Source: a virus. Taken from it: 54,141 nucleotides of DNA. The translations under genes were made by a program, and so were the position numbers. Below, piece after piece: positions 1-54,141 of this stretch (position 1 is its first letter; every line of letters starts with the position of its first letter). The stretch lies in the IMG/VR virus record IMGVR_UViG_3300035703_000124, positions 1 to 54,141 of that record. One strand, written 5' to 3'. The notes under the pieces were generated by a model. The model had not been told where the DNA came from. It did no database searches and saw only the letters and a program-made list of their open reading frames with translations.

Positions 1-890
1 GTTTTGTTGGTGTTACGACTACTGCAACTACAAATGGAACTTTAACAACTCCTGGAAACGGATATAATTATTTTTTTTATACCGCAAATGGAACTTTTAC
101 AGTCGATAAATCTGGTTATGTTGATGTCTGTGTTATTGCTGGAGGTGGAGGTGGTGGATCAGGGGGGACACCTACTAACTATGGTGGAGGTGGAGGAGCA
201 GGTGGAGTTTTAGAAAGATATTTTGTACTTTTTACTCCAGGACCTTATACTATTACAGTGGGTGGAGGTGGTGCTGGGGCTCCAACAACTGGAGCAATAG
301 CTTCTCAGGGAACACCATCTTCAATTATTGGACCTGGAATTTCTCTCACTGCTACTGGTGGTGGGAGAGGTGGTGGTGGTCCTGGTGGAGCATCTGCTGG
401 AAACGGAGGATCTGGTGGAGGTGGAGGACTTCCACTTGGTACTAGAGGTTCGGGAACTGGAAGTAATTTGGATCTTCAAGGAAATGAAGGAGGAAATTCC
501 GCTCCAGCCTCTAGAGCTGGGGGTGGTGGTGGAGCGACTTCTAGAGGTGAATGGGCAAGTGCTAATACTTCCGCAAATGGTGGCATTGCATTAGCAGCAT
601 TTGGTGGAGATCCTGGCGTTCCACCTTCTTATGGAACTACTAATCCGACTCCATTGCCAGGAAGATGGTTTGCTGGAGGTGGTGGCGGTGTTCCTGGTGG
701 ATTTGGCGGTGGTCCTTTAGGTGCTAATCTTGGAGGCGCTGGTAATGGTTCGCTAACTACTGCTTCTGGAGCTAGTGGATCAGCAAATACTGGAGGAGGT
801 GGCGGCGGCGGCGGCGGCGGCGGTGCTCGTTCTGGTGGAACTGGTGGATCAGGTATAGTTATTTTGAGAACTAAAGTAAGATCTAACTAA
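1..890 (+). CDS. Glycine-rich adhesin-like virion protein (5' end outside window)
   Basis: The reading frame is open from base 3 and ends with TAA at 888-890, so the start lies upstream of the window. The visible 295 residues begin with a short conserved lead-in (TPGNGYNYFFYT, then FTVDKSGYVDVCVIAGGG), followed by long poly-Gly runs and the closing block GGSGIVILR. This is the plan of Gly-rich phage tail-tip adhesin domains, in which glycine strands pack as polyglycine helices (family knowledge, as in T-even gp38-type adhesins). It is the first of six related copies in the window. The block around GRWFAGGGGGVPGGF is identical at DNA level to the next gene. Role in receptor binding is inferred. 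Confidence 0.75.
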   Translation, partial: FVGVTTTATTNGTLTTPGNGYNYFFYTANGTFTVDKSGYVDVCVIAGGGGGGSGGTPTNYGGGGGAGGVLERYFVLFTPGPYTITVGGGGAGAPTTGAIASQGTPSSIIGPGISLTATGGGRGGGGPGGASAGNGGSGGGGGLPLGTRGSGTGSNLDLQGNEGGNSAPASRAGGGGGATSRGEWASANTSANGGIALAAFGGDPGVPPSYGTTNPTPLPGRWFAGGGGGVPGGFGGGPLGANLGGAGNGSLTTASGASGSANTGGGGGGGGGGGARSGGTGGSGIVILRTKVRSN

Positions 891-891
891 T

Positions 892-1881
892 ATGGCACCT
901 ATTAAAAATACAAACCAAGGATTTATAGGATCTTTTATCTCCAGAGTTGGAATAAGCACACAAATATTTAATCGTCCAAGTTTAGTTGCAGTTGCTGCAA
1001 CATCATCTACGCCAAATATTTTTACACCAGGAAATGGATATCAATATCATATCTTTACGCAACCTGGAAGATTTTATGTCTTTAATCCTGGATATATTGA
1101 CTTTTGTATTGTAGGTGGTGGCGGCGCTGGAGGTGCTGGATCTGGTACTGGATCTCATGGGGGAGGTGGTGGTGCTGGTGGATTTGTTGAAAAGTATAAC
1201 ATACTATGTCCAACAGGATTTTATGATATTTGTGTAGGTGTTGGGGGAGCTGCCACTAACGCAATTCCAGCTAGTCCTATTTCTCCTCGTAGTGGAACTC
1301 CTTCTTTTGTTAGTGGACCTGTTGGGTTTACATCAATAACAGCAACAGGAGGTGGTGGAGGGGGAACTGCTCCAGCAGGATTTGCAACACCTGGAGGATC
1401 TGGTGGGGGTGGAGCATCACCTGGCGCGTTAGCAGGGGGTACACTTAAAAGTGGATTAGATAGAGAAGGATATGATGGAGGAAGGGGCGGTCCAACCATA
1501 TCAGGATCTGGTGGTTCTGCATCTATTCCAGGTAGAAATGGAAATGCTGATGCAGGAGTTCCTGGAGGTGGTGGATTAGCAGCATTTGGTGGAGATCCAG
1601 GTGTTCCTTCTGCTTTTGGAACTGCTAATCCGAGTCCATTGCCAGGAAGATGGTTTGCTGGAGGTGGTGGCGGTGTTCCTGGTGGATTTGGTGGACTTAC
1701 CCCTCCTGGTGTTAGTGCTGGAGGTGGTGGTGATGGTGGGGGAACAACTACTAGTGGAGGTGATGCTGGACAAAATACTGGTGCAGGTGGAGGTGGTGGT
1801 GGTGGTCCCGGGACTCAGGGTGGAGCAGGAGGTTCTGGTATAGTTCTTATACGGTATAAAAATATAAATCTAACATTTTAA
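892..1881 (+). CDS. Glycine-rich adhesin-like virion protein
   Basis: 329 residues. The order is: a unique N-terminal 40 residues, the motif TPGNGYQYHIFTQPGRFYVF near residue 45, a hydrophobic strand (DFCIVGGGG), about 230 residues of Gly-rich loops, and the C-terminal signature GGSGIVLIRY. It starts one base after the previous stop and lies 6 bases before the next paralogue, so the three genes look co-transcribed. About 60 bases encoding the TPGNGYQYH segment are almost identical to the following gene, and about 55 bases around 1636-1692 match the preceding gene, so it is a mosaic. Likely a tail fibre tip or other surface adhesin (inference). Confidence 0.75.
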   Translation: MAPIKNTNQGFIGSFISRVGISTQIFNRPSLVAVAATSSTPNIFTPGNGYQYHIFTQPGRFYVFNPGYIDFCIVGGGGAGGAGSGTGSHGGGGGAGGFVEKYNILCPTGFYDICVGVGGAATNAIPASPISPRSGTPSFVSGPVGFTSITATGGGGGGTAPAGFATPGGSGGGGASPGALAGGTLKSGLDREGYDGGRGGPTISGSGGSASIPGRNGNADAGVPGGGGLAAFGGDPGVPSAFGTANPSPLPGRWFAGGGGGVPGGFGGLTPPGVSAGGGGDGGGTTTSGGDAGQNTGAGGGGGGGPGTQGGAGGSGIVLIRYKNINLTF

Positions 1882-1887
1882 AGTAAT

Positions 1888-2832
1888 ATGACTCCTTTTA
1901 AAAATATATCATTTGGTGGATTTAAATCTTCTTCTAATTCTAAAATTATTAAAACAGGTGTTAATTCTCTTTCTGGAATTTCAACATCAACTACGCCAAA
2001 TATTTTTACACCAGGAAACGGATATCAATATCATATCTTTACGCAACCTGGACAGTTTTATGTTTTTAGAAGTATAGCAGTTGATTATTTTGTGGTTGCT
2101 GGAGGAGGAGGAGGAGGAGGTGCCGTTGATGCTGGAACAACAGAAGGTGGCGGCGGAGGTGCCGGTGGTGTTGGTGTTGGCACTAACATAACTTTTGGTG
2201 TCGGAACTTATAATATTTGTGTTGGTGGTGGTGGTGCTGGTGGAACAACTGGGCCACTCATTGCAGCGGGAACAGATGGAACTCCATCATTTATATCTGG
2301 ACCACCAATGTTTACTACAGTAACTGCAATTGGCGGTGGTGGAGGTGGTTCAGCCCCATCAAATGCTGGACGATCGGGAGGATCTGGTGGTGGAGGTTCT
2401 GGTCCTAACGCTGCAGGCGGATCTGGTACTTCTAGACAAGGATTTAGCGGAGCACCAGGATCTCCTGGAACAGCTCCCTCTGTTGGTGCAGGTGGAGGTG
2501 GTGGCGGCGCTGGAGGTGTTGGAACAATTCCTGCCCCTGGTACTTCTGGAGGGACTGGTGGTGCTGGAATTAGTGCTTTTAATGGCGATCCTGGCATTCC
2601 TGTAGATTATGGATCTCCTGGTGGTACTCCTGGTAGATTTTTTGCTGGTGGTGGAGGTGGATCTCCTTTAGGTGGTGCAGGTACACCTGGTGCAGGTAGT
2701 GGAGGTTCTGCTACTGGCAATGGTGGAACAGCAGCTGCTAATTCTGGTGGTGGTGGAGGCGGTGCTGGTGAAGGTGACGTAGGTGGTCCTGGAGGATCGG
2801 GAATTGTCATTATTAGACATATACTTAATTAA
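1888..2832 (+). CDS. Glycine-rich adhesin-like virion protein
   Basis: 314 residues with the same architecture as its two upstream neighbours: variable N-terminus, TPGNGYQYHIFTQPGQFYVF, a strand (VDYFVVAGGG), Gly-rich body, and GGSGIVIIRH at the C-terminus. The poly-Gly stretches also make long open frames on the other strand; those are artefacts of codon bias. The gene ends a three-gene run, and a separate promoter follows at 2834-2862. Family assignment rests on the shared end motifs; the receptor-binding role is inferred. Confidence 0.75.
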   Translation: MTPFKNISFGGFKSSSNSKIIKTGVNSLSGISTSTTPNIFTPGNGYQYHIFTQPGQFYVFRSIAVDYFVVAGGGGGGGAVDAGTTEGGGGGAGGVGVGTNITFGVGTYNICVGGGGAGGTTGPLIAAGTDGTPSFISGPPMFTTVTAIGGGGGGSAPSNAGRSGGSGGGGSGPNAAGGSGTSRQGFSGAPGSPGTAPSVGAGGGGGGAGGVGTIPAPGTSGGTGGAGISAFNGDPGIPVDYGSPGGTPGRFFAGGGGGSPLGGAGTPGAGSGGSATGNGGTAAANSGGGGGGAGEGDVGGPGGSGIVIIRHILN

Positions 2833-2833
2833 A

Positions 2834-2862
2834 TAGACAATCTTCAAAGAATCATATATAAT
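2834..2862 (+). promoter_or_regulatory. Sigma70-type promoter for the 2OG oxygenase genes
   Basis: A -35-like TAGACA (2834-2839), a 17-base spacer and a perfect TATAAT (2857-2862) lie in the 60-base gap before the oxygenase gene. A host-type early promoter would make the two oxygenases independent of the Gly-rich genes upstream. Confidence 0.6.
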
Positions 2863-2892
2863 GGTAATGAATAAATTATAGGAGATTGAGAT

Positions 2893-3513
2893 TTGGCTTT
2901 CCAATCGATTTGGTATTTTTCTGATATTCCAGAAAAAATTATAAAAACAATTGAGGAAGATTTAACAGATAATTTTCAACAACAAATGGGAGACTCCAGA
3001 CTTATGGGGGATGCTCTCAATCGTGATAAAAGAAATTCAAAAAATGCCTGGGTTCCAACAACTCATTGGACGGCAGGATTTGTTTGGCATTATGTTGAAA
3101 GAGCAAATCGTGAAAATTTTCTTTATGATATAAGAAATATTGATGGTGAAAACATGCAATTCACTCAATATAATGAAGGTGAGTTTTATGGATGGCACAA
3201 TGACGCAGGTATTTCGGGACAGTATAAACCAGTATCGGTAGGTAATCATCATGAAGGAAGAGCGCAAGATTATTTGAATGAAAATTTAGAACTTGTAAGA
3301 AAGCTTTCTTTTGTGGTTCAACTTTCAGACCCTGATGATTATGAGGGTGGAAATCTTCAACTTCTTGCGGAAGATGGAAAGTCTTATTTTGCTCCAAGAA
3401 AAAGAGGAACTGTAATTGTTTTTGATTCAAGAACTCAACATCGTGTTCTTAAAGTAACTAAAGGCACACGTAAGAGTCTTGTTGGGTGGGTAGTTGGTTC
3501 GAGGTGGAAATAG
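2893..3513 (+). CDS. 2-oxoglutarate/Fe(II)-dependent oxygenase, prolyl 4-hydroxylase type
   Basis: 206 residues with a TTG start preceded by GGAG (2881-2884). The double-stranded beta-helix iron site is visible: H102 and D104 (WHNDAG), distal H183 (TQHRV) and R193, which would bind 2-oxoglutarate (GTRKSLVGW). The EGGNLQLL and RGTVIVFDS segments are typical of PKHD/P4H-type hydroxylases. Such enzymes couple 2-oxoglutarate decarboxylation to hydroxylation of a protein or small molecule and are common in T4-like cyanophages. The substrate is unknown. A second oxygenase follows after one base. Fibre proteins are tempting substrates, but the collagen-like repeats here contain almost no proline. 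Confidence 0.85.
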   Translation: MAFQSIWYFSDIPEKIIKTIEEDLTDNFQQQMGDSRLMGDALNRDKRNSKNAWVPTTHWTAGFVWHYVERANRENFLYDIRNIDGENMQFTQYNEGEFYGWHNDAGISGQYKPVSVGNHHEGRAQDYLNENLELVRKLSFVVQLSDPDDYEGGNLQLLAEDGKSYFAPRKRGTVIVFDSRTQHRVLKVTKGTRKSLVGWVVGSRWK

Positions 3514-3514
3514 T

Positions 3515-4234
3515 ATGGCGGAACAAATGACAGAAGAGCAATTATTGTTTCAAGAAAGAGTTAACACTGGAACTTCAAAAACAAATAATGATCAATTTGA
3601 AAAAGATGGATACTTGGTTGTAAAAAACCTATGGGATTCAGAAGAACTTTATCGTCCTGTTCCAAAAGAAAGAGGACAAATAAACTATTGGGGAAAAAGA
3701 TTAGATCAATTTACTTATTGTGAATTAGAACAACAAGTTGAAGGATCTCTTGCATGTTATTGGCATCCACAATATCGTTCAATTCATTCTCAAATTCGTT
3801 TAAAGTTGGAAAAAATTCTTGGAAAAAAACTTTATAATACTTATTATTATGATCGGTTTTATTTTCCTGGTCAAGCATTAACATGTCATGCAGATCGTGA
3901 TGCTTGTGAAATTTCTGTAACGACTCATATTAGTACAAATCTAAAGGAACCTTGGCCGATTTGGATTAAGACTCCAGACATTTATGAAGATAAAAATAAA
4001 ACAATTATCACAAAGAAAGGTGAAAATCGTTCTGTAATTTTATCTTCTGGTGATGGAATGATTTATAAGGGTTGTGAAAGACCTCATTGGAGACATCCAA
4101 TGCCTACCGAATATAAGAGAACTTGGTATGGTAGAAGAATAGAAAAGGAAGGTCTTTATTATCATCAAATCTTTTTTCATTATGTTCTTGCTGATGGACA
4201 AAGAGCACACTGTGCAAACGATATGGCAAAATAA
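3515..4234 (+). CDS. 2OG-Fe(II) oxygenase-like protein
   Basis: 239 residues from ATG 3515, which follows the upstream stop by one base; an upstream in-frame start at 3494 would overlap the previous gene. An HxD pair is present at H125/D127 (CHADRD), in the expected place before a beta strand, and candidate distal histidines are H191 and H194 (RPHWRHP). The C-terminal strand YYHQIFFHYVLADG resembles cyanophage proteins usually called 2OG-Fe(II) or phytanoyl-type oxygenases. The gene at 7566-8162 has the same C-terminal pattern without the HxD. Substrate not known. Confidence 0.7.
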   Translation: MAEQMTEEQLLFQERVNTGTSKTNNDQFEKDGYLVVKNLWDSEELYRPVPKERGQINYWGKRLDQFTYCELEQQVEGSLACYWHPQYRSIHSQIRLKLEKILGKKLYNTYYYDRFYFPGQALTCHADRDACEISVTTHISTNLKEPWPIWIKTPDIYEDKNKTIITKKGENRSVILSSGDGMIYKGCERPHWRHPMPTEYKRTWYGRRIEKEGLYYHQIFFHYVLADGQRAHCANDMAK

Positions 4235-4240
4235 TAAATA
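4233..4240 (+). promoter_or_regulatory. Probable T4-type late promoter
   Basis: AATAAATA overlaps the stop of the oxygenase gene and lies 20 bases before the first mini-collagen gene. It fits the (N)ATAAATA late promoter pattern read by the gp55/gp33-modified polymerase of T4-like phages. Confidence 0.5.
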
Positions 4241-4259
4241 GTAAAAAATGTGATATAAA

Positions 4260-4469
4260 ATGCCAACTAGTTTATCGTCATTTTTAGGAACTACTTATAA
4301 CGGATTACAAGGTACTCAAGGTCGTCAAGGTACTCAAGGTCTCCAAGGTACTCAAGGTCTCCAAGGTACTCAAGGCACTATTGGATCATTTAGTTCCCAA
4401 GGTGCTCAGGGTCTTCAAGGTCGTTCTGAAATCGGAATTGCTATAATTTCTTGGTTGTCTCCTTCTTAA
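4260..4469 (+). CDS. Mini-collagen-like protein, paralogue 1
   Basis: 69 residues: a short head (MPTSLSSFL), a collagen-like core of GTQG/GLQG triplets, an interruption (TIGSFSSQ), and a hydrophobic tail ending in IGIAIISWLSPS. The next gene has the same plan with different core length and the tail LSILAWLTPG. The head and tail are conserved while the core is repeat-driven, which suggests a small trimeric fibre or decoration protein with an aromatic capping motif (inference). The gene is far shorter than the giant collagen-like fibres at 39797 and 44562 but uses the same Gly-X-Gln triplet style. Confidence 0.65.
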   Translation: MPTSLSSFLGTTYNGLQGTQGRQGTQGLQGTQGLQGTQGTIGSFSSQGAQGLQGRSEIGIAIISWLSPS

Positions 4470-4470
4470 A

Positions 4471-4680
4471 ATGCCCACATCATTAAATACTTTTTTATCA
4501 TCTCAAACTCAGGGACTTCAAGGCACTCAAGGACTTCAAGGTACTCAAGGATTACAAGGCATTCAAGGACTTCAAGGTACTCAAGGTATTCGTGGTGAGT
4601 TAGTAGGACAAGGAACACAAGCAACACTTGCTAAAAATGCTAAAGGTCTTTCAATTCTTGCTTGGTTGACACCTGGATAA
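4471..4680 (+). CDS. Mini-collagen-like protein, paralogue 2
   Basis: 69 residues, starting one base after the previous stop. It shares the head MPTSLNTFLSS and a core of GTQGLQG repeats. A GIRGELVGQGTQATLAKNAK linker follows, and the hydrophobic tail GLSILAWLTPG contains a tryptophan at the same place as the neighbour. The tandem arrangement points to gene duplication. No signal peptide is evident. A virion decoration or fibre role is inferred from composition and context. Confidence 0.65.
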   Translation: MPTSLNTFLSSQTQGLQGTQGLQGTQGLQGIQGLQGTQGIRGELVGQGTQATLAKNAKGLSILAWLTPG

Positions 4681-4681
4681 A

Positions 4682-4689
4682 TATAAATA
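4682..4689 (+). promoter_or_regulatory. T4-type late promoter
   Basis: Exact TATAAATA consensus lies 20 bases upstream of the 4710 structural gene and just behind the stop of the mini-collagen gene. This is the best match to the T4 late promoter in the window. Confidence 0.65.
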
Positions 4690-4709
4690 TCTGAAAAAAC
4701 TGAAAGTAA

Positions 4710-5081
4710 ATGGCAGCACCAAATATTGTTAATGTTTCTTCTATCGTAGGTATTACAACTTTTGTTGCTAATATCAGTACAGGTTTTTCGGTAATAATAT
4801 CTAATCCTGCGTCTAGTAATTCAGTATATAAGGTCAATACATTACTTGCTTCTAATACTACTGGATCTTCTGCAAATATTACTGTTGATTACTTTAGTCA
4901 AGCAGCAGGTGCGGGAACATCAGTTTCTATCGGAACAACAATTGCAGTTCCTGCTGGATCTACACTTGCACTGATTGGAAAAGATACACCTCTTTATATT
5001 GAAGAAGATAGATCAATATCGGCACAAGCGGGAACGGCAAATTCAATTGACATTCTGGCATCTTATGAGATTATTAGTTAA
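4710..5081 (+). CDS. Small virion-associated protein, cyanophage type
   Basis: 123 residues, rich in Ser, Thr, Ala and Val with alternating hydrophobics suggesting an all-beta fold (VSIGTTIAVPAGSTLALIGKDTPLYI). The general plan resembles the proteins encoded at 44205-44552 and 46727-47113, which also sit between fibre genes, so these may be three related small fibre-associated subunits. It follows a consensus late promoter, consistent with late structural expression. I do not recognise a named domain; function is inferred from neighbours. Confidence 0.6.
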   Translation: MAAPNIVNVSSIVGITTFVANISTGFSVIISNPASSNSVYKVNTLLASNTTGSSANITVDYFSQAAGAGTSVSIGTTIAVPAGSTLALIGKDTPLYIEEDRSISAQAGTANSIDILASYEIIS

Positions 5082-5086
5082 TAAAA

Positions 5087-6142
5087 ATGTCTAGACTTAT
5101 TGCTGGAAGAATTGGATTTTCCGTAAATGGTGGAGGTTCTGGTGGAATTTTTAATTTTTTAACACAGTATGTTCTTAAAAAACAAGATTTTTGGGAAAAA
5201 ATTAATATAGTAGGAGGAACAGAAAGCACTCCTGGAAATGGATATAAGTATCATTTTTTTACTGGTAGTCAACCACTTGTAGTGTATAATGGTGGATCGG
5301 TAGATTATATTATTGTTGCTGGTGGTGCCGGGGGTGGAGACGGGAATGGTGCTTTTACCGATACTATGGGTGCTGGCGGCGGAGCAGGAGGATATAGAAC
5401 TGGAACTATAAATTTATTTGAAGGACAATATTATGTAATAATAGGATCTGGTGGATTTGGTCCAACTTCAAGTACTGCACCTAGTAATAATATTAATGGA
5501 AATGGATTTCCTTCAATATTGAGATATATTGGGAATATATCTGAACCATCATCTAATGTTTTTATTGACATAGAATCTACTGGTGGGGGTGCAGGTGGAT
5601 ATCATCCTGGCGGGATTAGTGGACGATCTGGAGGTTCTGGTGGAGGAGGTGCTCCCCCAAATGGAACAGGTGGAACAGGAAATACACCCACAACTTCTCC
5701 ATCGCAAGGAAATCCTGGAGGATCTGGCGTTGCATTTGCTGCTGGCGGTGGTGGTGGGTCTGGTGGATCTGGAAGAGGGGGATCAAATCCACCAGCAAAG
5801 GGAGGAAATGGTGGACTTGGTATTGCAGCATTTAATGCTGATTCTGGAATTCCAGCTTCTTATGGTGCTACTGGACCCTCTCCTGGTAGGTGGTTTGCTG
5901 GTGGAGGTGGTGGGGGTGGATCTACTACCGCAGGTTTTGGTGGTGTTGGACCTGGTGCAGGTCCCGGACCATTTGCGGGAGGAGGACCAGGTGGAAGACC
6001 TAGTGTAACTGCAGCCATTAGAAACGGAACAGCAGGAACGGTAAATACTGGTGGTGGTGGAGGAGGAGGTGCTGCTTCACCTACTGGTGGATCTGCTGGA
6101 AACGGAGGATCTGGTATAGTTATTATAAGATATCTTATTTAA
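5087..6142 (+). CDS. Glycine-rich adhesin-like virion protein
   Basis: 351 residues. The N-terminal head (MSRLIAGRIGFSVNGGG) is shared in pattern with the next gene. TPGNGYKYHFFTG appears near residue 47, then VDYIIVAGGAGG, a Gly-rich body with GPSPGRWFAGGGG, and a closing GGSGIVIIRYLI. About 50 bases near 5670-5720 (encoding GTGGTGNTPTTSPSQGNPGG) are nearly identical to the next gene, showing recent exchange or duplication. Likely tail fibre tip or host-recognition protein (inference from composition and repeats). Confidence 0.75.
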   Translation: MSRLIAGRIGFSVNGGGSGGIFNFLTQYVLKKQDFWEKINIVGGTESTPGNGYKYHFFTGSQPLVVYNGGSVDYIIVAGGAGGGDGNGAFTDTMGAGGGAGGYRTGTINLFEGQYYVIIGSGGFGPTSSTAPSNNINGNGFPSILRYIGNISEPSSNVFIDIESTGGGAGGYHPGGISGRSGGSGGGGAPPNGTGGTGNTPTTSPSQGNPGGSGVAFAAGGGGGSGGSGRGGSNPPAKGGNGGLGIAAFNADSGIPASYGATGPSPGRWFAGGGGGGGSTTAGFGGVGPGAGPGPFAGGGPGGRPSVTAAIRNGTAGTVNTGGGGGGGAASPTGGSAGNGGSGIVIIRYLI

Positions 6143-6154
6143 ATAAAATGTAAA

Positions 6155-7141
6155 ATGACAAAACATATAGGAAATAGAATTGGATTTGGAGTCAGTACTA
6201 GTTCTGATGGAGGTCTTTTTAACATTACCTCTCAATTTTTCATAAAAAAAGAATCAAGATGGGCATTTACTGCTGGAACATCTACTGGTGGTAGTCAAAC
6301 TCCAACAAATGGATTAGAACCTGGAAATGGATATAGATATCATTTTTTCACAGCAACTGGTCCATTTACTCTTTCTCAGGATACTTATGTTGACTATATG
6401 ATTGTTGGTGGCGGAGGCGCTGGTGGACGTAGTGCTCTTTTTACCGATACTGGTGGTGGTGGAGGTGGTGCTGGAGGATTTAGAACAGGTTCAAATTTAT
6501 TGTTAAAAACTGGTGCATATACTATTACAATTGGGGGTGGTGGTTCTGGACCTGGATTAACATCTGGAAGTTCATCACACATTACTGGATCAGTTGGATT
6601 CACTTCTATTACTTCAACTGGTGGTGGTAGAGGTGGATATTGGGGTCCTCCAAACGTTCCTGGTGTTAATGGTGGTTCTGGTGGTGGGGGAGGAGGTCCA
6701 TCTGGAACGGGTGGAACAGGAAATATACCCACAACTTCTCCATCGCAAGGAAATCCTGGAGGTTTAGGGAATTGGGCTGGCGGTGGCGGCGGAGGTGCAT
6801 TAGAGTCCGGTAGACGAGGTTCAGGACCTCCTGCTTCTATTGGTGGAGGAAGAGGAGGTTCTGGAGCGCAAGCATTTTTTGGAGATCCTGGCGTTCCACC
6901 TTCTTATGGTGCTACTGCACCCTCTCCTGGTAGGTGGTTTGCTGGTGGAGGTGGTGGAGGACCATTTGGCCCTGGTGGATTCGGTGGTGGTGGCAATGGT
7001 GGACCTTCTACACCTGGATCTGGAACTACAAATACTGGTGGTGGAGGAGGTGGAGCAAATAACCCTGCACCAACAGCAACATCTGGTGGATCTGGTGGAT
7101 CTGGTATTGTTATTATTCGTTATTTGATAAATCAATCTTAA
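6155..7141 (+). CDS. Glycine-rich adhesin-like virion protein
   Basis: 328 residues, pairing with the preceding gene through the head MTKHIGNRIGFGVS and the block GTGGTGNIPTTSPSQGNPGG. It has the family landmarks PGNGYRYHFFT, VDYMIVGGGG, GRWFAGGGGG and GGSGIVIIRYL. It also carries a roughly 30-base stretch (around 6882-6910) identical to the first gene of the window, so modules have moved between non-adjacent copies. Role in adsorption is inferred. Confidence 0.75.
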   Translation: MTKHIGNRIGFGVSTSSDGGLFNITSQFFIKKESRWAFTAGTSTGGSQTPTNGLEPGNGYRYHFFTATGPFTLSQDTYVDYMIVGGGGAGGRSALFTDTGGGGGGAGGFRTGSNLLLKTGAYTITIGGGGSGPGLTSGSSSHITGSVGFTSITSTGGGRGGYWGPPNVPGVNGGSGGGGGGPSGTGGTGNIPTTSPSQGNPGGLGNWAGGGGGGALESGRRGSGPPASIGGGRGGSGAQAFFGDPGVPPSYGATAPSPGRWFAGGGGGGPFGPGGFGGGGNGGPSTPGSGTTNTGGGGGGANNPAPTATSGGSGGSGIVIIRYLINQS

Positions 7142-7179
7142 ATTTATACATAAAGTTAGAGTTAATTCATTTACAAAAT

Positions 7180-7569
7180 ATGGCGCACTTTGCAGAATTA
7201 GATGAAAACAATATTGTTAAAAGAGTAATCGTAATATCTAATCAGGATATTGTTGATATGAACGGTGTTGAAGTTGAAGAAATTGGAATAGGATTTTGTA
7301 AAAAAATGTTTGGTGCAGAAACTAAATGGAAACAAACATCTTATAATGAAAAGTTTAGATGTCGTTATGCTGGATCAGGAATGATTTATAGTCATGAGTA
7401 TGATGTATTTTTATTTCCTCAACCATATCCTTCTTGGATTTTAAATACTATGACTTATGATTGGGATTCTCCAATACCACAACCAGAACTTACAGAAGAC
7501 CAAATTGAACAACAATGTTATTATGATTGGAATGAAGAAGCACAAGAATGGCAACTAAAACAGAAATGA
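7180..7569 (+). CDS. Conserved cyanophage structural-type hypothetical protein
   Basis: 129 residues opening with MAHFAELDENNIVKRVIVI and containing paired aromatic motifs (YPSWILN, YDWDSPIP) and an acidic, Gln-rich tail (DWNEEAQEWQLKQK). Proteins with this opening recur beside fibre and virion genes in T4-like cyanophages. The last 4 bases overlap the preferred start of the next gene, so the two are translationally coupled. No catalytic motif is visible. Confidence 0.6.
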   Translation: MAHFAELDENNIVKRVIVISNQDIVDMNGVEVEEIGIGFCKKMFGAETKWKQTSYNEKFRCRYAGSGMIYSHEYDVFLFPQPYPSWILNTMTYDWDSPIPQPELTEDQIEQQCYYDWNEEAQEWQLKQK

Positions 7570-8162
7570 AGCAAATGATGGAATCTAAACCTGTGATGGA
7601 ATTATTTCTTAAATACCATGAACAAAATCTTTTATGTTCAATTGACCCAAGTATTTCGGCACCAGGAGGGGCTAATAAATTTTTTAACGATTATGGTTAC
7701 ATGATTCTTCATAATATTTGTCCATCAAATGACGTACAAAAAATTGATTTTGAAGATGAAAAAATTATTTTAGAGATTCAAACAAAAATAAAATCAGTTC
7801 TTGAAGATATTCTTGAGAAGAATCTAACTAATTATGGATTTAATAAAAAAATTTATTCTGTTAATGAAAAAATTTTTAGAAATTTAAATGACAATAAAAA
7901 TATTGTTTCTTTTGTTTTGCAAGTAGATGCAAATTCTTTTATTCCTTGGTCACTTTTTATAAAAGATTCTAATAAAAATGAGTATTTTATAAATCTAAAA
8001 AATGGACATGGAGTTCTTTACAAAGGTTATAATGTAGAAAATTGGAGAAATAAATTAGAGACTAGATATAATACCTTTGGGAAAATTTTGAATAAACTTT
8101 TAGGTAGAAAAGATGACACTTATTATGCTGAAATTGTTTTTCATTATTTTCTAGAAGAATAA
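7566..8162 (+). CDS. Diverged 2OG-oxygenase-like protein, iron ligands apparently lost
   Basis: 198 residues from ATG 7566, chosen because it overlaps the upstream stop as ATGA; ATG 7548 is an alternative. The C-terminal half follows the 3515-4234 oxygenase strand by strand: IPWSLFIKD against EPWPIWIKT, GHGVLYKGYNVENWR against GDGMIYKGCERPHWR, and YYAEIVFHYFLEE against YYHQIFFHYVLAD. The place of its HxD iron ligands is taken by a RNLND-type segment, so a classical Fe(II) site is not visible. It may be a pseudoenzyme or bind a partner. Alignment was done by eye. Confidence 0.5.
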   Translation: MKQMMESKPVMELFLKYHEQNLLCSIDPSISAPGGANKFFNDYGYMILHNICPSNDVQKIDFEDEKIILEIQTKIKSVLEDILEKNLTNYGFNKKIYSVNEKIFRNLNDNKNIVSFVLQVDANSFIPWSLFIKDSNKNEYFINLKNGHGVLYKGYNVENWRNKLETRYNTFGKILNKLLGRKDDTYYAEIVFHYFLEE

Positions 8163-8171
8163 ATTTTATTG

Positions 8172-8180
8172 TGCTATAAT
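8172..8180 (+). promoter_or_regulatory. Extended -10 promoter at the head of the glycan cassette
   Basis: TGCTATAAT is a TGn extended -10 with a perfect TATAAT, 19 bases before the ATG at 8200. No clear -35 is seen, as expected for extended -10 promoters. It separates the fibre genes from the 10-kb accessory cassette, whose later genes are packed with overlaps or minimal gaps. Confidence 0.6.
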
Positions 8181-8199
8181 AGTAAAAAACTGATAATTT

Positions 8200-9180
8200 A
8201 TGAGCAATTTTGTAAAACTTGCCTTGGAAAATGGAGGATCTATTTATCCTTTAATTATTCCTTCAATAGATTTAAAGGGACCTGCAATTACAAATCCTTC
8301 TATTTACAATGATAATGGAAGAATTTTTGTAAATCTTAGGAATATTAATTATACACTTTATCACTCTGAGAAAAAAATATTTGAGCATCATTGGGGACCA
8401 TTAGTTTATATTCATCCAGAAAATGATTTACGTCTTCGTACTTGGAATGTGTTTGGTGAACTTGATGAAAATATGAGATTAAAATGGCATACTCATATTG
8501 ATACATCTAAACATCCAGACAAAGAACTTTGGGAGTTTGTGGGACTTGAAGATGCTCGTATTTTTAGATGGGAAGGAAAACTTTACACTTGTGGTGTAAG
8601 AAGAGATCTTGATACCATTGGTACTGGTCGAATGGAACTTTGTGAAATTGAAATTATTGATGGGCAAGTCAAGGAATTAAGTCAACACCGTATTCCAACT
8701 CCAGGAGATAATAAATCGTATTGTGAAAAGAATTGGATGCCAATTCTTGATATGCCTTACCATTTTGTGAAATGGACAAATGGTACTGAAGTTGTTAAGT
8801 ATGATATAAACACAGGAAAAACATCCCAAGTTGCATTGAAAGGCTGGAGAGATTTGGGATGTATTGATCTTCGTGGGGGATCACAAGTTCTTCCTTTTGA
8901 ACAATACAGATTAGCATTAAATCATGAAACATTTTTAACTAAAAGCCCTGCGGGAAGAAAAGATGGAACATATAGACATCGTTTTATTGTTTGGGATAAG
9001 GATTGGAATATTGTAAAAGTTTCAAGAAGGTTTTCTTTCTTGGAAGCAGAGATTGAATTTGCTGTAGGTATGTGTGAATATGGTGATGATTATTTGATTA
9101 CCTTTGGTTTTCAGGATAATGCAGCTTACTTATTAAAAGTAAATAAAGATTTTGTAAAGAATTATATTTTTGAAGAATGA
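8200..9180 (+). CDS. Five-bladed beta-propeller glycosidase/phosphorylase-like protein (GH130/GH43-like)
   Basis: 326 residues with repeated blade-like motifs: NPSIYNDNGRIFVNLRN, FVGLEDARIFRWEGKLY, EKNWMPI, DLRGGSQV, RHRFIVWDKDW and EIEFAVGMCEYGDDYLITFG. The GLEDARIF segment, the basic/aromatic blade ends and the size fit the GH130/GH43-like propeller fold, often found next to glycosyltransferases in surface-glycan loci. Catalytic residues cannot be assigned by eye. It overlaps the next gene by 4 bases (ATGA). Could trim or phosphorolyse a host or phage glycan (inference). Confidence 0.6.
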   Translation: MSNFVKLALENGGSIYPLIIPSIDLKGPAITNPSIYNDNGRIFVNLRNINYTLYHSEKKIFEHHWGPLVYIHPENDLRLRTWNVFGELDENMRLKWHTHIDTSKHPDKELWEFVGLEDARIFRWEGKLYTCGVRRDLDTIGTGRMELCEIEIIDGQVKELSQHRIPTPGDNKSYCEKNWMPILDMPYHFVKWTNGTEVVKYDINTGKTSQVALKGWRDLGCIDLRGGSQVLPFEQYRLALNHETFLTKSPAGRKDGTYRHRFIVWDKDWNIVKVSRRFSFLEAEIEFAVGMCEYGDDYLITFGFQDNAAYLLKVNKDFVKNYIFEE

Positions 9181-9929
9181 AAATAGCAGTTTGTGTTTCT
9201 GGTGGTGTTAGATATACACATTTAGGATTAAAAAGTATTCAGAAAATTGTTCCAAATGAATATGTAAAAATTTTTATCCATACTTGGAAAGTTAAAGATG
9301 TAAATTCTTTTTTGAACACAGTCTCTGGATTGCAACATAAAGAACAAGATAAAGTTATTGAAACTAATCTTTCACTATTAGAAGAATATAATTATGAAAA
9401 ATTATTAATTGAAAATTATGATAAATGTCAGAAAAAATTTCAAAATCTTTTAGATAGTTTGAAATTTATTCCTTCAATAGACACTGAAGATACTGAACCA
9501 AGAACTGATGTTGGTCCTATCAGTATGCACTATTCAATATATAAAGCGAATGAATTGAAAAAGGAATATGAGAAAGAAAATAATATAAAATTTGATTGGG
9601 TAATTCGGATGAGAACTGATAGTGATTTCCGTTATGAACAGTTGGATTTAAATACTTTGAACCATGAGTTAAACATTCCTTCTGGTGAAGATTGGGGAGA
9701 TAATTCAATTAATGATCAATTTGCTATTGGAACTTCTCATGCAATGGACTTATATTCAAGTCTTTACAATAATTTTCATTATACTCAAAGCACTAAATTT
9801 TATCCAGAAAGAATTCTTGCATTGCATTTAAAAAATGTAAATTTAATTCCAAATCGAGTAGATTTTCCTGTTAGAATTAATAATGGAATTGATTTTAGAA
9901 AAGTTTGGTATCCTCATTTAGTTGAATGA
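9177..9929 (+). CDS. Putative glycosyltransferase
   Basis: 250 residues beginning MKIAVCVSGGVRYTH, a Rossmann-like opening often seen in GT-A-type or DUF-level glycosyltransferases of phage and capsule loci. A candidate metal/nucleotide motif lies in WVIRMRTDSDF (RTDSD), followed by NDQFAIGTS, which suits the acceptor/exit side of such enzymes. Translationally coupled to the propeller gene by ATGA overlap and 3 bases upstream of the fucosyltransferase. Donor and acceptor sugars cannot be named. Confidence 0.55.
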   Translation: MKIAVCVSGGVRYTHLGLKSIQKIVPNEYVKIFIHTWKVKDVNSFLNTVSGLQHKEQDKVIETNLSLLEEYNYEKLLIENYDKCQKKFQNLLDSLKFIPSIDTEDTEPRTDVGPISMHYSIYKANELKKEYEKENNIKFDWVIRMRTDSDFRYEQLDLNTLNHELNIPSGEDWGDNSINDQFAIGTSHAMDLYSSLYNNFHYTQSTKFYPERILALHLKNVNLIPNRVDFPVRINNGIDFRKVWYPHLVE

Positions 9930-9932
9930 AAG

Positions 9933-10676
9933 ATGATATCATTTAATAATATTGGTCATATGGGACGTTTGGGAAATCAAATGTTCCAGTATGCTGGAGT
10001 CAAAGGAGTAGCAATTCATAAAGGATATTGGTATTCTGTACCTTCTAACACTTCTTTGAATCAGTGTTTTAAAATACCAGAAACATTATCTAACAACAAT
10101 AGCAGGATTGTTAATGTAGAAAGGTTTGAATTTGATGAGGAGTTCTTCAATAATTGCCCTGATGATGTTGACGTGTGTGGATATTTTCAATCAGAAAAAT
10201 ACTTTAAGCATATAGAGAATCAGATTAGACAAGACTTTATTTTTCATGATAGAATATTGAAAGAATGTTTATCTTATCGGAGTACCTTATCAGGCACTCA
10301 TTTAATATCACTACATATTAGAAGAAGTGATTATATTAGCGATCTAAATTTTGAGTGTCTTTCACTTGATTATTATTGGAACGCAGTAAAACTTCTACCA
10401 AACTTCCCAGTGATAGTTTTTAGTGATGATCTAGAATGGTGTAAAAAACAGTTCAGTCAAGATCCGTTTATTATCTCTCCATTTGAAGATCCTTTTTTTG
10501 ATCTTTGCTTAATGTCTCTTTGCGATTATCACATTATTGCCAACTCCTCATTCTCTTGGTGGGGATCTTGGTTATCAAATAGTAAGCAAACAATTGCTCC
10601 CAGAAAATGGTTTTCCGGTGAATTTTCAAACTGGAATACTAAAGATTTATATTTACCCGAATGGATTATAATTTAA
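9933..10676 (+). CDS. Alpha-1,2-fucosyltransferase-like, GT11 family
   Basis: 247 residues with the GT11 signatures: GRLGNQMFQYA (residues 11-21), HIRRSDY (128-134; the HxRRxD motif that binds GDP-fucose) and SSFSWWGSWL near residue 205. The family transfers L-fucose from GDP-fucose to galactose-containing glycans. Length is slightly short of the usual 270-300 residues but all three motifs are present. No fucose-synthesis genes are in this window, so the donor would come from the host or from elsewhere in the phage genome (inference). Confidence 0.85.
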   Translation: MISFNNIGHMGRLGNQMFQYAGVKGVAIHKGYWYSVPSNTSLNQCFKIPETLSNNNSRIVNVERFEFDEEFFNNCPDDVDVCGYFQSEKYFKHIENQIRQDFIFHDRILKECLSYRSTLSGTHLISLHIRRSDYISDLNFECLSLDYYWNAVKLLPNFPVIVFSDDLEWCKKQFSQDPFIISPFEDPFFDLCLMSLCDYHIIANSSFSWWGSWLSNSKQTIAPRKWFSGEFSNWNTKDLYLPEWIII

Positions 10677-10684
10677 AAAATACT

Positions 10685-11413
10685 ATGAATTTTTCTTCTG
10701 ATTTACATAATAAAGCAATTATTGATACTGGATATGAATATCGTGGAAGGTTTTCAAATTCTTATGTTTATACTGGATTTGTCGATAATTTCATGAAAAA
10801 AATTCATGAAAAAGAGTGGGATGGTCCAAAAGTTTATCTTGATATTGGATCTAGAGATTTAATGCAAACCATAGAGGTTGCACAGTATCATCCAAATACT
10901 AGATTTATTGCATTCGAACCTGTTCCTTGGCAATATCAGGTTTGTTATGAAAGAAGTTTGGAGTGGGATAATATCGAAGTTTATAATTATGCCATCTCTG
11001 ATAAGGAAGGACTTGCTGATTTTTGGCAATTAGATACAAACACGGGAGCATCATCATTGTTAGAACCAATGCATGATATTCCTGCTAGTAATAATATAAG
11101 TAAAAAGATTATAGTTGAATGTAAAAGACTTGATAATTTTCTTCCTACTATAGGAGTAAATTCTGTAGATTGTTTATGGATTGATACTCAAGGTACAGAA
11201 CTCAATGTCTTAAAAAGTTTAGGAAAGTATATTGACAATGTAATGTTTATACACACGGAGGCATCTCCCAAACCTTATTACAAAAATCAAAATATAAAAA
11301 GTGAGATTGAAACATTTTTATACATGAAAGGATTTGAAATGGAATTTACATCTTGTCCAGGACATCCATATGGAGAAGGAGATATAATTGCATCAAGGAG
11401 AAATATAAAGTGA
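10685..11413 (+). CDS. FkbM-family methyltransferase
   Basis: 242 residues from ATG 10685; ATG 10661 would overlap the preceding gene. SAM-binding motif I is KVYLDIGSRD, the acidic loop is FIAFEPVPWQY, and the FkbM hallmarks CLWIDTQGTELNVLKSLG and VMFIHTEA follow. FkbM enzymes O-methylate sugars or polyketides using S-adenosylmethionine. In this cassette it probably methylates a glycan. It overlaps the next gene by 4 bases at GTGA. Confidence 0.75.
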   Translation: MNFSSDLHNKAIIDTGYEYRGRFSNSYVYTGFVDNFMKKIHEKEWDGPKVYLDIGSRDLMQTIEVAQYHPNTRFIAFEPVPWQYQVCYERSLEWDNIEVYNYAISDKEGLADFWQLDTNTGASSLLEPMHDIPASNNISKKIIVECKRLDNFLPTIGVNSVDCLWIDTQGTELNVLKSLGKYIDNVMFIHTEASPKPYYKNQNIKSEIETFLYMKGFEMEFTSCPGHPYGEGDIIASRRNIK

Positions 11414-12321
11414 AAATTTTATATGTTTATAATTTTGCTTACTTAGATTATCAATCTGATACTGTTTATCATGGTTTGATTGATAGTGGTATGGATGTTT
11501 ATGAAACTCATTATCCATCATATATGTTAAATGGATTTGTCTTTGATAAGCAATCTATGTATGGAGATGTTTGGCAAGATATCTATGGAGGACTGCCAGG
11601 AACAACTTTTACTCTATATGGTAAATTAGATTATACTCCTAAAGTTGAATCTGGAGAAATTATCATTGATAAGATTAAATCAAAATTTTATGATATTGTA
11701 ATTTATGGATGTGTTTATGATCATGATGGAATGCCAAGAAGAAAATGTTTAGATTACCTTGATGAAGTAATTAAATATTATTCTAAACATGAAATTCATT
11801 TTATTGATGGATCTGATAATTCTTGGAATTATGCCCACTCTAATGGGTTAGCACCATATGGGACTATATGGAAAACTCAGTTGGAAAGTATTGGTGCAGG
11901 GAATCCAATTTGTTTTGGTATTCCTGAATCGCAATTAATTAAATCAAATCCAAAAAAAGAAAAATTATTTGCGGATATTATTCCAGGAATTAAAAAAACA
12001 TATGTTTACTCTGATGAAGAATCATATTATAATGATTATGCAAAATCTTATTATGGGATGACTTGGAAAAAAGGGCAGTGGAATTGTATGAGGCATCTTG
12101 AAATTCTTGCAAATAAGTGTATTCCATATTTTCCAGATATTGAAGATTGCCCTCCTTTTGTGATGATGGATTTCCCGAAGGAGGTATTTAGAGAAACTAA
12201 TAAATACGCTAGAAAGTATGAAATTCATCCAAATTATGAATGGATTAATGATTATATTTTTGATTATACTAAAAATAATTTGACCACTAAGAAAATTGTT
12301 GAGAGGTTTTTTAGAAAATGA
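11410..12321 (+). CDS. Putative glycosyltransferase, GT-B-like
   Basis: 303 residues from GTG 11410, which overlaps the upstream stop (GTGA). The sequence opens with MKILYVYNFAYLDYQSD and contains the C-terminal pattern YGMTWKKGQWNCMRHLEILANKCIPYFPDIEDCPP, which resembles the donor-binding end of GT-B glycosyltransferases (a conserved region around an 'EilA.gciP' motif). An HFIDGSDNSWN segment lies mid-protein. Specific family not recognised. Coupled to the next methyltransferase gene by a 4-base overlap. Confidence 0.55.
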   Translation: MKILYVYNFAYLDYQSDTVYHGLIDSGMDVYETHYPSYMLNGFVFDKQSMYGDVWQDIYGGLPGTTFTLYGKLDYTPKVESGEIIIDKIKSKFYDIVIYGCVYDHDGMPRRKCLDYLDEVIKYYSKHEIHFIDGSDNSWNYAHSNGLAPYGTIWKTQLESIGAGNPICFGIPESQLIKSNPKKEKLFADIIPGIKKTYVYSDEESYYNDYAKSYYGMTWKKGQWNCMRHLEILANKCIPYFPDIEDCPPFVMMDFPKEVFRETNKYARKYEIHPNYEWINDYIFDYTKNNLTTKKIVERFFRK

Positions 12322-12920
12322 AAGTCGTTCAAATAGGGACAAATAGAGCAAATGATGATCTTTCAAACTATTTGAAATCTAACTGCAAAAATAATTTTAA
12401 CAAGTTAAATTTTGGATTATTTGTTGAAGCAAATAGTATTCATATTAATGACATCAAAAATTGCTATTCAGATTATGAAAATATTTTTGTCGAAAACGTA
12501 GCAATAAAATCTCCATTTCAAACTGGAGATGAACTTGAAATTTTTTACAATACTCTTGATGTTAATGGAGAAATTTCATCGTGCAAATATGATCACGTAT
12601 ATACTCATACAATATGGTGTCCAGAAATTTGCCATGGAGAAATTAAATCATTCAAGGTTCCCTGCATATCACTAGAAACTTTGTTGGACAAATATAAAAT
12701 TTCCTATTTGGATTGGCTTTTGCTGGATGTTGAGGGAATAGATGCGGAACTTTTATTGACTTTTAATTGGAAAAAATATGAAATTAAAAAAATAGAATTT
12801 GAACATTTACATCTTGGAGATTATTCTTATACCATCGAACATATGTTGATTGGTATGGGATATAAAAGAGTGGATTCTTTAAGTCAAAATGATTGGGCTT
12901 TTGAAAATAAAAATGAATGA
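12318..12920 (+). CDS. Small FkbM-like methyltransferase
   Basis: 200 residues beginning MKVVQIGTNRANDD, which may stand in for the SAM-binding glycine motif. FVEANSIHI occupies the acidic-loop position. LDWLLLDVEGIDAELLLTFNW is the FkbM C-terminal signature, and IEFEHLHL follows. It is shorter than typical FkbM domains, with a reduced N-terminus. It overlaps both neighbours by 4 bases (ATGA), so it belongs to the same translational unit. Probably acts on a sugar; activity is uncertain because motif I is atypical. Confidence 0.6.
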   Translation: MKVVQIGTNRANDDLSNYLKSNCKNNFNKLNFGLFVEANSIHINDIKNCYSDYENIFVENVAIKSPFQTGDELEIFYNTLDVNGEISSCKYDHVYTHTIWCPEICHGEIKSFKVPCISLETLLDKYKISYLDWLLLDVEGIDAELLLTFNWKKYEIKKIEFEHLHLGDYSYTIEHMLIGMGYKRVDSLSQNDWAFENKNE

Positions 12921-13648
12921 ATATAATAATTCCAATGGCAGGTGAGGGAACAAGATTTCCTAGAGACACTTATAAAATTCCAAAACCTTTGATTGACATT
13001 AAAGGGATTCCAATGATTCAAAGAGCAATTAACTCTCTTGGATTGAATGGGACTTATCATTTTGTAATCAGAAAAGATAGTTATTATGATCAGGTTTGCA
13101 CATTACTTCATAAAATATTATTAGATCCAAAAATTATAAGTGTAGAAGAAACTACAGAGGGACCTGCAGCAAGTTGTCTTCTCTTTAAAGATTTTATTAA
13201 TGACGAAGAAGAACTTGTGATTGCAAACTGTGATCAGATTATGTGGTGGGATCCAAATTTATTTCTTAATACTGCACGTTATTATAAGTATGATGGTCTT
13301 ATTGTGACCTATTCAACCACGACTCCTAAAAACAGTTATGCAAGAATCGATCAACAAGGATTTGTTCAAGAAGTTAAAGAGAAAGAAGTGATTAGTGATA
13401 TATCTTTAAACGGAATTCATTATTGGAGAAAGGGAAAATACTTTGTGCAAAGTGCAGAAGATATGATAAAATGTAATGATAGAGCACCCAATGGTGAATT
13501 TTATGTAGGACCCTCTTATAACCATATGATTAAACGTGGACTTAAGGTTGGAGTACATCACATCCCAAATTATCAGCATATCCCAGTTGGAGTTCCAGAG
13601 GATTTGAATTCATTTCTAGAAAAGTATGAACGTAACAAAAATTACTGA
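12917..13648 (+). CDS. Sugar-phosphate nucleotidyltransferase
   Basis: 243 residues. The nucleotide-binding signature is at residues 9-14 (GEGTRF) followed by the KPL motif at 23-25. The metal-binding aspartate is D106 in ANCDQIMWW, and the sugar-site segment NGIHYW appears near residue 170. These define the NTP-transferase family that makes NDP-sugars or related activated compounds from a phosphate ester and NTP. Which nucleotide and sugar cannot be told by eye. It overlaps the cupin gene by 23 bases and sits two genes before the RuBisCO-like protein, so it may activate the product of that enzyme (inference). Confidence 0.8.
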   Translation: MNIIIPMAGEGTRFPRDTYKIPKPLIDIKGIPMIQRAINSLGLNGTYHFVIRKDSYYDQVCTLLHKILLDPKIISVEETTEGPAASCLLFKDFINDEEELVIANCDQIMWWDPNLFLNTARYYKYDGLIVTYSTTTPKNSYARIDQQGFVQEVKEKEVISDISLNGIHYWRKGKYFVQSAEDMIKCNDRAPNGEFYVGPSYNHMIKRGLKVGVHHIPNYQHIPVGVPEDLNSFLEKYERNKNY

Positions 13649-13946
13649 TTATGTGAGAGGTTGGTTTATTGGAAACTTTGAACCATCTCTTTTGAAAACA
13701 CCTGACTTTGAGGTAGGATTACTATCACATAAGAAAGGTGAACATTGGGCACCGCATTATCATAAAGAAAGTGTAGAATATAATGTTCTTGTTTCTGGAA
13801 AAATGGTAGTTCAAGGAAAGGAACTGAATAGTGGAGATGTATTTGTATTAGATAAGAGAGAAGTTGCTGATCCAATTTTTCTAGAAGACTGTACATTAGT
13901 CGTCGTTAAAGTTCCTTCTATTCCTTCTGATAAGTTTGAGGTTTGA
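13626..13946 (+). CDS. Single-domain cupin
   Basis: 106 residues. The cupin metal motif is visible as H44-x-H46-x4-E51-x6-G58 (HYHKESVEYNVLVSG), followed by the second motif region LNSGDVFVLDKREVADP. Single-domain cupins act as isomerases, epimerases, dioxygenases or sensors; the exact reaction is unknown. It is wedged between the nucleotidyltransferase (23-base overlap) and the RuBisCO-like gene (one-base gap), so a role in the same small-molecule pathway is likely. Confidence 0.75.
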   Translation: MNVTKITDYVRGWFIGNFEPSLLKTPDFEVGLLSHKKGEHWAPHYHKESVEYNVLVSGKMVVQGKELNSGDVFVLDKREVADPIFLEDCTLVVVKVPSIPSDKFEV

Positions 13947-13947
13947 A

Positions 13948-15186
13948 ATGAAATTCTTCAGAGAATTAACTGATCAAGAAAGAGATCGTTGTGTTGTTGC
14001 AACGTATTATATTGAATCCTATAAAGAAGTTGGGACACTTAGAGATGCTGCATGGAATCTTGCGATTGGACAAAGTGTAGGTAATCCAAAAGTTCGTAAT
14101 CGCTGGGAGAGTGATGAACTGTTTGAACTTGCATCTTGCATCGTCTATGCTGATGAAGATGAACTTTCACAACTCACAGAAGGTGTGGTAAAGATTGGTT
14201 TCCCTAAAGTGAATACTGATTGGGAAGGCGATGGAATCTCACACCTTCTCTGCCAACTAATGGGTGGTCAACTGGACATTGATGTTTTCAAAGTTTGCAG
14301 ACTGCAAAAGTTGGATTTTCCTTCTGATGTTGAAGCATCATTCATTGGACCTAAAAATGGTATTGATGGTATTCGTAAGTTTGTCAATCGTTACGACAAG
14401 CCTCTTTCTGGTGCGATTGTAAAACCAAAGACTGGAATCTCCCCACAAACTCTTTCTGAAATGGTGAAAGAACTTCTTGATGGTGGTGTAGACTTTATTA
14501 AAGAAGATGAGATTCTTTCTAATCCTTCATTCTGCCGTCTTGAAGATCGTGTGGAATTGATTTCTAATATTGTCAATAACTGTGGTCGTAATGTAATCTA
14601 TGCATTCTGTATTAATGGTGATCACCATACCATTCTTGATCGTGCTAAGTTTGTTTCTGATAATGGTGGAAATGGTATTCATATTAATTTTTGGTCTGGT
14701 CTTGGGGTTTATAACTCTGTTAGAAAGATGGACCTACCACTGTTTATCCATTATCAAAAAAGTGGGGACAAAATTCTTACGGATAAACGCCACTCATTTG
14801 GAATAGATTGGGACGTTCTTTGTGACCTTGCTGGTCTCTGCGGTGTAGATACGATTCACGCTGGAATGTGGGGTGGATACTTGAGTGATGATGAAAATGA
14901 ACTTTGCCAAACTATGGAAATACTTCATAATCGTAATGTTCTTCCAGCATTGAGTTGTGGGATGCATCCTGGCATCGTCAACACGACTGCAGAGAAGTTT
15001 GGTACAGACTTCCTCGCCAACTGCGGAGGTGCCGTACACGGGCACCCAGGGGGCACTCTGGCGGGTGCTCTGGCAATGCGTCAAGCAATTGATAAAACTC
15101 CTGGAGCAGAGTTTCGTGCCGCTATTGATAAGTGGGGATATGAAACTGGGGGAGGTTCTTTACCAGAATGGGTTTTAGATTTTTGA
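13948..15186 (+). CDS. RuBisCO-like protein (form IV-like RuBisCO large-subunit superfamily)
   Basis: 412 residues from ATG 13948, one base after the cupin stop; an upstream TTG at 13936 is less likely. The N-terminal ferredoxin-like domain is followed by a barrel with GAIVKPKTGIS (K159/K161), the metal-site motif GGVDFIKEDE (carbamate-type K185, D187, E188), H268, H304 in DTIHAG, S336 in LPALSCG, and phosphate-loop residues in CGGAVHGHPGG. By-eye comparison shows loss of carboxylase residues: loop-6 Lys is Tyr (GGYLSDD), the Arg after H268 is Tyr, and the N-terminal Glu/Thr/Trp and Asn contributions are absent. It is therefore probably not a CO2-fixing RuBisCO but an enolase, isomerase or decarboxylase-type RLP. 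DNA here is richer in C and G than in the flanking glycosyltransferase genes, suggesting separate acquisition. Confidence 0.9.
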   Translation: MKFFRELTDQERDRCVVATYYIESYKEVGTLRDAAWNLAIGQSVGNPKVRNRWESDELFELASCIVYADEDELSQLTEGVVKIGFPKVNTDWEGDGISHLLCQLMGGQLDIDVFKVCRLQKLDFPSDVEASFIGPKNGIDGIRKFVNRYDKPLSGAIVKPKTGISPQTLSEMVKELLDGGVDFIKEDEILSNPSFCRLEDRVELISNIVNNCGRNVIYAFCINGDHHTILDRAKFVSDNGGNGIHINFWSGLGVYNSVRKMDLPLFIHYQKSGDKILTDKRHSFGIDWDVLCDLAGLCGVDTIHAGMWGGYLSDDENELCQTMEILHNRNVLPALSCGMHPGIVNTTAEKFGTDFLANCGGAVHGHPGGTLAGALAMRQAIDKTPGAEFRAAIDKWGYETGGGSLPEWVLDF

Positions 15187-15187
15187 T

Positions 15188-15652
15188 ATGAAAATTATTT
15201 CTCATCGTGGAAATCTAGTTGGACCTAATCCGATTAGAGAAAATAGTGTTGACTATATCGAAGAAGCAATTGCTGAAGGATTCGATGTTGAAATTGATTT
15301 GAGAGTCGAGGATGATGAGTTCTATCTTGGGCACGATGATCCTCAATACTTTGTGACCATGGAATGGTTGAGAAAATATAAGGATGTTCTTTGGATTCAT
15401 TGTAAGAATTTAGAGGCACTTGAAAAACTATCTACTTCTGTGGTAAAATTTAATTACTTTTGGCACGAGTCTGACAAATATACAATCACTAGTAAAGGAG
15501 TCGGGTGGTCTTTAGTAGGAGAAACTCCTTATTCTAATTCGGTTATTGTTATGCCAGAAATGACAGAATTGAATGATGAATATATAAAGAATAGTTTTGG
15601 TATATGTACTGACTTACCAATTTTTTATAAGAACAAATTTTTAAACTTTTGA
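15188..15652 (+). CDS. Short glycerophosphodiester phosphodiesterase-like protein
   Basis: 154 residues, starting one base after the RLP stop. GDPD family landmarks are present: H6-R7-G8 (ISHRGN), E18-N19 (RENSVDY), E35/D37 (VEIDLRV) and H49-D50 (GHDDP). These correspond to the acid/base histidines and metal ligands of the TIM-barrel phosphodiesterases. The protein is about 90 residues shorter than usual, so part of the barrel is reduced. It may cleave or form a phosphodiester in the RLP pathway rather than degrade glycerophosphodiesters (inference). Confidence 0.7.
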   Translation: MKIISHRGNLVGPNPIRENSVDYIEEAIAEGFDVEIDLRVEDDEFYLGHDDPQYFVTMEWLRKYKDVLWIHCKNLEALEKLSTSVVKFNYFWHESDKYTITSKGVGWSLVGETPYSNSVIVMPEMTELNDEYIKNSFGICTDLPIFYKNKFLNF

Positions 15653-15656
15653 TTTT

Positions 15657-18644
15657 ATGAATTCGCTAAAAAACAAAAAAATATCTATTATTACCGCATG
15701 TAAAAACAGAATTGATGCTCTTAAAGTATCATTAATGTCATGGTTAAATTTTAAAGAAATACATGAAGTTATTATAGTTGATTGGAGTTCTGATGAACCA
15801 ATTGATTATCTTACTAAATTAGATCCTAGAGTTAAGGTAGTTAGAGTTTCTGATAAACAATACTTTAATCAACCAAAACCTTTAAATCTTGCTGCTAAAA
15901 TTGCAACAGGAGATTATATTTTGAAGGTTGATTCTGATCATACATTTAATCCATATTACAGTGGTATTTCAAAATATTTTCCAGAAGAAAAATCTTTTGT
16001 TTGTGGTAGACTGAATTATAAGTCACCACAATATTGGTCTGAAGAACATCAAGCTTACATAATATCGGATGAATACCTTTCGAATTCACAAAATAGGGTG
16101 CAATATGTTTATTCTTATGCTCCTGTTTTTAGATACTTAACTGGTATTCTTTATGTTAAAAAAGAATATTTTGATTCTGTTGGTGGATATAATGAAAATC
16201 TTGGTGATTGTTATGCATATGAGGATGATGAATTGTATTCTAGACTTGAATTATTTGGTCTTGAACAAAAAGGTCTTGACTTAGATTTTTATTTTATACA
16301 TTTACCTCATCCAGATAAAAAAAGAATAGAAAATTTTAAAGGTTTTGATTGGCAGGAAAAGTATGAAGAGTTAGTTCGAGAAAAATTATCTCCGATGCAC
16401 AGTGGTGATGAATTAGATTGGCAGGTTGAATATGCTCTTTCAGAAAAACATGTTGAAGAAAATAAAGAAAAATTTGGAGATGTAAATCATTACTACGTTC
16501 AACCAAAAACACAATGGAATATCATTCAGATAGATGAACAAAACTATGCTGCATTTGAAATTGCTGATGAATTAATACATAATAAACTCGAAGACTTTCC
16601 ATCAGTTTACTGTATAAGTCTTGAAGAATCTTCCGACAGGAGAACTTATTTAAATAATCAATTTAAAAAATATGATATAAAACCTACGTTTCTAATATCT
16701 AAACGTTATTCTGAGTCTAATGACAATATTGTAGGAAAATATGTGTATAGTTTAAATGATGGTACAAAGGGATGTTGTGTATCACATTTAAAAATGATTA
16801 AATATTGGTACGAAAATACTAATGAAGAGTATGCTTTCTTTTGTGAAGATGATCTGAGTTTAGAAACCGTAGATTATTGGGACTTTAATTGGGAACAATT
16901 TATTGAAAAGTTGCCAGATGATATTGATTGTATTCAACTTCTTACTATTCGAAATGAGTATGATACGTTTGAATTGAGACCAAGATATTGGGATGATTGG
17001 GGAGCAACTGCATATATCTTAACCAGAGAAGGTGCCAAAAAAATTATTGATACGTACATTAAAGGTGATACTTACGTATTGGAAATTGCAAATCAAGAAA
17101 TAATGCCTTTGATTGAAAATATTATTTTTGCATCTGTGGTTAGCACTTATACTATTCCATTATTTGTTGAAAATATATCGTTTAAATCTACTTTTGAACA
17201 TCAAGATAATGATGTGAAAGAAGGACATAAAAATAATCATAAAATCTCTCATGATCTTATTTTAAATATGTGGAAATCAAAAAAACAAGTTTTTTCAGAT
17301 TCTGAAAAAATAAAAAATAAAGTTGAAGTAGAAAAAACAGAACTTGAAAAACTTTTAGAATCATATTCTTTAGATACAGAAAATCCAGAACACAATTTTA
17401 ATCTTGGTGTTTGGTATGAAAATCAAGGACACACTGCGCCTGCACTTTCATACTTTTTAAGATGTGCTGAAAGAGCAGCAGAAACTGATACTACTCTTGC
17501 ATATGAATCTCTTATTCGCGGATCTTATTGTTACTTTAAACAAGGTACAAGGGACGGAAGTGGTAGAGGAATGTTATGGCAAGCACAAATGCTTTTACCA
17601 AATCGTCCAGAAGCTTATTTTTTACTTGCAAGATATGCTGCTAAACAAGAATGGTGGCAAGATTGTTATTCTAATTGTGAGTTAGGATTACTTCATTGTG
17701 ATTTTAATCTCCCATCTTTGAGAACAAATGTTGAATATCCTGGAAAATATGGACTCTTATTTCAAAAAGCGATATCTGGATGGTGGTGGGGAAAGGTTGA
17801 AGAGTCTAGATCATTACTTCTTGACATATTAAGTAATTATGAGACATCTGAATCTGATAAGGAGACGATTAAAAACAATCTTAAAAAAATGGGAATTGAT
17901 AATGTAGAAGATAATCTATCGGTCAAGGATATAAATTTTAATTATCCAGAAGATTTTAATTGGTCTAATTTAACTTATGAAGATATTATAACTATTGAAA
18001 GAGAAGTGGTCCATGAAAAGGTGTATAGATTTTGGAACGATGTCGAAGAAAATGATGTAGTTCTTGATATTGGAGCAAGTGTTGGTGCTTATGCAATTTC
18101 TATTTTAGATCAAAAACCAAAAAAAGTTTATTGTGTTGAACCATCTGAAAATTTCTTAAAGATATTATCTGAAAATTGTTTCAAAAAAACATCTTCATAT
18201 TCTCAAAATCCATTAGTCTGTATTAATTGTGGTATAATTGATGATCAAAATGATCAGATTAATATTTTTGGAGGAGAAAATAAGTTTGTTCCTATGACAT
18301 TTAAAAATATGATTGAAAGATATTCAATTGATCATGTTAATTATATGAAAGTTGATTGTGAAGGTGGTGAGTATTCAATTTTTAAAGATGAAAATATAGA
18401 GTTTCTAAAAAATAAAGTCGATTTTATTGCGATGGAAATGCATTTAAATTACTCTGGTTGCAGAGAAAAGTTTAAAGAATTTAGAGACAAATACTTAATT
18501 CAATTTAAAAATTATAAAGTAATGTCTTGTACAAGACAGAATATTTCTTGGGGAAATTCAATAGATATTAAAGATAAAATTTTTGACAATTCTTTTATTG
18601 ATAATTACACATGTGAATTTATGATATATATAAAAAATCGTTAA
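15657..18644 (+). CDS. Multidomain GT2 - GT25 - TPR - FkbM methyltransferase fusion
   Basis: 995 residues with four parts. Residues 8-220 are a GT2 (GT-A) domain with VDWSSDEP and a DSD motif at 92-94. Residues 315-520 are a GT25-type domain: VYCISLEESSDRR, GTKGCCVSHLKMI, and EDD at 397-399. Residues 575-740 are a TPR-like helical region (NLGVWYENQGHTAPALSYF, PEAYFLLARYA). Residues 797-970 are an FkbM methyltransferase (VVLDIGASVGAY, VEPSENF, YMKVDCEGGEYSIF). One protein could extend, branch and methylate the same glycan on a scaffold. It ends the accessory cassette, 8 bases before glutaredoxin. Donors and acceptors are unknown. Confidence 0.8.
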   Translation: MNSLKNKKISIITACKNRIDALKVSLMSWLNFKEIHEVIIVDWSSDEPIDYLTKLDPRVKVVRVSDKQYFNQPKPLNLAAKIATGDYILKVDSDHTFNPYYSGISKYFPEEKSFVCGRLNYKSPQYWSEEHQAYIISDEYLSNSQNRVQYVYSYAPVFRYLTGILYVKKEYFDSVGGYNENLGDCYAYEDDELYSRLELFGLEQKGLDLDFYFIHLPHPDKKRIENFKGFDWQEKYEELVREKLSPMHSGDELDWQVEYALSEKHVEENKEKFGDVNHYYVQPKTQWNIIQIDEQNYAAFEIADELIHNKLEDFPSVYCISLEESSDRRTYLNNQFKKYDIKPTFLISKRYSESNDNIVGKYVYSLNDGTKGCCVSHLKMIKYWYENTNEEYAFFCEDDLSLETVDYWDFNWEQFIEKLPDDIDCIQLLTIRNEYDTFELRPRYWDDWGATAYILTREGAKKIIDTYIKGDTYVLEIANQEIMPLIENIIFASVVSTYTIPLFVENISFKSTFEHQDNDVKEGHKNNHKISHDLILNMWKSKKQVFSDSEKIKNKVEVEKTELEKLLESYSLDTENPEHNFNLGVWYENQGHTAPALSYFLRCAERAAETDTTLAYESLIRGSYCYFKQGTRDGSGRGMLWQAQMLLPNRPEAYFLLARYAAKQEWWQDCYSNCELGLLHCDFNLPSLRTNVEYPGKYGLLFQKAISGWWWGKVEESRSLLLDILSNYETSESDKETIKNNLKKMGIDNVEDNLSVKDINFNYPEDFNWSNLTYEDIITIEREVVHEKVYRFWNDVEENDVVLDIGASVGAYAISILDQKPKKVYCVEPSENFLKILSENCFKKTSSYSQNPLVCINCGIIDDQNDQINIFGGENKFVPMTFKNMIERYSIDHVNYMKVDCEGGEYSIFKDENIEFLKNKVDFIAMEMHLNYSGCREKFKEFRDKYLIQFKNYKVMSCTRQNISWGNSIDIKDKIFDNSFIDNYTCEFMIYIKNR

Positions 18645-18652
18645 TTTTAACT

Positions 18653-18889
18653 ATGAATTTCACAGTTTATTCAAAACCAGGTTGCCCTTATTGTGATAAA
18701 GTTAAAAACGTGTTAGAGTTGACAAAACTCCAACACGTCGTGTATACTTTGGATAAGGACTTTACCAGAGAAGGATTTTATGCAGAATTTGGTGAAGGAT
18801 CTACATTTCCACAAGTAATTTGTAATGATAAAAAGTTAGGAGGATGCGTTGACACAATCAAATTCCTCAAAGAACAACAAATCGTCTGA
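18653..18889 (+). CDS. Glutaredoxin
   Basis: 78 residues with the thioredoxin-fold opening FTVYSKPGCPYC, whose CPYC active site lies near residues 11-14. TFPQVICNDKKLGGC contains the cis-proline and glutathione-binding segments. It is a dithiol glutaredoxin that would reduce disulfides, probably those of ribonucleotide reductase, during phage DNA synthesis. Glutaredoxin is a standard gene in T4-like cyanophages. A short gap with a late-promoter-like box and a folded RNA region follows. Confidence 0.9.
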   Translation: MNFTVYSKPGCPYCDKVKNVLELTKLQHVVYTLDKDFTREGFYAEFGEGSTFPQVICNDKKLGGCVDTIKFLKEQQIV

Positions 18890-18895
18890 TGATTT

Positions 18896-18903
18896 GATAA
18901 ATA
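18896..18903 (+). promoter_or_regulatory. Probable late promoter before the folded RNA region
   Basis: GATAAATA lies 7 bases behind the glutaredoxin stop and immediately before the folded region 18906-19080. It matches the NATAAATA late promoter pattern. Confidence 0.45.
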
Positions 18904-18905
18904 CA

Positions 18906-19080
18906 AATAAGAACCCGAGTGTCAATCGGGGTATTGAACTTATTCTTAATGGAGGTAAAAGAAAGCAAACGTATCCTTTCCACATCATCTTTGAGAAGAT
19001 GGTTTGCTTTCTTAAACGGGAAGTAACCGTCTATTTTGAATTTTCCTTAAACATAAGGAAAAAATAGTAGTTTCCCGGAG
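18906..19080 (+). ncRNA. Candidate structured RNA or structured 5' leader
   Basis: Three nested stem-loop systems fill the gap between glutaredoxin and the 19088 gene. System A pairs AATAAG (18906-18911) with CTTATT (18939-18944) around an inner CCCGA/TCGGG stem. System B is a perfect 12-base stem (18959-18970 with 19002-19013) with an inner CATCTT/AAGATG hairpin capped by TGAG. System C pairs CGGGAA (19017-19022) with TTCCCG (19072-19077), around CTATTTT/AAAATAG and TTCCTTA/TAAGGAA stems. The last strand abuts the GGAG ribosome site of the next gene. A 72-residue frame (18849-19067) crosses it; I judge the folding to be the real signal. I do not recognise a known RNA class. Confidence 0.55.
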
Positions 19081-19087
19081 AAAAGAA

Positions 19088-19321
19088 ATGTTAGCAGTCA
19101 GTCTAGTATTTGGTTCATTTTTAACAATTTTGTTTCTTATAGTGGGACTTATAGGTGGATGGGTTGCTAGAGAATATATGATGAACTATCGGGAAATTCC
19201 ACGACCTCACCCCGAAATGTTTGATGGACAAGGAAACTTAATTCCAGATGAGGTAATTGCATTTAATTTTGAAAACTATCATGACTACAACGACACAGAA
19301 GAAGACGACGACGAAATCTAA
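19088..19321 (+). CDS. Small membrane protein, cyanophage hypothetical
   Basis: 77 residues. The N-terminal 25 residues form one transmembrane segment (LVFGSFLTILFLIVGLIGGWVA), followed by a basic/aromatic hinge and an acidic C-terminal tail (NDTEEDDDEI). Preceded by GGAG at 19077-19080, which is partly next to the 3' strand of the upstream RNA fold, so translation could respond to that structure. The 3' end overlaps the next gene by 41 bases. Function unknown. Confidence 0.65.
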   Translation: MLAVSLVFGSFLTILFLIVGLIGGWVAREYMMNYREIPRPHPEMFDGQGNLIPDEVIAFNFENYHDYNDTEEDDDEI

Positions 19322-19889
19322 ACCATCAGTTACAACTGAAAAAAAGGATTCTCCTATTGCCGAATTACCTTCAAATCCTTTTGTATTTGAAATTTTTAAT
19401 TTGGCCCTAAAGCAAAGAAGTAACGCAAAAAAAGTAGAAGTTCTTCAGAAATATTCACACCCATCTATTCAAACATTATTTGTTTGGAATTTTGATGAAA
19501 GCATTATTTCTGCACTTCCTGTAGGAGAAGTTCCTTATGCAAGTGTTGGGGAACAAAATTCTTTCAGCGGAACAATCAGTGAAAAGATTGATGATGCTGT
19601 TTATAAGATGCAAGAACTTGGATCAAATTCTCTTGGATCTCAAGATCAAGGACGTTCTTCTATTCGTAAAGAGTATCAAAAGTTTTATAATTTTGTTAAA
19701 GGTGGAAATGATTCTTTAAGTTCTCTTCGTAGAGAAACCATGTTCATTAACTTACTTCAAGGATTGCATCCTCTTGAGGCTGAGATTTTATGTCTTGTAA
19801 AAGATAAAAAGTTGGAAACAAAATATAAGATCACTAAAGAAATTGCAAGTCAAGCATATCCCAATATTCAATGGGGTGGGCGTTCGTGA
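19281..19889 (+). CDS. Conserved cyanophage protein (DUF6433-like)
   Basis: 202 residues from ATG 19281 (MTTTTQKKTTTK), chosen because it starts the Thr/Lys-rich tail that precedes the conserved body; the gene overlaps the previous one by 41 bases. The body is helical, with NPFVFEIFNLALKQRSNAKK at the front and LQGLHPLEAEILCLVKDKKLE and ASQAYPNIQWGGR near the end. I believe this matches a family annotated as DUF6433 in T4-like cyanophages, unverified here. No enzymatic motif seen. Confidence 0.6.
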   Translation: MTTTTQKKTTTKSKPSVTTEKKDSPIAELPSNPFVFEIFNLALKQRSNAKKVEVLQKYSHPSIQTLFVWNFDESIISALPVGEVPYASVGEQNSFSGTISEKIDDAVYKMQELGSNSLGSQDQGRSSIRKEYQKFYNFVKGGNDSLSSLRRETMFINLLQGLHPLEAEILCLVKDKKLETKYKITKEIASQAYPNIQWGGRS

Positions 19890-19891
19890 GT

Positions 19892-20245
19892 ATGAGTAAA
19901 CTTCGTGATGTAATTGAAAAGGCACAACAAACGGAAAAGCATATGGACCATTGGACACCAGTAGAAAAAGAAACCTGTAAGTCACGATACGGATGTGATA
20001 TCTTGATTGAAAATGGTTCCTATGCTGATGTCTGTACAAAAGAAGTTCCCAATGATGCTTATATCATAAAGTACTTTGTTGATGAAAAAATTTGTTTTGA
20101 TCTTACAAGAGGAACTAGAATTAAATTATTTGATATGTACTGGGATAAGTTTCGTGATAATCTGAAGAGTATTGACTTTGGATATGGTAGAGTCAATCCA
20201 AAACTCTGGGGATATAAATCTCCAGAAAAGAAAAAGCGTAAGTGA
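19892..20245 (+). CDS. Conserved cyanophage hypothetical protein
   Basis: 117 residues from ATG 19892, three bases after the upstream stop; a longer frame from 19871 would overlap the neighbour. Composition is charged with a compact CKSRYGCDILIENGSYADVCTKEVP segment holding three cysteines and a very basic C-terminus (SPEKKKRK). It ends the transcription unit: a rho-independent terminator follows 10 bases later. I do not recognise the family. Confidence 0.6.
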   Translation: MSKLRDVIEKAQQTEKHMDHWTPVEKETCKSRYGCDILIENGSYADVCTKEVPNDAYIIKYFVDEKICFDLTRGTRIKLFDMYWDKFRDNLKSIDFGYGRVNPKLWGYKSPEKKKRK

Positions 20246-20254
20246 TTTCCCAGA

Positions 20255-20283
20255 ACCTGGAAAAAATTTCCAGGTATTTTTTT
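20255..20283 (+). terminator. Rho-independent terminator
   Basis: A perfect 9-base stem, ACCTGGAAA/TTTCCAGGT (20255-20263 with 20267-20275), has an AAA loop and a T-rich tail. It closes the operon that ends at 20245 and isolates the riboswitch promoter downstream. Confidence 0.85.
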
Positions 20284-20328
20284 GCCCCTTAAGTTTTTAT
20301 AAATTGTATAGTTTGTTACAAATCGATA

Positions 20329-20357
20329 TTGCTAAATATGCGTAACAAGGGTATAAT
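20329..20357 (+). promoter_or_regulatory. Sigma70-type promoter of the riboswitch/micropeptide operon
   Basis: TTGCTA (20329-20334), a 17-base spacer and TATAAT (20352-20357). The -10 box sits inside an exact 8+1+8 inverted repeat (20347-20363, AAGGGTAT-A-ATACCCTT), which might be a protein operator. The riboswitch begins about 7 bases after the -10 box. Confidence 0.75.
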
Positions 20358-20363
20358 ACCCTT

Positions 20364-20460
20364 ACGTTCATCCCCATGGGACGGAAGTAAGCCGACGCGG
20401 AACGGATCGTTCATTCGCTATTCGCAAATAGCGAACGCAAACGCCGACTGAAGGAACGCT
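20364..20460 (+). promoter_or_regulatory. Glutamine riboswitch (glnA / Downstream-peptide RNA class)
   Basis: The conserved core is visible. CGTTC (20365-20369) pairs with GAACG (20454-20458) as P1. TCCC-CAT-GGGA (20371-20381) forms P2. The E-loop strand CGGAAGTA follows at 20382-20389, and GACTGAAGGAACGC closes the domain. A long internal hairpin, TTCGCTATT-CGCA-AATAGCGAA (20414-20435), elaborates P3. This class binds L-glutamine and in cyanobacteria and their phages lies upstream of small peptide genes; here the next gene encodes a 45-residue peptide. Whether glutamine turns expression up or down cannot be read from the sequence. Confidence 0.85.
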
Positions 20461-20490
20461 CTTTAACCTAAAAAACTAAGGAGAACCCTA

Positions 20491-20628
20491 ATGTCAAAAG
20501 TAGTTTATCGTGGCATCGAATACGATACTGAAAAGCGTATCGCATATCAACAGCAAATGATGCAGCAACCCCAACAGTACAACGAAACCTATCGTGGTGT
20601 TAAGTTTGTAAAGGAGGGGCATAAGTGA
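20491..20628 (+). CDS. DUF4278-like micropeptide (45 aa) behind the glutamine riboswitch
   Basis: 45 residues, preceded by a strong AAGGAG ribosome site. It begins MSKVVYRGIEY and ends YRGVKFVKEGHK. The duplicated YRG-x-x-[YF] motif (residues 6-11 and 34-39) with a Gln-rich middle is the DUF4278 pattern of small cyanobacterial and cyanophage proteins. It overlaps the next gene by one base (TGATG). Its position directly behind a glutamine sensor suggests a role in nitrogen status of the infected cell (inference); the molecular role is not known. Confidence 0.8.
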   Translation: MSKVVYRGIEYDTEKRIAYQQQMMQQPQQYNETYRGVKFVKEGHK

Positions 20629-20723
20629 TGAAAAAACTTAATGTGCTTCAACTCATTAAAGAGCAAAAGCAGAAAGAGAACCGTCGTTACCAAGCACTGC
20701 TTGTAAACGCAGGTGCAAAGTGA
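20628..20723 (+). CDS. Micropeptide, 31 aa, basic
   Basis: 31 residues (MKKLNVLQLIKEQKQKENRR at the start), strongly basic and predicted helical, with a preceding AAGGAGG site at 20610-20616. Start and stop overlap its neighbours by one base on both sides (TGATG twice), as in coupled phage micro-operons. Codon use is richer in G/C than the surrounding AT-rich genes. It lacks any named domain; reality is supported by the coupling and ribosome site. Confidence 0.6.
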   Translation: MKKLNVLQLIKEQKQKENRRYQALLVNAGAK

Positions 20724-20809
20724 TGGTGCAAATTATAGTCTCATCTACCGCAGCAATTGCGTTAGTCACTATATGTTTATCGATGTATATTCAGTGGTTA
20801 GATAAATGA
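20723..20809 (+). CDS. Micropeptide, 28 aa, single transmembrane segment
   Basis: 28 residues in which about 20 form one hydrophobic helix (IIVSSTAAIALVTICLSMYI) ending in QWLDK. It starts on the last base of the previous stop and is followed within 5 bases by a terminator, so it closes the riboswitch operon. A small inner-membrane or thylakoid-membrane peptide is likely (inference). Confidence 0.55.
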   Translation: MVQIIVSSTAAIALVTICLSMYIQWLDK

Positions 20810-20813
20810 GACC

Positions 20814-20838
20814 AGGAGGGATTATTCCCTCCTTTTTT
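20814..20838 (+). terminator. Rho-independent terminator of the micropeptide operon
   Basis: AGGAGGGA (20814-20821), loop TTAT, TCCCTCCT (20826-20833), then TTTTT. A perfect 8-base G/C-rich stem with a U tract. Confidence 0.9.
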
Positions 20839-20940
20839 AATAGGTATAAACTCGTAGGCATAAATTATTGTTAAGAAACACACACAAAACATATAGATAG
20901 TAGTAGAATAGTAAGGTCATACAAATGAGCGAAAATTCTT

Positions 20941-20949
20941 TGTTATGAT
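20941..20949 (+). promoter_or_regulatory. Extended -10 promoter
   Basis: TGTTATGAT, a TGn extended -10 box with TATGAT, lies 24 bases before ATG 20973 and behind a 130-base non-coding, A-rich stretch (20839-20940) in which I see no gene or strong hairpin. Confidence 0.5.
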
Positions 20950-20972
20950 ATTCTTTGTGCGTGGAGGTTATT

Positions 20973-21149
20973 ATGCACAATTTAATTTCTTTCAATCAAC
21001 TGGCTGGATGGAAAAGTTTAGAAAACACAATTGATAAATTTACAGAACAAAATGAATTAATGAATGACTATTTCAATTGTTTAATTGAATGTGATGAAAA
21101 TCAACAGAGTTGTAAAAGGATATGTCGGGATATATTAAGTAACTTGTGA
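20973..21149 (+). CDS. Small hypothetical protein, 58 aa
   Basis: 58 residues from ATG 20973, with GGAGG at 20963-20967 as ribosome site, which decides this start over a GTG at 20955. It is helical and Asn/Cys containing (MNDYFNCLIECDENQQSCKRICRDIL); four cysteines in the C-terminal third might bind a metal or form disulfides. It forms a one-gene unit between a promoter and a terminator. Family not recognised. Confidence 0.55.
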   Translation: MHNLISFNQLAGWKSLENTIDKFTEQNELMNDYFNCLIECDENQQSCKRICRDILSNL

Positions 21150-21156
21150 TGTAATT

Positions 21157-21183
21157 GAGAGGGGTTGATCCCCTCCTTTTTTT
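21157..21183 (+). terminator. Rho-independent terminator
   Basis: GAGGGG (21159-21164), a TTGAT loop, CCCCTC (21170-21175), then a run of Ts. Directly follows the 58-residue gene. Confidence 0.85.
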
Positions 21184-21184
21184 A

Positions 21185-21193
21185 TGGTAGAAT
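21185..21193 (+). promoter_or_regulatory. Extended -10 promoter for the thyX-phoH block
   Basis: TGGTAGAAT (TGn plus TAGAAT) lies 22 bases before ATG 21215, directly behind a terminator. Its position fits a new transcription start for the following gene run. Confidence 0.45.
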
Positions 21194-21214
21194 GAATTGA
21201 GAGAATATTATCTT

Positions 21215-21388
21215 ATGGACAAGGAAAAACTTAAACTCATCGTCCGTAATTTGGAACTCTTAGTTGACTCCTTGAAAGCAGAAATATATTCTGACACTCA
21301 GAGTTATCTAAATTATGATGAGGTAAAAAAAGGATTGCACCACGATTATGACGAAATCTTTGACGACGATGATGGGTACGCGGATTAG
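21215..21388 (+). CDS. Small acidic-tailed hypothetical protein
   Basis: 57 residues from ATG 21215 (MDKEKLKLIVRNLELLVDSLKAEI), preferred over an in-frame TTG at 21197. The N-terminal half is an amphipathic helix or coiled coil and the tail is acidic (DYDEIFDDDDGYAD). It overlaps the next small gene. No known domain. Confidence 0.55.
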   Translation: MDKEKLKLIVRNLELLVDSLKAEIYSDTQSYLNYDEVKKGLHHDYDEIFDDDDGYAD

Positions 21389-21548
21389 TAGAGCAAAAAA
21401 ACTTGTTAAACTTCTAGAAAGACTGGTTAAACAAGAACATCTTTATACTGCTGAAAAAATTATAGAGATGAAAGCACAATTGCGAGTAGTAAAGGAAGAA
21501 CTTGCAGACTTAGAAACAAAAATTTCAAAAGGATTTGGAAAGAAATGA
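21369..21548 (+). CDS. Small coiled-coil hypothetical protein
   Basis: 59 residues if begun at ATG 21369; ATG 21348 and 21372 are alternatives in the same frame. The product is basic and strongly helical (ISRAKKLVKLLERLVKQEHL, then MKAQLRVVKEELADLETKI) and ends SKGFGKK. It overlaps the preceding gene and the thyX start (ATGA). Small coiled-coil proteins of this type precede thyX in related phages as far as I recall; function unknown. Confidence 0.5.
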   Translation: MMGTRISRAKKLVKLLERLVKQEHLYTAEKIIEMKAQLRVVKEELADLETKISKGFGKK

Positions 21549-22300
21549 AACCAATTAAAGCAAAAGATCTTCTTGAATTGGATAAAGAGATGAAAGTTGT
21601 GATGCTTAGTCAGACACAACTTCCACAAACTCTTGTATGGCAAGGAGGTAAGAATGACTATTCTGAAGACCCTATTCATACCAAACTTCCACCAAATGAA
21701 AATGAATGTGGTAAATGGGTTATTGAGCAACTACTTGCAAATGAACGTGGGCACTGGGGTCCATTGGAGCATCCTGCGATTACTTTGGACTGTGTTGGAT
21801 TTGTTCATAATGTAATCGTTCAGGCACGAACCCATCGTGTTGGTGTATCATTTGATGTCCAATCCCAACGATATACTGGTCGTCGTGTGTTGAAAGTTGC
21901 AAGTGGAGAACTTAAACCAGAAGAGGTTTATTATGTGCGTCCAGAAGGTCTCTATCTGGACCGTAAAGGGCATAAGTATGAATGGACGAGGGAAGATTAC
22001 GAAAGGCAGTTAAAGTTCTGTCTGGCAGCATCTGAGAGATATGCAGAAGGTTATAATACTCGTGGTATGGCAGAGGAACATCTTCGTGATTATCTTCCAC
22101 AAAATATTCGTCAGAATTTTGTAGTTTCATTCTCACTTCGTGCTGCACTTCACTTTCTTGATCTTCGTGCAAAGTTGGATGCTCAAGTAGAAATTCAGGC
22201 ACTTTGTGAAGGTATGGTTCCTGTGATTAAAGAATGGGTTCCTGAGATTTTTAGTTATTATGAAGAGAAGCGTCTTCATAAAGCACGTTTGAGTCCCTAA
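21545..22300 (+). CDS. thyX: Flavin-dependent thymidylate synthase
   Basis: 251 residues. The ThyX signature is at residues 95-114 (RTHRVGVSFDVQSQRYTGRR), which binds FAD and dUMP. GHWGPLEHPAITLDC (69-83) and RAALHFLDLRAKLDAQVEIQ near residue 200 are further ThyX landmarks. The enzyme makes dTMP from dUMP using methylenetetrahydrofolate and NADPH, feeding phage DNA synthesis. It overlaps the previous gene by 4 bases, and a late-type promoter box follows its stop. Confidence 0.92.
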   Translation: MKPIKAKDLLELDKEMKVVMLSQTQLPQTLVWQGGKNDYSEDPIHTKLPPNENECGKWVIEQLLANERGHWGPLEHPAITLDCVGFVHNVIVQARTHRVGVSFDVQSQRYTGRRVLKVASGELKPEEVYYVRPEGLYLDRKGHKYEWTREDYERQLKFCLAASERYAEGYNTRGMAEEHLRDYLPQNIRQNFVVSFSLRAALHFLDLRAKLDAQVEIQALCEGMVPVIKEWVPEIFSYYEEKRLHKARLSP

Positions 22301-22308
22301 TCTAAATA
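22301..22308 (+). promoter_or_regulatory. Probable late promoter
   Basis: TCTAAATA immediately follows the thyX stop and lies 22 bases before ATG 22331. The same box recurs at 30037, 30070 (minus strand), 30847 and 48307, so it is probably the cyanophage form of the T4 late promoter. Confidence 0.5.
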
Positions 22309-22330
22309 ATCGTACATATTATTTTAACAA

Positions 22331-22573
22331 ATGGCAATTTATCCGCTTATTCACAAAGAAACAGGTGAAAAAAAGGTCGTTGAAATGAGTGTCAACGATA
22401 TTATGCAATGGTATAAAGACAATCCCGAATGGAAAAGGGATTGGTCTGAAGGATGTGCAAGTCCAGGAGAAGTTGGAGATTGGAAAAACAAACTAATTTC
22501 CAAAAATCCTGGATGGAATGACGTATTAGATCGTGCATCAAAAACTCCTGGTTCAACTGTAAAGAAAATCTAG
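22331..22573 (+). CDS. Conserved cyanophage hypothetical protein
   Basis: 80 residues beginning MAIYPLIHKETGEKKVVEMS and containing IMQWYKDNPEWKRDWSEGCA. The opening looks like a rubredoxin-type or FmdB-like strand without the cysteines. It stands one base before phoH and behind a late promoter box. The family recurs in T4-like cyanophages next to phoH in my recollection; function unknown. Confidence 0.6.
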   Translation: MAIYPLIHKETGEKKVVEMSVNDIMQWYKDNPEWKRDWSEGCASPGEVGDWKNKLISKNPGWNDVLDRASKTPGSTVKKI

Positions 22574-22574
22574 T

Positions 22575-23330
22575 ATGACAAGAAAAAAAAGGACGAATGA
22601 TCAACCAATTGGTGTTGGTTTAACAACCCGTCAAATGAAGCGTAGAAAACCGCTTAGTTCTGACTATTTGATTGATATTGACCCTCTTACTGATAATCAG
22701 AAAAAACTTTTTGACTCATATGCTAATCAAAAACATTTAGTAGCATATGGATGTGCTGGAACAGGTAAAACTTTCATTACACTTTATAATGCACTTAAAG
22801 AGGTTTTAAATGAAAGATCTCCTTATGAAAAAGTTTATATTGTTCGTTCATTAGTAGCAACTCGTGAAATTGGTTTTCTTCCTGGAACATATGAAGATAA
22901 ATCTGATATTTACCAAATTCCTTATAAGAATATGGTAAAGTACATGTTCCAAATGTCGAGTGATAGTGAATTTGAGATGCTCTACGGTAATCTTAAAGGG
23001 CAGGAAACAATTAAATTTTGGAGCACTTCTTTTCTTCGTGGAACAACTCTTGATAATTCAATCATTATTGTAGATGAATTCCAAAATTGCACAAGTCATG
23101 AATTAGATTCAATCATTACACGTATTGGAGAAAATTCTAAGATTATGTTCTGTGGAGATGCAACTCAATCAGACCTTGTAAAAACTAATGATAGGAATGG
23201 GATTATTGATTTCATGTCTATCTTGCGTAAAATGCCATCGTTTGATATAATTGAATTTGGTGTAGATGATATTGTCCGTTCTGGACTTGTTAAAGAGTAC
23301 ATTATTGCAAAAATGGAAGCAGGATTTTAA
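22575..23330 (+). CDS. phoH: PhoH-like ATPase
   Basis: 251 residues. Walker A is GCAGTGKT at residues 59-66, Walker B is IIIVDEFQN near 160, and sensor-type motifs are MFCGDATQSDL and FLRGTTLDN. This is the PhoH family of P-loop NTPases, common in marine phages; the biological role is unsettled, with RNA/DNA helicase-like activity proposed. The protein overlaps the next gene by one base (TAATG). It groups with thyX and nuclease genes here. Confidence 0.9.
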   Translation: MTRKKRTNDQPIGVGLTTRQMKRRKPLSSDYLIDIDPLTDNQKKLFDSYANQKHLVAYGCAGTGKTFITLYNALKEVLNERSPYEKVYIVRSLVATREIGFLPGTYEDKSDIYQIPYKNMVKYMFQMSSDSEFEMLYGNLKGQETIKFWSTSFLRGTTLDNSIIIVDEFQNCTSHELDSIITRIGENSKIMFCGDATQSDLVKTNDRNGIIDFMSILRKMPSFDIIEFGVDDIVRSGLVKEYIIAKMEAGF

Positions 23331-24010
23331 TGTTTAATCATATTGATGTGAATCTTCCTTGTCTTGAGAGGGAGACTATAGATGGTGTTCGATATTATAA
23401 AGTTCCAGATGCTGAAGAGTTACTTAGACTTGTTTCTATTACTTCTGTAACAAGTCATAAAAATCGCCAGTTTTTTGCAAACTGGCGTAAAAAAATTGGT
23501 GAAGAAGAGGCAGATAAAATTACACGACAAGCAACGAGTCGTGGAACTGACATGCACAGTTTGGTAGAACATCATCTTAAAAATGAGGATCTACCTCATG
23601 TTCAACCATTATCAGAATTCTTATTTAAAATTGCTAAACCAGATTTAAATCGTATAAATAATGTTTATACTCTTGAAGGTTCCCTGTATAGCAAGGTTCT
23701 TGGAATAGCGGGAACAGTAGATTGTATTGCAGAGTTTGATGGCGAATTAGCAATAATCGACTTTAAAACATCTAAAAAACCAAAACCACGGGAATGGATT
23801 GAACATTATTTTGTTCAGTGTGTTGCTTATGCATGTATGTTCTATGAACTTACAGAAATCCCCGTCAAAAAACTTGTAATCATTATGGCTTGCGAAAATG
23901 GAGAATGCGTCGTTTATGAAGAAAGAGACAAATCAAAGTACATCAAACTACTCACCGAATACATTAGAGAGTTTGTTAGAGATAAATTGGAATCATATGG
24001 AAAAAAATAA
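23330..24010 (+). CDS. RecB/Cas4-like PD-(D/E)XK nuclease
   Basis: 226 residues. Nuclease core motifs: an acidic residue in GIAGTVDCIAEFDGELAIIDFKTSKK (D and K of the D-x(n)-(D/E)xK site), the RGTDMHSLVEHHL helix with its histidine, and a downstream QCVAYACMFYE motif (Q-x3-Y) of the RecB/Cas4/MGME1 group. Such enzymes are exonucleases acting on single-stranded or double-stranded ends. The gene overlaps gp33 by 14 bases and sits in the recombination/replication block with gp59 and gp32. Confidence 0.8.
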   Translation: MFNHIDVNLPCLERETIDGVRYYKVPDAEELLRLVSITSVTSHKNRQFFANWRKKIGEEEADKITRQATSRGTDMHSLVEHHLKNEDLPHVQPLSEFLFKIAKPDLNRINNVYTLEGSLYSKVLGIAGTVDCIAEFDGELAIIDFKTSKKPKPREWIEHYFVQCVAYACMFYELTEIPVKKLVIIMACENGECVVYEERDKSKYIKLLTEYIREFVRDKLESYGKK

Positions 24011-24257
24011 AGAGTTAGAACAAGCAATACAAAATAAGTTTCTTACACCTTCTAAATTTGCATTAGAAATTGAGAACATAGTTGCAACTGAAAATTTTAA
24101 TTATATTGATGCTATTGTTCACTTTTGTGAAATTAATAGTCTTGAAGTAGAATCGGTTACAAAACTTATTTCAAAACCTTTAAAAGAACGATTAAAGTGG
24201 GACGCAACTCGTCTTAACTTTATGAAGAAAACTTCGCGTGCGAAATTGCCTTTATGA
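23997..24257 (+). CDS. 33: Late-promoter transcription accessory protein gp33-like
   Basis: 86 residues from ATG 23997, inside the end of the nuclease gene; an upstream in-frame ATG at 23898 would overlap much more. The sequence is helical (LTPSKFALEIENIVATENFNYIDAIVHFCEINS) and ends with a basic RARLPL-like tail. Its position directly before gp59 and gp32 matches the T4 gene order 33-59-32. In T4, gp33 is the co-activator bridging the gp45 clamp and RNA polymerase at late promoters; that role fits the ATAAATA boxes found here. Confidence 0.7.
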   Translation: MEKNKELEQAIQNKFLTPSKFALEIENIVATENFNYIDAIVHFCEINSLEVESVTKLISKPLKERLKWDATRLNFMKKTSRAKLPL

Positions 24258-24850
24258 TCGTGACGCCTTTTGAAACTTATCAACATTATTTGTCACTCAA
24301 AAATCATTTCACAAATCCAAAATACGACTTCTTTAAGTACGGTGCGAAGACTCGTGCCAGTTTAACGTCTTTTAACCGTCGCAAGGATAAGTACTTCTTC
24401 GAACGCACCAGTCGCAAATTTTCGGATAAAGAGATCGTAAATTTTCTAGTATCAAACTTTGTAGCAGCAGACACACCGGGCAATTTATGGATTGGAGAGA
24501 TTATCAATTCTGGCGAAAGAACCTACCAAGAGTGGATGCGCCGTCAACAGAGTTTGACCTACTTATTCAAAGAGCAAAGCAGCGAATTCTTCTTGGAGAC
24601 CAAATTAGAGGATGCTTTGAATTGTTCCAAAGGACACCCACCAGTCCTCAAAAAGTTTCTAAGCGGGCAGTTGTCGCTAGAAACCTTAACAATCTACGAA
24701 AAAATATTCCATTTCTCAAAAGATTTTGATAAGAAACTTTTGGACCCGGTGTGGGAAACCGTAAGTTTAAAAGTTAAAAAATATATGCCATTTCTAAATA
24801 TTGATGTATTCCAATTTAAAAAAATTTTACGGGAAATTATCAATGAGTAA
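24254..24850 (+). CDS. 59: Loader of DNA helicase gp59
   Basis: 198 residues beginning MIVTPFETYQHYLSLKNHF with NPKYDFFKYGAKTRASLTSFNRRKDKYFFE, an N-terminal basic region typical of gp59, which loads the gp41 helicase on gp32-coated forks. The C-terminal half is all-helical (NCSKGHPPVLKKFLSGQ). It starts on the ATGA overlap with gp33 and overlaps the next gene by 8 bases. Order and size (T4 gp59 is about 217 aa) support the call. Confidence 0.8.
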   Translation: MIVTPFETYQHYLSLKNHFTNPKYDFFKYGAKTRASLTSFNRRKDKYFFERTSRKFSDKEIVNFLVSNFVAADTPGNLWIGEIINSGERTYQEWMRRQQSLTYLFKEQSSEFFLETKLEDALNCSKGHPPVLKKFLSGQLSLETLTIYEKIFHFSKDFDKKLLDPVWETVSLKVKKYMPFLNIDVFQFKKILREIINE

Positions 24851-25172
24851 CTTTTTTGATTCTGATATTATTCAAGAAGAACTGAAAGAAATTAACAAGT
24901 TACAAGAACAAATTTACGGAAGTATTCTTACTTTCGGTATGATGTCCCGTGAAGATAAACTGGAACATATTGAAAAACTGTCTCTCTTGCTAGAAAAGCA
25001 GAGAGTGATGTATACTAGGTTATCTCTCTCAGACGACCCTGAAGCGGTTGAGATGAAAGAGAATCTTCGCAAATCAGTTGCAATCATGGGATTTTCCCCA
25101 GAAACTGATATGCAAGTTTTATTCACTAGTATGACAAAAACGATTGAATCCCTCAAGAAGTACCTTGACTGA
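24843..25172 (+). CDS. DUF1825-like conserved cyanophage protein
   Basis: 109 residues from ATG 24843 (MSNFFDSDIIQEELKEINKL), chosen over the earlier in-frame ATG at 24801 that would lie inside gp59. The plan (FFDSDIIQEE, LSLLLEKQRVMYTRLSLSDDPEA, FSPETDMQ) matches the DUF1825 family of cyanobacteria and cyanophages. It lies between gp59 and gp32. The family function is unknown; its helical nature suggests a small protein-protein adaptor. Confidence 0.65.
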   Translation: MSNFFDSDIIQEELKEINKLQEQIYGSILTFGMMSREDKLEHIEKLSLLLEKQRVMYTRLSLSDDPEAVEMKENLRKSVAIMGFSPETDMQVLFTSMTKTIESLKKYLD

Positions 25173-25193
25173 TCCTCCGAATCCTGTTATACT
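25165..25193 (+). promoter_or_regulatory. Promoter of gene 32
   Basis: TTGACT (25165-25170), a 17-base spacer and TATACT (25188-25193), with TG one base upstream (extended -10). This is the best -35/-10 pair in the window. The -35 box overlaps the end of the preceding gene. Strong early expression of the single-strand binding protein is expected. Confidence 0.75.
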
Positions 25194-25227
25194 ATCCGAG
25201 TAATCCCCCGAATCCAAACTATCCGAG
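25177..25227 (+). repeat. Direct repeat in the gene 32 promoter and leader
   Basis: CCGAATCC followed by CTATCCGAG occurs twice: 25177-25184 with 25192-25200, and 25208-25215 with 25219-25227. The second copy lies in the leader and runs into the GAGG ribosome site just before ATG 25236. T4 gp32 represses its own translation by binding its leader, so these repeats may be a cyanophage version of that operator (inference). Confidence 0.5.
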
Positions 25228-25235
25228 GTATCCAA

Positions 25236-26150
25236 ATGGCATTTGCCGATCTTAAAAAGCAATCTAAACTTGGTTCTCTCACCGAAAAACTGGTGAAAGA
25301 AGTTGAAAAAATGAATAATTCTGGCAGTTCTTCCGACGAACGTGTATGGAAGTTAGACTGTGATAAAAGCGGAAATGGATATGCAGTAATCCGATTCCTT
25401 CCTGCTCCTGATGGTGAAGATCTTCCTTTCGTGAAAGTCTATTCCCATGCATTCCAAGGTCCTGGCGGTTGGTTGATTGATAACTGCCTGACAAGTATCA
25501 ATCAGAAGTGCCCCGTGTGTGAGCACAACTCTGGTCTGTGGAACAATGGAACTGATGCTGGTAAAGAAGTTGCCCGCAAGCAGAAGCGTAAACTGACTTA
25601 TGTGTCCAACATCTATGTGGTGAAGGATCCTGCTAACCCCGAAAATGAGGGTAAGGTTTTCCTCTTCAAGTATGGTAAGAAGATCTTTGATAAGATCACC
25701 GAAGCGATGCAACCCGAATTTGAAGATGAATCTCCGATTGATCCCTTTGACTTCTGGCAAGGTGCCAATTTCAAACTGAAGGCAAAGAACGTTGCTGGTT
25801 ATCGTAACTATGATTCCAGTGAGTTTGCTTCTCAGAGTGCTCTTCTGGACGATGACGATGCACTTGAAGCAATCTGGAAGAAGCAATACTCTCTTGCAGA
25901 TTTCATGTCTCCCAGTGAGTTCAAGACTTATGAGGAACTGAAGAAGCGTCTCAGTTCTGTTCTGGGTGCCAAGAACACTCGTATTGATGAAGAGGTTGAG
26001 GAAGAAGATGATTATCGTGGTTCTTCGAAAGAACTTGATGATGATCTCCGTTCAGAACTCAACAATCTGAAACCCACTCGCCGTGCTGTTGAAGAAGATG
26101 AGGACGATGATGCACTCTCATACTTTGCAAAATTAGCTTCTGACGACTGA
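25236..26150 (+). CDS. 32: Single-stranded DNA-binding protein gp32
   Basis: 304 residues. The zinc site is readable as H71 (YSHAF), C84, C92 and C95 (KCPVC), in the order of T4 gp32 (H-C-C-C). The N-terminal basic segment (LKKQSKLGSLTEKLVKEV) matches the cooperativity domain, GNGYAVIRFLPAP begins the core, and the last 60 residues are acidic (EEVEEEDD, EEDEDDD), as needed for partner binding. It coats replicating and recombining DNA and recruits gp59. Flanked by its own promoter and a terminator. Confidence 0.93.
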   Translation: MAFADLKKQSKLGSLTEKLVKEVEKMNNSGSSSDERVWKLDCDKSGNGYAVIRFLPAPDGEDLPFVKVYSHAFQGPGGWLIDNCLTSINQKCPVCEHNSGLWNNGTDAGKEVARKQKRKLTYVSNIYVVKDPANPENEGKVFLFKYGKKIFDKITEAMQPEFEDESPIDPFDFWQGANFKLKAKNVAGYRNYDSSEFASQSALLDDDDALEAIWKKQYSLADFMSPSEFKTYEELKKRLSSVLGAKNTRIDEEVEEEDDYRGSSKELDDDLRSELNNLKPTRRAVEEDEDDDALSYFAKLASDD

Positions 26151-26166
26151 TTCTATGCTATAATAT

Positions 26167-26195
26167 GGGGGAGGCAAGGGTCTCCCCCCTTTTTT
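26167..26195 (+). terminator. Terminator of gene 32
   Basis: GGGGGAG (26167-26173) pairs with CTCCCCC (26182-26188), followed by TTTTTT up to the next start codon. A TGCTATAAT box at 26156-26164 lies just before it. Confidence 0.85.
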
Positions 26196-26813
26196 ATGAA
26201 GTCTGATTTTTACATTGACCGAATTACGAAGAAGCAGGCAGAGGAACTGCTGCTTAAGTATCATTATCTTAAAGACATTTCAAAGGGATTTAAGTCTGGT
26301 TATAACTACGGTCTCTTTAAGAAGAATGAGTTTTCACCCCTGAATATTGGTGGACCTATTGGAGTTTGTATATTTACTGGACTACCTGTACCAGAAATCG
26401 CAAAAGGAGCATTTGGACTTGAAAGAAATGAACAACAAGGATTATTTGAACTTTCGCGCCTCTGCATCCACCCAGACATCCAATCTGGGGAGCATAATAT
26501 CACTTCTTGGTTTGTTTCAAGATCGATTAGACAGTTACGGAAGGATACTGAAGTTAAAGCAATCATCTCTTACGCTGATAGTGATTTTCATAATGGTACA
26601 ATCTATCGTTCTCTTAATTTTGGTTACTACGGTCTTACAGATGCAAAAAAAGATTTCTACTATCCAGACGGAACTAAACACTCTCGTGGGAAAGTAAAGG
26701 GTATTGATGGTGAATGGAAAGAAAGAAGTAGAAAACATAGGTTTGTTATGGTTTTTGATAAAACCATAAATATATTATGGAAAGAAGAAAAATGGATTAA
26801 TGAACAATTATAG
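26196..26813 (+). CDS. Mom-like GNAT-fold DNA-modification protein with replaced C-terminus
   Basis: 205 residues. The central block FELSRLCIHPDIQSG, WFVSRSIRQLRKDTEVKAIISYAD and NGTIYRSLNFGYYGL follows the phage Mu Mom pattern (GNAT-like fold; Mom adds a glycinamide-type group to adenine and protects DNA from restriction). The C-terminus is unusual: GEWKERSRKHRFVMVFDKTINILW continues with an extra KEEKWINEQL into the next gene. An older copy of the same tail lies at 27357-27443, after an inserted endonuclease gene. So the present tail probably came with the insertion. Modification chemistry in this phage is not known. Confidence 0.75.
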   Translation: MKSDFYIDRITKKQAEELLLKYHYLKDISKGFKSGYNYGLFKKNEFSPLNIGGPIGVCIFTGLPVPEIAKGAFGLERNEQQGLFELSRLCIHPDIQSGEHNITSWFVSRSIRQLRKDTEVKAIISYADSDFHNGTIYRSLNFGYYGLTDAKKDFYYPDGTKHSRGKVKGIDGEWKERSRKHRFVMVFDKTINILWKEEKWINEQL

Positions 26814-27408
26814 TAACTTAATAATAACCGAAGGAACTAGGTTTGGAAAATTAGTAGTATTAGAATTAACAGATAAAAGAAATAAATCTGGTAATAGAAT
26901 TTATAAATTAAAATGTGACTGTGGAAACGTATGTGAAAAAACCTCATCAATGCTTAAAAAGAAAAAAGAACCAGTAAGGCACTGTGGTTTAAACTGTTCA
27001 TTGATGGATAGAAAAAAGAAAAAGAAAAAACACGGTCATTCCAATACTCATGAATATTATCTTTGGAAAGGATGCCAAAATAGAGCAAAGAAAAATAACA
27101 TTCCTTTTAATCTTGAATATACTGATGTAGTAATTCCTAAAAAATGTCCTATTTTAGAAATACCTATTTTTAAAGGAAATGAAAGACACGTAGCAAATAG
27201 TCCTTCGTTAGACAGGTTAGTTCCAGAATTAGGTTATGTTAAAGGAAACGTTAGAGTAATAAGTTATAAAGCAAACACTATGAAAAGTGATGCATCTATA
27301 GAAGAAATAAAAATGTTTGCTAAAAATATTATTTTATATTTTGATGAGGCAAAATTAAAGGTGCTGAAGGAGAGTGGAAAGAACGCTCCCACAAGCACCG
27401 ATATGTGA
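26800..27408 (+). CDS. Putative HNH-type homing endonuclease
   Basis: 202 residues. An N-terminal zinc-ribbon-like part (GTRFGKLVVLELT, then LKCDCGNVCEKTSSM and a CGLNC pair) resembles DNA-binding modules of phage endonucleases. A basic linker (DRKKKKKKHGH) follows, then a catalytic-type region (YYLWKGCQNRAKKN, KKCPILEIPIF, SPSLDRLVPELGYVKGNVRVISYKANTMKS) typical of HNH/His-Me and VSR-like homing enzymes. It starts 14 bases before the Mom-like stop and its last codons run through the displaced old Mom tail in another frame. Catalytic histidines cannot be fixed by eye. Confidence 0.7.
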   Translation: MNNYSNLIITEGTRFGKLVVLELTDKRNKSGNRIYKLKCDCGNVCEKTSSMLKKKKEPVRHCGLNCSLMDRKKKKKKHGHSNTHEYYLWKGCQNRAKKNNIPFNLEYTDVVIPKKCPILEIPIFKGNERHVANSPSLDRLVPELGYVKGNVRVISYKANTMKSDASIEEIKMFAKNIILYFDEAKLKVLKESGKNAPTSTDM

Positions 27409-27443
27409 TGGTTTTTGATAAGAACTTGAAACTCTTATGGTAA
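27357..27443 (+). pseudogene. Displaced original 3' end of the Mom-like gene
   Basis: One frame reads KIKGAEGEWKERSHKHRY, VMVFDKNLKLLW and then stop TAA at 27441-27443. It matches the functional tail of the upstream gene (KVKGIDGEWKERSRKHRF, VMVFDKTINILW) residue by residue with few changes. The remnant uses G/C-richer codons, like the front of the Mom-like gene. The endonuclease stop at 27406-27408 lies within it, and it overlaps the convergent gp53 gene by 9 bases. This is the footprint of an insertion that duplicated the 3' end. Confidence 0.8.
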
Positions 27444-28082
27444 TGTATTATAAGTATTTTCAGTTCTAATAGTTTGTTGATCAATATATTGAGAAGACTC
27501 ATCATAAAATAATTCTCTTCTCATATCTTTAAGAACAGTTTGAAGATATTGTGGTTTCAAAAGATAGATTAAACTTTTTTTATTATTTTGTATTGTTTCA
27601 TATTCATAGTTACTAATTCCAACTACAGGATTCAATGTTTGTAATGGTGATATTGGATTAGGTATTGTAAAATTTGAATTTACAATTTGACCAGCAGAGA
27701 GTATTAATCTTCCATGATCATCTTTTACTTCAGTTGTTTCGTAGTGATGAATGGCATTTAAATCATTTCCATAAATTCTTTCACAATAACGATATAAGTC
27801 TTTATTTGATAGAGGCCATTGATCTCTTAAATTAGTAATTCCTGCACTTATAACTACTACCCAATCATATTCAACGCTTCCATAAATTTCTTCTGCAACT
27901 AATTCTGGTCGTGTACCATCAATAATAGTGTACTTATTGAAAATCGTAAATACATTTTGTAAGTCATCTCTAATTTTTGCTCTTCTAAAAATATTTTTTA
28001 CAAGAAGATAATCTTGTGATGATTGTTTATCGGAAAGAAATGATTGATACTGAACGTTTGGAAGTTCTCTAAAGTATGTCAT
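27435..28082 (-). CDS. 53: Baseplate wedge subunit gp53
   Basis: 215 residues on the minus strand, MTYFRELPNVQYQSFLSDKQSSQDYLLVKNIFRRAKIRDD. The N-terminal pattern, LysM-like central region with YGSVEYDWVVVISAGI and the DQWPLSNKDLYRYC block are those of gp53 in T4-like phages, a wedge protein joining baseplate parts. It ends convergently with the endonuclease/Mom remnant (9-base overlap) and its start overlaps the stop of the upstream minus-strand gene by one base. Part of the four-gene minus-strand late unit. Confidence 0.85.
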   Translation of the reverse strand: MTYFRELPNVQYQSFLSDKQSSQDYLLVKNIFRRAKIRDDLQNVFTIFNKYTIIDGTRPELVAEEIYGSVEYDWVVVISAGITNLRDQWPLSNKDLYRYCERIYGNDLNAIHHYETTEVKDDHGRLILSAGQIVNSNFTIPNPISPLQTLNPVVGISNYEYETIQNNKKSLIYLLKPQYLQTVLKDMRRELFYDESSQYIDQQTIRTENTYNTLP

Positions 28083-28978
28083 TAGTAACCAACTCCTTCT
28101 TTGATATTTTGATAATCTTCTGCATAAATTGGAGAAAGTTCTTGAAACTGAAGAGATAAAATCATATGAACTGGAGTTGCATCATTAAAAGTTGCATATT
28201 GTCCAGATCCCGAGTAATTGACACTCATGTTTGTTAATGCACATGGTTTAAATTTATTCAAAAATGGATGTGCTTTTGCTCCTGTTCGATATTCAATTTG
28301 AAAAACATTTGGAGATTTTACAAAGAAACCACCACCAGTTGCTCCAGTTCCACCTTTTCTGGGCGTCATTTCTTGTTTAAAAGTTCTGATAATAGTTTTT
28401 ATTTCTTCTGCTTCTCCTTGAGATCTTGGTATTAGATCGAATGTAAATTGAAATGCCGTTCTAATGTTTACTCCCTGAAACAGCATTTCAACGTTTTGAT
28501 TTACTACTGCACCAGTTTCTCTTGATATTAATCCAGTTATATTTGCATCTTGTCCAGTAAGTGCCTGAACTGCTAACTTTGAAAATACTGATGATGCAGT
28601 TTTTTGTCCAGTTCCACTGGTAAATGCTCCTTGAAATTTGGAAAATAATTCTTGACCCTTTGAACTGGCACCACCAATAAAATCTCCACTTTCAATAGTT
28701 TCTTTTCCAGCAACAATACCAGCAGCAAGAGCAGCATTTAATGTGTTTTCACCCCAGTTTGCAGAGTTTGAGTCTGCAACAGACTGTGGCATGGGTAATA
28801 TTATAGTTGATTTTGGATTTTGAATACTTCCTTGAAGTGCTTGTTCAGTTGTCCCAAGTGCAAAAGATCCTGCAGAACCAGCAGATAGTCCTGGAGGTTT
28901 ATATTCTATAACTTTAATTTGCAAAAAATCATCATTTTTTCCAATACTAGCTTTTGGGTATCGTAGTATTTGTGCCAT
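28082..28978 (-). CDS. 48: Baseplate tail-tube cap gp48-like
   Basis: 298 residues: MAQILRYPKASIGKNDDFLQIKVIEYKPPG at the front and, near the end, NMSVNYSGSGQYATFNDATP followed by LSLQFQELSPIYAEDYQ, the tail-tube-like beta module of gp48/gp54 family proteins. The middle is Ala/Gly-rich with low-complexity linkers. In T4, gp48 sits on the hub and starts the tail tube. The place next to gp53 agrees. gp54 is an alternative name for the family. Confidence 0.75.
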   Translation of the reverse strand: MAQILRYPKASIGKNDDFLQIKVIEYKPPGLSAGSAGSFALGTTEQALQGSIQNPKSTIILPMPQSVADSNSANWGENTLNAALAAGIVAGKETIESGDFIGGASSKGQELFSKFQGAFTSGTGQKTASSVFSKLAVQALTGQDANITGLISRETGAVVNQNVEMLFQGVNIRTAFQFTFDLIPRSQGEAEEIKTIIRTFKQEMTPRKGGTGATGGGFFVKSPNVFQIEYRTGAKAHPFLNKFKPCALTNMSVNYSGSGQYATFNDATPVHMILSLQFQELSPIYAEDYQNIKEGVGY

Positions 28979-28991
28979 TTATTTTTTTAAC

Positions 28992-28999
28992 TATTTATT
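28992..28999 (-). promoter_or_regulatory. Probable late promoter on the minus strand for gp48-gp53
   Basis: AATAAATA on the minus strand, 14 bases upstream of the gp48 start, in the 22-base gap between the two minus-strand genes. Confidence 0.45.
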
Positions 29000-29000
29000 T

Positions 29001-29600
29001 TTAAGTTTGGCGAAAATCTGCATAAGGAATAGAACGAAGTGTAGTAAATTCATTGAAATTCACTTCATAAAAAGGACTTGCAACTTCTTTAAAAGTATAT
29101 TGTCTAAATGGACTTTGACCACCCCTGAGTTGCCAATGATAATTAAACCCAAAAAATCCATAATCCATGGGTTCGGATGCAAGTATCAATGGATATCGGT
29201 CGTAAATAATATTTGGTGTTTTAGCATAATATATGTAGGTATAATATTTACCTGCAGATGGAAGATCTCTTTCAGTATCTTGAATTCTTTCAATAATCAT
29301 GTTCATTAGTTCTGAAGGACTCTCAATACCAATCAAATCTCTTTTGACCGATGCAATTCTGTTATCAGTTTTTTGTTTATCTCCTTTACCACCAGATCTA
29401 CGTTTTGGATTTGCTCTTTCATAATCAACATCATATTTAATGATATAAATTAATTGTGTTCTATTTAAACGACTATAATTTGTACTCGTTGCTCCAGTTT
29501 TTGTGTACTGATGGGATACATGATATACTGTTGCAATCTCTTTTAATTCACTTAATGAATAATCTTCAAGTTTTGGTTTTTCGTAACCTGTAAGTGCCAT
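29001..29600 (-). CDS. Conserved cyanophage structural-region hypothetical protein
   Basis: 199 residues on the minus strand. The N-terminal 70 residues (LEDYSLSELKEIATVYHVSH, then NYSRLNRTQLIYIIKYDVDY) resemble a SAP/HeH-like DNA-binding-type helix pair with a leucine pattern, followed by a basic linker (NPKRRSGGKGDKQKT) and an aromatic C-terminus (YGFFGFNYHWQLRGG). It is placed between gp4 and gp48 and shares the operon. Function unknown; a head or tail completion role is guessed from location. Confidence 0.55.
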   Translation of the reverse strand: MALTGYEKPKLEDYSLSELKEIATVYHVSHQYTKTGATSTNYSRLNRTQLIYIIKYDVDYERANPKRRSGGKGDKQKTDNRIASVKRDLIGIESPSELMNMIIERIQDTERDLPSAGKYYTYIYYAKTPNIIYDRYPLILASEPMDYGFFGFNYHWQLRGGQSPFRQYTFKEVASPFYEVNFNEFTTLRSIPYADFRQT

Positions 29601-30037
29601 TACTTGATACCTAAATGATCTTCGGTGATAATTTTAAATTTCCATTGACGATCTTGGCAAAATTCTTCAGCAACTTTCCATTTTGCTTGATTTCTTGCCC
29701 ATTCAGTTACTTCGTAAATATATCCTTTTGTTCTTCTTTTTTGGACTTTTGGTTCAACTGTTTGTTTCTTCGGTTTAATTTCAATAATATATTTTTGTAT
29801 CTTTCCATCGTTTTCACGAACTTTAATATAAAAATCTGGAAAATATTTGTGAATTTTTCCGTCTATTGGTGAGCGGTAGGGAAGACCAATTTCTTCACTT
29901 CCCCACTCAAGAATGTTTTCATTTAAATCACAATAAACCATAAATTTTCTTTCCCACAATGAACGATAAACAATATTTGTGGGATCACCTTTATATTTTT
30001 GAGGATATGATGGTTGATATTTTCCTTTATATGCCAT
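29600..30037 (-). CDS. 4: Head completion protein gp4 (gp50/gp4)
   Basis: 145 residues on the minus strand. Motifs YRSLWERKFMVYCDLNENILEWGSE and KYFPDFYI followed by IIEIKPKKQT are the gp4 family pattern, which has a TnsA-like nuclease fold (D-x(n)-ExK: PDFYI and EIKPK). In T4 it completes filled heads before tail joining. It is the first gene of the minus-strand run and starts right at the palindromic late promoter (ATG complement at 30035-30037). Confidence 0.85.
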   Translation of the reverse strand: MAYKGKYQPSYPQKYKGDPTNIVYRSLWERKFMVYCDLNENILEWGSEEIGLPYRSPIDGKIHKYFPDFYIKVRENDGKIQKYIIEIKPKKQTVEPKVQKRRTKGYIYEVTEWARNQAKWKVAEEFCQDRQWKFKIITEDHLGIK

Positions 30038-30077
30038 CTAAATACTTATAATAAAAGATCAATTATAGGTATTTAGA
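30037..30077. promoter_or_regulatory. Palindromic pair of divergent late promoters
   Basis: The 16-base arm TCTAAATACTTATAAT (30037-30052) is repeated inverted as 30062-30077 with one mismatch, separated by 9 bases. Each arm has a CTAAATA late box (30038-30044 plus; 30070-30076 minus), 33-34 bases from the start of its gene (gp4 on minus, 30078 on plus). It splits the structural operons. Confidence 0.7.
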
Positions 30078-30851
30078 GTGCCAATTCCCAGGAGTTTATC
30101 GAGTGTAAAATCTTTATTTGGAAATTTAGCACAAACATCTCATTATGAAGTTCAGTTTGGTGGACTACCATCGGAACTTTCATCATTTCTATTGGGTAAA
30201 GGTATTACTCCATTTTTTACTGGTGGTGATTTTGGATTACTGTGTTTTTCTGCATCGTTACCAACTTCTTCTTTTGCAACTGCAGAAGTATCTCCTTATA
30301 TTGGATTAAAAGAAAAAATAGCACATACAAGAATATACACAAATATAACTTTAGAGTTTTATGTTGACAGCAGTTATAATACTTTAAAATTATTAGAACA
30401 TTGGATGGATTATATTGCAAGCGGATCTGCAGCGAATCAAGCATCTAATGATTACTTCATTCGAATGCAATATCCCTCAACATATAAATCTGATCAAACA
30501 AGAATTATAAAATTTGATAGAGATTATAAGAGAGAAATTGAATATACTTTCCGAGGATTATTTCCCGCCTCAATTTCAAGTGTCCCAGTTTCTTATGGAC
30601 CATCTGATGTATTAAAAGTTGCTGCCACATTTGAGTATGATCGCTATATTGCAGGTAGGGCACTCAGTTTACCCATATTTCAGGGAATTTCATTTAACAA
30701 TGATTCAACAATTCCTAGAAGAGTTCCTATGTCTCCTGGTCAGGCAGGAACTAGTGGAGTTGTTTTTAGACCAATAAACCTAACTCCAACAGAAGCAATA
30801 GTAAAAGGTGAACTTTATACTACATTAACAGGAAGTCAAAAAGCAGTCTAA
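30078..30851 (+). CDS. Tail tube-like / baseplate initiator protein
   Basis: 257 residues from a GTG start. The C-terminal half, YTFRGLFPASISSVPVSYGP and LKVAATFEYDRYI, follows the conserved end of T4-type tail-tube proteins (gp19/gp54), and HYEVQFGGLP near the front also fits. I propose gp54-like tail-tube initiator, but gp19-like tube protein cannot be excluded by eye. It heads the plus-strand late operon behind the palindromic promoter. Confidence 0.6.
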   Translation: MPIPRSLSSVKSLFGNLAQTSHYEVQFGGLPSELSSFLLGKGITPFFTGGDFGLLCFSASLPTSSFATAEVSPYIGLKEKIAHTRIYTNITLEFYVDSSYNTLKLLEHWMDYIASGSAANQASNDYFIRMQYPSTYKSDQTRIIKFDRDYKREIEYTFRGLFPASISSVPVSYGPSDVLKVAATFEYDRYIAGRALSLPIFQGISFNNDSTIPRRVPMSPGQAGTSGVVFRPINLTPTEAIVKGELYTTLTGSQKAV

Positions 30852-30854
30852 ATA
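30847..30854 (+). promoter_or_regulatory. Probable late promoter
   Basis: TCTAAATA, sharing the stop codon of the preceding gene, lies 23 bases before the gp26-like gene. Same box as 22301 and 30037. Confidence 0.45.
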
Positions 30855-30876
30855 TTTTTACTAGTAATTAATTATT

Positions 30877-31596
30877 ATGCCATTACCAAAAGTTTCTACA
30901 CCAACATATGAGTTGGAAATTCCCTCTATAAAAAAGACAGTTAAATATAGACCTTTTCTTGTTAAGGAAGAGAAAATTTTGATCATTGCAATGGAGAGTG
31001 AAGATCCAAAGCAAATTACAGAAGCAGTAAAAGATGTAATTAGTAATTGTATTATTACCAGAGGTATTAAAGTTGATACACTGGCAACTTTTGATATTGA
31101 ATATTTGTTTTTAAATATTAGAGGTAAATCTGTAGGGGAAACTGCAGAAGTTTTAATTACTTGTCCAGATGATGGAGAAACTCAAGTACCAGTAACAATT
31201 AGTCTAGATGATATTAAAGTAGAAGTAGATAAAGATCATACTCGTGATATTCAATTGGATGATAACTTAAGTGTTAGAATGAAATATCCATCTATTCAAG
31301 AATTTATTAAAAATAATTTTATTCGTAATGATCAAATTAGTGTAGATGATACTTTTGGAGTTATTACTTCTTGTATTGAACAAATTTACAATGAAGAAGA
31401 ATCTTGGTCGGCATCAGATTGTACTAAAAAAGAATTGACAGACTTTTTAGAATCATTGAGTTCAAAACAGTTCAAAAAAATTGAAAAATTCTTTGAAACT
31501 ATGCCAAAATTAAGTCATACTATTGAAGTAACAAATCCAAATACTGGTGTAGAAAATAAGATTGTACTTGAGGGATTAACATCTTTTTTCGCCTAG
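30877..31596 (+). CDS. 26: Baseplate hub subunit gp26-like
   Basis: 239 residues, PLPKVSTPTYELEIPSIKKTVKYRPFLVKEEK at the front, with ITRGIKVDTLATFDIEYLFLNIRGKSVGE, which is the common pattern for gp26/gp51-type hub assembly proteins in T4-like phages. The middle holds a TCPDDGETQVPVTI beta strand and the end is helical (LESLSSKQFKKIEKFFETMP). It takes part in hub assembly rather than being a large structural piece in T4. Followed after 2 bases by the small gp51-like gene. Confidence 0.75.
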   Translation: MPLPKVSTPTYELEIPSIKKTVKYRPFLVKEEKILIIAMESEDPKQITEAVKDVISNCIITRGIKVDTLATFDIEYLFLNIRGKSVGETAEVLITCPDDGETQVPVTISLDDIKVEVDKDHTRDIQLDDNLSVRMKYPSIQEFIKNNFIRNDQISVDDTFGVITSCIEQIYNEEESWSASDCTKKELTDFLESLSSKQFKKIEKFFETMPKLSHTIEVTNPNTGVENKIVLEGLTSFFA

Positions 31597-31598
31597 CG

Positions 31599-31775
31599 AT
31601 GGCGCATGAGAGTCTTGCGTCATATTATAAAATAAATTTTGCTCTTCTTCAACACCATAAATATAGCTTGACAGACTTAGAAAATATGATACCTTGGGAA
31701 AGAGAAGTGTACGTTTCTCTACTCCAACAATATATTGAAGAGGAAAATTTAAAGAACGGAACAAATAATGGATGA
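31599..31775 (+). CDS. Short hub assembly protein (gp51-like)
   Basis: 58 residues: MAHESLASYYKINFALLQHH, then YSLTDLENMIPWEREVYVSL. The YSLTELENM-PWERE segment is the conserved motif of short proteins that follow gene 26 in T4-like phages and act in tail hub assembly (chaperone-like). Start at ATG 31599 lies 2 bases after the previous stop and the end overlaps the next gene by 8 bases. The identity with T4 gp51 is by position and pattern only. Confidence 0.65.
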   Translation: MAHESLASYYKINFALLQHHKYSLTDLENMIPWEREVYVSLLQQYIEEENLKNGTNNG

Positions 31776-33498
31776 GCAAGTTACACCACTTACAGGTTCT
31801 CCTCTTTCTCAAGAGTCTAGGCAAGTTATTGCTGGAAGTACATCAGTATCTGGACAAACAATAAGAGGATCTAACTTATTAGGTAGTGTTGCACCAAGTG
31901 AAACTGAAATTAAAAATCTTCAAACACTTCAACAAAATCAGTCATCATTAGTTGAAGTTCAAAGTGGAATATTTGGAATAAGACAAGATATTAATCAATT
32001 AAATACTGGACTAATTAGTATTGCTACGTTGTTGCAACAAGATGCAACCAATGAAGAAAGAATATTAAGATCACAGCAAGAAAGTGAAAGAAGACTTGCG
32101 GAAGAGCAAGTAAGAATTGGAAAAGAAAGTGATATAGAAAAAAAGATACAAGCAGCAATAGTTGCACCTGTAGCAGAACTTGCACCAAAAGTTCAAAATC
32201 TTTTTGGAAATGTTCTTCAATCTCTGGGTTATCTTTTTGGTGGATGGTTAACTAATCAAGTCATAGAGTATATTAAAGAAGAAGGTGAAGGAAATAATGA
32301 AAGATTAGTAGAAATTAAAAATAATATTATTAAAAACATTGTCATTGCTGGTGGTGCATTATTAGCAGTTAAACTTGGAATTTCTGCTTTGTCAAGATCT
32401 TTATTTGGTATTACAGGTGCAGTTGCAAAATTATTAGGTAAAACTGTTGCAGCACCTTTTAATGTTATTAAAAATATAGTTACTCCACCACAAATAAAAC
32501 CTTCTGGTGGTACAAAACCTTCTGGTGGTGCAAAACCTCCTGGTGGAGGACTTGGTGGTACTATTAGGGGAATGGCAAGTGGGGCAGGAAACTTTATAAA
32601 AGGATTAGCAGCACCATTGTTGGTTGGATCTGCAATGACAGGTATTGATATTGCAACTGGAGAGGATCCTGGTCGAGCAGTTGCTGGTGCTACTACTGGA
32701 ATGATTGGATCTGCAGCAGCATTTGCAGCAGGATCCTTGTTGCCTATTCCAGGCAGTGGAGTTGTTTCAAGTGCTATTGCATATAATCCATCTGCAGAAT
32801 TTGGTAAAGACATATATGATAAGTTTTTTGGAAAAACTCAGTCACAACCTCAACCAGAAACAAAAGCATCCCAATCACTGAATAAAGAACAACCTCAACC
32901 AGAAACAAAACCAACACCAACACAACCTTTAGTTTTGTCGCCAAATGCAGAATCTATTGCAGAACAAAAAACTGAAGCACTTAAACCATCTCCTCAACAA
33001 GAATTGGTGCAAGAACCAAAAATAAACTTCCCAGATTATTCAAATACATTTAATCTTTCTGCAGATAACACTTTTGTTACCGCAAATATTAATCCAGAAA
33101 AACAGTCAGAAAATGAAATAAAACCAAACCAAGCAATGTTACCACAAAGTAAGGAGTTAAGTTTTGATACTTCTTCTATGTTTAAACCAGAAAGTCCCAC
33201 TAATTTCCTTGAAAGTTACAATAACTCAAAGACAGAAGAAAATATCCCAGAAAAAACAACACCAATACAACCAGTACAAATTCAAGGTGTTCCTACTCAA
33301 ACTCCACAAGTTGGAGAACTACCAGAACCAAAACCAAATGTCATTTATGCATCTTCTGGATCTTCTCAACAACAAGGTGCTCAAATGAATCAAACTCCTT
33401 CTAACGGGCCTTTGACAGATGTTCCTTTGATTCGTTCATCCAATCCAGATAATTTTTATACATTATATTCTTACTCTTGCTATAATGTGGTGATATAA
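31768..33498 (+). CDS. Tail structural protein, tape-measure-like
   Basis: 576 residues. The N-terminal 130 residues are Gln/Ser-rich coiled coil (QTLQQNQSSLVEVQSGIFGI, LLQQDATNEERILRSQQESE), residues 190-340 are hydrophobic and Ala/Gly-rich with two or more membrane-type helices (NIVIAGGALLAVKLGISAL, AVAGATTGMIGSAAAFAAGS), and the last third is Pro/Gln/Ser low-complexity. This composition is that of tape measure or hub-threading proteins (T4 gp29 position), but the length is shorter than expected for a full tail. Function inferred. Confidence 0.5.
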   Translation: MDEQVTPLTGSPLSQESRQVIAGSTSVSGQTIRGSNLLGSVAPSETEIKNLQTLQQNQSSLVEVQSGIFGIRQDINQLNTGLISIATLLQQDATNEERILRSQQESERRLAEEQVRIGKESDIEKKIQAAIVAPVAELAPKVQNLFGNVLQSLGYLFGGWLTNQVIEYIKEEGEGNNERLVEIKNNIIKNIVIAGGALLAVKLGISALSRSLFGITGAVAKLLGKTVAAPFNVIKNIVTPPQIKPSGGTKPSGGAKPPGGGLGGTIRGMASGAGNFIKGLAAPLLVGSAMTGIDIATGEDPGRAVAGATTGMIGSAAAFAAGSLLPIPGSGVVSSAIAYNPSAEFGKDIYDKFFGKTQSQPQPETKASQSLNKEQPQPETKPTPTQPLVLSPNAESIAEQKTEALKPSPQQELVQEPKINFPDYSNTFNLSADNTFVTANINPEKQSENEIKPNQAMLPQSKELSFDTSSMFKPESPTNFLESYNNSKTEENIPEKTTPIQPVQIQGVPTQTPQVGELPEPKPNVIYASSGSSQQQGAQMNQTPSNGPLTDVPLIRSSNPDNFYTLYSYSCYNVVI

Positions 33499-33499
33499 T

Positions 33500-35527
33500 A
33501 TGGCAACAACCGCAGATATTATATCCCAAACTTCTAGTATTAATTTAATTACAAAATCAATATCGTCTACTCGTTCTTCCCTGTCAAGTACTAATGTTAG
33601 TGTTGGTAGAATACAAAAAATTATAGAAACAAAAACAAAAGTAAGAAGTGACTTGTTCTTTAAAAATCAAATTATAGAAAGAAGGAGAAGAGAAGCATCC
33701 AAAAGAAGAGAATATGAAGATCAAATAGAAGCATCGAAAGTAACCACAAACATTAAATCTGGATTACGAGTTACTTCATCCAGTGGTCAAGGCCCATTGA
33801 GTAGAATTTTATCTTTCCTTGGATACATGGGTGCCGGATGGATTATTGAAAATCTTCCAACATGGATTGCAATGGGACAAGAGTTCATTGCAAGAATGAG
33901 AAAGGCAGGAGAACTCATATATTCAATACCACAAACTATGTTGAAAGTTCTTCAAGGGTTTGGTGATGTATTGAAAGCAGTAGGAACAAATATTCGCAAC
34001 TTAGATTTTACAGATTCTTCTAATGAAGTACAAAATTCATTTACACAATTAACTGATACCATAGATTTATTGGGAACACAAATTGTAGATGGATTTAAAT
34101 TGATGTTACAACCAACAGGTGAGGTTGATATTCCTTCTACTGGAGAACAACAACCTGACACTGGTTTTCCTGAGGTTCCTACACCTTCTCCTGGTGGTGG
34201 AGGTTTTGGTGGATCTGGAGTTTCAAAAGGAGTTGAAATTGCAAGAAGATTACAAAAAGATCTTGGGTTGAGAGACTATCAAGCAGCAGCAGTTGTTGGA
34301 AATCTTTTACAAGAAAATAGCACTCTTGGCCCAAGTGTTCTTGAAGGTGGAAAAAAAGGATTATTAACCGAAGCAATGAGAAAAGGAACTGGTTATGGAT
34401 GGGCACAATGGACATATCCAAGTAGACAAAAAGAATTATATCAACTTGCAGAAAGTATGGGAGTTGACCCTTCAAAACAACCTTTAACTGATGAAATTAA
34501 TTATGCAATGCTTCTTAGAGAATTGTCAAGACTTCCTTCTTTTAAATCAACAAAATCTATAGAGGAAGCTTCTAATTGGATATTGGTAAATTATGAAAAT
34601 CCTGCAGATAAAGGATCAAGAGAACAAAGTGAGAGAATTGCAGATAGTAAAAAAGTTTTACAAGGACTAAAATCTACGCCATCTACTCCACCAAAACCAA
34701 CAGCACCCCCAAGACCAGTATCAACTGGAACTATGAATTTAATACCGCAGACAGGTTCTGGAGGATTTATTCAAGGTGGATCTGGATCTGCAGGAGATGC
34801 CACATATGCAACACACTTTCATATAGACGCTAAATCTGCAAATCCAAATGCAGCACAACTTGCGAATATTCGTGAAGTTTCTTTTCAAGCAGTAAAAGCA
34901 ATGTTTGCTAGAGGATCATGGGTTCATTTTGGAAATATTAAAAAAAATGTTTATAGTAATGTATCAGATTCTGAATTAAAATCTTTAATTGCTGCTGAAC
35001 AAAGAGCACATGGTGCAAGAAGTAGTGCAGGTGTAGATATTCAAGAACATAATCCAAAAACAAAACAAACTTTCCCCTCTCAACCAGGATCAGCGACTAA
35101 ATTTCCTTTTGCTGTTGGTGAAGTTTATTATCGTGGTGGATATGGAAGAGAAGCAGAAATTATAGGAACTGGAGGAATTACAGTATCCCATGGTGCTGCC
35201 GGTTCTAAGGCAAGTCAAATATCTCCACAACTTGCAAAAGTTCCATCAGAAACTTCTATAACTCCATCACCATCCTCAGAATCACAACAACCACAAATTT
35301 CTTCTCTTTCTTTGCAAGAACAAATGGCAGTTGCGGAGGCTGTAAAAGTAGAAAGAATGGGACAACAGTTTCTTTTTATTGATGACAGATCAGCACCACA
35401 ACCATCTGTTTCTGCAGGATCTCAAAAATCTTATGGTGGAGGTGGTGCTTCTGGTCAAATAACTGAGTTTGATATGTTAAATAGATTTATGAAACAAAAA
35501 TTACTCTTAGACTTTAACTATCTCTAA
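33500..35527 (+). CDS. Tail-associated lysozyme-like structural protein
   Basis: 675 residues. The N-terminal 200 residues are coiled-coil with a hydrophobic pair (ILSFLGYMGAGWIIENLPTWI). Residues about 245-395 form a phage tail-lysozyme domain (ARRLQKDLGLRDYQAAAVVG, LLQENSTLGPS, GYGWAQWTYPSRQKELYQL). Residues about 430-590 contain a metallopeptidase-like region (ATHFHIDAKSANPN, RAHGARSSAGVDIQEHN). It probably cuts peptidoglycan during injection. Starts one base after the previous gene; last base overlaps the next start. Confidence 0.75.
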   Translation: MATTADIISQTSSINLITKSISSTRSSLSSTNVSVGRIQKIIETKTKVRSDLFFKNQIIERRRREASKRREYEDQIEASKVTTNIKSGLRVTSSSGQGPLSRILSFLGYMGAGWIIENLPTWIAMGQEFIARMRKAGELIYSIPQTMLKVLQGFGDVLKAVGTNIRNLDFTDSSNEVQNSFTQLTDTIDLLGTQIVDGFKLMLQPTGEVDIPSTGEQQPDTGFPEVPTPSPGGGGFGGSGVSKGVEIARRLQKDLGLRDYQAAAVVGNLLQENSTLGPSVLEGGKKGLLTEAMRKGTGYGWAQWTYPSRQKELYQLAESMGVDPSKQPLTDEINYAMLLRELSRLPSFKSTKSIEEASNWILVNYENPADKGSREQSERIADSKKVLQGLKSTPSTPPKPTAPPRPVSTGTMNLIPQTGSGGFIQGGSGSAGDATYATHFHIDAKSANPNAAQLANIREVSFQAVKAMFARGSWVHFGNIKKNVYSNVSDSELKSLIAAEQRAHGARSSAGVDIQEHNPKTKQTFPSQPGSATKFPFAVGEVYYRGGYGREAEIIGTGGITVSHGAAGSKASQISPQLAKVPSETSITPSPSSESQQPQISSLSLQEQMAVAEAVKVERMGQQFLFIDDRSAPQPSVSAGSQKSYGGGGASGQITEFDMLNRFMKQKLLLDFNYL

Positions 35528-36852
35528 TGGAAGCAGCAAAGAAGTCCATATATGATACAGTATTAATAGAATCTAACGATCAAAAGCAAAGAATTGATCT
35601 AAGAACATCTATTGTTGCTTTTGAATACTATGAAGATATATTCTCCCCAATTGTTACTGCCAAAATAAAAATAGTAAATACTGGAAATTCTGCATCCACA
35701 GAAAAAGATACTAGTAAACAATCTCTTTATAATGGACTTCCTTTAAGAGGTGGTGAAAGAATAGCAATCAAAGTAAGACCAAATACAAAAACTAATATTG
35801 CATTAGATTTTGCCAATAAAGTTGAAAATTATTTTTATGTTTCAAGTATAACTGATGTAATTGCAGAAGCACAGAGAGAAAGTTTTACATTACATTTAGT
35901 TCCTAGAGAAGCGATTACAAATGAAACTGTAAGAGTCACAAGAAAATACCCAACAACATTAAGTATTGATGGATCAGTTGAAAAAATTTTAAAGGAAGTT
36001 TTACAATCCAAAAAGATTGGAAAAATTGATAAGACTTCAAATAAGTATGGATTTATTGGAAATATGAGAAAACCATTCACTATATTGACCTGGTTGGCTT
36101 CTAAATCTGTACCTACAGAATCTAAAGATGGTACAGCAGGATTTTTATTTTATCAAACAAAGGATGGATTTAATTTTAGATCTATCGATGAGATGAATAA
36201 AGAAAAACCAAAGGCAACTTATATTTACAGTGAAGCAGTACAATCTTATTCTGAAGAAAATCAAAAAGTCAATAATGACTTTAAAATTTTAAATTATTTC
36301 ATTGATCGTAACCAAAATTTAATTGAAAAATTAAGGTTAGGAACTTATGCTAGTTATCGGATGTTCTTTAATCCTTTAGACTTTAAATTTTCAAAACCAG
36401 AAGAAGGAGTTTTTAAGCAAAGTGATTATGTCAAATCAACTGAAAATCTAGGAGATCGATTAAAGTTACCTAAAGTTTCTGATGGATCTGAACAAACTCT
36501 TGGTGACATACCATCAAGAATGATTACACAAATATTAGATGTTGGAACATTGGAACAAAATGTATCCACAGATAAGAATTCTGATCCTCAAAAATATCAG
36601 TCACAGTCATTGATGAGATATAATAGCCTCTTTACACAACAACTAAATTTGATAGTTCCTTTAAATACAAACTTGAGTGCTGGAAATATTATTGAGTGTA
36701 ATTTTCCAAAAATTAGTAGTTCTGATAAAAAAGAATTTGATCAGGAAACAAGTGGACTATATATGATAAAGGAATTATGTCACCATTTTGATACTGAAAG
36801 TTCTTATACATCAATGAAATTAGTAAGAGATACCTTCGGACAGAAAAAATGA
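35527..36852 (+). CDS. Baseplate hub protein gp27-like
   Basis: 441 residues. The opening IYDTVLIESNDQKQRIDLRTSIVAFEYYEDIFSPIVTAKI is the strand-rich entry of a hub protein that grips the spike. The end, LYMIKELCHHFDTESSYTSMKLVRDTFG, is a closing strand motif seen in gp27-like hub proteins of T4-like cyanophages. It precedes gp5, as in other myoviruses, and overlaps it by 4 bases (ATGA). No catalytic residues expected. Confidence 0.7.
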   Translation: MEAAKKSIYDTVLIESNDQKQRIDLRTSIVAFEYYEDIFSPIVTAKIKIVNTGNSASTEKDTSKQSLYNGLPLRGGERIAIKVRPNTKTNIALDFANKVENYFYVSSITDVIAEAQRESFTLHLVPREAITNETVRVTRKYPTTLSIDGSVEKILKEVLQSKKIGKIDKTSNKYGFIGNMRKPFTILTWLASKSVPTESKDGTAGFLFYQTKDGFNFRSIDEMNKEKPKATYIYSEAVQSYSEENQKVNNDFKILNYFIDRNQNLIEKLRLGTYASYRMFFNPLDFKFSKPEEGVFKQSDYVKSTENLGDRLKLPKVSDGSEQTLGDIPSRMITQILDVGTLEQNVSTDKNSDPQKYQSQSLMRYNSLFTQQLNLIVPLNTNLSAGNIIECNFPKISSSDKKEFDQETSGLYMIKELCHHFDTESSYTSMKLVRDTFGQKK

Positions 36853-39053
36853 TAGACGAATCAATACTTAAAAGTAATTTTATAGGAAGAGATGGTTTTA
36901 GATGGTGGATTGGACAAATTCCACCAATTGAAGCACAGAAATCACAAGCAAATGGTGGTGGATGGGGAAATAGAACTAAAGTTAGAATCTTAGGTTATCA
37001 TCCTTATAGTTCTGTAGAACTTCCTAATGATGAACTGCCATGGGCACAAGTTCTTATGCCTCCAACATCTGGAAGTGGTGCTGCAAATTATGCAGTAAAT
37101 CCAAAATTAAGACCTGGTGACACGGTACTTGGATTTTTCTTAGATGGTGATAATGCTCAAATACCAGTTATTATTGGTTGTTTTGGTAGAACAGATCAAG
37201 TACCAAGTACAAACTTTAAATCACCTTTTGTTCCATTTACTGGTTATACAAAAAGAATTCCTGCACCAAATGGAACATTATATAAGTCTGAAGCAAGTGA
37301 AGAAAAAAGTAATTCGCAAAAATCTCCAAGAGATGTAACTCCAGAAACTACGAGTAAATTAAATCAAAAAAGTAAAGCAAAAGATGAAGTATTTTATTTT
37401 TCTGGTGTAGGTAAAAAAGTTGTACTTGGTAACTCAAGTAATGATACTGTTGCAAAGGGGATTGGAGCAGAAGTAAATAATTTACTTCAAAAAGTAAATG
37501 ACGTAACAAATAAAGTACAAAACGTAACAACTGAAATTAGTAGATCTGTTGATAAGATTGTTGGTATTGCAAATGGATTTGTTGCACAAGCAGTTAATTC
37601 TTTGTATTTAAAATTAATACCATTACTTCAACAAGGACTTGATGCATTATATAAACAAGTTTACGCTGCAGTTTTTGCTGCAACTCAAAATCATCCTGCA
37701 GCACATTTAGCTGGTGTTGCTGCCCAAACCGCTATGATACCTCCAGTAAAAGCATTGGAGGCATTTATTCCAAAAATAGTCGGCATTGTAGTTAATAATT
37801 TATTTAAAACAGTTAAAAGTATGTTGACAGATACTATTAAAAATGTAAAATATTTTAAAAGTTGTGTTGGTGAACAATTTGTTGGTTCTTTACTAAATGA
37901 AATTATTGGCAAAATTCAAAGTGGAATATCTGGTGTTTTAAACGGTGTAACTAAAATTTTACAATTTGTATCTTTTGGTGTTTCTAGTGTTGGTGATTTT
38001 CTAAGAAGTGGTGTAAGTGCTGTAAGATCAATAGGTGGTTTATTTGATGTTAATCAAAATAAAAATAAATCATCTGGAAATGCAGAAGAATGGACTATTG
38101 GTGTTGGAATTGTTGATGCAGGTGAAGATGCTATAAAATTTGCAACTATTCTTAAAAATATGAATATTGCGAATGGAATTGGAAATATAAAAGATGGTGT
38201 TAAAGATATTAAATCTGGATGGGACATTTTTTCGGAAAAAACAAAAAATAAAAAAAATAAAAGTGCAGTTGGTGGATGTTATACTGAACAACAAACAAAT
38301 TGTTCTGCTCCCAAAGTAAAAGTATTTGGAGGATCAGGAAAAGGTGTTGTTGCTGAAGCTATTCTTGGATCGTTTACGACGGATGCATCTGGTGTTACAA
38401 CTGCAAGTGTTATTGGAATAAAAGTTAAGAAAAAAGGTAAAAAATATAAGTATCCACCGTTCGTAGAAATTGTTGATGATTGTAATCAAGGATATGGTGC
38501 TGTTGCTAGATCTGTAATTGATGAAAATGGTGAGGTAACTAACATTTATATGGTTTCTGAAGGGGAAAATTATCCAGTTGGAAATATTAATGTTAATACT
38601 GCCGAAGATATTGCAGAAACAAATCCTGCACAAATACCAAACTATGTTTCAGATGTTTATGTACAACAATCTGGATTTGGTTATCAATCAACCGATAAAG
38701 GTTTTGATGATTTTGGAAATCAATATTCAATTACTGTTGATGAAGATGGATCAATAGTTAGTGTTAGTATAGATACTCTTATTACAGATACTCTTATTAC
38801 AGATACTGGACAAGATACTGCAACAGAACAATTAATACCAAGTTTAGTATCAGATTTAAGTACAATATCATCTCCATCATTGATAATAAATAACTATATT
38901 ATTGTTGAAGATTTGCCGACGATTACTATAGAATCTGATACTGGTATTGGCGCTATTTTAAATCCAATTTTAGATAAATTACCAATTGAAGTAATCAAAT
39001 CAAATGAATCATCTATAAGAGAAACCAAGTTTGTAAAAGATTGTATTACATAA
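36849..39053 (+). CDS. 5: Baseplate hub / tail spike protein gp5-like
   Basis: 734 residues. The first 110 residues hold an OB-fold like that of gp5/VgrG (NRTKVRILGYHPYSSVELPNDELPWAQVLMPP, RPGDTVLGFFLDGDNAQIPVIIGCFG). The T4 lysozyme domain is not visible; instead a long helical and Ala/Val-rich middle follows and Gly/Ser-rich strands end the protein. In T4, gp5 connects hub and spike. The following gene carries a gp5C-type beta helix, so spike functions are split over two genes here. Confidence 0.75.
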   Translation: MIDESILKSNFIGRDGFRWWIGQIPPIEAQKSQANGGGWGNRTKVRILGYHPYSSVELPNDELPWAQVLMPPTSGSGAANYAVNPKLRPGDTVLGFFLDGDNAQIPVIIGCFGRTDQVPSTNFKSPFVPFTGYTKRIPAPNGTLYKSEASEEKSNSQKSPRDVTPETTSKLNQKSKAKDEVFYFSGVGKKVVLGNSSNDTVAKGIGAEVNNLLQKVNDVTNKVQNVTTEISRSVDKIVGIANGFVAQAVNSLYLKLIPLLQQGLDALYKQVYAAVFAATQNHPAAHLAGVAAQTAMIPPVKALEAFIPKIVGIVVNNLFKTVKSMLTDTIKNVKYFKSCVGEQFVGSLLNEIIGKIQSGISGVLNGVTKILQFVSFGVSSVGDFLRSGVSAVRSIGGLFDVNQNKNKSSGNAEEWTIGVGIVDAGEDAIKFATILKNMNIANGIGNIKDGVKDIKSGWDIFSEKTKNKKNKSAVGGCYTEQQTNCSAPKVKVFGGSGKGVVAEAILGSFTTDASGVTTASVIGIKVKKKGKKYKYPPFVEIVDDCNQGYGAVARSVIDENGEVTNIYMVSEGENYPVGNINVNTAEDIAETNPAQIPNYVSDVYVQQSGFGYQSTDKGFDDFGNQYSITVDEDGSIVSVSIDTLITDTLITDTGQDTATEQLIPSLVSDLSTISSPSLIINNYIIVEDLPTITIESDTGIGAILNPILDKLPIEVIKSNESSIRETKFVKDCIT

Positions 39054-39054
39054 G

Positions 39055-39795
39055 ATGCCAAGAAAGCAAAATTGGGAAAGAAGAGATATATGTAGTTATG
39101 GCCCTAAGTTTAGGATTGATACAAATAATCCACAAATGGGTGGAAATGGAACTAATGTTTATGCATTATATGCAACCACAGATAATAAAGATATAAATTT
39201 TTCTGGTTTAACAGAATGTGGAACCTATCGTATATGGAATGATAGGTCAATTGAATTTATTGCAGGAAATAAAGACTCTAGTGATGGTGTGGATATTGTA
39301 ATTGCAGGAATGAGTGGTGATGTTACTATCACTGCAATGAGAAATGGTGCAGTAAAAATAAAAGGAAAAAATATTGTTATTGAAGCGGATGAAGATATTG
39401 ATTTAAAGGCAGGAAGAAACATTAATATCAATGGAAAATCTAGAGTATTAATTAAAGGAAATAAATGTGAAGCAGATGGTTTATTGGGAAATTTAGTTCC
39501 TGATAGTTTTGGTGCATTGGCTTTTTCAAAAAGTTTTGTTGGGGCAGATATTATTAGTAGCAGTTTTATGGCAGGATTTCCAAATGTTATTGGAACCGCT
39601 CAAGATATCGCAATTGGTGCTAAAGATGCTCTTTCTGGAGGCCCTGGATCTTTAGTTTCTGGTGCTGCACAGTTTGCAAAATCTACCCTAAAATCAAATC
39701 TTCCAATTGATCAGATTGTAGATTCTACACTTCATGTACTACAATCTTCTCAAGATTTTAGAGAATCTTTAAATTCAGTTATAACGGAAAAGTAA
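39055..39795 (+). CDS. Membrane-piercing spike tip, gp5 C-terminal-like beta helix
   Basis: 246 residues. The region DGVDIVIAGMSGDVTITAMRNGAVKIKGKNIVIEADEDIDLKAGRNININ (about residues 80-130) is a regular alternation of short strands and turns, as in the gp5C triple-stranded beta helix. The protein starts one base after the gp5-like gene. The last third is Ala/Ser-rich and helical. It probably forms or caps the central spike. Confidence 0.6.
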   Translation: MPRKQNWERRDICSYGPKFRIDTNNPQMGGNGTNVYALYATTDNKDINFSGLTECGTYRIWNDRSIEFIAGNKDSSDGVDIVIAGMSGDVTITAMRNGAVKIKGKNIVIEADEDIDLKAGRNININGKSRVLIKGNKCEADGLLGNLVPDSFGALAFSKSFVGADIISSSFMAGFPNVIGTAQDIAIGAKDALSGGPGSLVSGAAQFAKSTLKSNLPIDQIVDSTLHVLQSSQDFRESLNSVITEK

Positions 39796-39796
39796 T

Positions 39797-42700
39797 ATGG
39801 CAGATATTACAGTAACTGGTAACGAATCTTATTTTAACGAAAAAGCAACTTTTTTTAAAGGAATTGTTGTTTACGGTGATGCTGTAGATGGTGATAGTGG
39901 TGAAAAACTTGGAACTGGAAGTGGAACTGGAGGTGGTGATGAAGGTCCACAAGGTGTTCAAGGTTCTTTAAGTAATTTTCAAGGAACTCAAGGTCTTCAA
40001 GGACTTCAGGGTTTAAAAGGTGAAGGAGATCAAGGTACTCAAGGACTCCAAGGTCTTCAAGGTCCTTTAAGTAATTTTCAAGGAACACAAGGACTTCAAG
40101 GTTCTCAAGGTCTTCAGGGAACTCAAGGACTTCAAGGTACTCAAGGACTTCAAGGTCCTTTAAGTAATTTTCAAGGAACACAAGGTGCTCAAGGCACTCA
40201 AGGAACACAAGGTGCTCAAGGTACTCAAGGTGCTCAGGGAACACAAGGCACTCAAGGAACACAAGGTGCTCAAGGTACTCAAGGACTCCAAGGTCTTCAG
40301 GGTTCTTTAAGTAATTTTCAAGGAACACAAGGTGCTCAAGGTACTCAAGGAACACAAGGTGCTCAAGGTACTCAAGGAACACAAGGTGCTCAAGGTACTC
40401 AGGGAAGACAGGGTGCTCAAGGAACACAAGGTGCTCAAGGTTCTTTAAGTAATTTTCAAGGAACACAAGGACTTCAAGGTAATCAAGGACTTCAGGGTAC
40501 TCAAGGTGCTCAAGGTTCTTTAAGTAATTTTCAAGGAACTCAAGGACTCCAAGGTACTCAAGGTGCTCAGGGAACACAAGGTGCTCAGGGACATCAAGGA
40601 CTTCAAGGCACTCAAGGTGATCAAGGAACACAAGGTGCTCAAGGACATCAAGGTCTCCAAGGTTCTCAAGGACTCCAAGGTACTCAAGGTGCTCAAGGTA
40701 CTCAAGGTGCTCAAGGAACACAAGGTCTCCAAGGTTCCCAAGGACTTCAAGGTACTCAAGGTGCTCAAGGTACTCAAGGTGCTCAGGGACATCAAGGTCT
40801 TCAAGGTTCCCAAGGACTTCAAGGTACTCAAGGTGCTCAGGGAACACAAGGTGCTCAGGGAACACAAGGTCTCCAAGGTTCTCAAGGACTCCAAGGTACT
40901 CAAGGTGCTCAGGGAACACAAGGTGCTCAAGGCCATCAAGGTCTTCAAGGTTCTCAAGGACTCCAAGGTACTCAAGGTGCTCAAGGTACTCAAGGAAGAC
41001 AAGGTTCCCAAGGACTTCAAGGTACTCAAGGTGCTCAAGGAACACAAGGTGCTCAAGGTGCTCAAGGCCATCAAGGTCTCCAAGGTTCTCAAGGACTCCA
41101 AGGTACTCAAGGTGCTCAGGGAACACAAGGTGCTCAAGGCACTCAAGGCACTCAAGGACATCAAGGTACTCAAGGCACTCAAGGAACACAAGGACTTCAA
41201 GGTGCTCAGGGAACACAAGGTGATCAAGGTATTCAAGGACTTCAAGGTTCTCAGGGAACACAAGGAAGACAAGGTTCTCAAGGACTCCAAGGTACTCAAG
41301 GTGCTCAAGGCACTCAAGGAAGACAAGGTTCCCAAGGACTTCAAGGTACTCAAGGTGCTCAGGGAACACAAGGTGCTCAGGGAACACAAGGCCTTCAGGG
41401 ACATCAAGGACTTCAAGGCACTCAAGGACTTCAAGGTACTCAAGGTGCTCAAGGCACTCAAGGACTTCAAGGTTCTCAAGGACTCCAAGGTTCTCAAGGA
41501 CTCCAAGGTACTCAAGGTGCTCAAGGAACACAAGGTCTCCAAGGTTCCCAAGGACTCCAAGGTACTCAAGGTACTCAAGGTTCTCAAGGCACTCAAGGTG
41601 CTCAAGGAACCCAAGGTCTTCAAGGTGATCAAGGCACTCAAGGACTTCAAGGTAATCAAGGTCTTCAGGGAACTCAAGGTGCTCAGGGAACACAAGGAAG
41701 ACAAGGTACTCAAGGTCTTCAAGGTTCCCAAGGTCTTCAAGGTTCTCAAGGTGCTCAAGGATTACAGGGATTAAAAGGAACAGATTCAACTATTGCATTA
41801 AGTGATGATAATTTATCAACAGATACTTTTTTTGTTGGATTAAGCACACAAAAAAATAATCAAACTGGAATATCATCGATTAAAGTTTCTTCTGAAAAAT
41901 TAACATTTATACCTTCATCTGGTAGTCTTGGAGTAGGAACTTCTAGACCATATTCAAATACTACATTAACTGTTGTTGGAACTGCAACAGCAACAAATTA
42001 TCTTGGTGATGGTTCTGGATTAGTTGGAATCGTAACTCAATTAGTTTCTGGAATTGGTATTGATTTAGATCCAACAAATGGTAGAGGAAAAGTTACAATA
42101 ACTTCTTATAAACCAATTGGAAAAACAATTTATGTTTCTCAAAATGGTAATGATAGTAATACTGGACTTGCCGAAAATTATCCCAAGAGAACGATTAAAA
42201 ATGCAGCAGGAATTGCAAGTTCTGGTGATACAATCAAAGTTTTTCCTGGTGTTTATGTTGAAGATAATCCAGTAATCTTAGAAAAAACAGTTTCTGTTGA
42301 AGGAACAGAACTTAGAAACTGCATGATTACCCCACAAAATTCTGGATTAGATCTATTCCATGTCAATAATGGATGCCATTTGACAGATTTAAGTTTTGTT
42401 GGTCCAGAATCATCTAATGGTGCAGCAATCATTGCTTTCCAACCATTAGCAGGTGTTTCTTCCGATAGATTTTTTGATGGTGCAAGAATGATTCGAATGA
42501 ATCTTGATTTCATTGCATCAGAAGCAGTCGGTTATATAACAAGTACAGATTATAGAAGTCCAGCATTTGTTATTCCGAATCCAGGCAACCCAACTGAATG
42601 TAAGGATGATATCAAGAGTATTTTAAAATGTGTAATTCATGATATAACTCGTGGTGGAAATTCAAAATGCGTTGGAGCTGGAAAGTCTTACTATAATAAT

Positions 42701-44203
42701 TCAGGTCAACTTCAACATATTGTTGGTGTCACTACTGAAACAATTGATGCTTTAAGATATGCAGTAGGAATTGCACATTCTTGTGTTAATAATGTTTCCT
42801 TTACAAAGACAAGTGGTGGAAATTATCAAAATGTCTTTACACAAGTTAAAGATTTGAGTATGCAACCTGATGGAGCAACAAATTACAGTATTGGAAATTG
42901 CTCAAATGTTCTTTCAGCAGTTGCAAGTTGTGTTGGTGTAGTTACAACGATTATTAAGAATGGGTTGAGTGCTCTTGGTGGTGCAGGAATTAATACAACA
43001 TATCCAGCAGATTATGACGGACAATCAGGAAACAATTGGTCCTCTACAAAAATTGGAGGAACAATATATTCACCTGGAGTTGGAAATATTACTCAAGGAC
43101 CATATGTAAGAAACTGTACTAACTTTATACCCAAGAGTATTGGAATGAAAGTTGATGGGTTTGCCGCAGAACCTGGAGATTTAGATGATTTTGGTGTTAC
43201 TGGATCTATGTCAGTTGATTCTTACACCCAATATAACCAAGGTGGAATTGGAGTTTCTATTACAAATGGTTCATACGCACAATTAGTTTCTATATTTACT
43301 ATTTGTAATGATATTGGACATTGGACTTCTGGTGGAGGTCAATGTGATATTACGAATTCAAATTCTTCTTTTGGAAATAAAGGTTTAGTTTCTAATGGAG
43401 TAGGTGATGCAGAATCAAGATCAATTTATCGCTACACTGGAAATGTTGTAAATGAAGTAACATTTGATGGTGATAATCCAGATACAGTAGTAATTTCTGG
43501 ATTAGGATCTAATCGTCCTTATGACGGACAGGCAATTTATTTTGATAAATTATATTATCAGGTTCAATCTATTGAAGTTACTAATATGGGATCTGGATAT
43601 TCTCAGATAAATCCACCAACTATTGTGTTATCCAATCCAATTGGAGAAAATGGAGTTACTGCAGAAGCATCTGTGAACGTTCTGGAAAATGGTTCAATTG
43701 GATCTATAGATGTTAATAATAATGGTTCACAATATCTAGAAAATCCAGGATATACTATTAATCATAATGGTGGTGTTGGATTAGCATTTACAACGATAAT
43801 GTATCCAATATATTATGGAATAGAGAGTGCTTCATTACCAGTTTCTGGAATTTCTACTGTTATTTTGCAACAAAATCTAAATAATACAATTGGATCGGGA
43901 ACTACGGTATATTTTTCCAGATTAAGTTTACAACTTGCAACAACAATTTCTTTGGAATGGGTTGGAAGTGGAACAAATATTAATACTGCAAAACCGTCTT
44001 TAGGTGGAGTAACTAATCCAGATGCTGAATTTGTAATGTTAGAGGGTGGCAAAATTATATTCACTGGAACAAATCAATCTGGAAACTTTAGAATAGGACC
44101 AGATGTAACTATAAATCAACTCACTGGAACAATTACTGGAAGAGCCTTTAATCAAAGTTTGTTAAATACAGTAACACCTCTAATTATTGCATTAGGAATA
44201 TAA
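39797..44203 (+). CDS. Giant collagen-like fibre with beta-helix C-terminal half
   Basis: 1468 residues. Residues 1-49 are a head domain. Residues about 50-658 are collagen-like triplets of the form Gly-X-Gln (X mainly Thr, Leu, Ala, Ser), interrupted early on several times by the block SLSNFQ. Residues about 690-1468 are beta-rich, with a right-handed beta-helix or pectate-lyase-like stretch (KTIYVSQNGNDSNTGL, SGDTIKVFPGVYVEDNP, NGCHLTDLSFVGPES). Similar beta-helix text opens the big protein at 48969. Most likely a tail or side fibre; the repeats are near proline-free. Starts one base after the spike gene. Confidence 0.8.
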   Translation: MADITVTGNESYFNEKATFFKGIVVYGDAVDGDSGEKLGTGSGTGGGDEGPQGVQGSLSNFQGTQGLQGLQGLKGEGDQGTQGLQGLQGPLSNFQGTQGLQGSQGLQGTQGLQGTQGLQGPLSNFQGTQGAQGTQGTQGAQGTQGAQGTQGTQGTQGAQGTQGLQGLQGSLSNFQGTQGAQGTQGTQGAQGTQGTQGAQGTQGRQGAQGTQGAQGSLSNFQGTQGLQGNQGLQGTQGAQGSLSNFQGTQGLQGTQGAQGTQGAQGHQGLQGTQGDQGTQGAQGHQGLQGSQGLQGTQGAQGTQGAQGTQGLQGSQGLQGTQGAQGTQGAQGHQGLQGSQGLQGTQGAQGTQGAQGTQGLQGSQGLQGTQGAQGTQGAQGHQGLQGSQGLQGTQGAQGTQGRQGSQGLQGTQGAQGTQGAQGAQGHQGLQGSQGLQGTQGAQGTQGAQGTQGTQGHQGTQGTQGTQGLQGAQGTQGDQGIQGLQGSQGTQGRQGSQGLQGTQGAQGTQGRQGSQGLQGTQGAQGTQGAQGTQGLQGHQGLQGTQGLQGTQGAQGTQGLQGSQGLQGSQGLQGTQGAQGTQGLQGSQGLQGTQGTQGSQGTQGAQGTQGLQGDQGTQGLQGNQGLQGTQGAQGTQGRQGTQGLQGSQGLQGSQGAQGLQGLKGTDSTIALSDDNLSTDTFFVGLSTQKNNQTGISSIKVSSEKLTFIPSSGSLGVGTSRPYSNTTLTVVGTATATNYLGDGSGLVGIVTQLVSGIGIDLDPTNGRGKVTITSYKPIGKTIYVSQNGNDSNTGLAENYPKRTIKNAAGIASSGDTIKVFPGVYVEDNPVILEKTVSVEGTELRNCMITPQNSGLDLFHVNNGCHLTDLSFVGPESSNGAAIIAFQPLAGVSSDRFFDGARMIRMNLDFIASEAVGYITSTDYRSPAFVIPNPGNPTECKDDIKSILKCVIHDITRGGNSKCVGAGKSYYNNSGQLQHIVGVTTETIDALRYAVGIAHSCVNNVSFTKTSGGNYQNVFTQVKDLSMQPDGATNYSIGNCSNVLSAVASCVGVVTTIIKNGLSALGGAGINTTYPADYDGQSGNNWSSTKIGGTIYSPGVGNITQGPYVRNCTNFIPKSIGMKVDGFAAEPGDLDDFGVTGSMSVDSYTQYNQGGIGVSITNGSYAQLVSIFTICNDIGHWTSGGGQCDITNSNSSFGNKGLVSNGVGDAESRSIYRYTGNVVNEVTFDGDNPDTVVISGLGSNRPYDGQAIYFDKLYYQVQSIEVTNMGSGYSQINPPTIVLSNPIGENGVTAEASVNVLENGSIGSIDVNNNGSQYLENPGYTINHNGGVGLAFTTIMYPIYYGIESASLPVSGISTVILQQNLNNTIGSGTTVYFSRLSLQLATTISLEWVGSGTNINTAKPSLGGVTNPDAEFVMLEGGKIIFTGTNQSGNFRIGPDVTINQLTGTITGRAFNQSLLNTVTPLIIALGI
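39947..41775 (+). repeat. Collagen-like coding repeat array (Gly-X-Gln)
   Basis: A period-9 DNA array built from units such as ggtactcaa, ggtgctcaa, ggacttcaa and ggttctcaa, giving Gly-Thr/Ala/Leu/Ser-Gln. Longer units of 54-90 bases recur (for example the GLQGSQGLQGTQGAQGTQG block), so the array has grown by slippage and unequal crossing over. It creates long open frames on both strands and in other frames that are not genes. Confidence 0.9.
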
Positions 44204-44204
44204 G

Positions 44205-44552
44205 ATGGCAGTAGTTGCACTTAATAAATTTAGAACAATAAGATATGATGTAACAACGACAAATACAGGAATATATACATGTCCTGCTGGAGTAGCATCA
44301 ATTGTTATTTTATCACAAGTATCAAATATTTCATCTGGCGTTGCATCAATAACTGCTTATCATTCTAGACCTTCGGAATCTCCTAATGATAGAAGTTTAA
44401 GTACACAAGTTCCAATACCACCAAAAGATGGATATAATATAGTGTCTGATGGTAGACTTGTGTTAGAAACTAATGATATATTTAAAGTTCAAGCAAGTCA
44501 AAATAATGCTTTAACATTGGTTTTGAGTGTTTTAGAAACTGCAAAACAGTGA
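44205..44552 (+). CDS. Small beta-rich fibre-associated protein
   Basis: 115 residues, mostly alternating hydrophobic strands (GVASIVILSQVSNISSGVASI, DIFKVQASQNNALTLVLSVLE). The plan resembles the products at 4710-5081 and 46727-47113. It starts one base after the giant fibre stop and comes before a second collagen-like fibre, so it may be a fibre-tip or connector subunit. No named domain recognised. Confidence 0.6.
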   Translation: MAVVALNKFRTIRYDVTTTNTGIYTCPAGVASIVILSQVSNISSGVASITAYHSRPSESPNDRSLSTQVPIPPKDGYNIVSDGRLVLETNDIFKVQASQNNALTLVLSVLETAKQ

Positions 44553-44561
44553 TTAATTAAA

Positions 44562-46703
44562 ATGGTAAAATATAATTCTGGAAGAGTAAAAAGATTTGAT
44601 CAGACTGGTATAACATCTGATAGATATGAGTTTTTATCCCTAGAACAAGCGGAACCAGATTTAGGAGATCCTAAAGTTGGTATTGCGTCTACTGTTGCAA
44701 ATCCAAAACCAGAAGGAAAAACATATCTTTTAGCTGCAGTTGATGGACATGTTGGAAAAAGATATTGGGTTCCAATAACAAGTGAAGGATCTGGAGAATT
44801 AAACGTTCAAGGCCCTCAAGGTCTTCAAGGACTTCAAGGTGGTGCTGGGCAAAGTGGAGACTCGATTCAAGGTAATCAAGGAACACAAGGTACTCAAGGA
44901 ACACAAGGTGCTCAAGGCACTCAAGGAACACAAGGTACTCAAGGTTTAGGAAATCAAGGCACTCAAGGTCTTCAAGGTACTCAAGGTGCTCAAGGTACTC
45001 AAGGTGCTCAAGGTACTCAAGGTTTAGGAAATCAAGGCACTCAAGGTCTTCAAGGTACTCAAGGTACTCAAGGAACACAGGGTGCTCAAGGTACTCAAGG
45101 AAGACAAGGTTCTCAAGGAAGACAAGGTTCTCAAGGACTTCAAGGCACTCAAGGTGCTCAGGGAACACAAGGTGCTCAAGGAACACAAGGTAATCAAGGT
45201 ACTCAAGGACTTCAAGGTTCTCAAGGACTCCAAGGTACTCAAGGTGCTCAAGGCACTCAAGGACTTCAAGGACATCAAGGTCTCCAAGGTTCCCAAGGAC
45301 TTCAAGGTACTCAAGGTGCTCAGGGAACACAAGGTGATCAAGGTATTCAAGGACTTCAAGGTTCTCAAGGACTTCAAGGCACTCAAGGTGATCAAGGACT
45401 TCAAGGACTTCAAGGACATCAAGGACTTCAAGGTTCTCAAGGACTTCAAGGCACTCAAGGTGCTCAGGGAACACAAGGTGATCAAGGTATTCAAGGACTT
45501 CAAGGACATCAAGGACTTCAAGGTTCTCAAGGACTTCAAGGTACTCAAGGTGCTCAAGGCACTCAAGGACTTCAAGGCCATCAAGGACTTCAAGGACTAA
45601 CTGGAAAAGCTGCTGCTTGGACAAGAAAAACAATATCTAATGATAATGATACATTATCAGATGGTGATCAAATTATTGCAGATACCTCGGGAGGTTCATT
45701 TACCTTAAATTTACCAGCAAATCCATCAAATGGAACGATAATAAGAATTGCAGATGGATATAATTGGTCTTTACTAAATCTAATTATTTCTCGTAATGGA
45801 AGAAAAATTGAAGACCTTGAAGAAAATCTTGAAGTTGATCTTGGACTTACAATTTTAGACTTAATATATGAAGATGATGGATTAAATCCTACCTGGCATG
45901 TTTTTTCTTCATTAGGTCCTCAAGGTATTCAAGGTGCTCAAGGTACTCAAGGACTCCAAGGTACTCAAGGACTCCAAGGTACTCAAGGTGATCAAGGAAC
46001 TCAAGGTTCTCAAGGTACTCAAGGTGATCAAGGAACTCAAGGTTCTCAAGGTTTAGGAAATCAAGGCACTCAAGGTCTTCAAGGTTCTCAAGGACTCCAA
46101 GGTACTCAAGGTGCTCAAGGTACTCAAGGTCGTCAGGGGATTAGTGGATCAAAAGGTGATATTGGACATCAAGGTATTCAAGGCACTCAAGGAAGACAAG
46201 GTACTCAAGGTGCTCAAGGCACTCAAGGTGCTCAAGGAACACAAGGAAGACAAGGCACTCAAGGTCTTCAAGGTGCACAAGGTACTCAAGGTGCTCAAGG
46301 CACTCAAGGAAGACAAGGTACTCAAGGTCTCCAAGGTTCCCAAGGACTTCAAGGCACTCAAGGTGCTCAGGGAACACAAGGTGCTCAAGGCACTCAAGGA
46401 AGACAAGGTTCCCAAGGACTTCAAGGTACTCAAGGTGCTCAGGGAACACAAGGTGCTCAAGGATCTTTAAGTAATTTTCAAGGCACTCAAGGTCTTCAAG
46501 GTACTCAAGGTGCTCAAGGAACACAAGGTGCTCAAGGAACACAAGGTGCTCAAGGTACTCAAGGAAGACAAGGTTCCCAAGGACTTCAAGGTGCTCAAGG
46601 AAGACAAGGTTTAAGTAATCAAGGTAATCAAGGTCTTCAAGGAATTAAGGCAAATACAATTATTGATAGAGAATCTACATTAGAAATTATGCTATTCACA
46701 TAA
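44562..46703 (+). CDS. Second collagen-like fibre with interposed globular domain
   Basis: 713 residues. A head domain (residues 1-80; YNSGRVKRFDQTGITSDRYEF) is followed by Gly-X-Gln triplets (83-346), a globular insert (347-452; AWTRKTISNDNDTLSDGDQI, TFTLNLPANPSNGTIIRIADGYN-like beta strands), a second triplet array (453-697) and a short tail (IDRESTLEIMLF). The head/array/globe/array pattern fits a trimeric fibre with a knob in mid-shaft. It carries the same LSNFQ interruption as the first fibre. Confidence 0.8.
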   Translation: MVKYNSGRVKRFDQTGITSDRYEFLSLEQAEPDLGDPKVGIASTVANPKPEGKTYLLAAVDGHVGKRYWVPITSEGSGELNVQGPQGLQGLQGGAGQSGDSIQGNQGTQGTQGTQGAQGTQGTQGTQGLGNQGTQGLQGTQGAQGTQGAQGTQGLGNQGTQGLQGTQGTQGTQGAQGTQGRQGSQGRQGSQGLQGTQGAQGTQGAQGTQGNQGTQGLQGSQGLQGTQGAQGTQGLQGHQGLQGSQGLQGTQGAQGTQGDQGIQGLQGSQGLQGTQGDQGLQGLQGHQGLQGSQGLQGTQGAQGTQGDQGIQGLQGHQGLQGSQGLQGTQGAQGTQGLQGHQGLQGLTGKAAAWTRKTISNDNDTLSDGDQIIADTSGGSFTLNLPANPSNGTIIRIADGYNWSLLNLIISRNGRKIEDLEENLEVDLGLTILDLIYEDDGLNPTWHVFSSLGPQGIQGAQGTQGLQGTQGLQGTQGDQGTQGSQGTQGDQGTQGSQGLGNQGTQGLQGSQGLQGTQGAQGTQGRQGISGSKGDIGHQGIQGTQGRQGTQGAQGTQGAQGTQGRQGTQGLQGAQGTQGAQGTQGRQGTQGLQGSQGLQGTQGAQGTQGAQGTQGRQGSQGLQGTQGAQGTQGAQGSLSNFQGTQGLQGTQGAQGTQGAQGTQGAQGTQGRQGSQGLQGAQGRQGLSNQGNQGLQGIKANTIIDRESTLEIMLFT
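44810..46650 (+). repeat. Two collagen-like coding repeat arrays
   Basis: Period-9 Gly-X-Gln arrays at 44810-45598 and 45920-46650, separated by the globular domain. Unit sequences are the same as in the 39947 array, including long identical stretches, so the two fibre genes can recombine with each other. Confidence 0.85.
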
Positions 46704-46706
46704 ATA
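46699..46706 (+). promoter_or_regulatory. Probable late promoter
   Basis: CATAAATA, overlapping the stop of the second fibre, 21 bases before ATG 46727. Fits (N)ATAAATA. Confidence 0.55.
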
Positions 46707-46726
46707 CAAAAAAGTAATTCATAATA

Positions 46727-47113
46727 ATGGTTCTTGCAAGAAAATCTTTAGGATATCCAGTAATAGTTTCTGCAGGCACAACAGTAACTGTTTATCAAGT
46801 TGGGTCTGCAAAAACTGCATTTATTAGAACAATTGCAGTTCATCATGCAAGTTTGGGTTCGGCAACTGCTGCACTATCACAAGTTGTCCAAATATTATAT
46901 GTACCGTCATCGCATGTGGGAGTGGGAACTTCTGGTCATAGAATCGCTAGACTTAATTTAGCACCAGATGATACATTCTTTTTTGAACCTCACTATCCCC
47001 TTACATTAGATACAACTGGAGATAGAATTCAAGTTTTTAATGAAGGTTATTTTCATGGTGGATTATCTGAAAGTCCAGTAAATGTTTTAGTTATGGGTGA
47101 CAGGGAGGAATGA
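46727..47113 (+). CDS. Small beta-rich virion protein
   Basis: 128 residues: strands VIVSAGTTVTVYQVGSAKTAFIRTIAVHH and a C-terminal PVNVLVMGDREE. The overall layout is similar to the proteins at 4710 and 44205, and it sits between a collagen-like fibre and a Gly-rich adhesin, as those do. It follows a late promoter. Role inferred only from position. Confidence 0.6.
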   Translation: MVLARKSLGYPVIVSAGTTVTVYQVGSAKTAFIRTIAVHHASLGSATAALSQVVQILYVPSSHVGVGTSGHRIARLNLAPDDTFFFEPHYPLTLDTTGDRIQVFNEGYFHGGLSESPVNVLVMGDREE

Positions 47114-47116
47114 TAA

Positions 47117-48070
47117 ATGGCATTTAAGAATACTAATTTAAGTTTACTTGCATATAATACTGGATATATCCTAAGAAGGAATGTATTAATTTCTAGAATC
47201 TTATCCCAATCTTCAGGACTGAGATTTACTCCTGGAAATGGATATACATATGACATTTTTATCAATCCTGGATCATTTACTGTCCATACTGGTGGTTATA
47301 TGGATGTGATGTTGGTTGGTGGTGGTGGCGGCGGCGGTTCTGGAGATCCAAGTTCTCGTGGTGGTGGTGGTGGGGCAGGAGGAGTGAGGCATGTATATAA
47401 TCAATTATTTCCAAGAGGAACATATACAGTTGATATAGGTCCTGGTGGTCCTGGTGGAGTTTATAATGGATCCAGTGTAACTGCTGCATGGCGCGGCAAG
47501 GATGGAACAATTACAACAATTTCATCTCCAACTATTTCTCAAATTAGTGCAACTGGAGGAGGTGGTGGGGGAGCAGGGCTTGTTCCTCAAGTCACTTCTG
47601 TTCTTTCAGGTCAACCTGGAGGTTCTGGTGGTGGTGCTGGTGGGGCGAATTCATTTTCATTTTTTGGAACAGGAGTTTCTGGGCAAGGAAGTCCTGGTGG
47701 ACAAGGTGAAAGTACCTCCGGATCAACCGTATATTTTGGTGGAGGTGGTGGGGGTGCTTCTCAAGCAGGTTTTACTTGGAATGATTCAACTTTTAATAAA
47801 GGTGGTGATGGATCTGCAGCATTTTCTGGAGACACTGGTATACCTACCACATATGGAACACCTGGACCTGGACCTGGAAGATATTTTGGTGGTGGTGGAT
47901 GTGGTGGACATCCTGGTAGTATAACCGTCAGACCAGCAGGTGGTGGAGGATCTCATAGTGATCTAGATGGCATAATTAATACAGGTGGTGGAGCAACTGG
48001 TGGTGCAGCCTCTGGAAATAATGGAGCACCTGGAATTGTGATTGTAAGATACTTAACCAATTTCCCTTGA
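47117..48070 (+). CDS. Glycine-rich adhesin-like virion protein (sixth copy)
   Basis: 317 residues with family landmarks TPGNGYTYDIFINPGSFTV near residue 38, a VMLVGGGGGGG strand, Gly-rich body with GPGRYFGGGGCGG, and a closing APGIVIVRYLTNFP. It lies 40 kb from the other five copies and is the most diverged: the penultimate signature reads GNNGAPGIVIVRY. Probably another adsorption protein for a separate fibre (inference). Confidence 0.75.
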   Translation: MAFKNTNLSLLAYNTGYILRRNVLISRILSQSSGLRFTPGNGYTYDIFINPGSFTVHTGGYMDVMLVGGGGGGGSGDPSSRGGGGGAGGVRHVYNQLFPRGTYTVDIGPGGPGGVYNGSSVTAAWRGKDGTITTISSPTISQISATGGGGGGAGLVPQVTSVLSGQPGGSGGGAGGANSFSFFGTGVSGQGSPGGQGESTSGSTVYFGGGGGGASQAGFTWNDSTFNKGGDGSAAFSGDTGIPTTYGTPGPGPGRYFGGGGCGGHPGSITVRPAGGGGSHSDLDGIINTGGGATGGAASGNNGAPGIVIVRYLTNFP

Positions 48071-48083
48071 CATCAAACCCAAA

Positions 48084-48311
48084 GTGCCCTATGATGACTG
48101 GGAAATGATGAAAAGCACAATGCCTTCAGAAACCGAAGAATTCTTGACACGATGTGTTGTGGATACTCTTGCACGAAAATTTTATCTTTATTCAAATGAA
48201 GGTGACGAAAGAATCGTTGAGTGTGAAACAGTTGATCAATTTATGAATGTACTCGAAGTTGTACGAACACAACTGGATGAAGATACTTTAGTTTATTCAA
48301 ATCCTTTCTAA
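48084..48311 (+). CDS. Conserved cyanophage hypothetical protein
   Basis: 75 residues from GTG 48084; in-frame ATGs at 48105 and 48108 are alternatives, so the start is uncertain. Acidic and helical (SETEEFLTRCVVDTLARKFY, VDQFMNVLEVVRTQLDED). It is typical of the small proteins near cyanophage tRNA and fibre genes. No function assigned. Confidence 0.55.
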   Translation: MPYDDWEMMKSTMPSETEEFLTRCVVDTLARKFYLYSNEGDERIVECETVDQFMNVLEVVRTQLDEDTLVYSNPF

Positions 48312-48313
48312 AT

Positions 48314-48487
48314 ATGGAAATTTTTACTGTCGAAGAATTTCAAGAAAAATGGGACGAACTAATTGATCGTGTTGAAAAAGGAGAGCATATAGGAATCATT
48401 AATGAAAATGGACAAGCAACAGTTATGATTCCTGCAGATGATGAACTTTTAAAACTTTACGTTGAGGAAAATAACGAAGGTTGTTAA
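48314..48487 (+). CDS. Orphan Phd/YefM-type antitoxin-like protein
   Basis: 57 residues: MEIFTVEEFQEKWDELIDRV, a turn (EKGEHIGIINENG) and QATVMIPADDELLK. The layout (short strand, helix, KGE turn, strand ending in VMIP) is that of the Phd/YefM antitoxin DNA-binding domain. No toxin gene follows: the next elements are a terminator and a tRNA. It may neutralise a host toxin or act as a transcription factor (inference). A late-like box TCTAAATA overlaps its start. Confidence 0.7.
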   Translation: MEIFTVEEFQEKWDELIDRVEKGEHIGIINENGQATVMIPADDELLKLYVEENNEGC

Positions 48488-48494
48488 AATCACT

Positions 48495-48516
48495 TCAGAT
48501 CTAAGGGTCTGATTTT
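48495..48516 (+). terminator. Terminator-like hairpin upstream of the tRNA
   Basis: TCAGATC (48495-48501), loop TAAG, GGTCTGA (48506-48512) with one G-U pair, then TTTT. It lies two bases before the tRNA-like gene. Confidence 0.55.
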
Positions 48517-48517
48517 C

Positions 48518-48589
48518 TGGGATGTCGTCTATTGGTTAAGACCCACTGTTTCTAACAGTGTAAAGAGGGTTCAATTCCCTCCAGTCCTA
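48518..48589 (+). tRNA. tRNA-Arg (anticodon TCT), acceptor stem imperfect
   Basis: The D-stem GTCT/AGAC, the anticodon stem CACTG/CAGTG with loop TTTCTAA (anticodon at 48551-48553) and the T-arm GAGGG-TTCAATT-CCCTC are all canonical. The acceptor halves TGGGATG and CAGTCCT pair at only 5 of 7 positions, counting a G-U; the 1:72 and 5:68 positions mismatch. CCA is not encoded. Arg-TCT reads AGA, a codon used heavily in this AT-rich phage. The acceptor decay may mean a failing gene. Confidence 0.75.
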
Positions 48590-48598
48590 TTTTGAAAA

Positions 48599-48606
48599 AA
48601 TAAATA
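48599..48606 (+). promoter_or_regulatory. Probable late promoter
   Basis: AATAAATA, 22 bases before ATG 48628 and shortly behind the tRNA. Confidence 0.5.
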
Positions 48607-48627
48607 TAAGATACGGGAGTAAACCCT

Positions 48628-48933
48628 ATGTCTTATCGTATTGATTCCGCATACTGCTGGTACAACAATGGTAGTATGATTGTGAAAATGTATTTTATTA
48701 ATCATGTTCCTTTTACATTTGATGAATTGCCAGATGGTCATTTGTATGATTTAGATCTTTGTAGGGCAGCAGATAAACAGAGAACTTTTGAACCAGAAGA
48801 CTTATATAAAAACTCATTTTATCTAATTGATGAAGAAGCACACCCATGTCTTTTTCCTGTTGATTTGGAAAATCCAGAAGATATGCCAGAAGATGAACAA
48901 TATTTTTATGATGAAGATGATTTTTCTTCATAA
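48628..48933 (+). CDS. Small acidic hypothetical protein
   Basis: 101 residues, GGGAG ribosome site at 48614-48618. Aromatic N-terminus (YRIDSAYCWYNNGSMIVKMYF) and strongly acidic C-terminus (NPEDMPEDEQYFYDEDDF). No signal peptide or named domain. It sits between the tRNA and the giant virion gene behind a late-type box. Confidence 0.55.
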   Translation: MSYRIDSAYCWYNNGSMIVKMYFINHVPFTFDELPDGHLYDLDLCRAADKQRTFEPEDLYKNSFYLIDEEAHPCLFPVDLENPEDMPEDEQYFYDEDDFSS

Positions 48934-48936
48934 ATA
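48929..48936 (+). promoter_or_regulatory. Probable late promoter of the giant virion gene
   Basis: CATAAATA, sharing the preceding stop codon, 33 bases before ATG 48969. Confidence 0.55.
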
Positions 48937-48968
48937 AAACATAGAAATATTTCGTCAAATATAATAAA

Positions 48969-51900
48969 ATGCCATTAAATAAACTTGATCAGTTTATCAA
49001 AAATACAGAAGGTCGCATCCTTTATGTAAACCCAAGTGACCTTGATTCGACTGATTCAATTACAAATGAAGGTAATTCACTTGCACAACCTTTTAAAACC
49101 GTTCAAAGAGCACTTTTAGAAGCAGCAAGATTTTCATATTTAAGAGGAAATAATAACGACTTAACCGAAAAAACAACGATTTTGCTTTTTCCTGGTGAGC
49201 ATATAATTGATAATAGACCTGGATATGCAATTTATGCAGATAATAATAACGTAGCAAGAGTTACTCCTATTGATGGTGGTGTAGGAACTCCTGCACAGAC
49301 AACATTATCTTTAGAATTAGATTCTAATTTTGATTTAACACAAGAAGATAATATCTTATATAAGTTTAATAGTGTTCGTGGTGGTGTTGTAGTTCCTAGA
49401 GGAACTTCAATCGTTGGTTTGGATTTAAGAAAAACAAAATTAAGACCAAAATATGTTCCGAATCCAACAGATCCTGCAGTACCAAACTCTGCAATCTTTA
49501 GAATCACTGGTGCATGTTATTTTTGGCAATTCTCATTATTTGATGGTGATGATAGTGGATTAGTTTATACAAATCCAAGAGATTTTAGTCCAGAATTTAG
49601 TTCTACTCCAAGATTCAGTCACCATAAATTAACTTGTTTTGAATATTGTGATGGTGTTAATATTGTTAATAGAACTGCATTTGGTGAACTTACTGATCTT
49701 GACATGTATTATAGCAAGGTCAGTAATGCATATAATTCTTATAGAGAAATTGAAAATGCATCTAAGTTTCCTCAATCCTCAACATCATTTGCAAAAAGAG
49801 CACCCGAATGGGAAATTGTTGGATCTTTTAGATCTGACCCAATTAATATTACGAATATTTTTTCAGGAAACGGTACAACAGCATCTAATAGAATTACTAT
49901 AACAACTGACGTTGCACACGGACTGAATTTTGGTACACCAATCAAAATTCGCGGTGTTTCTGCATCAGAATACAATGTATCTACATTTGTTCAAGATGTT
50001 TTAAGTGATACTCAATTCACTTATCTTTTACCAACTTTCCCACCAAATTTAAATGCAACTCCACAATTAAATGATGCAACAGTTACTGTTGAAACAGATA
50101 CTGTTGGTGGTGCATCTCCATACGTCTTCAACATATCATTACGTTCGGTATGGGGAATGAATGGTATGCACGCAGATGGTGCAAAAGCATCTGGATTTCG
50201 TTCAATGGTTGTTGCACAATTTACTGCGGTATCTCTTCAAAAAGATGATCGTGCATTTGTAAAATATAATAAAACTACAAGAACTTATGATTCTGTATCA
50301 TATACACCAGTCTATGGTGCTGCACTACCACTAGGTGCGGCACAGACTAATACAGAAAAAGTCTATCACCTAGATCAGGATGCAATTTATAGACCTGATT
50401 GGGAATCGAGTCATATTAAAATTTCAAATGATTCATTTATTCAAATCGTTTCTGTTTTTGCAATCGGATTTACATATCACTTTGATGCAAACTCTGGAGC
50501 AGATGCATCAATTACAAACTCAAACTCAAACTTTGGTCAAATTGCACTAAAATCATCAACATATAAAGCAGAAGCATTTGAAAAAGATGATCATGCTTAT
50601 ATAACATCAATTGTCGCCCCAAGAGATATTGATACTTCAATTGCAGATGAAATTGAATGGTTATCTTTAGATGTTGTAAAAACAAGAACAGTAGCAAACT
50701 CTCAAAAGTTATATCTATACGGATTTACTTCAGAAAGTGCGATACCTGTTTCAGTAACACAAGGATATCGCATCGGTGCAAAGTTAAATGACAAACTTTA
50801 CGCCAGATTTTTAGGTATTGATTATGAAGCCGACATTTATATGACCGGCAAAAATGACCAAACATCAAGAAATGAAAAAAGTTATATTGTAACTGCAATA
50901 AAAAATAATATATTTACAATTGGACCACACAATTTAAAGACTGGTGAGAAAATTATCATTCAGAGTAAAAAGGGAGATCTTCCAGAAAGTTTAACCGAAC
51001 ATATTGTTTATTATGCTATTACTGATGATTTACCAGGTAGTAGATTAAATTCACAACAAATACAAGTTGCAGCATCATTTACTTATGCATTTTTGAATGA
51101 AGCAGTACAAACATATGGTGGTGATCCTAATTCAGATATTATTATTAATAGTAGAGTTTCTGATAAAGATGCTGGTGATATTGGATCTCCAATTCAGTGG
51201 GATAGTGCCAATTCACAGTGGTATATTAATGTTGGAACTGGTAATCAAATTTACAATTCATTCTTGGATTCTGGAATTGGATATGATCCAGATGATGAGA
51301 ATAAATATTCGGAATCTACAGACCTTGCATTTGTAACAAGAAATGCAGATGAAAGAGGTCTTGATGAAAAAGTTTACAAGTTAAGAGTTGTAATTCCAAA
51401 AGAATCTGTTAATGCAAAAAATCCAGAAATTGGATTTATTATGCAAGATTCGAGTTATACTGGAGCATTGAATAATACAGAAATATTTGGTTCTTTAAAG
51501 TCTTCATTAACTTTAAATGAAACGCGATATAAGAGAAATCAAAAATTTATCTCTAATTGTTCTTTATCTGGAACAGAAGTAACAATTACGACAGAAACAC
51601 CACACAAACTTAAAGTTAGTGATATTGTAATTGTAAGAGACATTAAAGATACTATTGAATCTCCTACAGGTGAATTTAATCGTGGTTTCAATGGTTCATT
51701 TGCAGTTACTGAAATTGTAAATGATATGCAATTTAGGTACACAACTACTGATATTGCAGGATTGGTTCATACACCAGGATCTTTCCAAAACAATGTTAAT
51801 ACAAGAACTGTTGATGAACTTCCAAGAATTGAAAAGAATGATATTAAATCAAATCTTTATATTTACAGAAATGATGTAATTTCGGACTATATTAAAGACG

Positions 51901-54141
51901 AAAGAGATGGAATTTATCATCTTTATATTTTAAGTGCAAATTATGCACCTGTAAATACATTTACAGACTATAAGTTTACTCAAACACCAGTAGATCTTTA
52001 TCCACAATTAGATCGTGATAACATTGATTCTAATCCAAAGTCTGCAAAAACTTATGCAAAAAGAGCACCAGTTGGTGATGTTGTAACAAATGATCTTAAG
52101 AAGAGTATTACAAGAGAAACTATTGATACTTTCTGCAAAAACTTTGGTAAAGGTTTAGAAATTCAAAGTGTTTCTGCCACACAACAACCAACTGCAACAC
52201 TCACTTTTGCTCAAAATCATGGACTAGGTGGTGTTGTAAATGGCACATTAGTTGCTGGCACTGGAAGTCGTAACAATGGTACTTATTATAATGTAAAATT
52301 GCATACAAATGATAATGCTCTTTCACCATCAACATGGTCTGGAGCAACTGCAAAAGTCGTAGTTGCTGGTGGTGTTATAACTTCCTTTGAGATTCAAAAC
52401 AAGGGATCTGGATATAAGAACGGAGATAAATTATATTTTAATATTGGAGGAACTTATCCAATTGGTGGTTCTTCTGATGCGTATATTGAATTAGCAACTT
52501 CTGGTATTACGACTTACATTGGTGATGTTGTTCAAATTACTGGTAATGGTTTTACTGATGATGGATATTATAGAATTAATTCAGTTGGTGTTAATACAAT
52601 TAGTATTAACAGACACTCTGGTGATCCATCTATTTCTGCTGGACAATATGCTTTTGTTGTTGGACAGTCGGTTAAAGTACAATCTACACAATATGGTGTA
52701 TCCCAGACAATTATTGATGGTGAAACTGCAGTTACAGTTGGATTAGTTACTTTTACAACTTATGACTCTCATGGACTGAGTGTAGGTAATAAGTTTAGAG
52801 TCATTAATTCTTCTAATTCAAATCTTGGAGATTATGTAGTTAAGGACGTTCTTTCCGTAACTTCATTTAATGTAAAAACCGAATCAAACCTATCAAGTTC
52901 TGCTGTAGATGGATATATTTTAAAACACGGTTTGTCTGCTAACCAAGGAATTTCTGATATTAGAACCGAAAGTTATTCTTCAAGAACTGTTCCATTTTAT
53001 AGTGGGGAAACTTTCAAACTTACATCAGCAATTAACGCTGGAGATTCTGGTACAGTAAACATCCAATGTTTAACTGGTATTTCAACTTCTAAGAGATTAA
53101 AACTCGGTGATTTTGTTCAAGTAAATGACGAAATCATGAGAATTAGTTCTACTCCATCAGACACTTCAATTCAAGTGTTCCGTGGATATGCAGGAACTCG
53201 CCAAGGAAATCATCCAATCAATTCGATTCTCAAAAAAATTGATGTAGTACCAATTGAATTTAGAAGACCTTCAATTATTCGTGCATCTGGACATACATTT
53301 GAATATCTTGGTTATGGCCCTGGAAACTATTCAACTGCTCTTCCACAAGTTCAAATTAAAACTCTCTCTGAAAGAGAAGATTTCTTAGTTCAGGCGCAAG
53401 AAAGATCTGCTGGTGCTGTCATTTATACTGGAATGAATAGTAGGGGTGATACTTTCAATGGTAATACAAAAGTATCTGCATCGAGTGGTCAAACAATTTC
53501 TTATGATATTCCAAAACCAACAATTACTGGACAAGATCCTTCTAAATTAAGTGTTGCATTTGATGAAATTACAGTAAGAGAAAGAATTCTTGTTGAAGGT
53601 GGAACCTCAGGATTTGTTCTTTCTCAGTTTGATGGTCCGGTCACTATGACTAGATCGTTGAGAGTTAAAGGAAAAACAACTTTAAATGGACAACTTAGAG
53701 TTACATTTAGAGATAAAGCAGTTAATGAAAATAGTGGTTCAATTGTTTCTAAAGGTGGAATTGGTGTAGGTGATGATTCTTATTTCAGAGCAAAAGTTGA
53801 AATTGTAGGGCAAGTAAAAACTGGAACTGGTATTGTTCCAGATGAGGACATGGGTGCTTATATTGGAAGACCAGGAATTGCATATAGTGATGCATATATT
53901 GGAAACATTAGAGTTGGTGCTGCATCATCAAATACAATTGATACTAGATCTGGTGGTCTTACTATTGATGCAACAAACGGCAATTTAACTCAAACGGCAT
54001 CAGGAGCAGTTAGTGTAACCGCCAGCGGTGGTAACTTAACTCAAACGGCATCAGGAGCAGTTAGCGTAACCGCCAGCGGTGGTAACTTAACTCAAACGGC
54101 ATCAGGAGCAGTTAGCCAAACAGCAACGACTGGAAAGGTTA
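48969..54141 (+). CDS. Very large virion structural protein, beta-helix type (3' end outside window)
   Basis: The frame is open from ATG 48969 to the last base (1724 complete codons). It opens MPLNKLDQFIKNTEGRILYV and has a pectate-lyase-like beginning (GNSLAQPFKTVQRALLEAA, LLFPGEHIIDNRPG) related to the second half of the giant fibre at 39797. Repeated beta modules follow (NRITITTDVAHGLNFGTP, TVTGTETPHKLKVSD-like strands), then PSIIRASGHTFEYLGYGPGNY, known to me from large cyanophage virion proteins. The last 50 visible residues are a 17-residue repeat. A fibre or side tail protein is likely. Confidence 0.75.
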   Translation, partial: MPLNKLDQFIKNTEGRILYVNPSDLDSTDSITNEGNSLAQPFKTVQRALLEAARFSYLRGNNNDLTEKTTILLFPGEHIIDNRPGYAIYADNNNVARVTPIDGGVGTPAQTTLSLELDSNFDLTQEDNILYKFNSVRGGVVVPRGTSIVGLDLRKTKLRPKYVPNPTDPAVPNSAIFRITGACYFWQFSLFDGDDSGLVYTNPRDFSPEFSSTPRFSHHKLTCFEYCDGVNIVNRTAFGELTDLDMYYSKVSNAYNSYREIENASKFPQSSTSFAKRAPEWEIVGSFRSDPINITNIFSGNGTTASNRITITTDVAHGLNFGTPIKIRGVSASEYNVSTFVQDVLSDTQFTYLLPTFPPNLNATPQLNDATVTVETDTVGGASPYVFNISLRSVWGMNGMHADGAKASGFRSMVVAQFTAVSLQKDDRAFVKYNKTTRTYDSVSYTPVYGAALPLGAAQTNTEKVYHLDQDAIYRPDWESSHIKISNDSFIQIVSVFAIGFTYHFDANSGADASITNSNSNFGQIALKSSTYKAEAFEKDDHAYITSIVAPRDIDTSIADEIEWLSLDVVKTRTVANSQKLYLYGFTSESAIPVSVTQGYRIGAKLNDKLYARFLGIDYEADIYMTGKNDQTSRNEKSYIVTAIKNNIFTIGPHNLKTGEKIIIQSKKGDLPESLTEHIVYYAITDDLPGSRLNSQQIQVAASFTYAFLNEAVQTYGGDPNSDIIINSRVSDKDAGDIGSPIQWDSANSQWYINVGTGNQIYNSFLDSGIGYDPDDENKYSESTDLAFVTRNADERGLDEKVYKLRVVIPKESVNAKNPEIGFIMQDSSYTGALNNTEIFGSLKSSLTLNETRYKRNQKFISNCSLSGTEVTITTETPHKLKVSDIVIVRDIKDTIESPTGEFNRGFNGSFAVTEIVNDMQFRYTTTDIAGLVHTPGSFQNNVNTRTVDELPRIEKNDIKSNLYIYRNDVISDYIKDERDGIYHLYILSANYAPVNTFTDYKFTQTPVDLYPQLDRDNIDSNPKSAKTYAKRAPVGDVVTNDLKKSITRETIDTFCKNFGKGLEIQSVSATQQPTATLTFAQNHGLGGVVNGTLVAGTGSRNNGTYYNVKLHTNDNALSPSTWSGATAKVVVAGGVITSFEIQNKGSGYKNGDKLYFNIGGTYPIGGSSDAYIELATSGITTYIGDVVQITGNGFTDDGYYRINSVGVNTISINRHSGDPSISAGQYAFVVGQSVKVQSTQYGVSQTIIDGETAVTVGLVTFTTYDSHGLSVGNKFRVINSSNSNLGDYVVKDVLSVTSFNVKTESNLSSSAVDGYILKHGLSANQGISDIRTESYSSRTVPFYSGETFKLTSAINAGDSGTVNIQCLTGISTSKRLKLGDFVQVNDEIMRISSTPSDTSIQVFRGYAGTRQGNHPINSILKKIDVVPIEFRRPSIIRASGHTFEYLGYGPGNYSTALPQVQIKTLSEREDFLVQAQERSAGAVIYTGMNSRGDTFNGNTKVSASSGQTISYDIPKPTITGQDPSKLSVAFDEITVRERILVEGGTSGFVLSQFDGPVTMTRSLRVKGKTTLNGQLRVTFRDKAVNENSGSIVSKGGIGVGDDSYFRAKVEIVGQVKTGTGIVPDEDMGAYIGRPGIAYSDAYIGNIRVGAASSNTIDTRSGGLTIDATNGNLTQTASGAVSVTASGGNLTQTASGAVSVTASGGNLTQTASGAVSQTATTGKV
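53982..54116 (+). repeat. 51-base tandem coding repeat
   Basis: Three copies begin at 53982, 54033 and 54084 (the third partly visible). Each encodes NLTQTASGAVSVTASGG. Copies are almost identical in DNA and use ACG, GCC and AGC codons that are rare in the rest of the gene. The array may continue outside the window. Confidence 0.9.

Follow-up and report, generated by a model that had tools for sequence, protein, structure and literature searches.

RuBisCO ranks among the most studied enzymes of carbon metabolism. Many clades of its homologs, the RuBisCO-like proteins (RLPs), still await a function. Described members of the superfamily with which we compare the protein studied here include form III RuBisCO, the DK-MTP-1-P enolase MtnW and the 3-oxo-isoapionate-4-phosphate decarboxylase OiaX. 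Additional RuBisCO homologs from Global Ocean Sampling (GOS) data are given as unassigned in PMC1821046, and a form IV subgroup is named “IV-GOS” in PMC10173188. Viruses can carry such genes as well: one viral rbcL showed carboxylase activity upon co-expression with rbcS (PMC12615777), and in a landfill survey one viral copy fell into an “RbcL-like” cluster distinct from the earlier reported viral RbcL (PMC12607003). In the open-licence papers to which our literature search was confined, we found nothing that links RLPs to phage glycans, to a nucleotidyltransferase partnership or to a glycan role.

Here we describe an RLP gene encoded on a viral DNA stretch of 54,141 nucleotides (IMG/VR record IMGVR_UViG_3300035703_000124), which was analyzed as a whole and is called the window in the following. 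As originally predicted, the gene sits in a glycan cassette of a T4-like phage: the record encodes a gp5-type baseplate hub/lysozyme, a gp32-type ssDNA-binding protein and a tail-tube cap, and homologs of the cassette genes (Table 1) are carried by Synechococcus phages. Three related phrog_2295 proteins of unknown function are encoded upstream of the cassette. The RLP ORF is intact and starts with an ATG at position 13948, with an in-frame TTG at 13936 as an alternative start. Its product had been taken for a full-length member of the RuBisCO superfamily, which holds up well: PF00016 (RuBisCO_large) matches it in a Pfam search with E 2.2e-43 (149 bits; cut-off 30), and an AlphaFold2 model calculated from an alignment of 36 relatives reaches a mean pLDDT of 93.4 and a pTM of 0.91, with type III RuBisCO 3a12 as its first Foldseek match in the PDB (E 1.4e-31, TM 0.85). 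The top NCBIfam match is rubisco_III at 200 bits vs. a cut-off of 497, and all other NCBIfam models of RuBisCO or RLPs that match the protein stay far under their own cut-offs. Compared to its nearest relative, the gene shows a dN of 0.028 and a dS of 0.44 (dN/dS ~0.06) and is under purifying selection.

Table 1. Coordinates of the RLP gene, its neighbors in the window and related features at other loci (positions without a locus prefix refer to the window).
Feature	Position	Strand	Basis
phrog_2295 protein	892-1881		
phrog_2295 protein	5087-6142		
phrog_2295 protein	6155-7141		
Glycosyltransferase family 11, glycan cassette	9933..10676	+	
FkbM-type methyltransferase, glycan cassette	10661..11413	+	Pfam
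FkbM-type methyltransferase, glycan cassette	12318..12920	+	Pfam
NTP-transferase (predicted sugar- or polyol-phosphate nucleotidyltransferase)	12917..13648	+	PF00483 E 1e-8; RLP adjacency
Small cupin-like protein	13626..13946	+	weak PF12973 match; HxH motif by eye
RLP, 412 aa, non-carboxylating by residues	13948..15186	+	Pfam, NCBIfam, model, alignment, tree
Small putative GDPD-fold protein, 154 aa	15188..15652	+	predicted structure, invariant residues
Multi-domain glycosyltransferase (GT2 / GT7C / GT25) + FkbM methyltransferase, 995 aa	15657..18644	+	
Legionella LicD gene	L104:6690-7538	-	beside the RLP-NTP pair
Legionella LicD gene	L105:6937-7773	-	beside the RLP-NTP pair
Legionella LicD gene	L106:6815-7663	-	beside the RLP-NTP pair
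NTP-transferase homolog fused to DHBP synthase, phage S-SKS1	L084:5001-6428		

To assess the active site, we compared a 36-member alignment of the RLP and its clade with the reference forms, using spinach numbering throughout. K175, K177, K201, D203 and E204 are retained in all 36 members. These include the metal site (K185/D187/E188 in the window protein) and the KPK lysines (K159/K161), both of which had been read correctly from the single sequence and are invariant in the clade; the carbamate lysine aligns properly, its misalignment having been named beforehand as an argument against the assignment. S379, G381 and the first glycine of the phosphate loop are likewise retained, as is H327 in 32/36 members, and none of the IV-Photo, OiaX-like and MtnW-like references that we sampled has K177. 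Other positions carry replacements that are fixed or nearly so: H294 is Gln and K334 is Tyr in every member (the latter being the foreseen loop-6 tyrosine, Y311), R295 is Lys in 33/36, and T65 and N123 have become Asn and Gly throughout, with H294 being retained in all other groups sampled. The E60 column reads as a fixed Gly that Gln42 adjoins, and the alignment shows the loss of E60, T65 and W66 that had been anticipated as a missing N-terminal Glu/Thr/Trp set. One detail needs correction, i.e., that a tyrosine replaces the arginine after the active-site histidine. This was a register error, since I-H268-Y-Q270-K271-S aligns with I-H-x-H294-R295-A such that H268 pairs with the histidine two positions before H294, and it is Gln and Lys that occupy the H294 and R295 columns.

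In the RuBisCO mechanism, the residue set kept in the clade supports enolization, and K334, H294, N123 and E60 serve CO2 addition, hydration and cleavage. With the former set kept and the latter lost, the pattern would favor a tautomerase, isomerase or epimerase reaction. The carboxylase set of forms I, II and III was tried and rejected for this protein, its E60/T65/N123/H294/K334 columns reading Gly, Asn, Gly, Gln and Tyr. Because all five are replaced and fixed across the clade, the original view of a non-carboxylating RLP is well founded as far as residues can tell, and under the broad definition of a form IV RLP, i.e., a RuBisCO homolog without carboxylase residues, the protein classes as one on its sequence.

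In a maximum-likelihood tree of 65 sequences with six reference groups, a branch that has a support of 100/100 and recurs in 100% of 200 bootstrap trees separates the clade from forms I, II and III as well as from the IV-Photo (Chlorobi-type, a label that we inferred for this reference set), OiaX-like and MtnW-like groups. The expected position outside the carboxylase forms and outside MtnW and OiaX is thus borne out by the tree and, for the latter two, also by bit scores far under the curated cut-offs. Against the clade profile, cellular members score 355-664 bits and the best of all references and non-members 240. We therefore regard these sequences as what appears to be a new RLP clade that is neither MtnW nor OiaX nor a carboxylase. 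In a quick tree, the MtnW-like group is nearest to the clade with a weak support of 67, and a SAR11 copy nests among viral members, which suggests virus-host exchange. A sequence from the archaeal sample that had been labelled MtnW-like (L377) forms a long branch inside form III in the quick tree, so this label is doubtful; the result for the clade is unaffected. Low-scoring Bacteroidota proteins matching PF00016 were rejected as clade members, with no more than 114 bits to the clade profile, no NTP-transferase partner and an MtnW-like grouping of those sampled. About one in ten of the sampled Bacteroidota carries divergent RLPs of ~370-425 aa (L360-L374, L378-L379); those sampled group with MtnW-like sequences, and an NTP-transferase partner is absent.

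The clade is common in IMG/VR, where two scans returned 242 and 301 confirmed stretches, and rare and sporadic in cells. A tblastn search with the RLP across the 50,697 phages of INPHARED gave no match, PHROGs holds no family for it, and a fold search of BFVD found no viral protein with a RuBisCO fold, the best TM to the query being 0.38 among the 50 matches listed. One scan of GTDB genomes yielded 23 clade loci in SAR11, Legionella nautarum, L. maceachernii, L. drozanskii and Azospirillum oleiclasticum as well as in Elusimicrobia, Bacteroidota, Verrucomicrobia, Patescibacteria and DPANN archaea. Within individual lineages, the clade is present in 4/22 genomes of a Legionella genus sample and in 2/197 genomes of a SAR11 family sample (the family of genome G004, seed included).

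The original prediction saw no pathway around the RLP gene, and here our results differ. The genes for the NTP-transferase and the cupin lie directly upstream and that of the 154-aa protein directly downstream, and this conserved nucleotidyltransferase/cupin/GDPD-like module recurs in bacteria and archaea. When genes within 1.5 kb of the RLP are counted at 51 non-redundant viral loci, the NTP-transferase is found at 47, the cupin at 39 and the 154-aa protein at 37 of them, and at least 17 of 21 cellular loci, both bacterial and archaeal, have the NTP-transferase. Azospirillum adds an 18th cellular locus with the full module in an order different from the window (GDPD-RLP-cupin-NTP), which had escaped the count only through an over-long ORF call overlapping the RLP. 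Most other loci without an NTP-transferase in this range are short or at the end of a contig, and at two viral ones the gene lies slightly farther away. The remainder of the glycan cassette varies between viruses; the RLP and NTP-transferase are constant, and the cupin is mostly so. Since pathway context does exist, the observation is more interesting than first described. At six SAR11 loci (L094-L097, L099 and L100), the RLP is flanked by two NTP-transferases, the upstream one being divergent and without a Pfam match in the tested L099. On one viral contig (L216), no RLP, cupin or GDPD-like gene was recognized near an NTP-transferase of the window type (58% identical).

A Pfam search with the 154-aa protein gave no match, neither to PI-PLC nor to GDPD, and we therefore predicted its structure instead. 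The model (pLDDT 95.6) finds glycerophosphodiester phosphodiesterases as its best Foldseek matches (1zcc; prob 1.00, TM 0.53, E 3e-3), and H6, R7, E35, D37 and H49 are invariant in the family. This putative GDPD-fold family of ~150 aa (alignment A4), for which there is no Pfam model, is widespread in viruses and often adjoins NTP-transferases.

Hints at the substrate come from homologs of the NTP-transferase, for which the closest solved chain is 4evw with a title that names no substrate, and from LicD. In phages without the RLP, these homologs are fused to other sugar-phosphate enzymes. A fusion to DHBP synthase, whose substrate is ribulose-5-phosphate, occurs in S-SKS1 and on 10 IMG/VR contigs (L199-L208) and suggests that a C4 keto-phosphate may be nucleotidylated. 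Its neighbors are a HAD, a transaldolase-family protein and a protein that weakly matches an APH kinase. A fusion to RpiB is found in phage Bellamy and on one IMG/VR contig, where the neighbors are the cupin known from RLP loci, a PfkB-like protein and a HAD that looks KdsC-like by eye. The commonest fusion partner, a HAD domain, gives no indication of a pentose, and on two IMG/VR contigs (L225 and L227) a PMM-like HAD lies between the cupin and GDPD-like genes, i.e., in the position of the RLP in the window. Furthermore, in three Legionella species a LicD-family gene lies in divergent orientation beside the RLP-NTP pair, with PF04991 matching the two tested at E 1e-42 and 6e-44; a LicD motif search of 80 viral RLP loci and of viral NTP loci found none. 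LicD proteins move phospho-groups from CDP conjugates, and bacterial CDP-ribitol is made from ribitol-5-P derived from ribulose-5-P (PMC4873967). A pentulose substrate is the weakest step in our proposal because it builds on fusion partners of NTP-transferase homologs rather than of the RLP itself, with the commonest one (HAD) being uninformative.

The location of the RLP beside the same sugar-activating gene across hundreds of viruses and a few bacterial and archaeal genomes and the loss of its carboxylation residues make it most likely that the protein serves an unusual surface-glycan sugar and not carbon fixation. We infer that the RLP, dependent on Mg and the carbamate, would deprotonate a keto-sugar phosphate next to its ketone, our best guess being a ketose phosphate of five or four carbons that is close to ribulose-5-phosphate, and that the enediolate would be re-protonated elsewhere to give an isomer or epimer. 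The adjacent NTP-transferase would convert this product into an activated NDP derivative, probably a CDP one, and glycosyltransferases, or LicD-type phosphotransferases in Legionella, would attach the unit to a glycan of the virion or cell. Taken as a whole, this model of a keto-sugar phosphate isomerase or epimerase feeding nucleotide activation for glycan decoration seems reasonably probable to us. That this mostly viral branch of the RuBisCO superfamily supplies the precursor for a nucleotide-activated glycan unit through a new RLP reaction, the isomerization or epimerization of a keto-sugar phosphate in a Gln/Lys/Tyr site, and constitutes the first RLP in glycan biosynthesis has, in our view, an even chance of being true.

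The activated unit could also arise if the RLP shortened a sugar acid or a keto-polyol phosphate, acting as a decarboxylase or otherwise cleaving a C-C bond. OiaX-like RLPs have the same fold and, as the clade does, mostly keep H327 and S379; a C4 keto-phosphate formed by carbon loss from ribulose-5-P may suit the NTP-transferase family, given the DHBP synthase fusions; and PMC10173188 mentions a form IV oxygenase (3-keto-ribitol-bisphosphate). However, H294, R295 and K334 are present in all OiaX-like references and replaced by Gln, Lys and Tyr in the clade, the OiaX model (NF042437) gives the RLP 152.7 bits with a cut-off of 700, and the tree separates the OiaX-like group from the clade, so we consider such a reaction rather unlikely. 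A place in methionine salvage, be it as an MtnW-type enolase or as a 5-methylthioribulose-1-P isomerase like in R. rubrum, would agree with the MtnW-like group being nearest in the quick tree at its weak support, but the MtnW models TIGR03332 and NF007095 reach only 127.7 vs. 513.6 and 165.6 vs. 409 bits, the clade has the K177 that all sampled form IV references lack and has lost the H294 that they keep, and no methionine-salvage partner was recognized near the RLP among its nucleotidyltransferase and glycan neighbors. We thus find this role very improbable.

Even less credible is a divergent working RuBisCO for phage carbon fixation, i.e., an rbcL auxiliary metabolic gene (AMG), though the carbon-fixation AMGs described in the literature include viral rbcL genes (PMC12615777, PMC8506154), the best NCBIfam match is rubisco_III and all five KPK and metal-site residues are present: the fixed replacement of E60, T65, N123, H294 and K334 and a partner gene that encodes a nucleotidyltransferase in a glycan cassette speak against it. 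The tight genetic link to the NTP-transferase would also fit a complex in which the RLP is catalytically inert and acts as scaffold or regulator of the nucleotidyltransferase, but the positions that vary least across viruses, bacteria and archaea include its catalytic and metal residues, a constraint that such a scaffold would not need, and we give this option very little weight.

The near-constant partner gene narrows the role of the clade to sugar-nucleotide synthesis. The clade is common in uncultured viruses and has a fixed, unusual pattern of active-site substitutions, and its cultured hosts, three Legionella species and Azospirillum oleiclasticum, make it testable. Because its best curated-model match is type III RuBisCO, annotation pipelines may call the gene rbcL and present it as evidence of phage carbon fixation; viral “rbcL” AMG calls need to be re-checked against this clade.

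Among the known systems, form III RuBisCO (Thermococcus kodakarensis 3a12) resembles the RLP in its fold (TM 0.85, 26-27% identity) and in K175, K177, K201, D203, E204, S379, G381 and mostly H327, yet the clade has replaced E60, T65, N123, H294, R295 and K334, stands apart in the tree and has other neighbors. OiaX shares the carbamate metal site and works on a sugar phosphate, but in its relatives H294, R295 and K334 are retained and K177 is missing, opposite to our clade, and on the plasmids viewed the gene that follows codes for a four-carbon acid sugar kinase or an aldo/keto reductase instead of an NTP-transferase. MtnW and MtnW-like proteins have the RLP fold with K175, K201 and D203, and enolizing chemistry is the common ground that we propose; they differ by Ser or Arg at the K334 position, the loss of K177 and a kept H294, and their sister position is weakly supported. 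The GOS-only and IV-GOS branches are similar in being marine and unassigned, and our clade may overlap with IV-GOS; the excerpted texts of PMC1821046 and PMC10173188 report no link to viruses or nucleotidyltransferases. Finally, the CDP-ribitol pathway (TarI/ISPD, a ribulose-5-P reductase and a LicD/FKRP-type transferase) likewise links a ketopentose-phosphate enzyme to a nucleotidyltransferase, and LicD is found near the RLP in Legionella. In our system, however, an RLP would take the place of the reductase, and the NTP-transferase is RmlA/MobA-like with only weak similarity to IspD.
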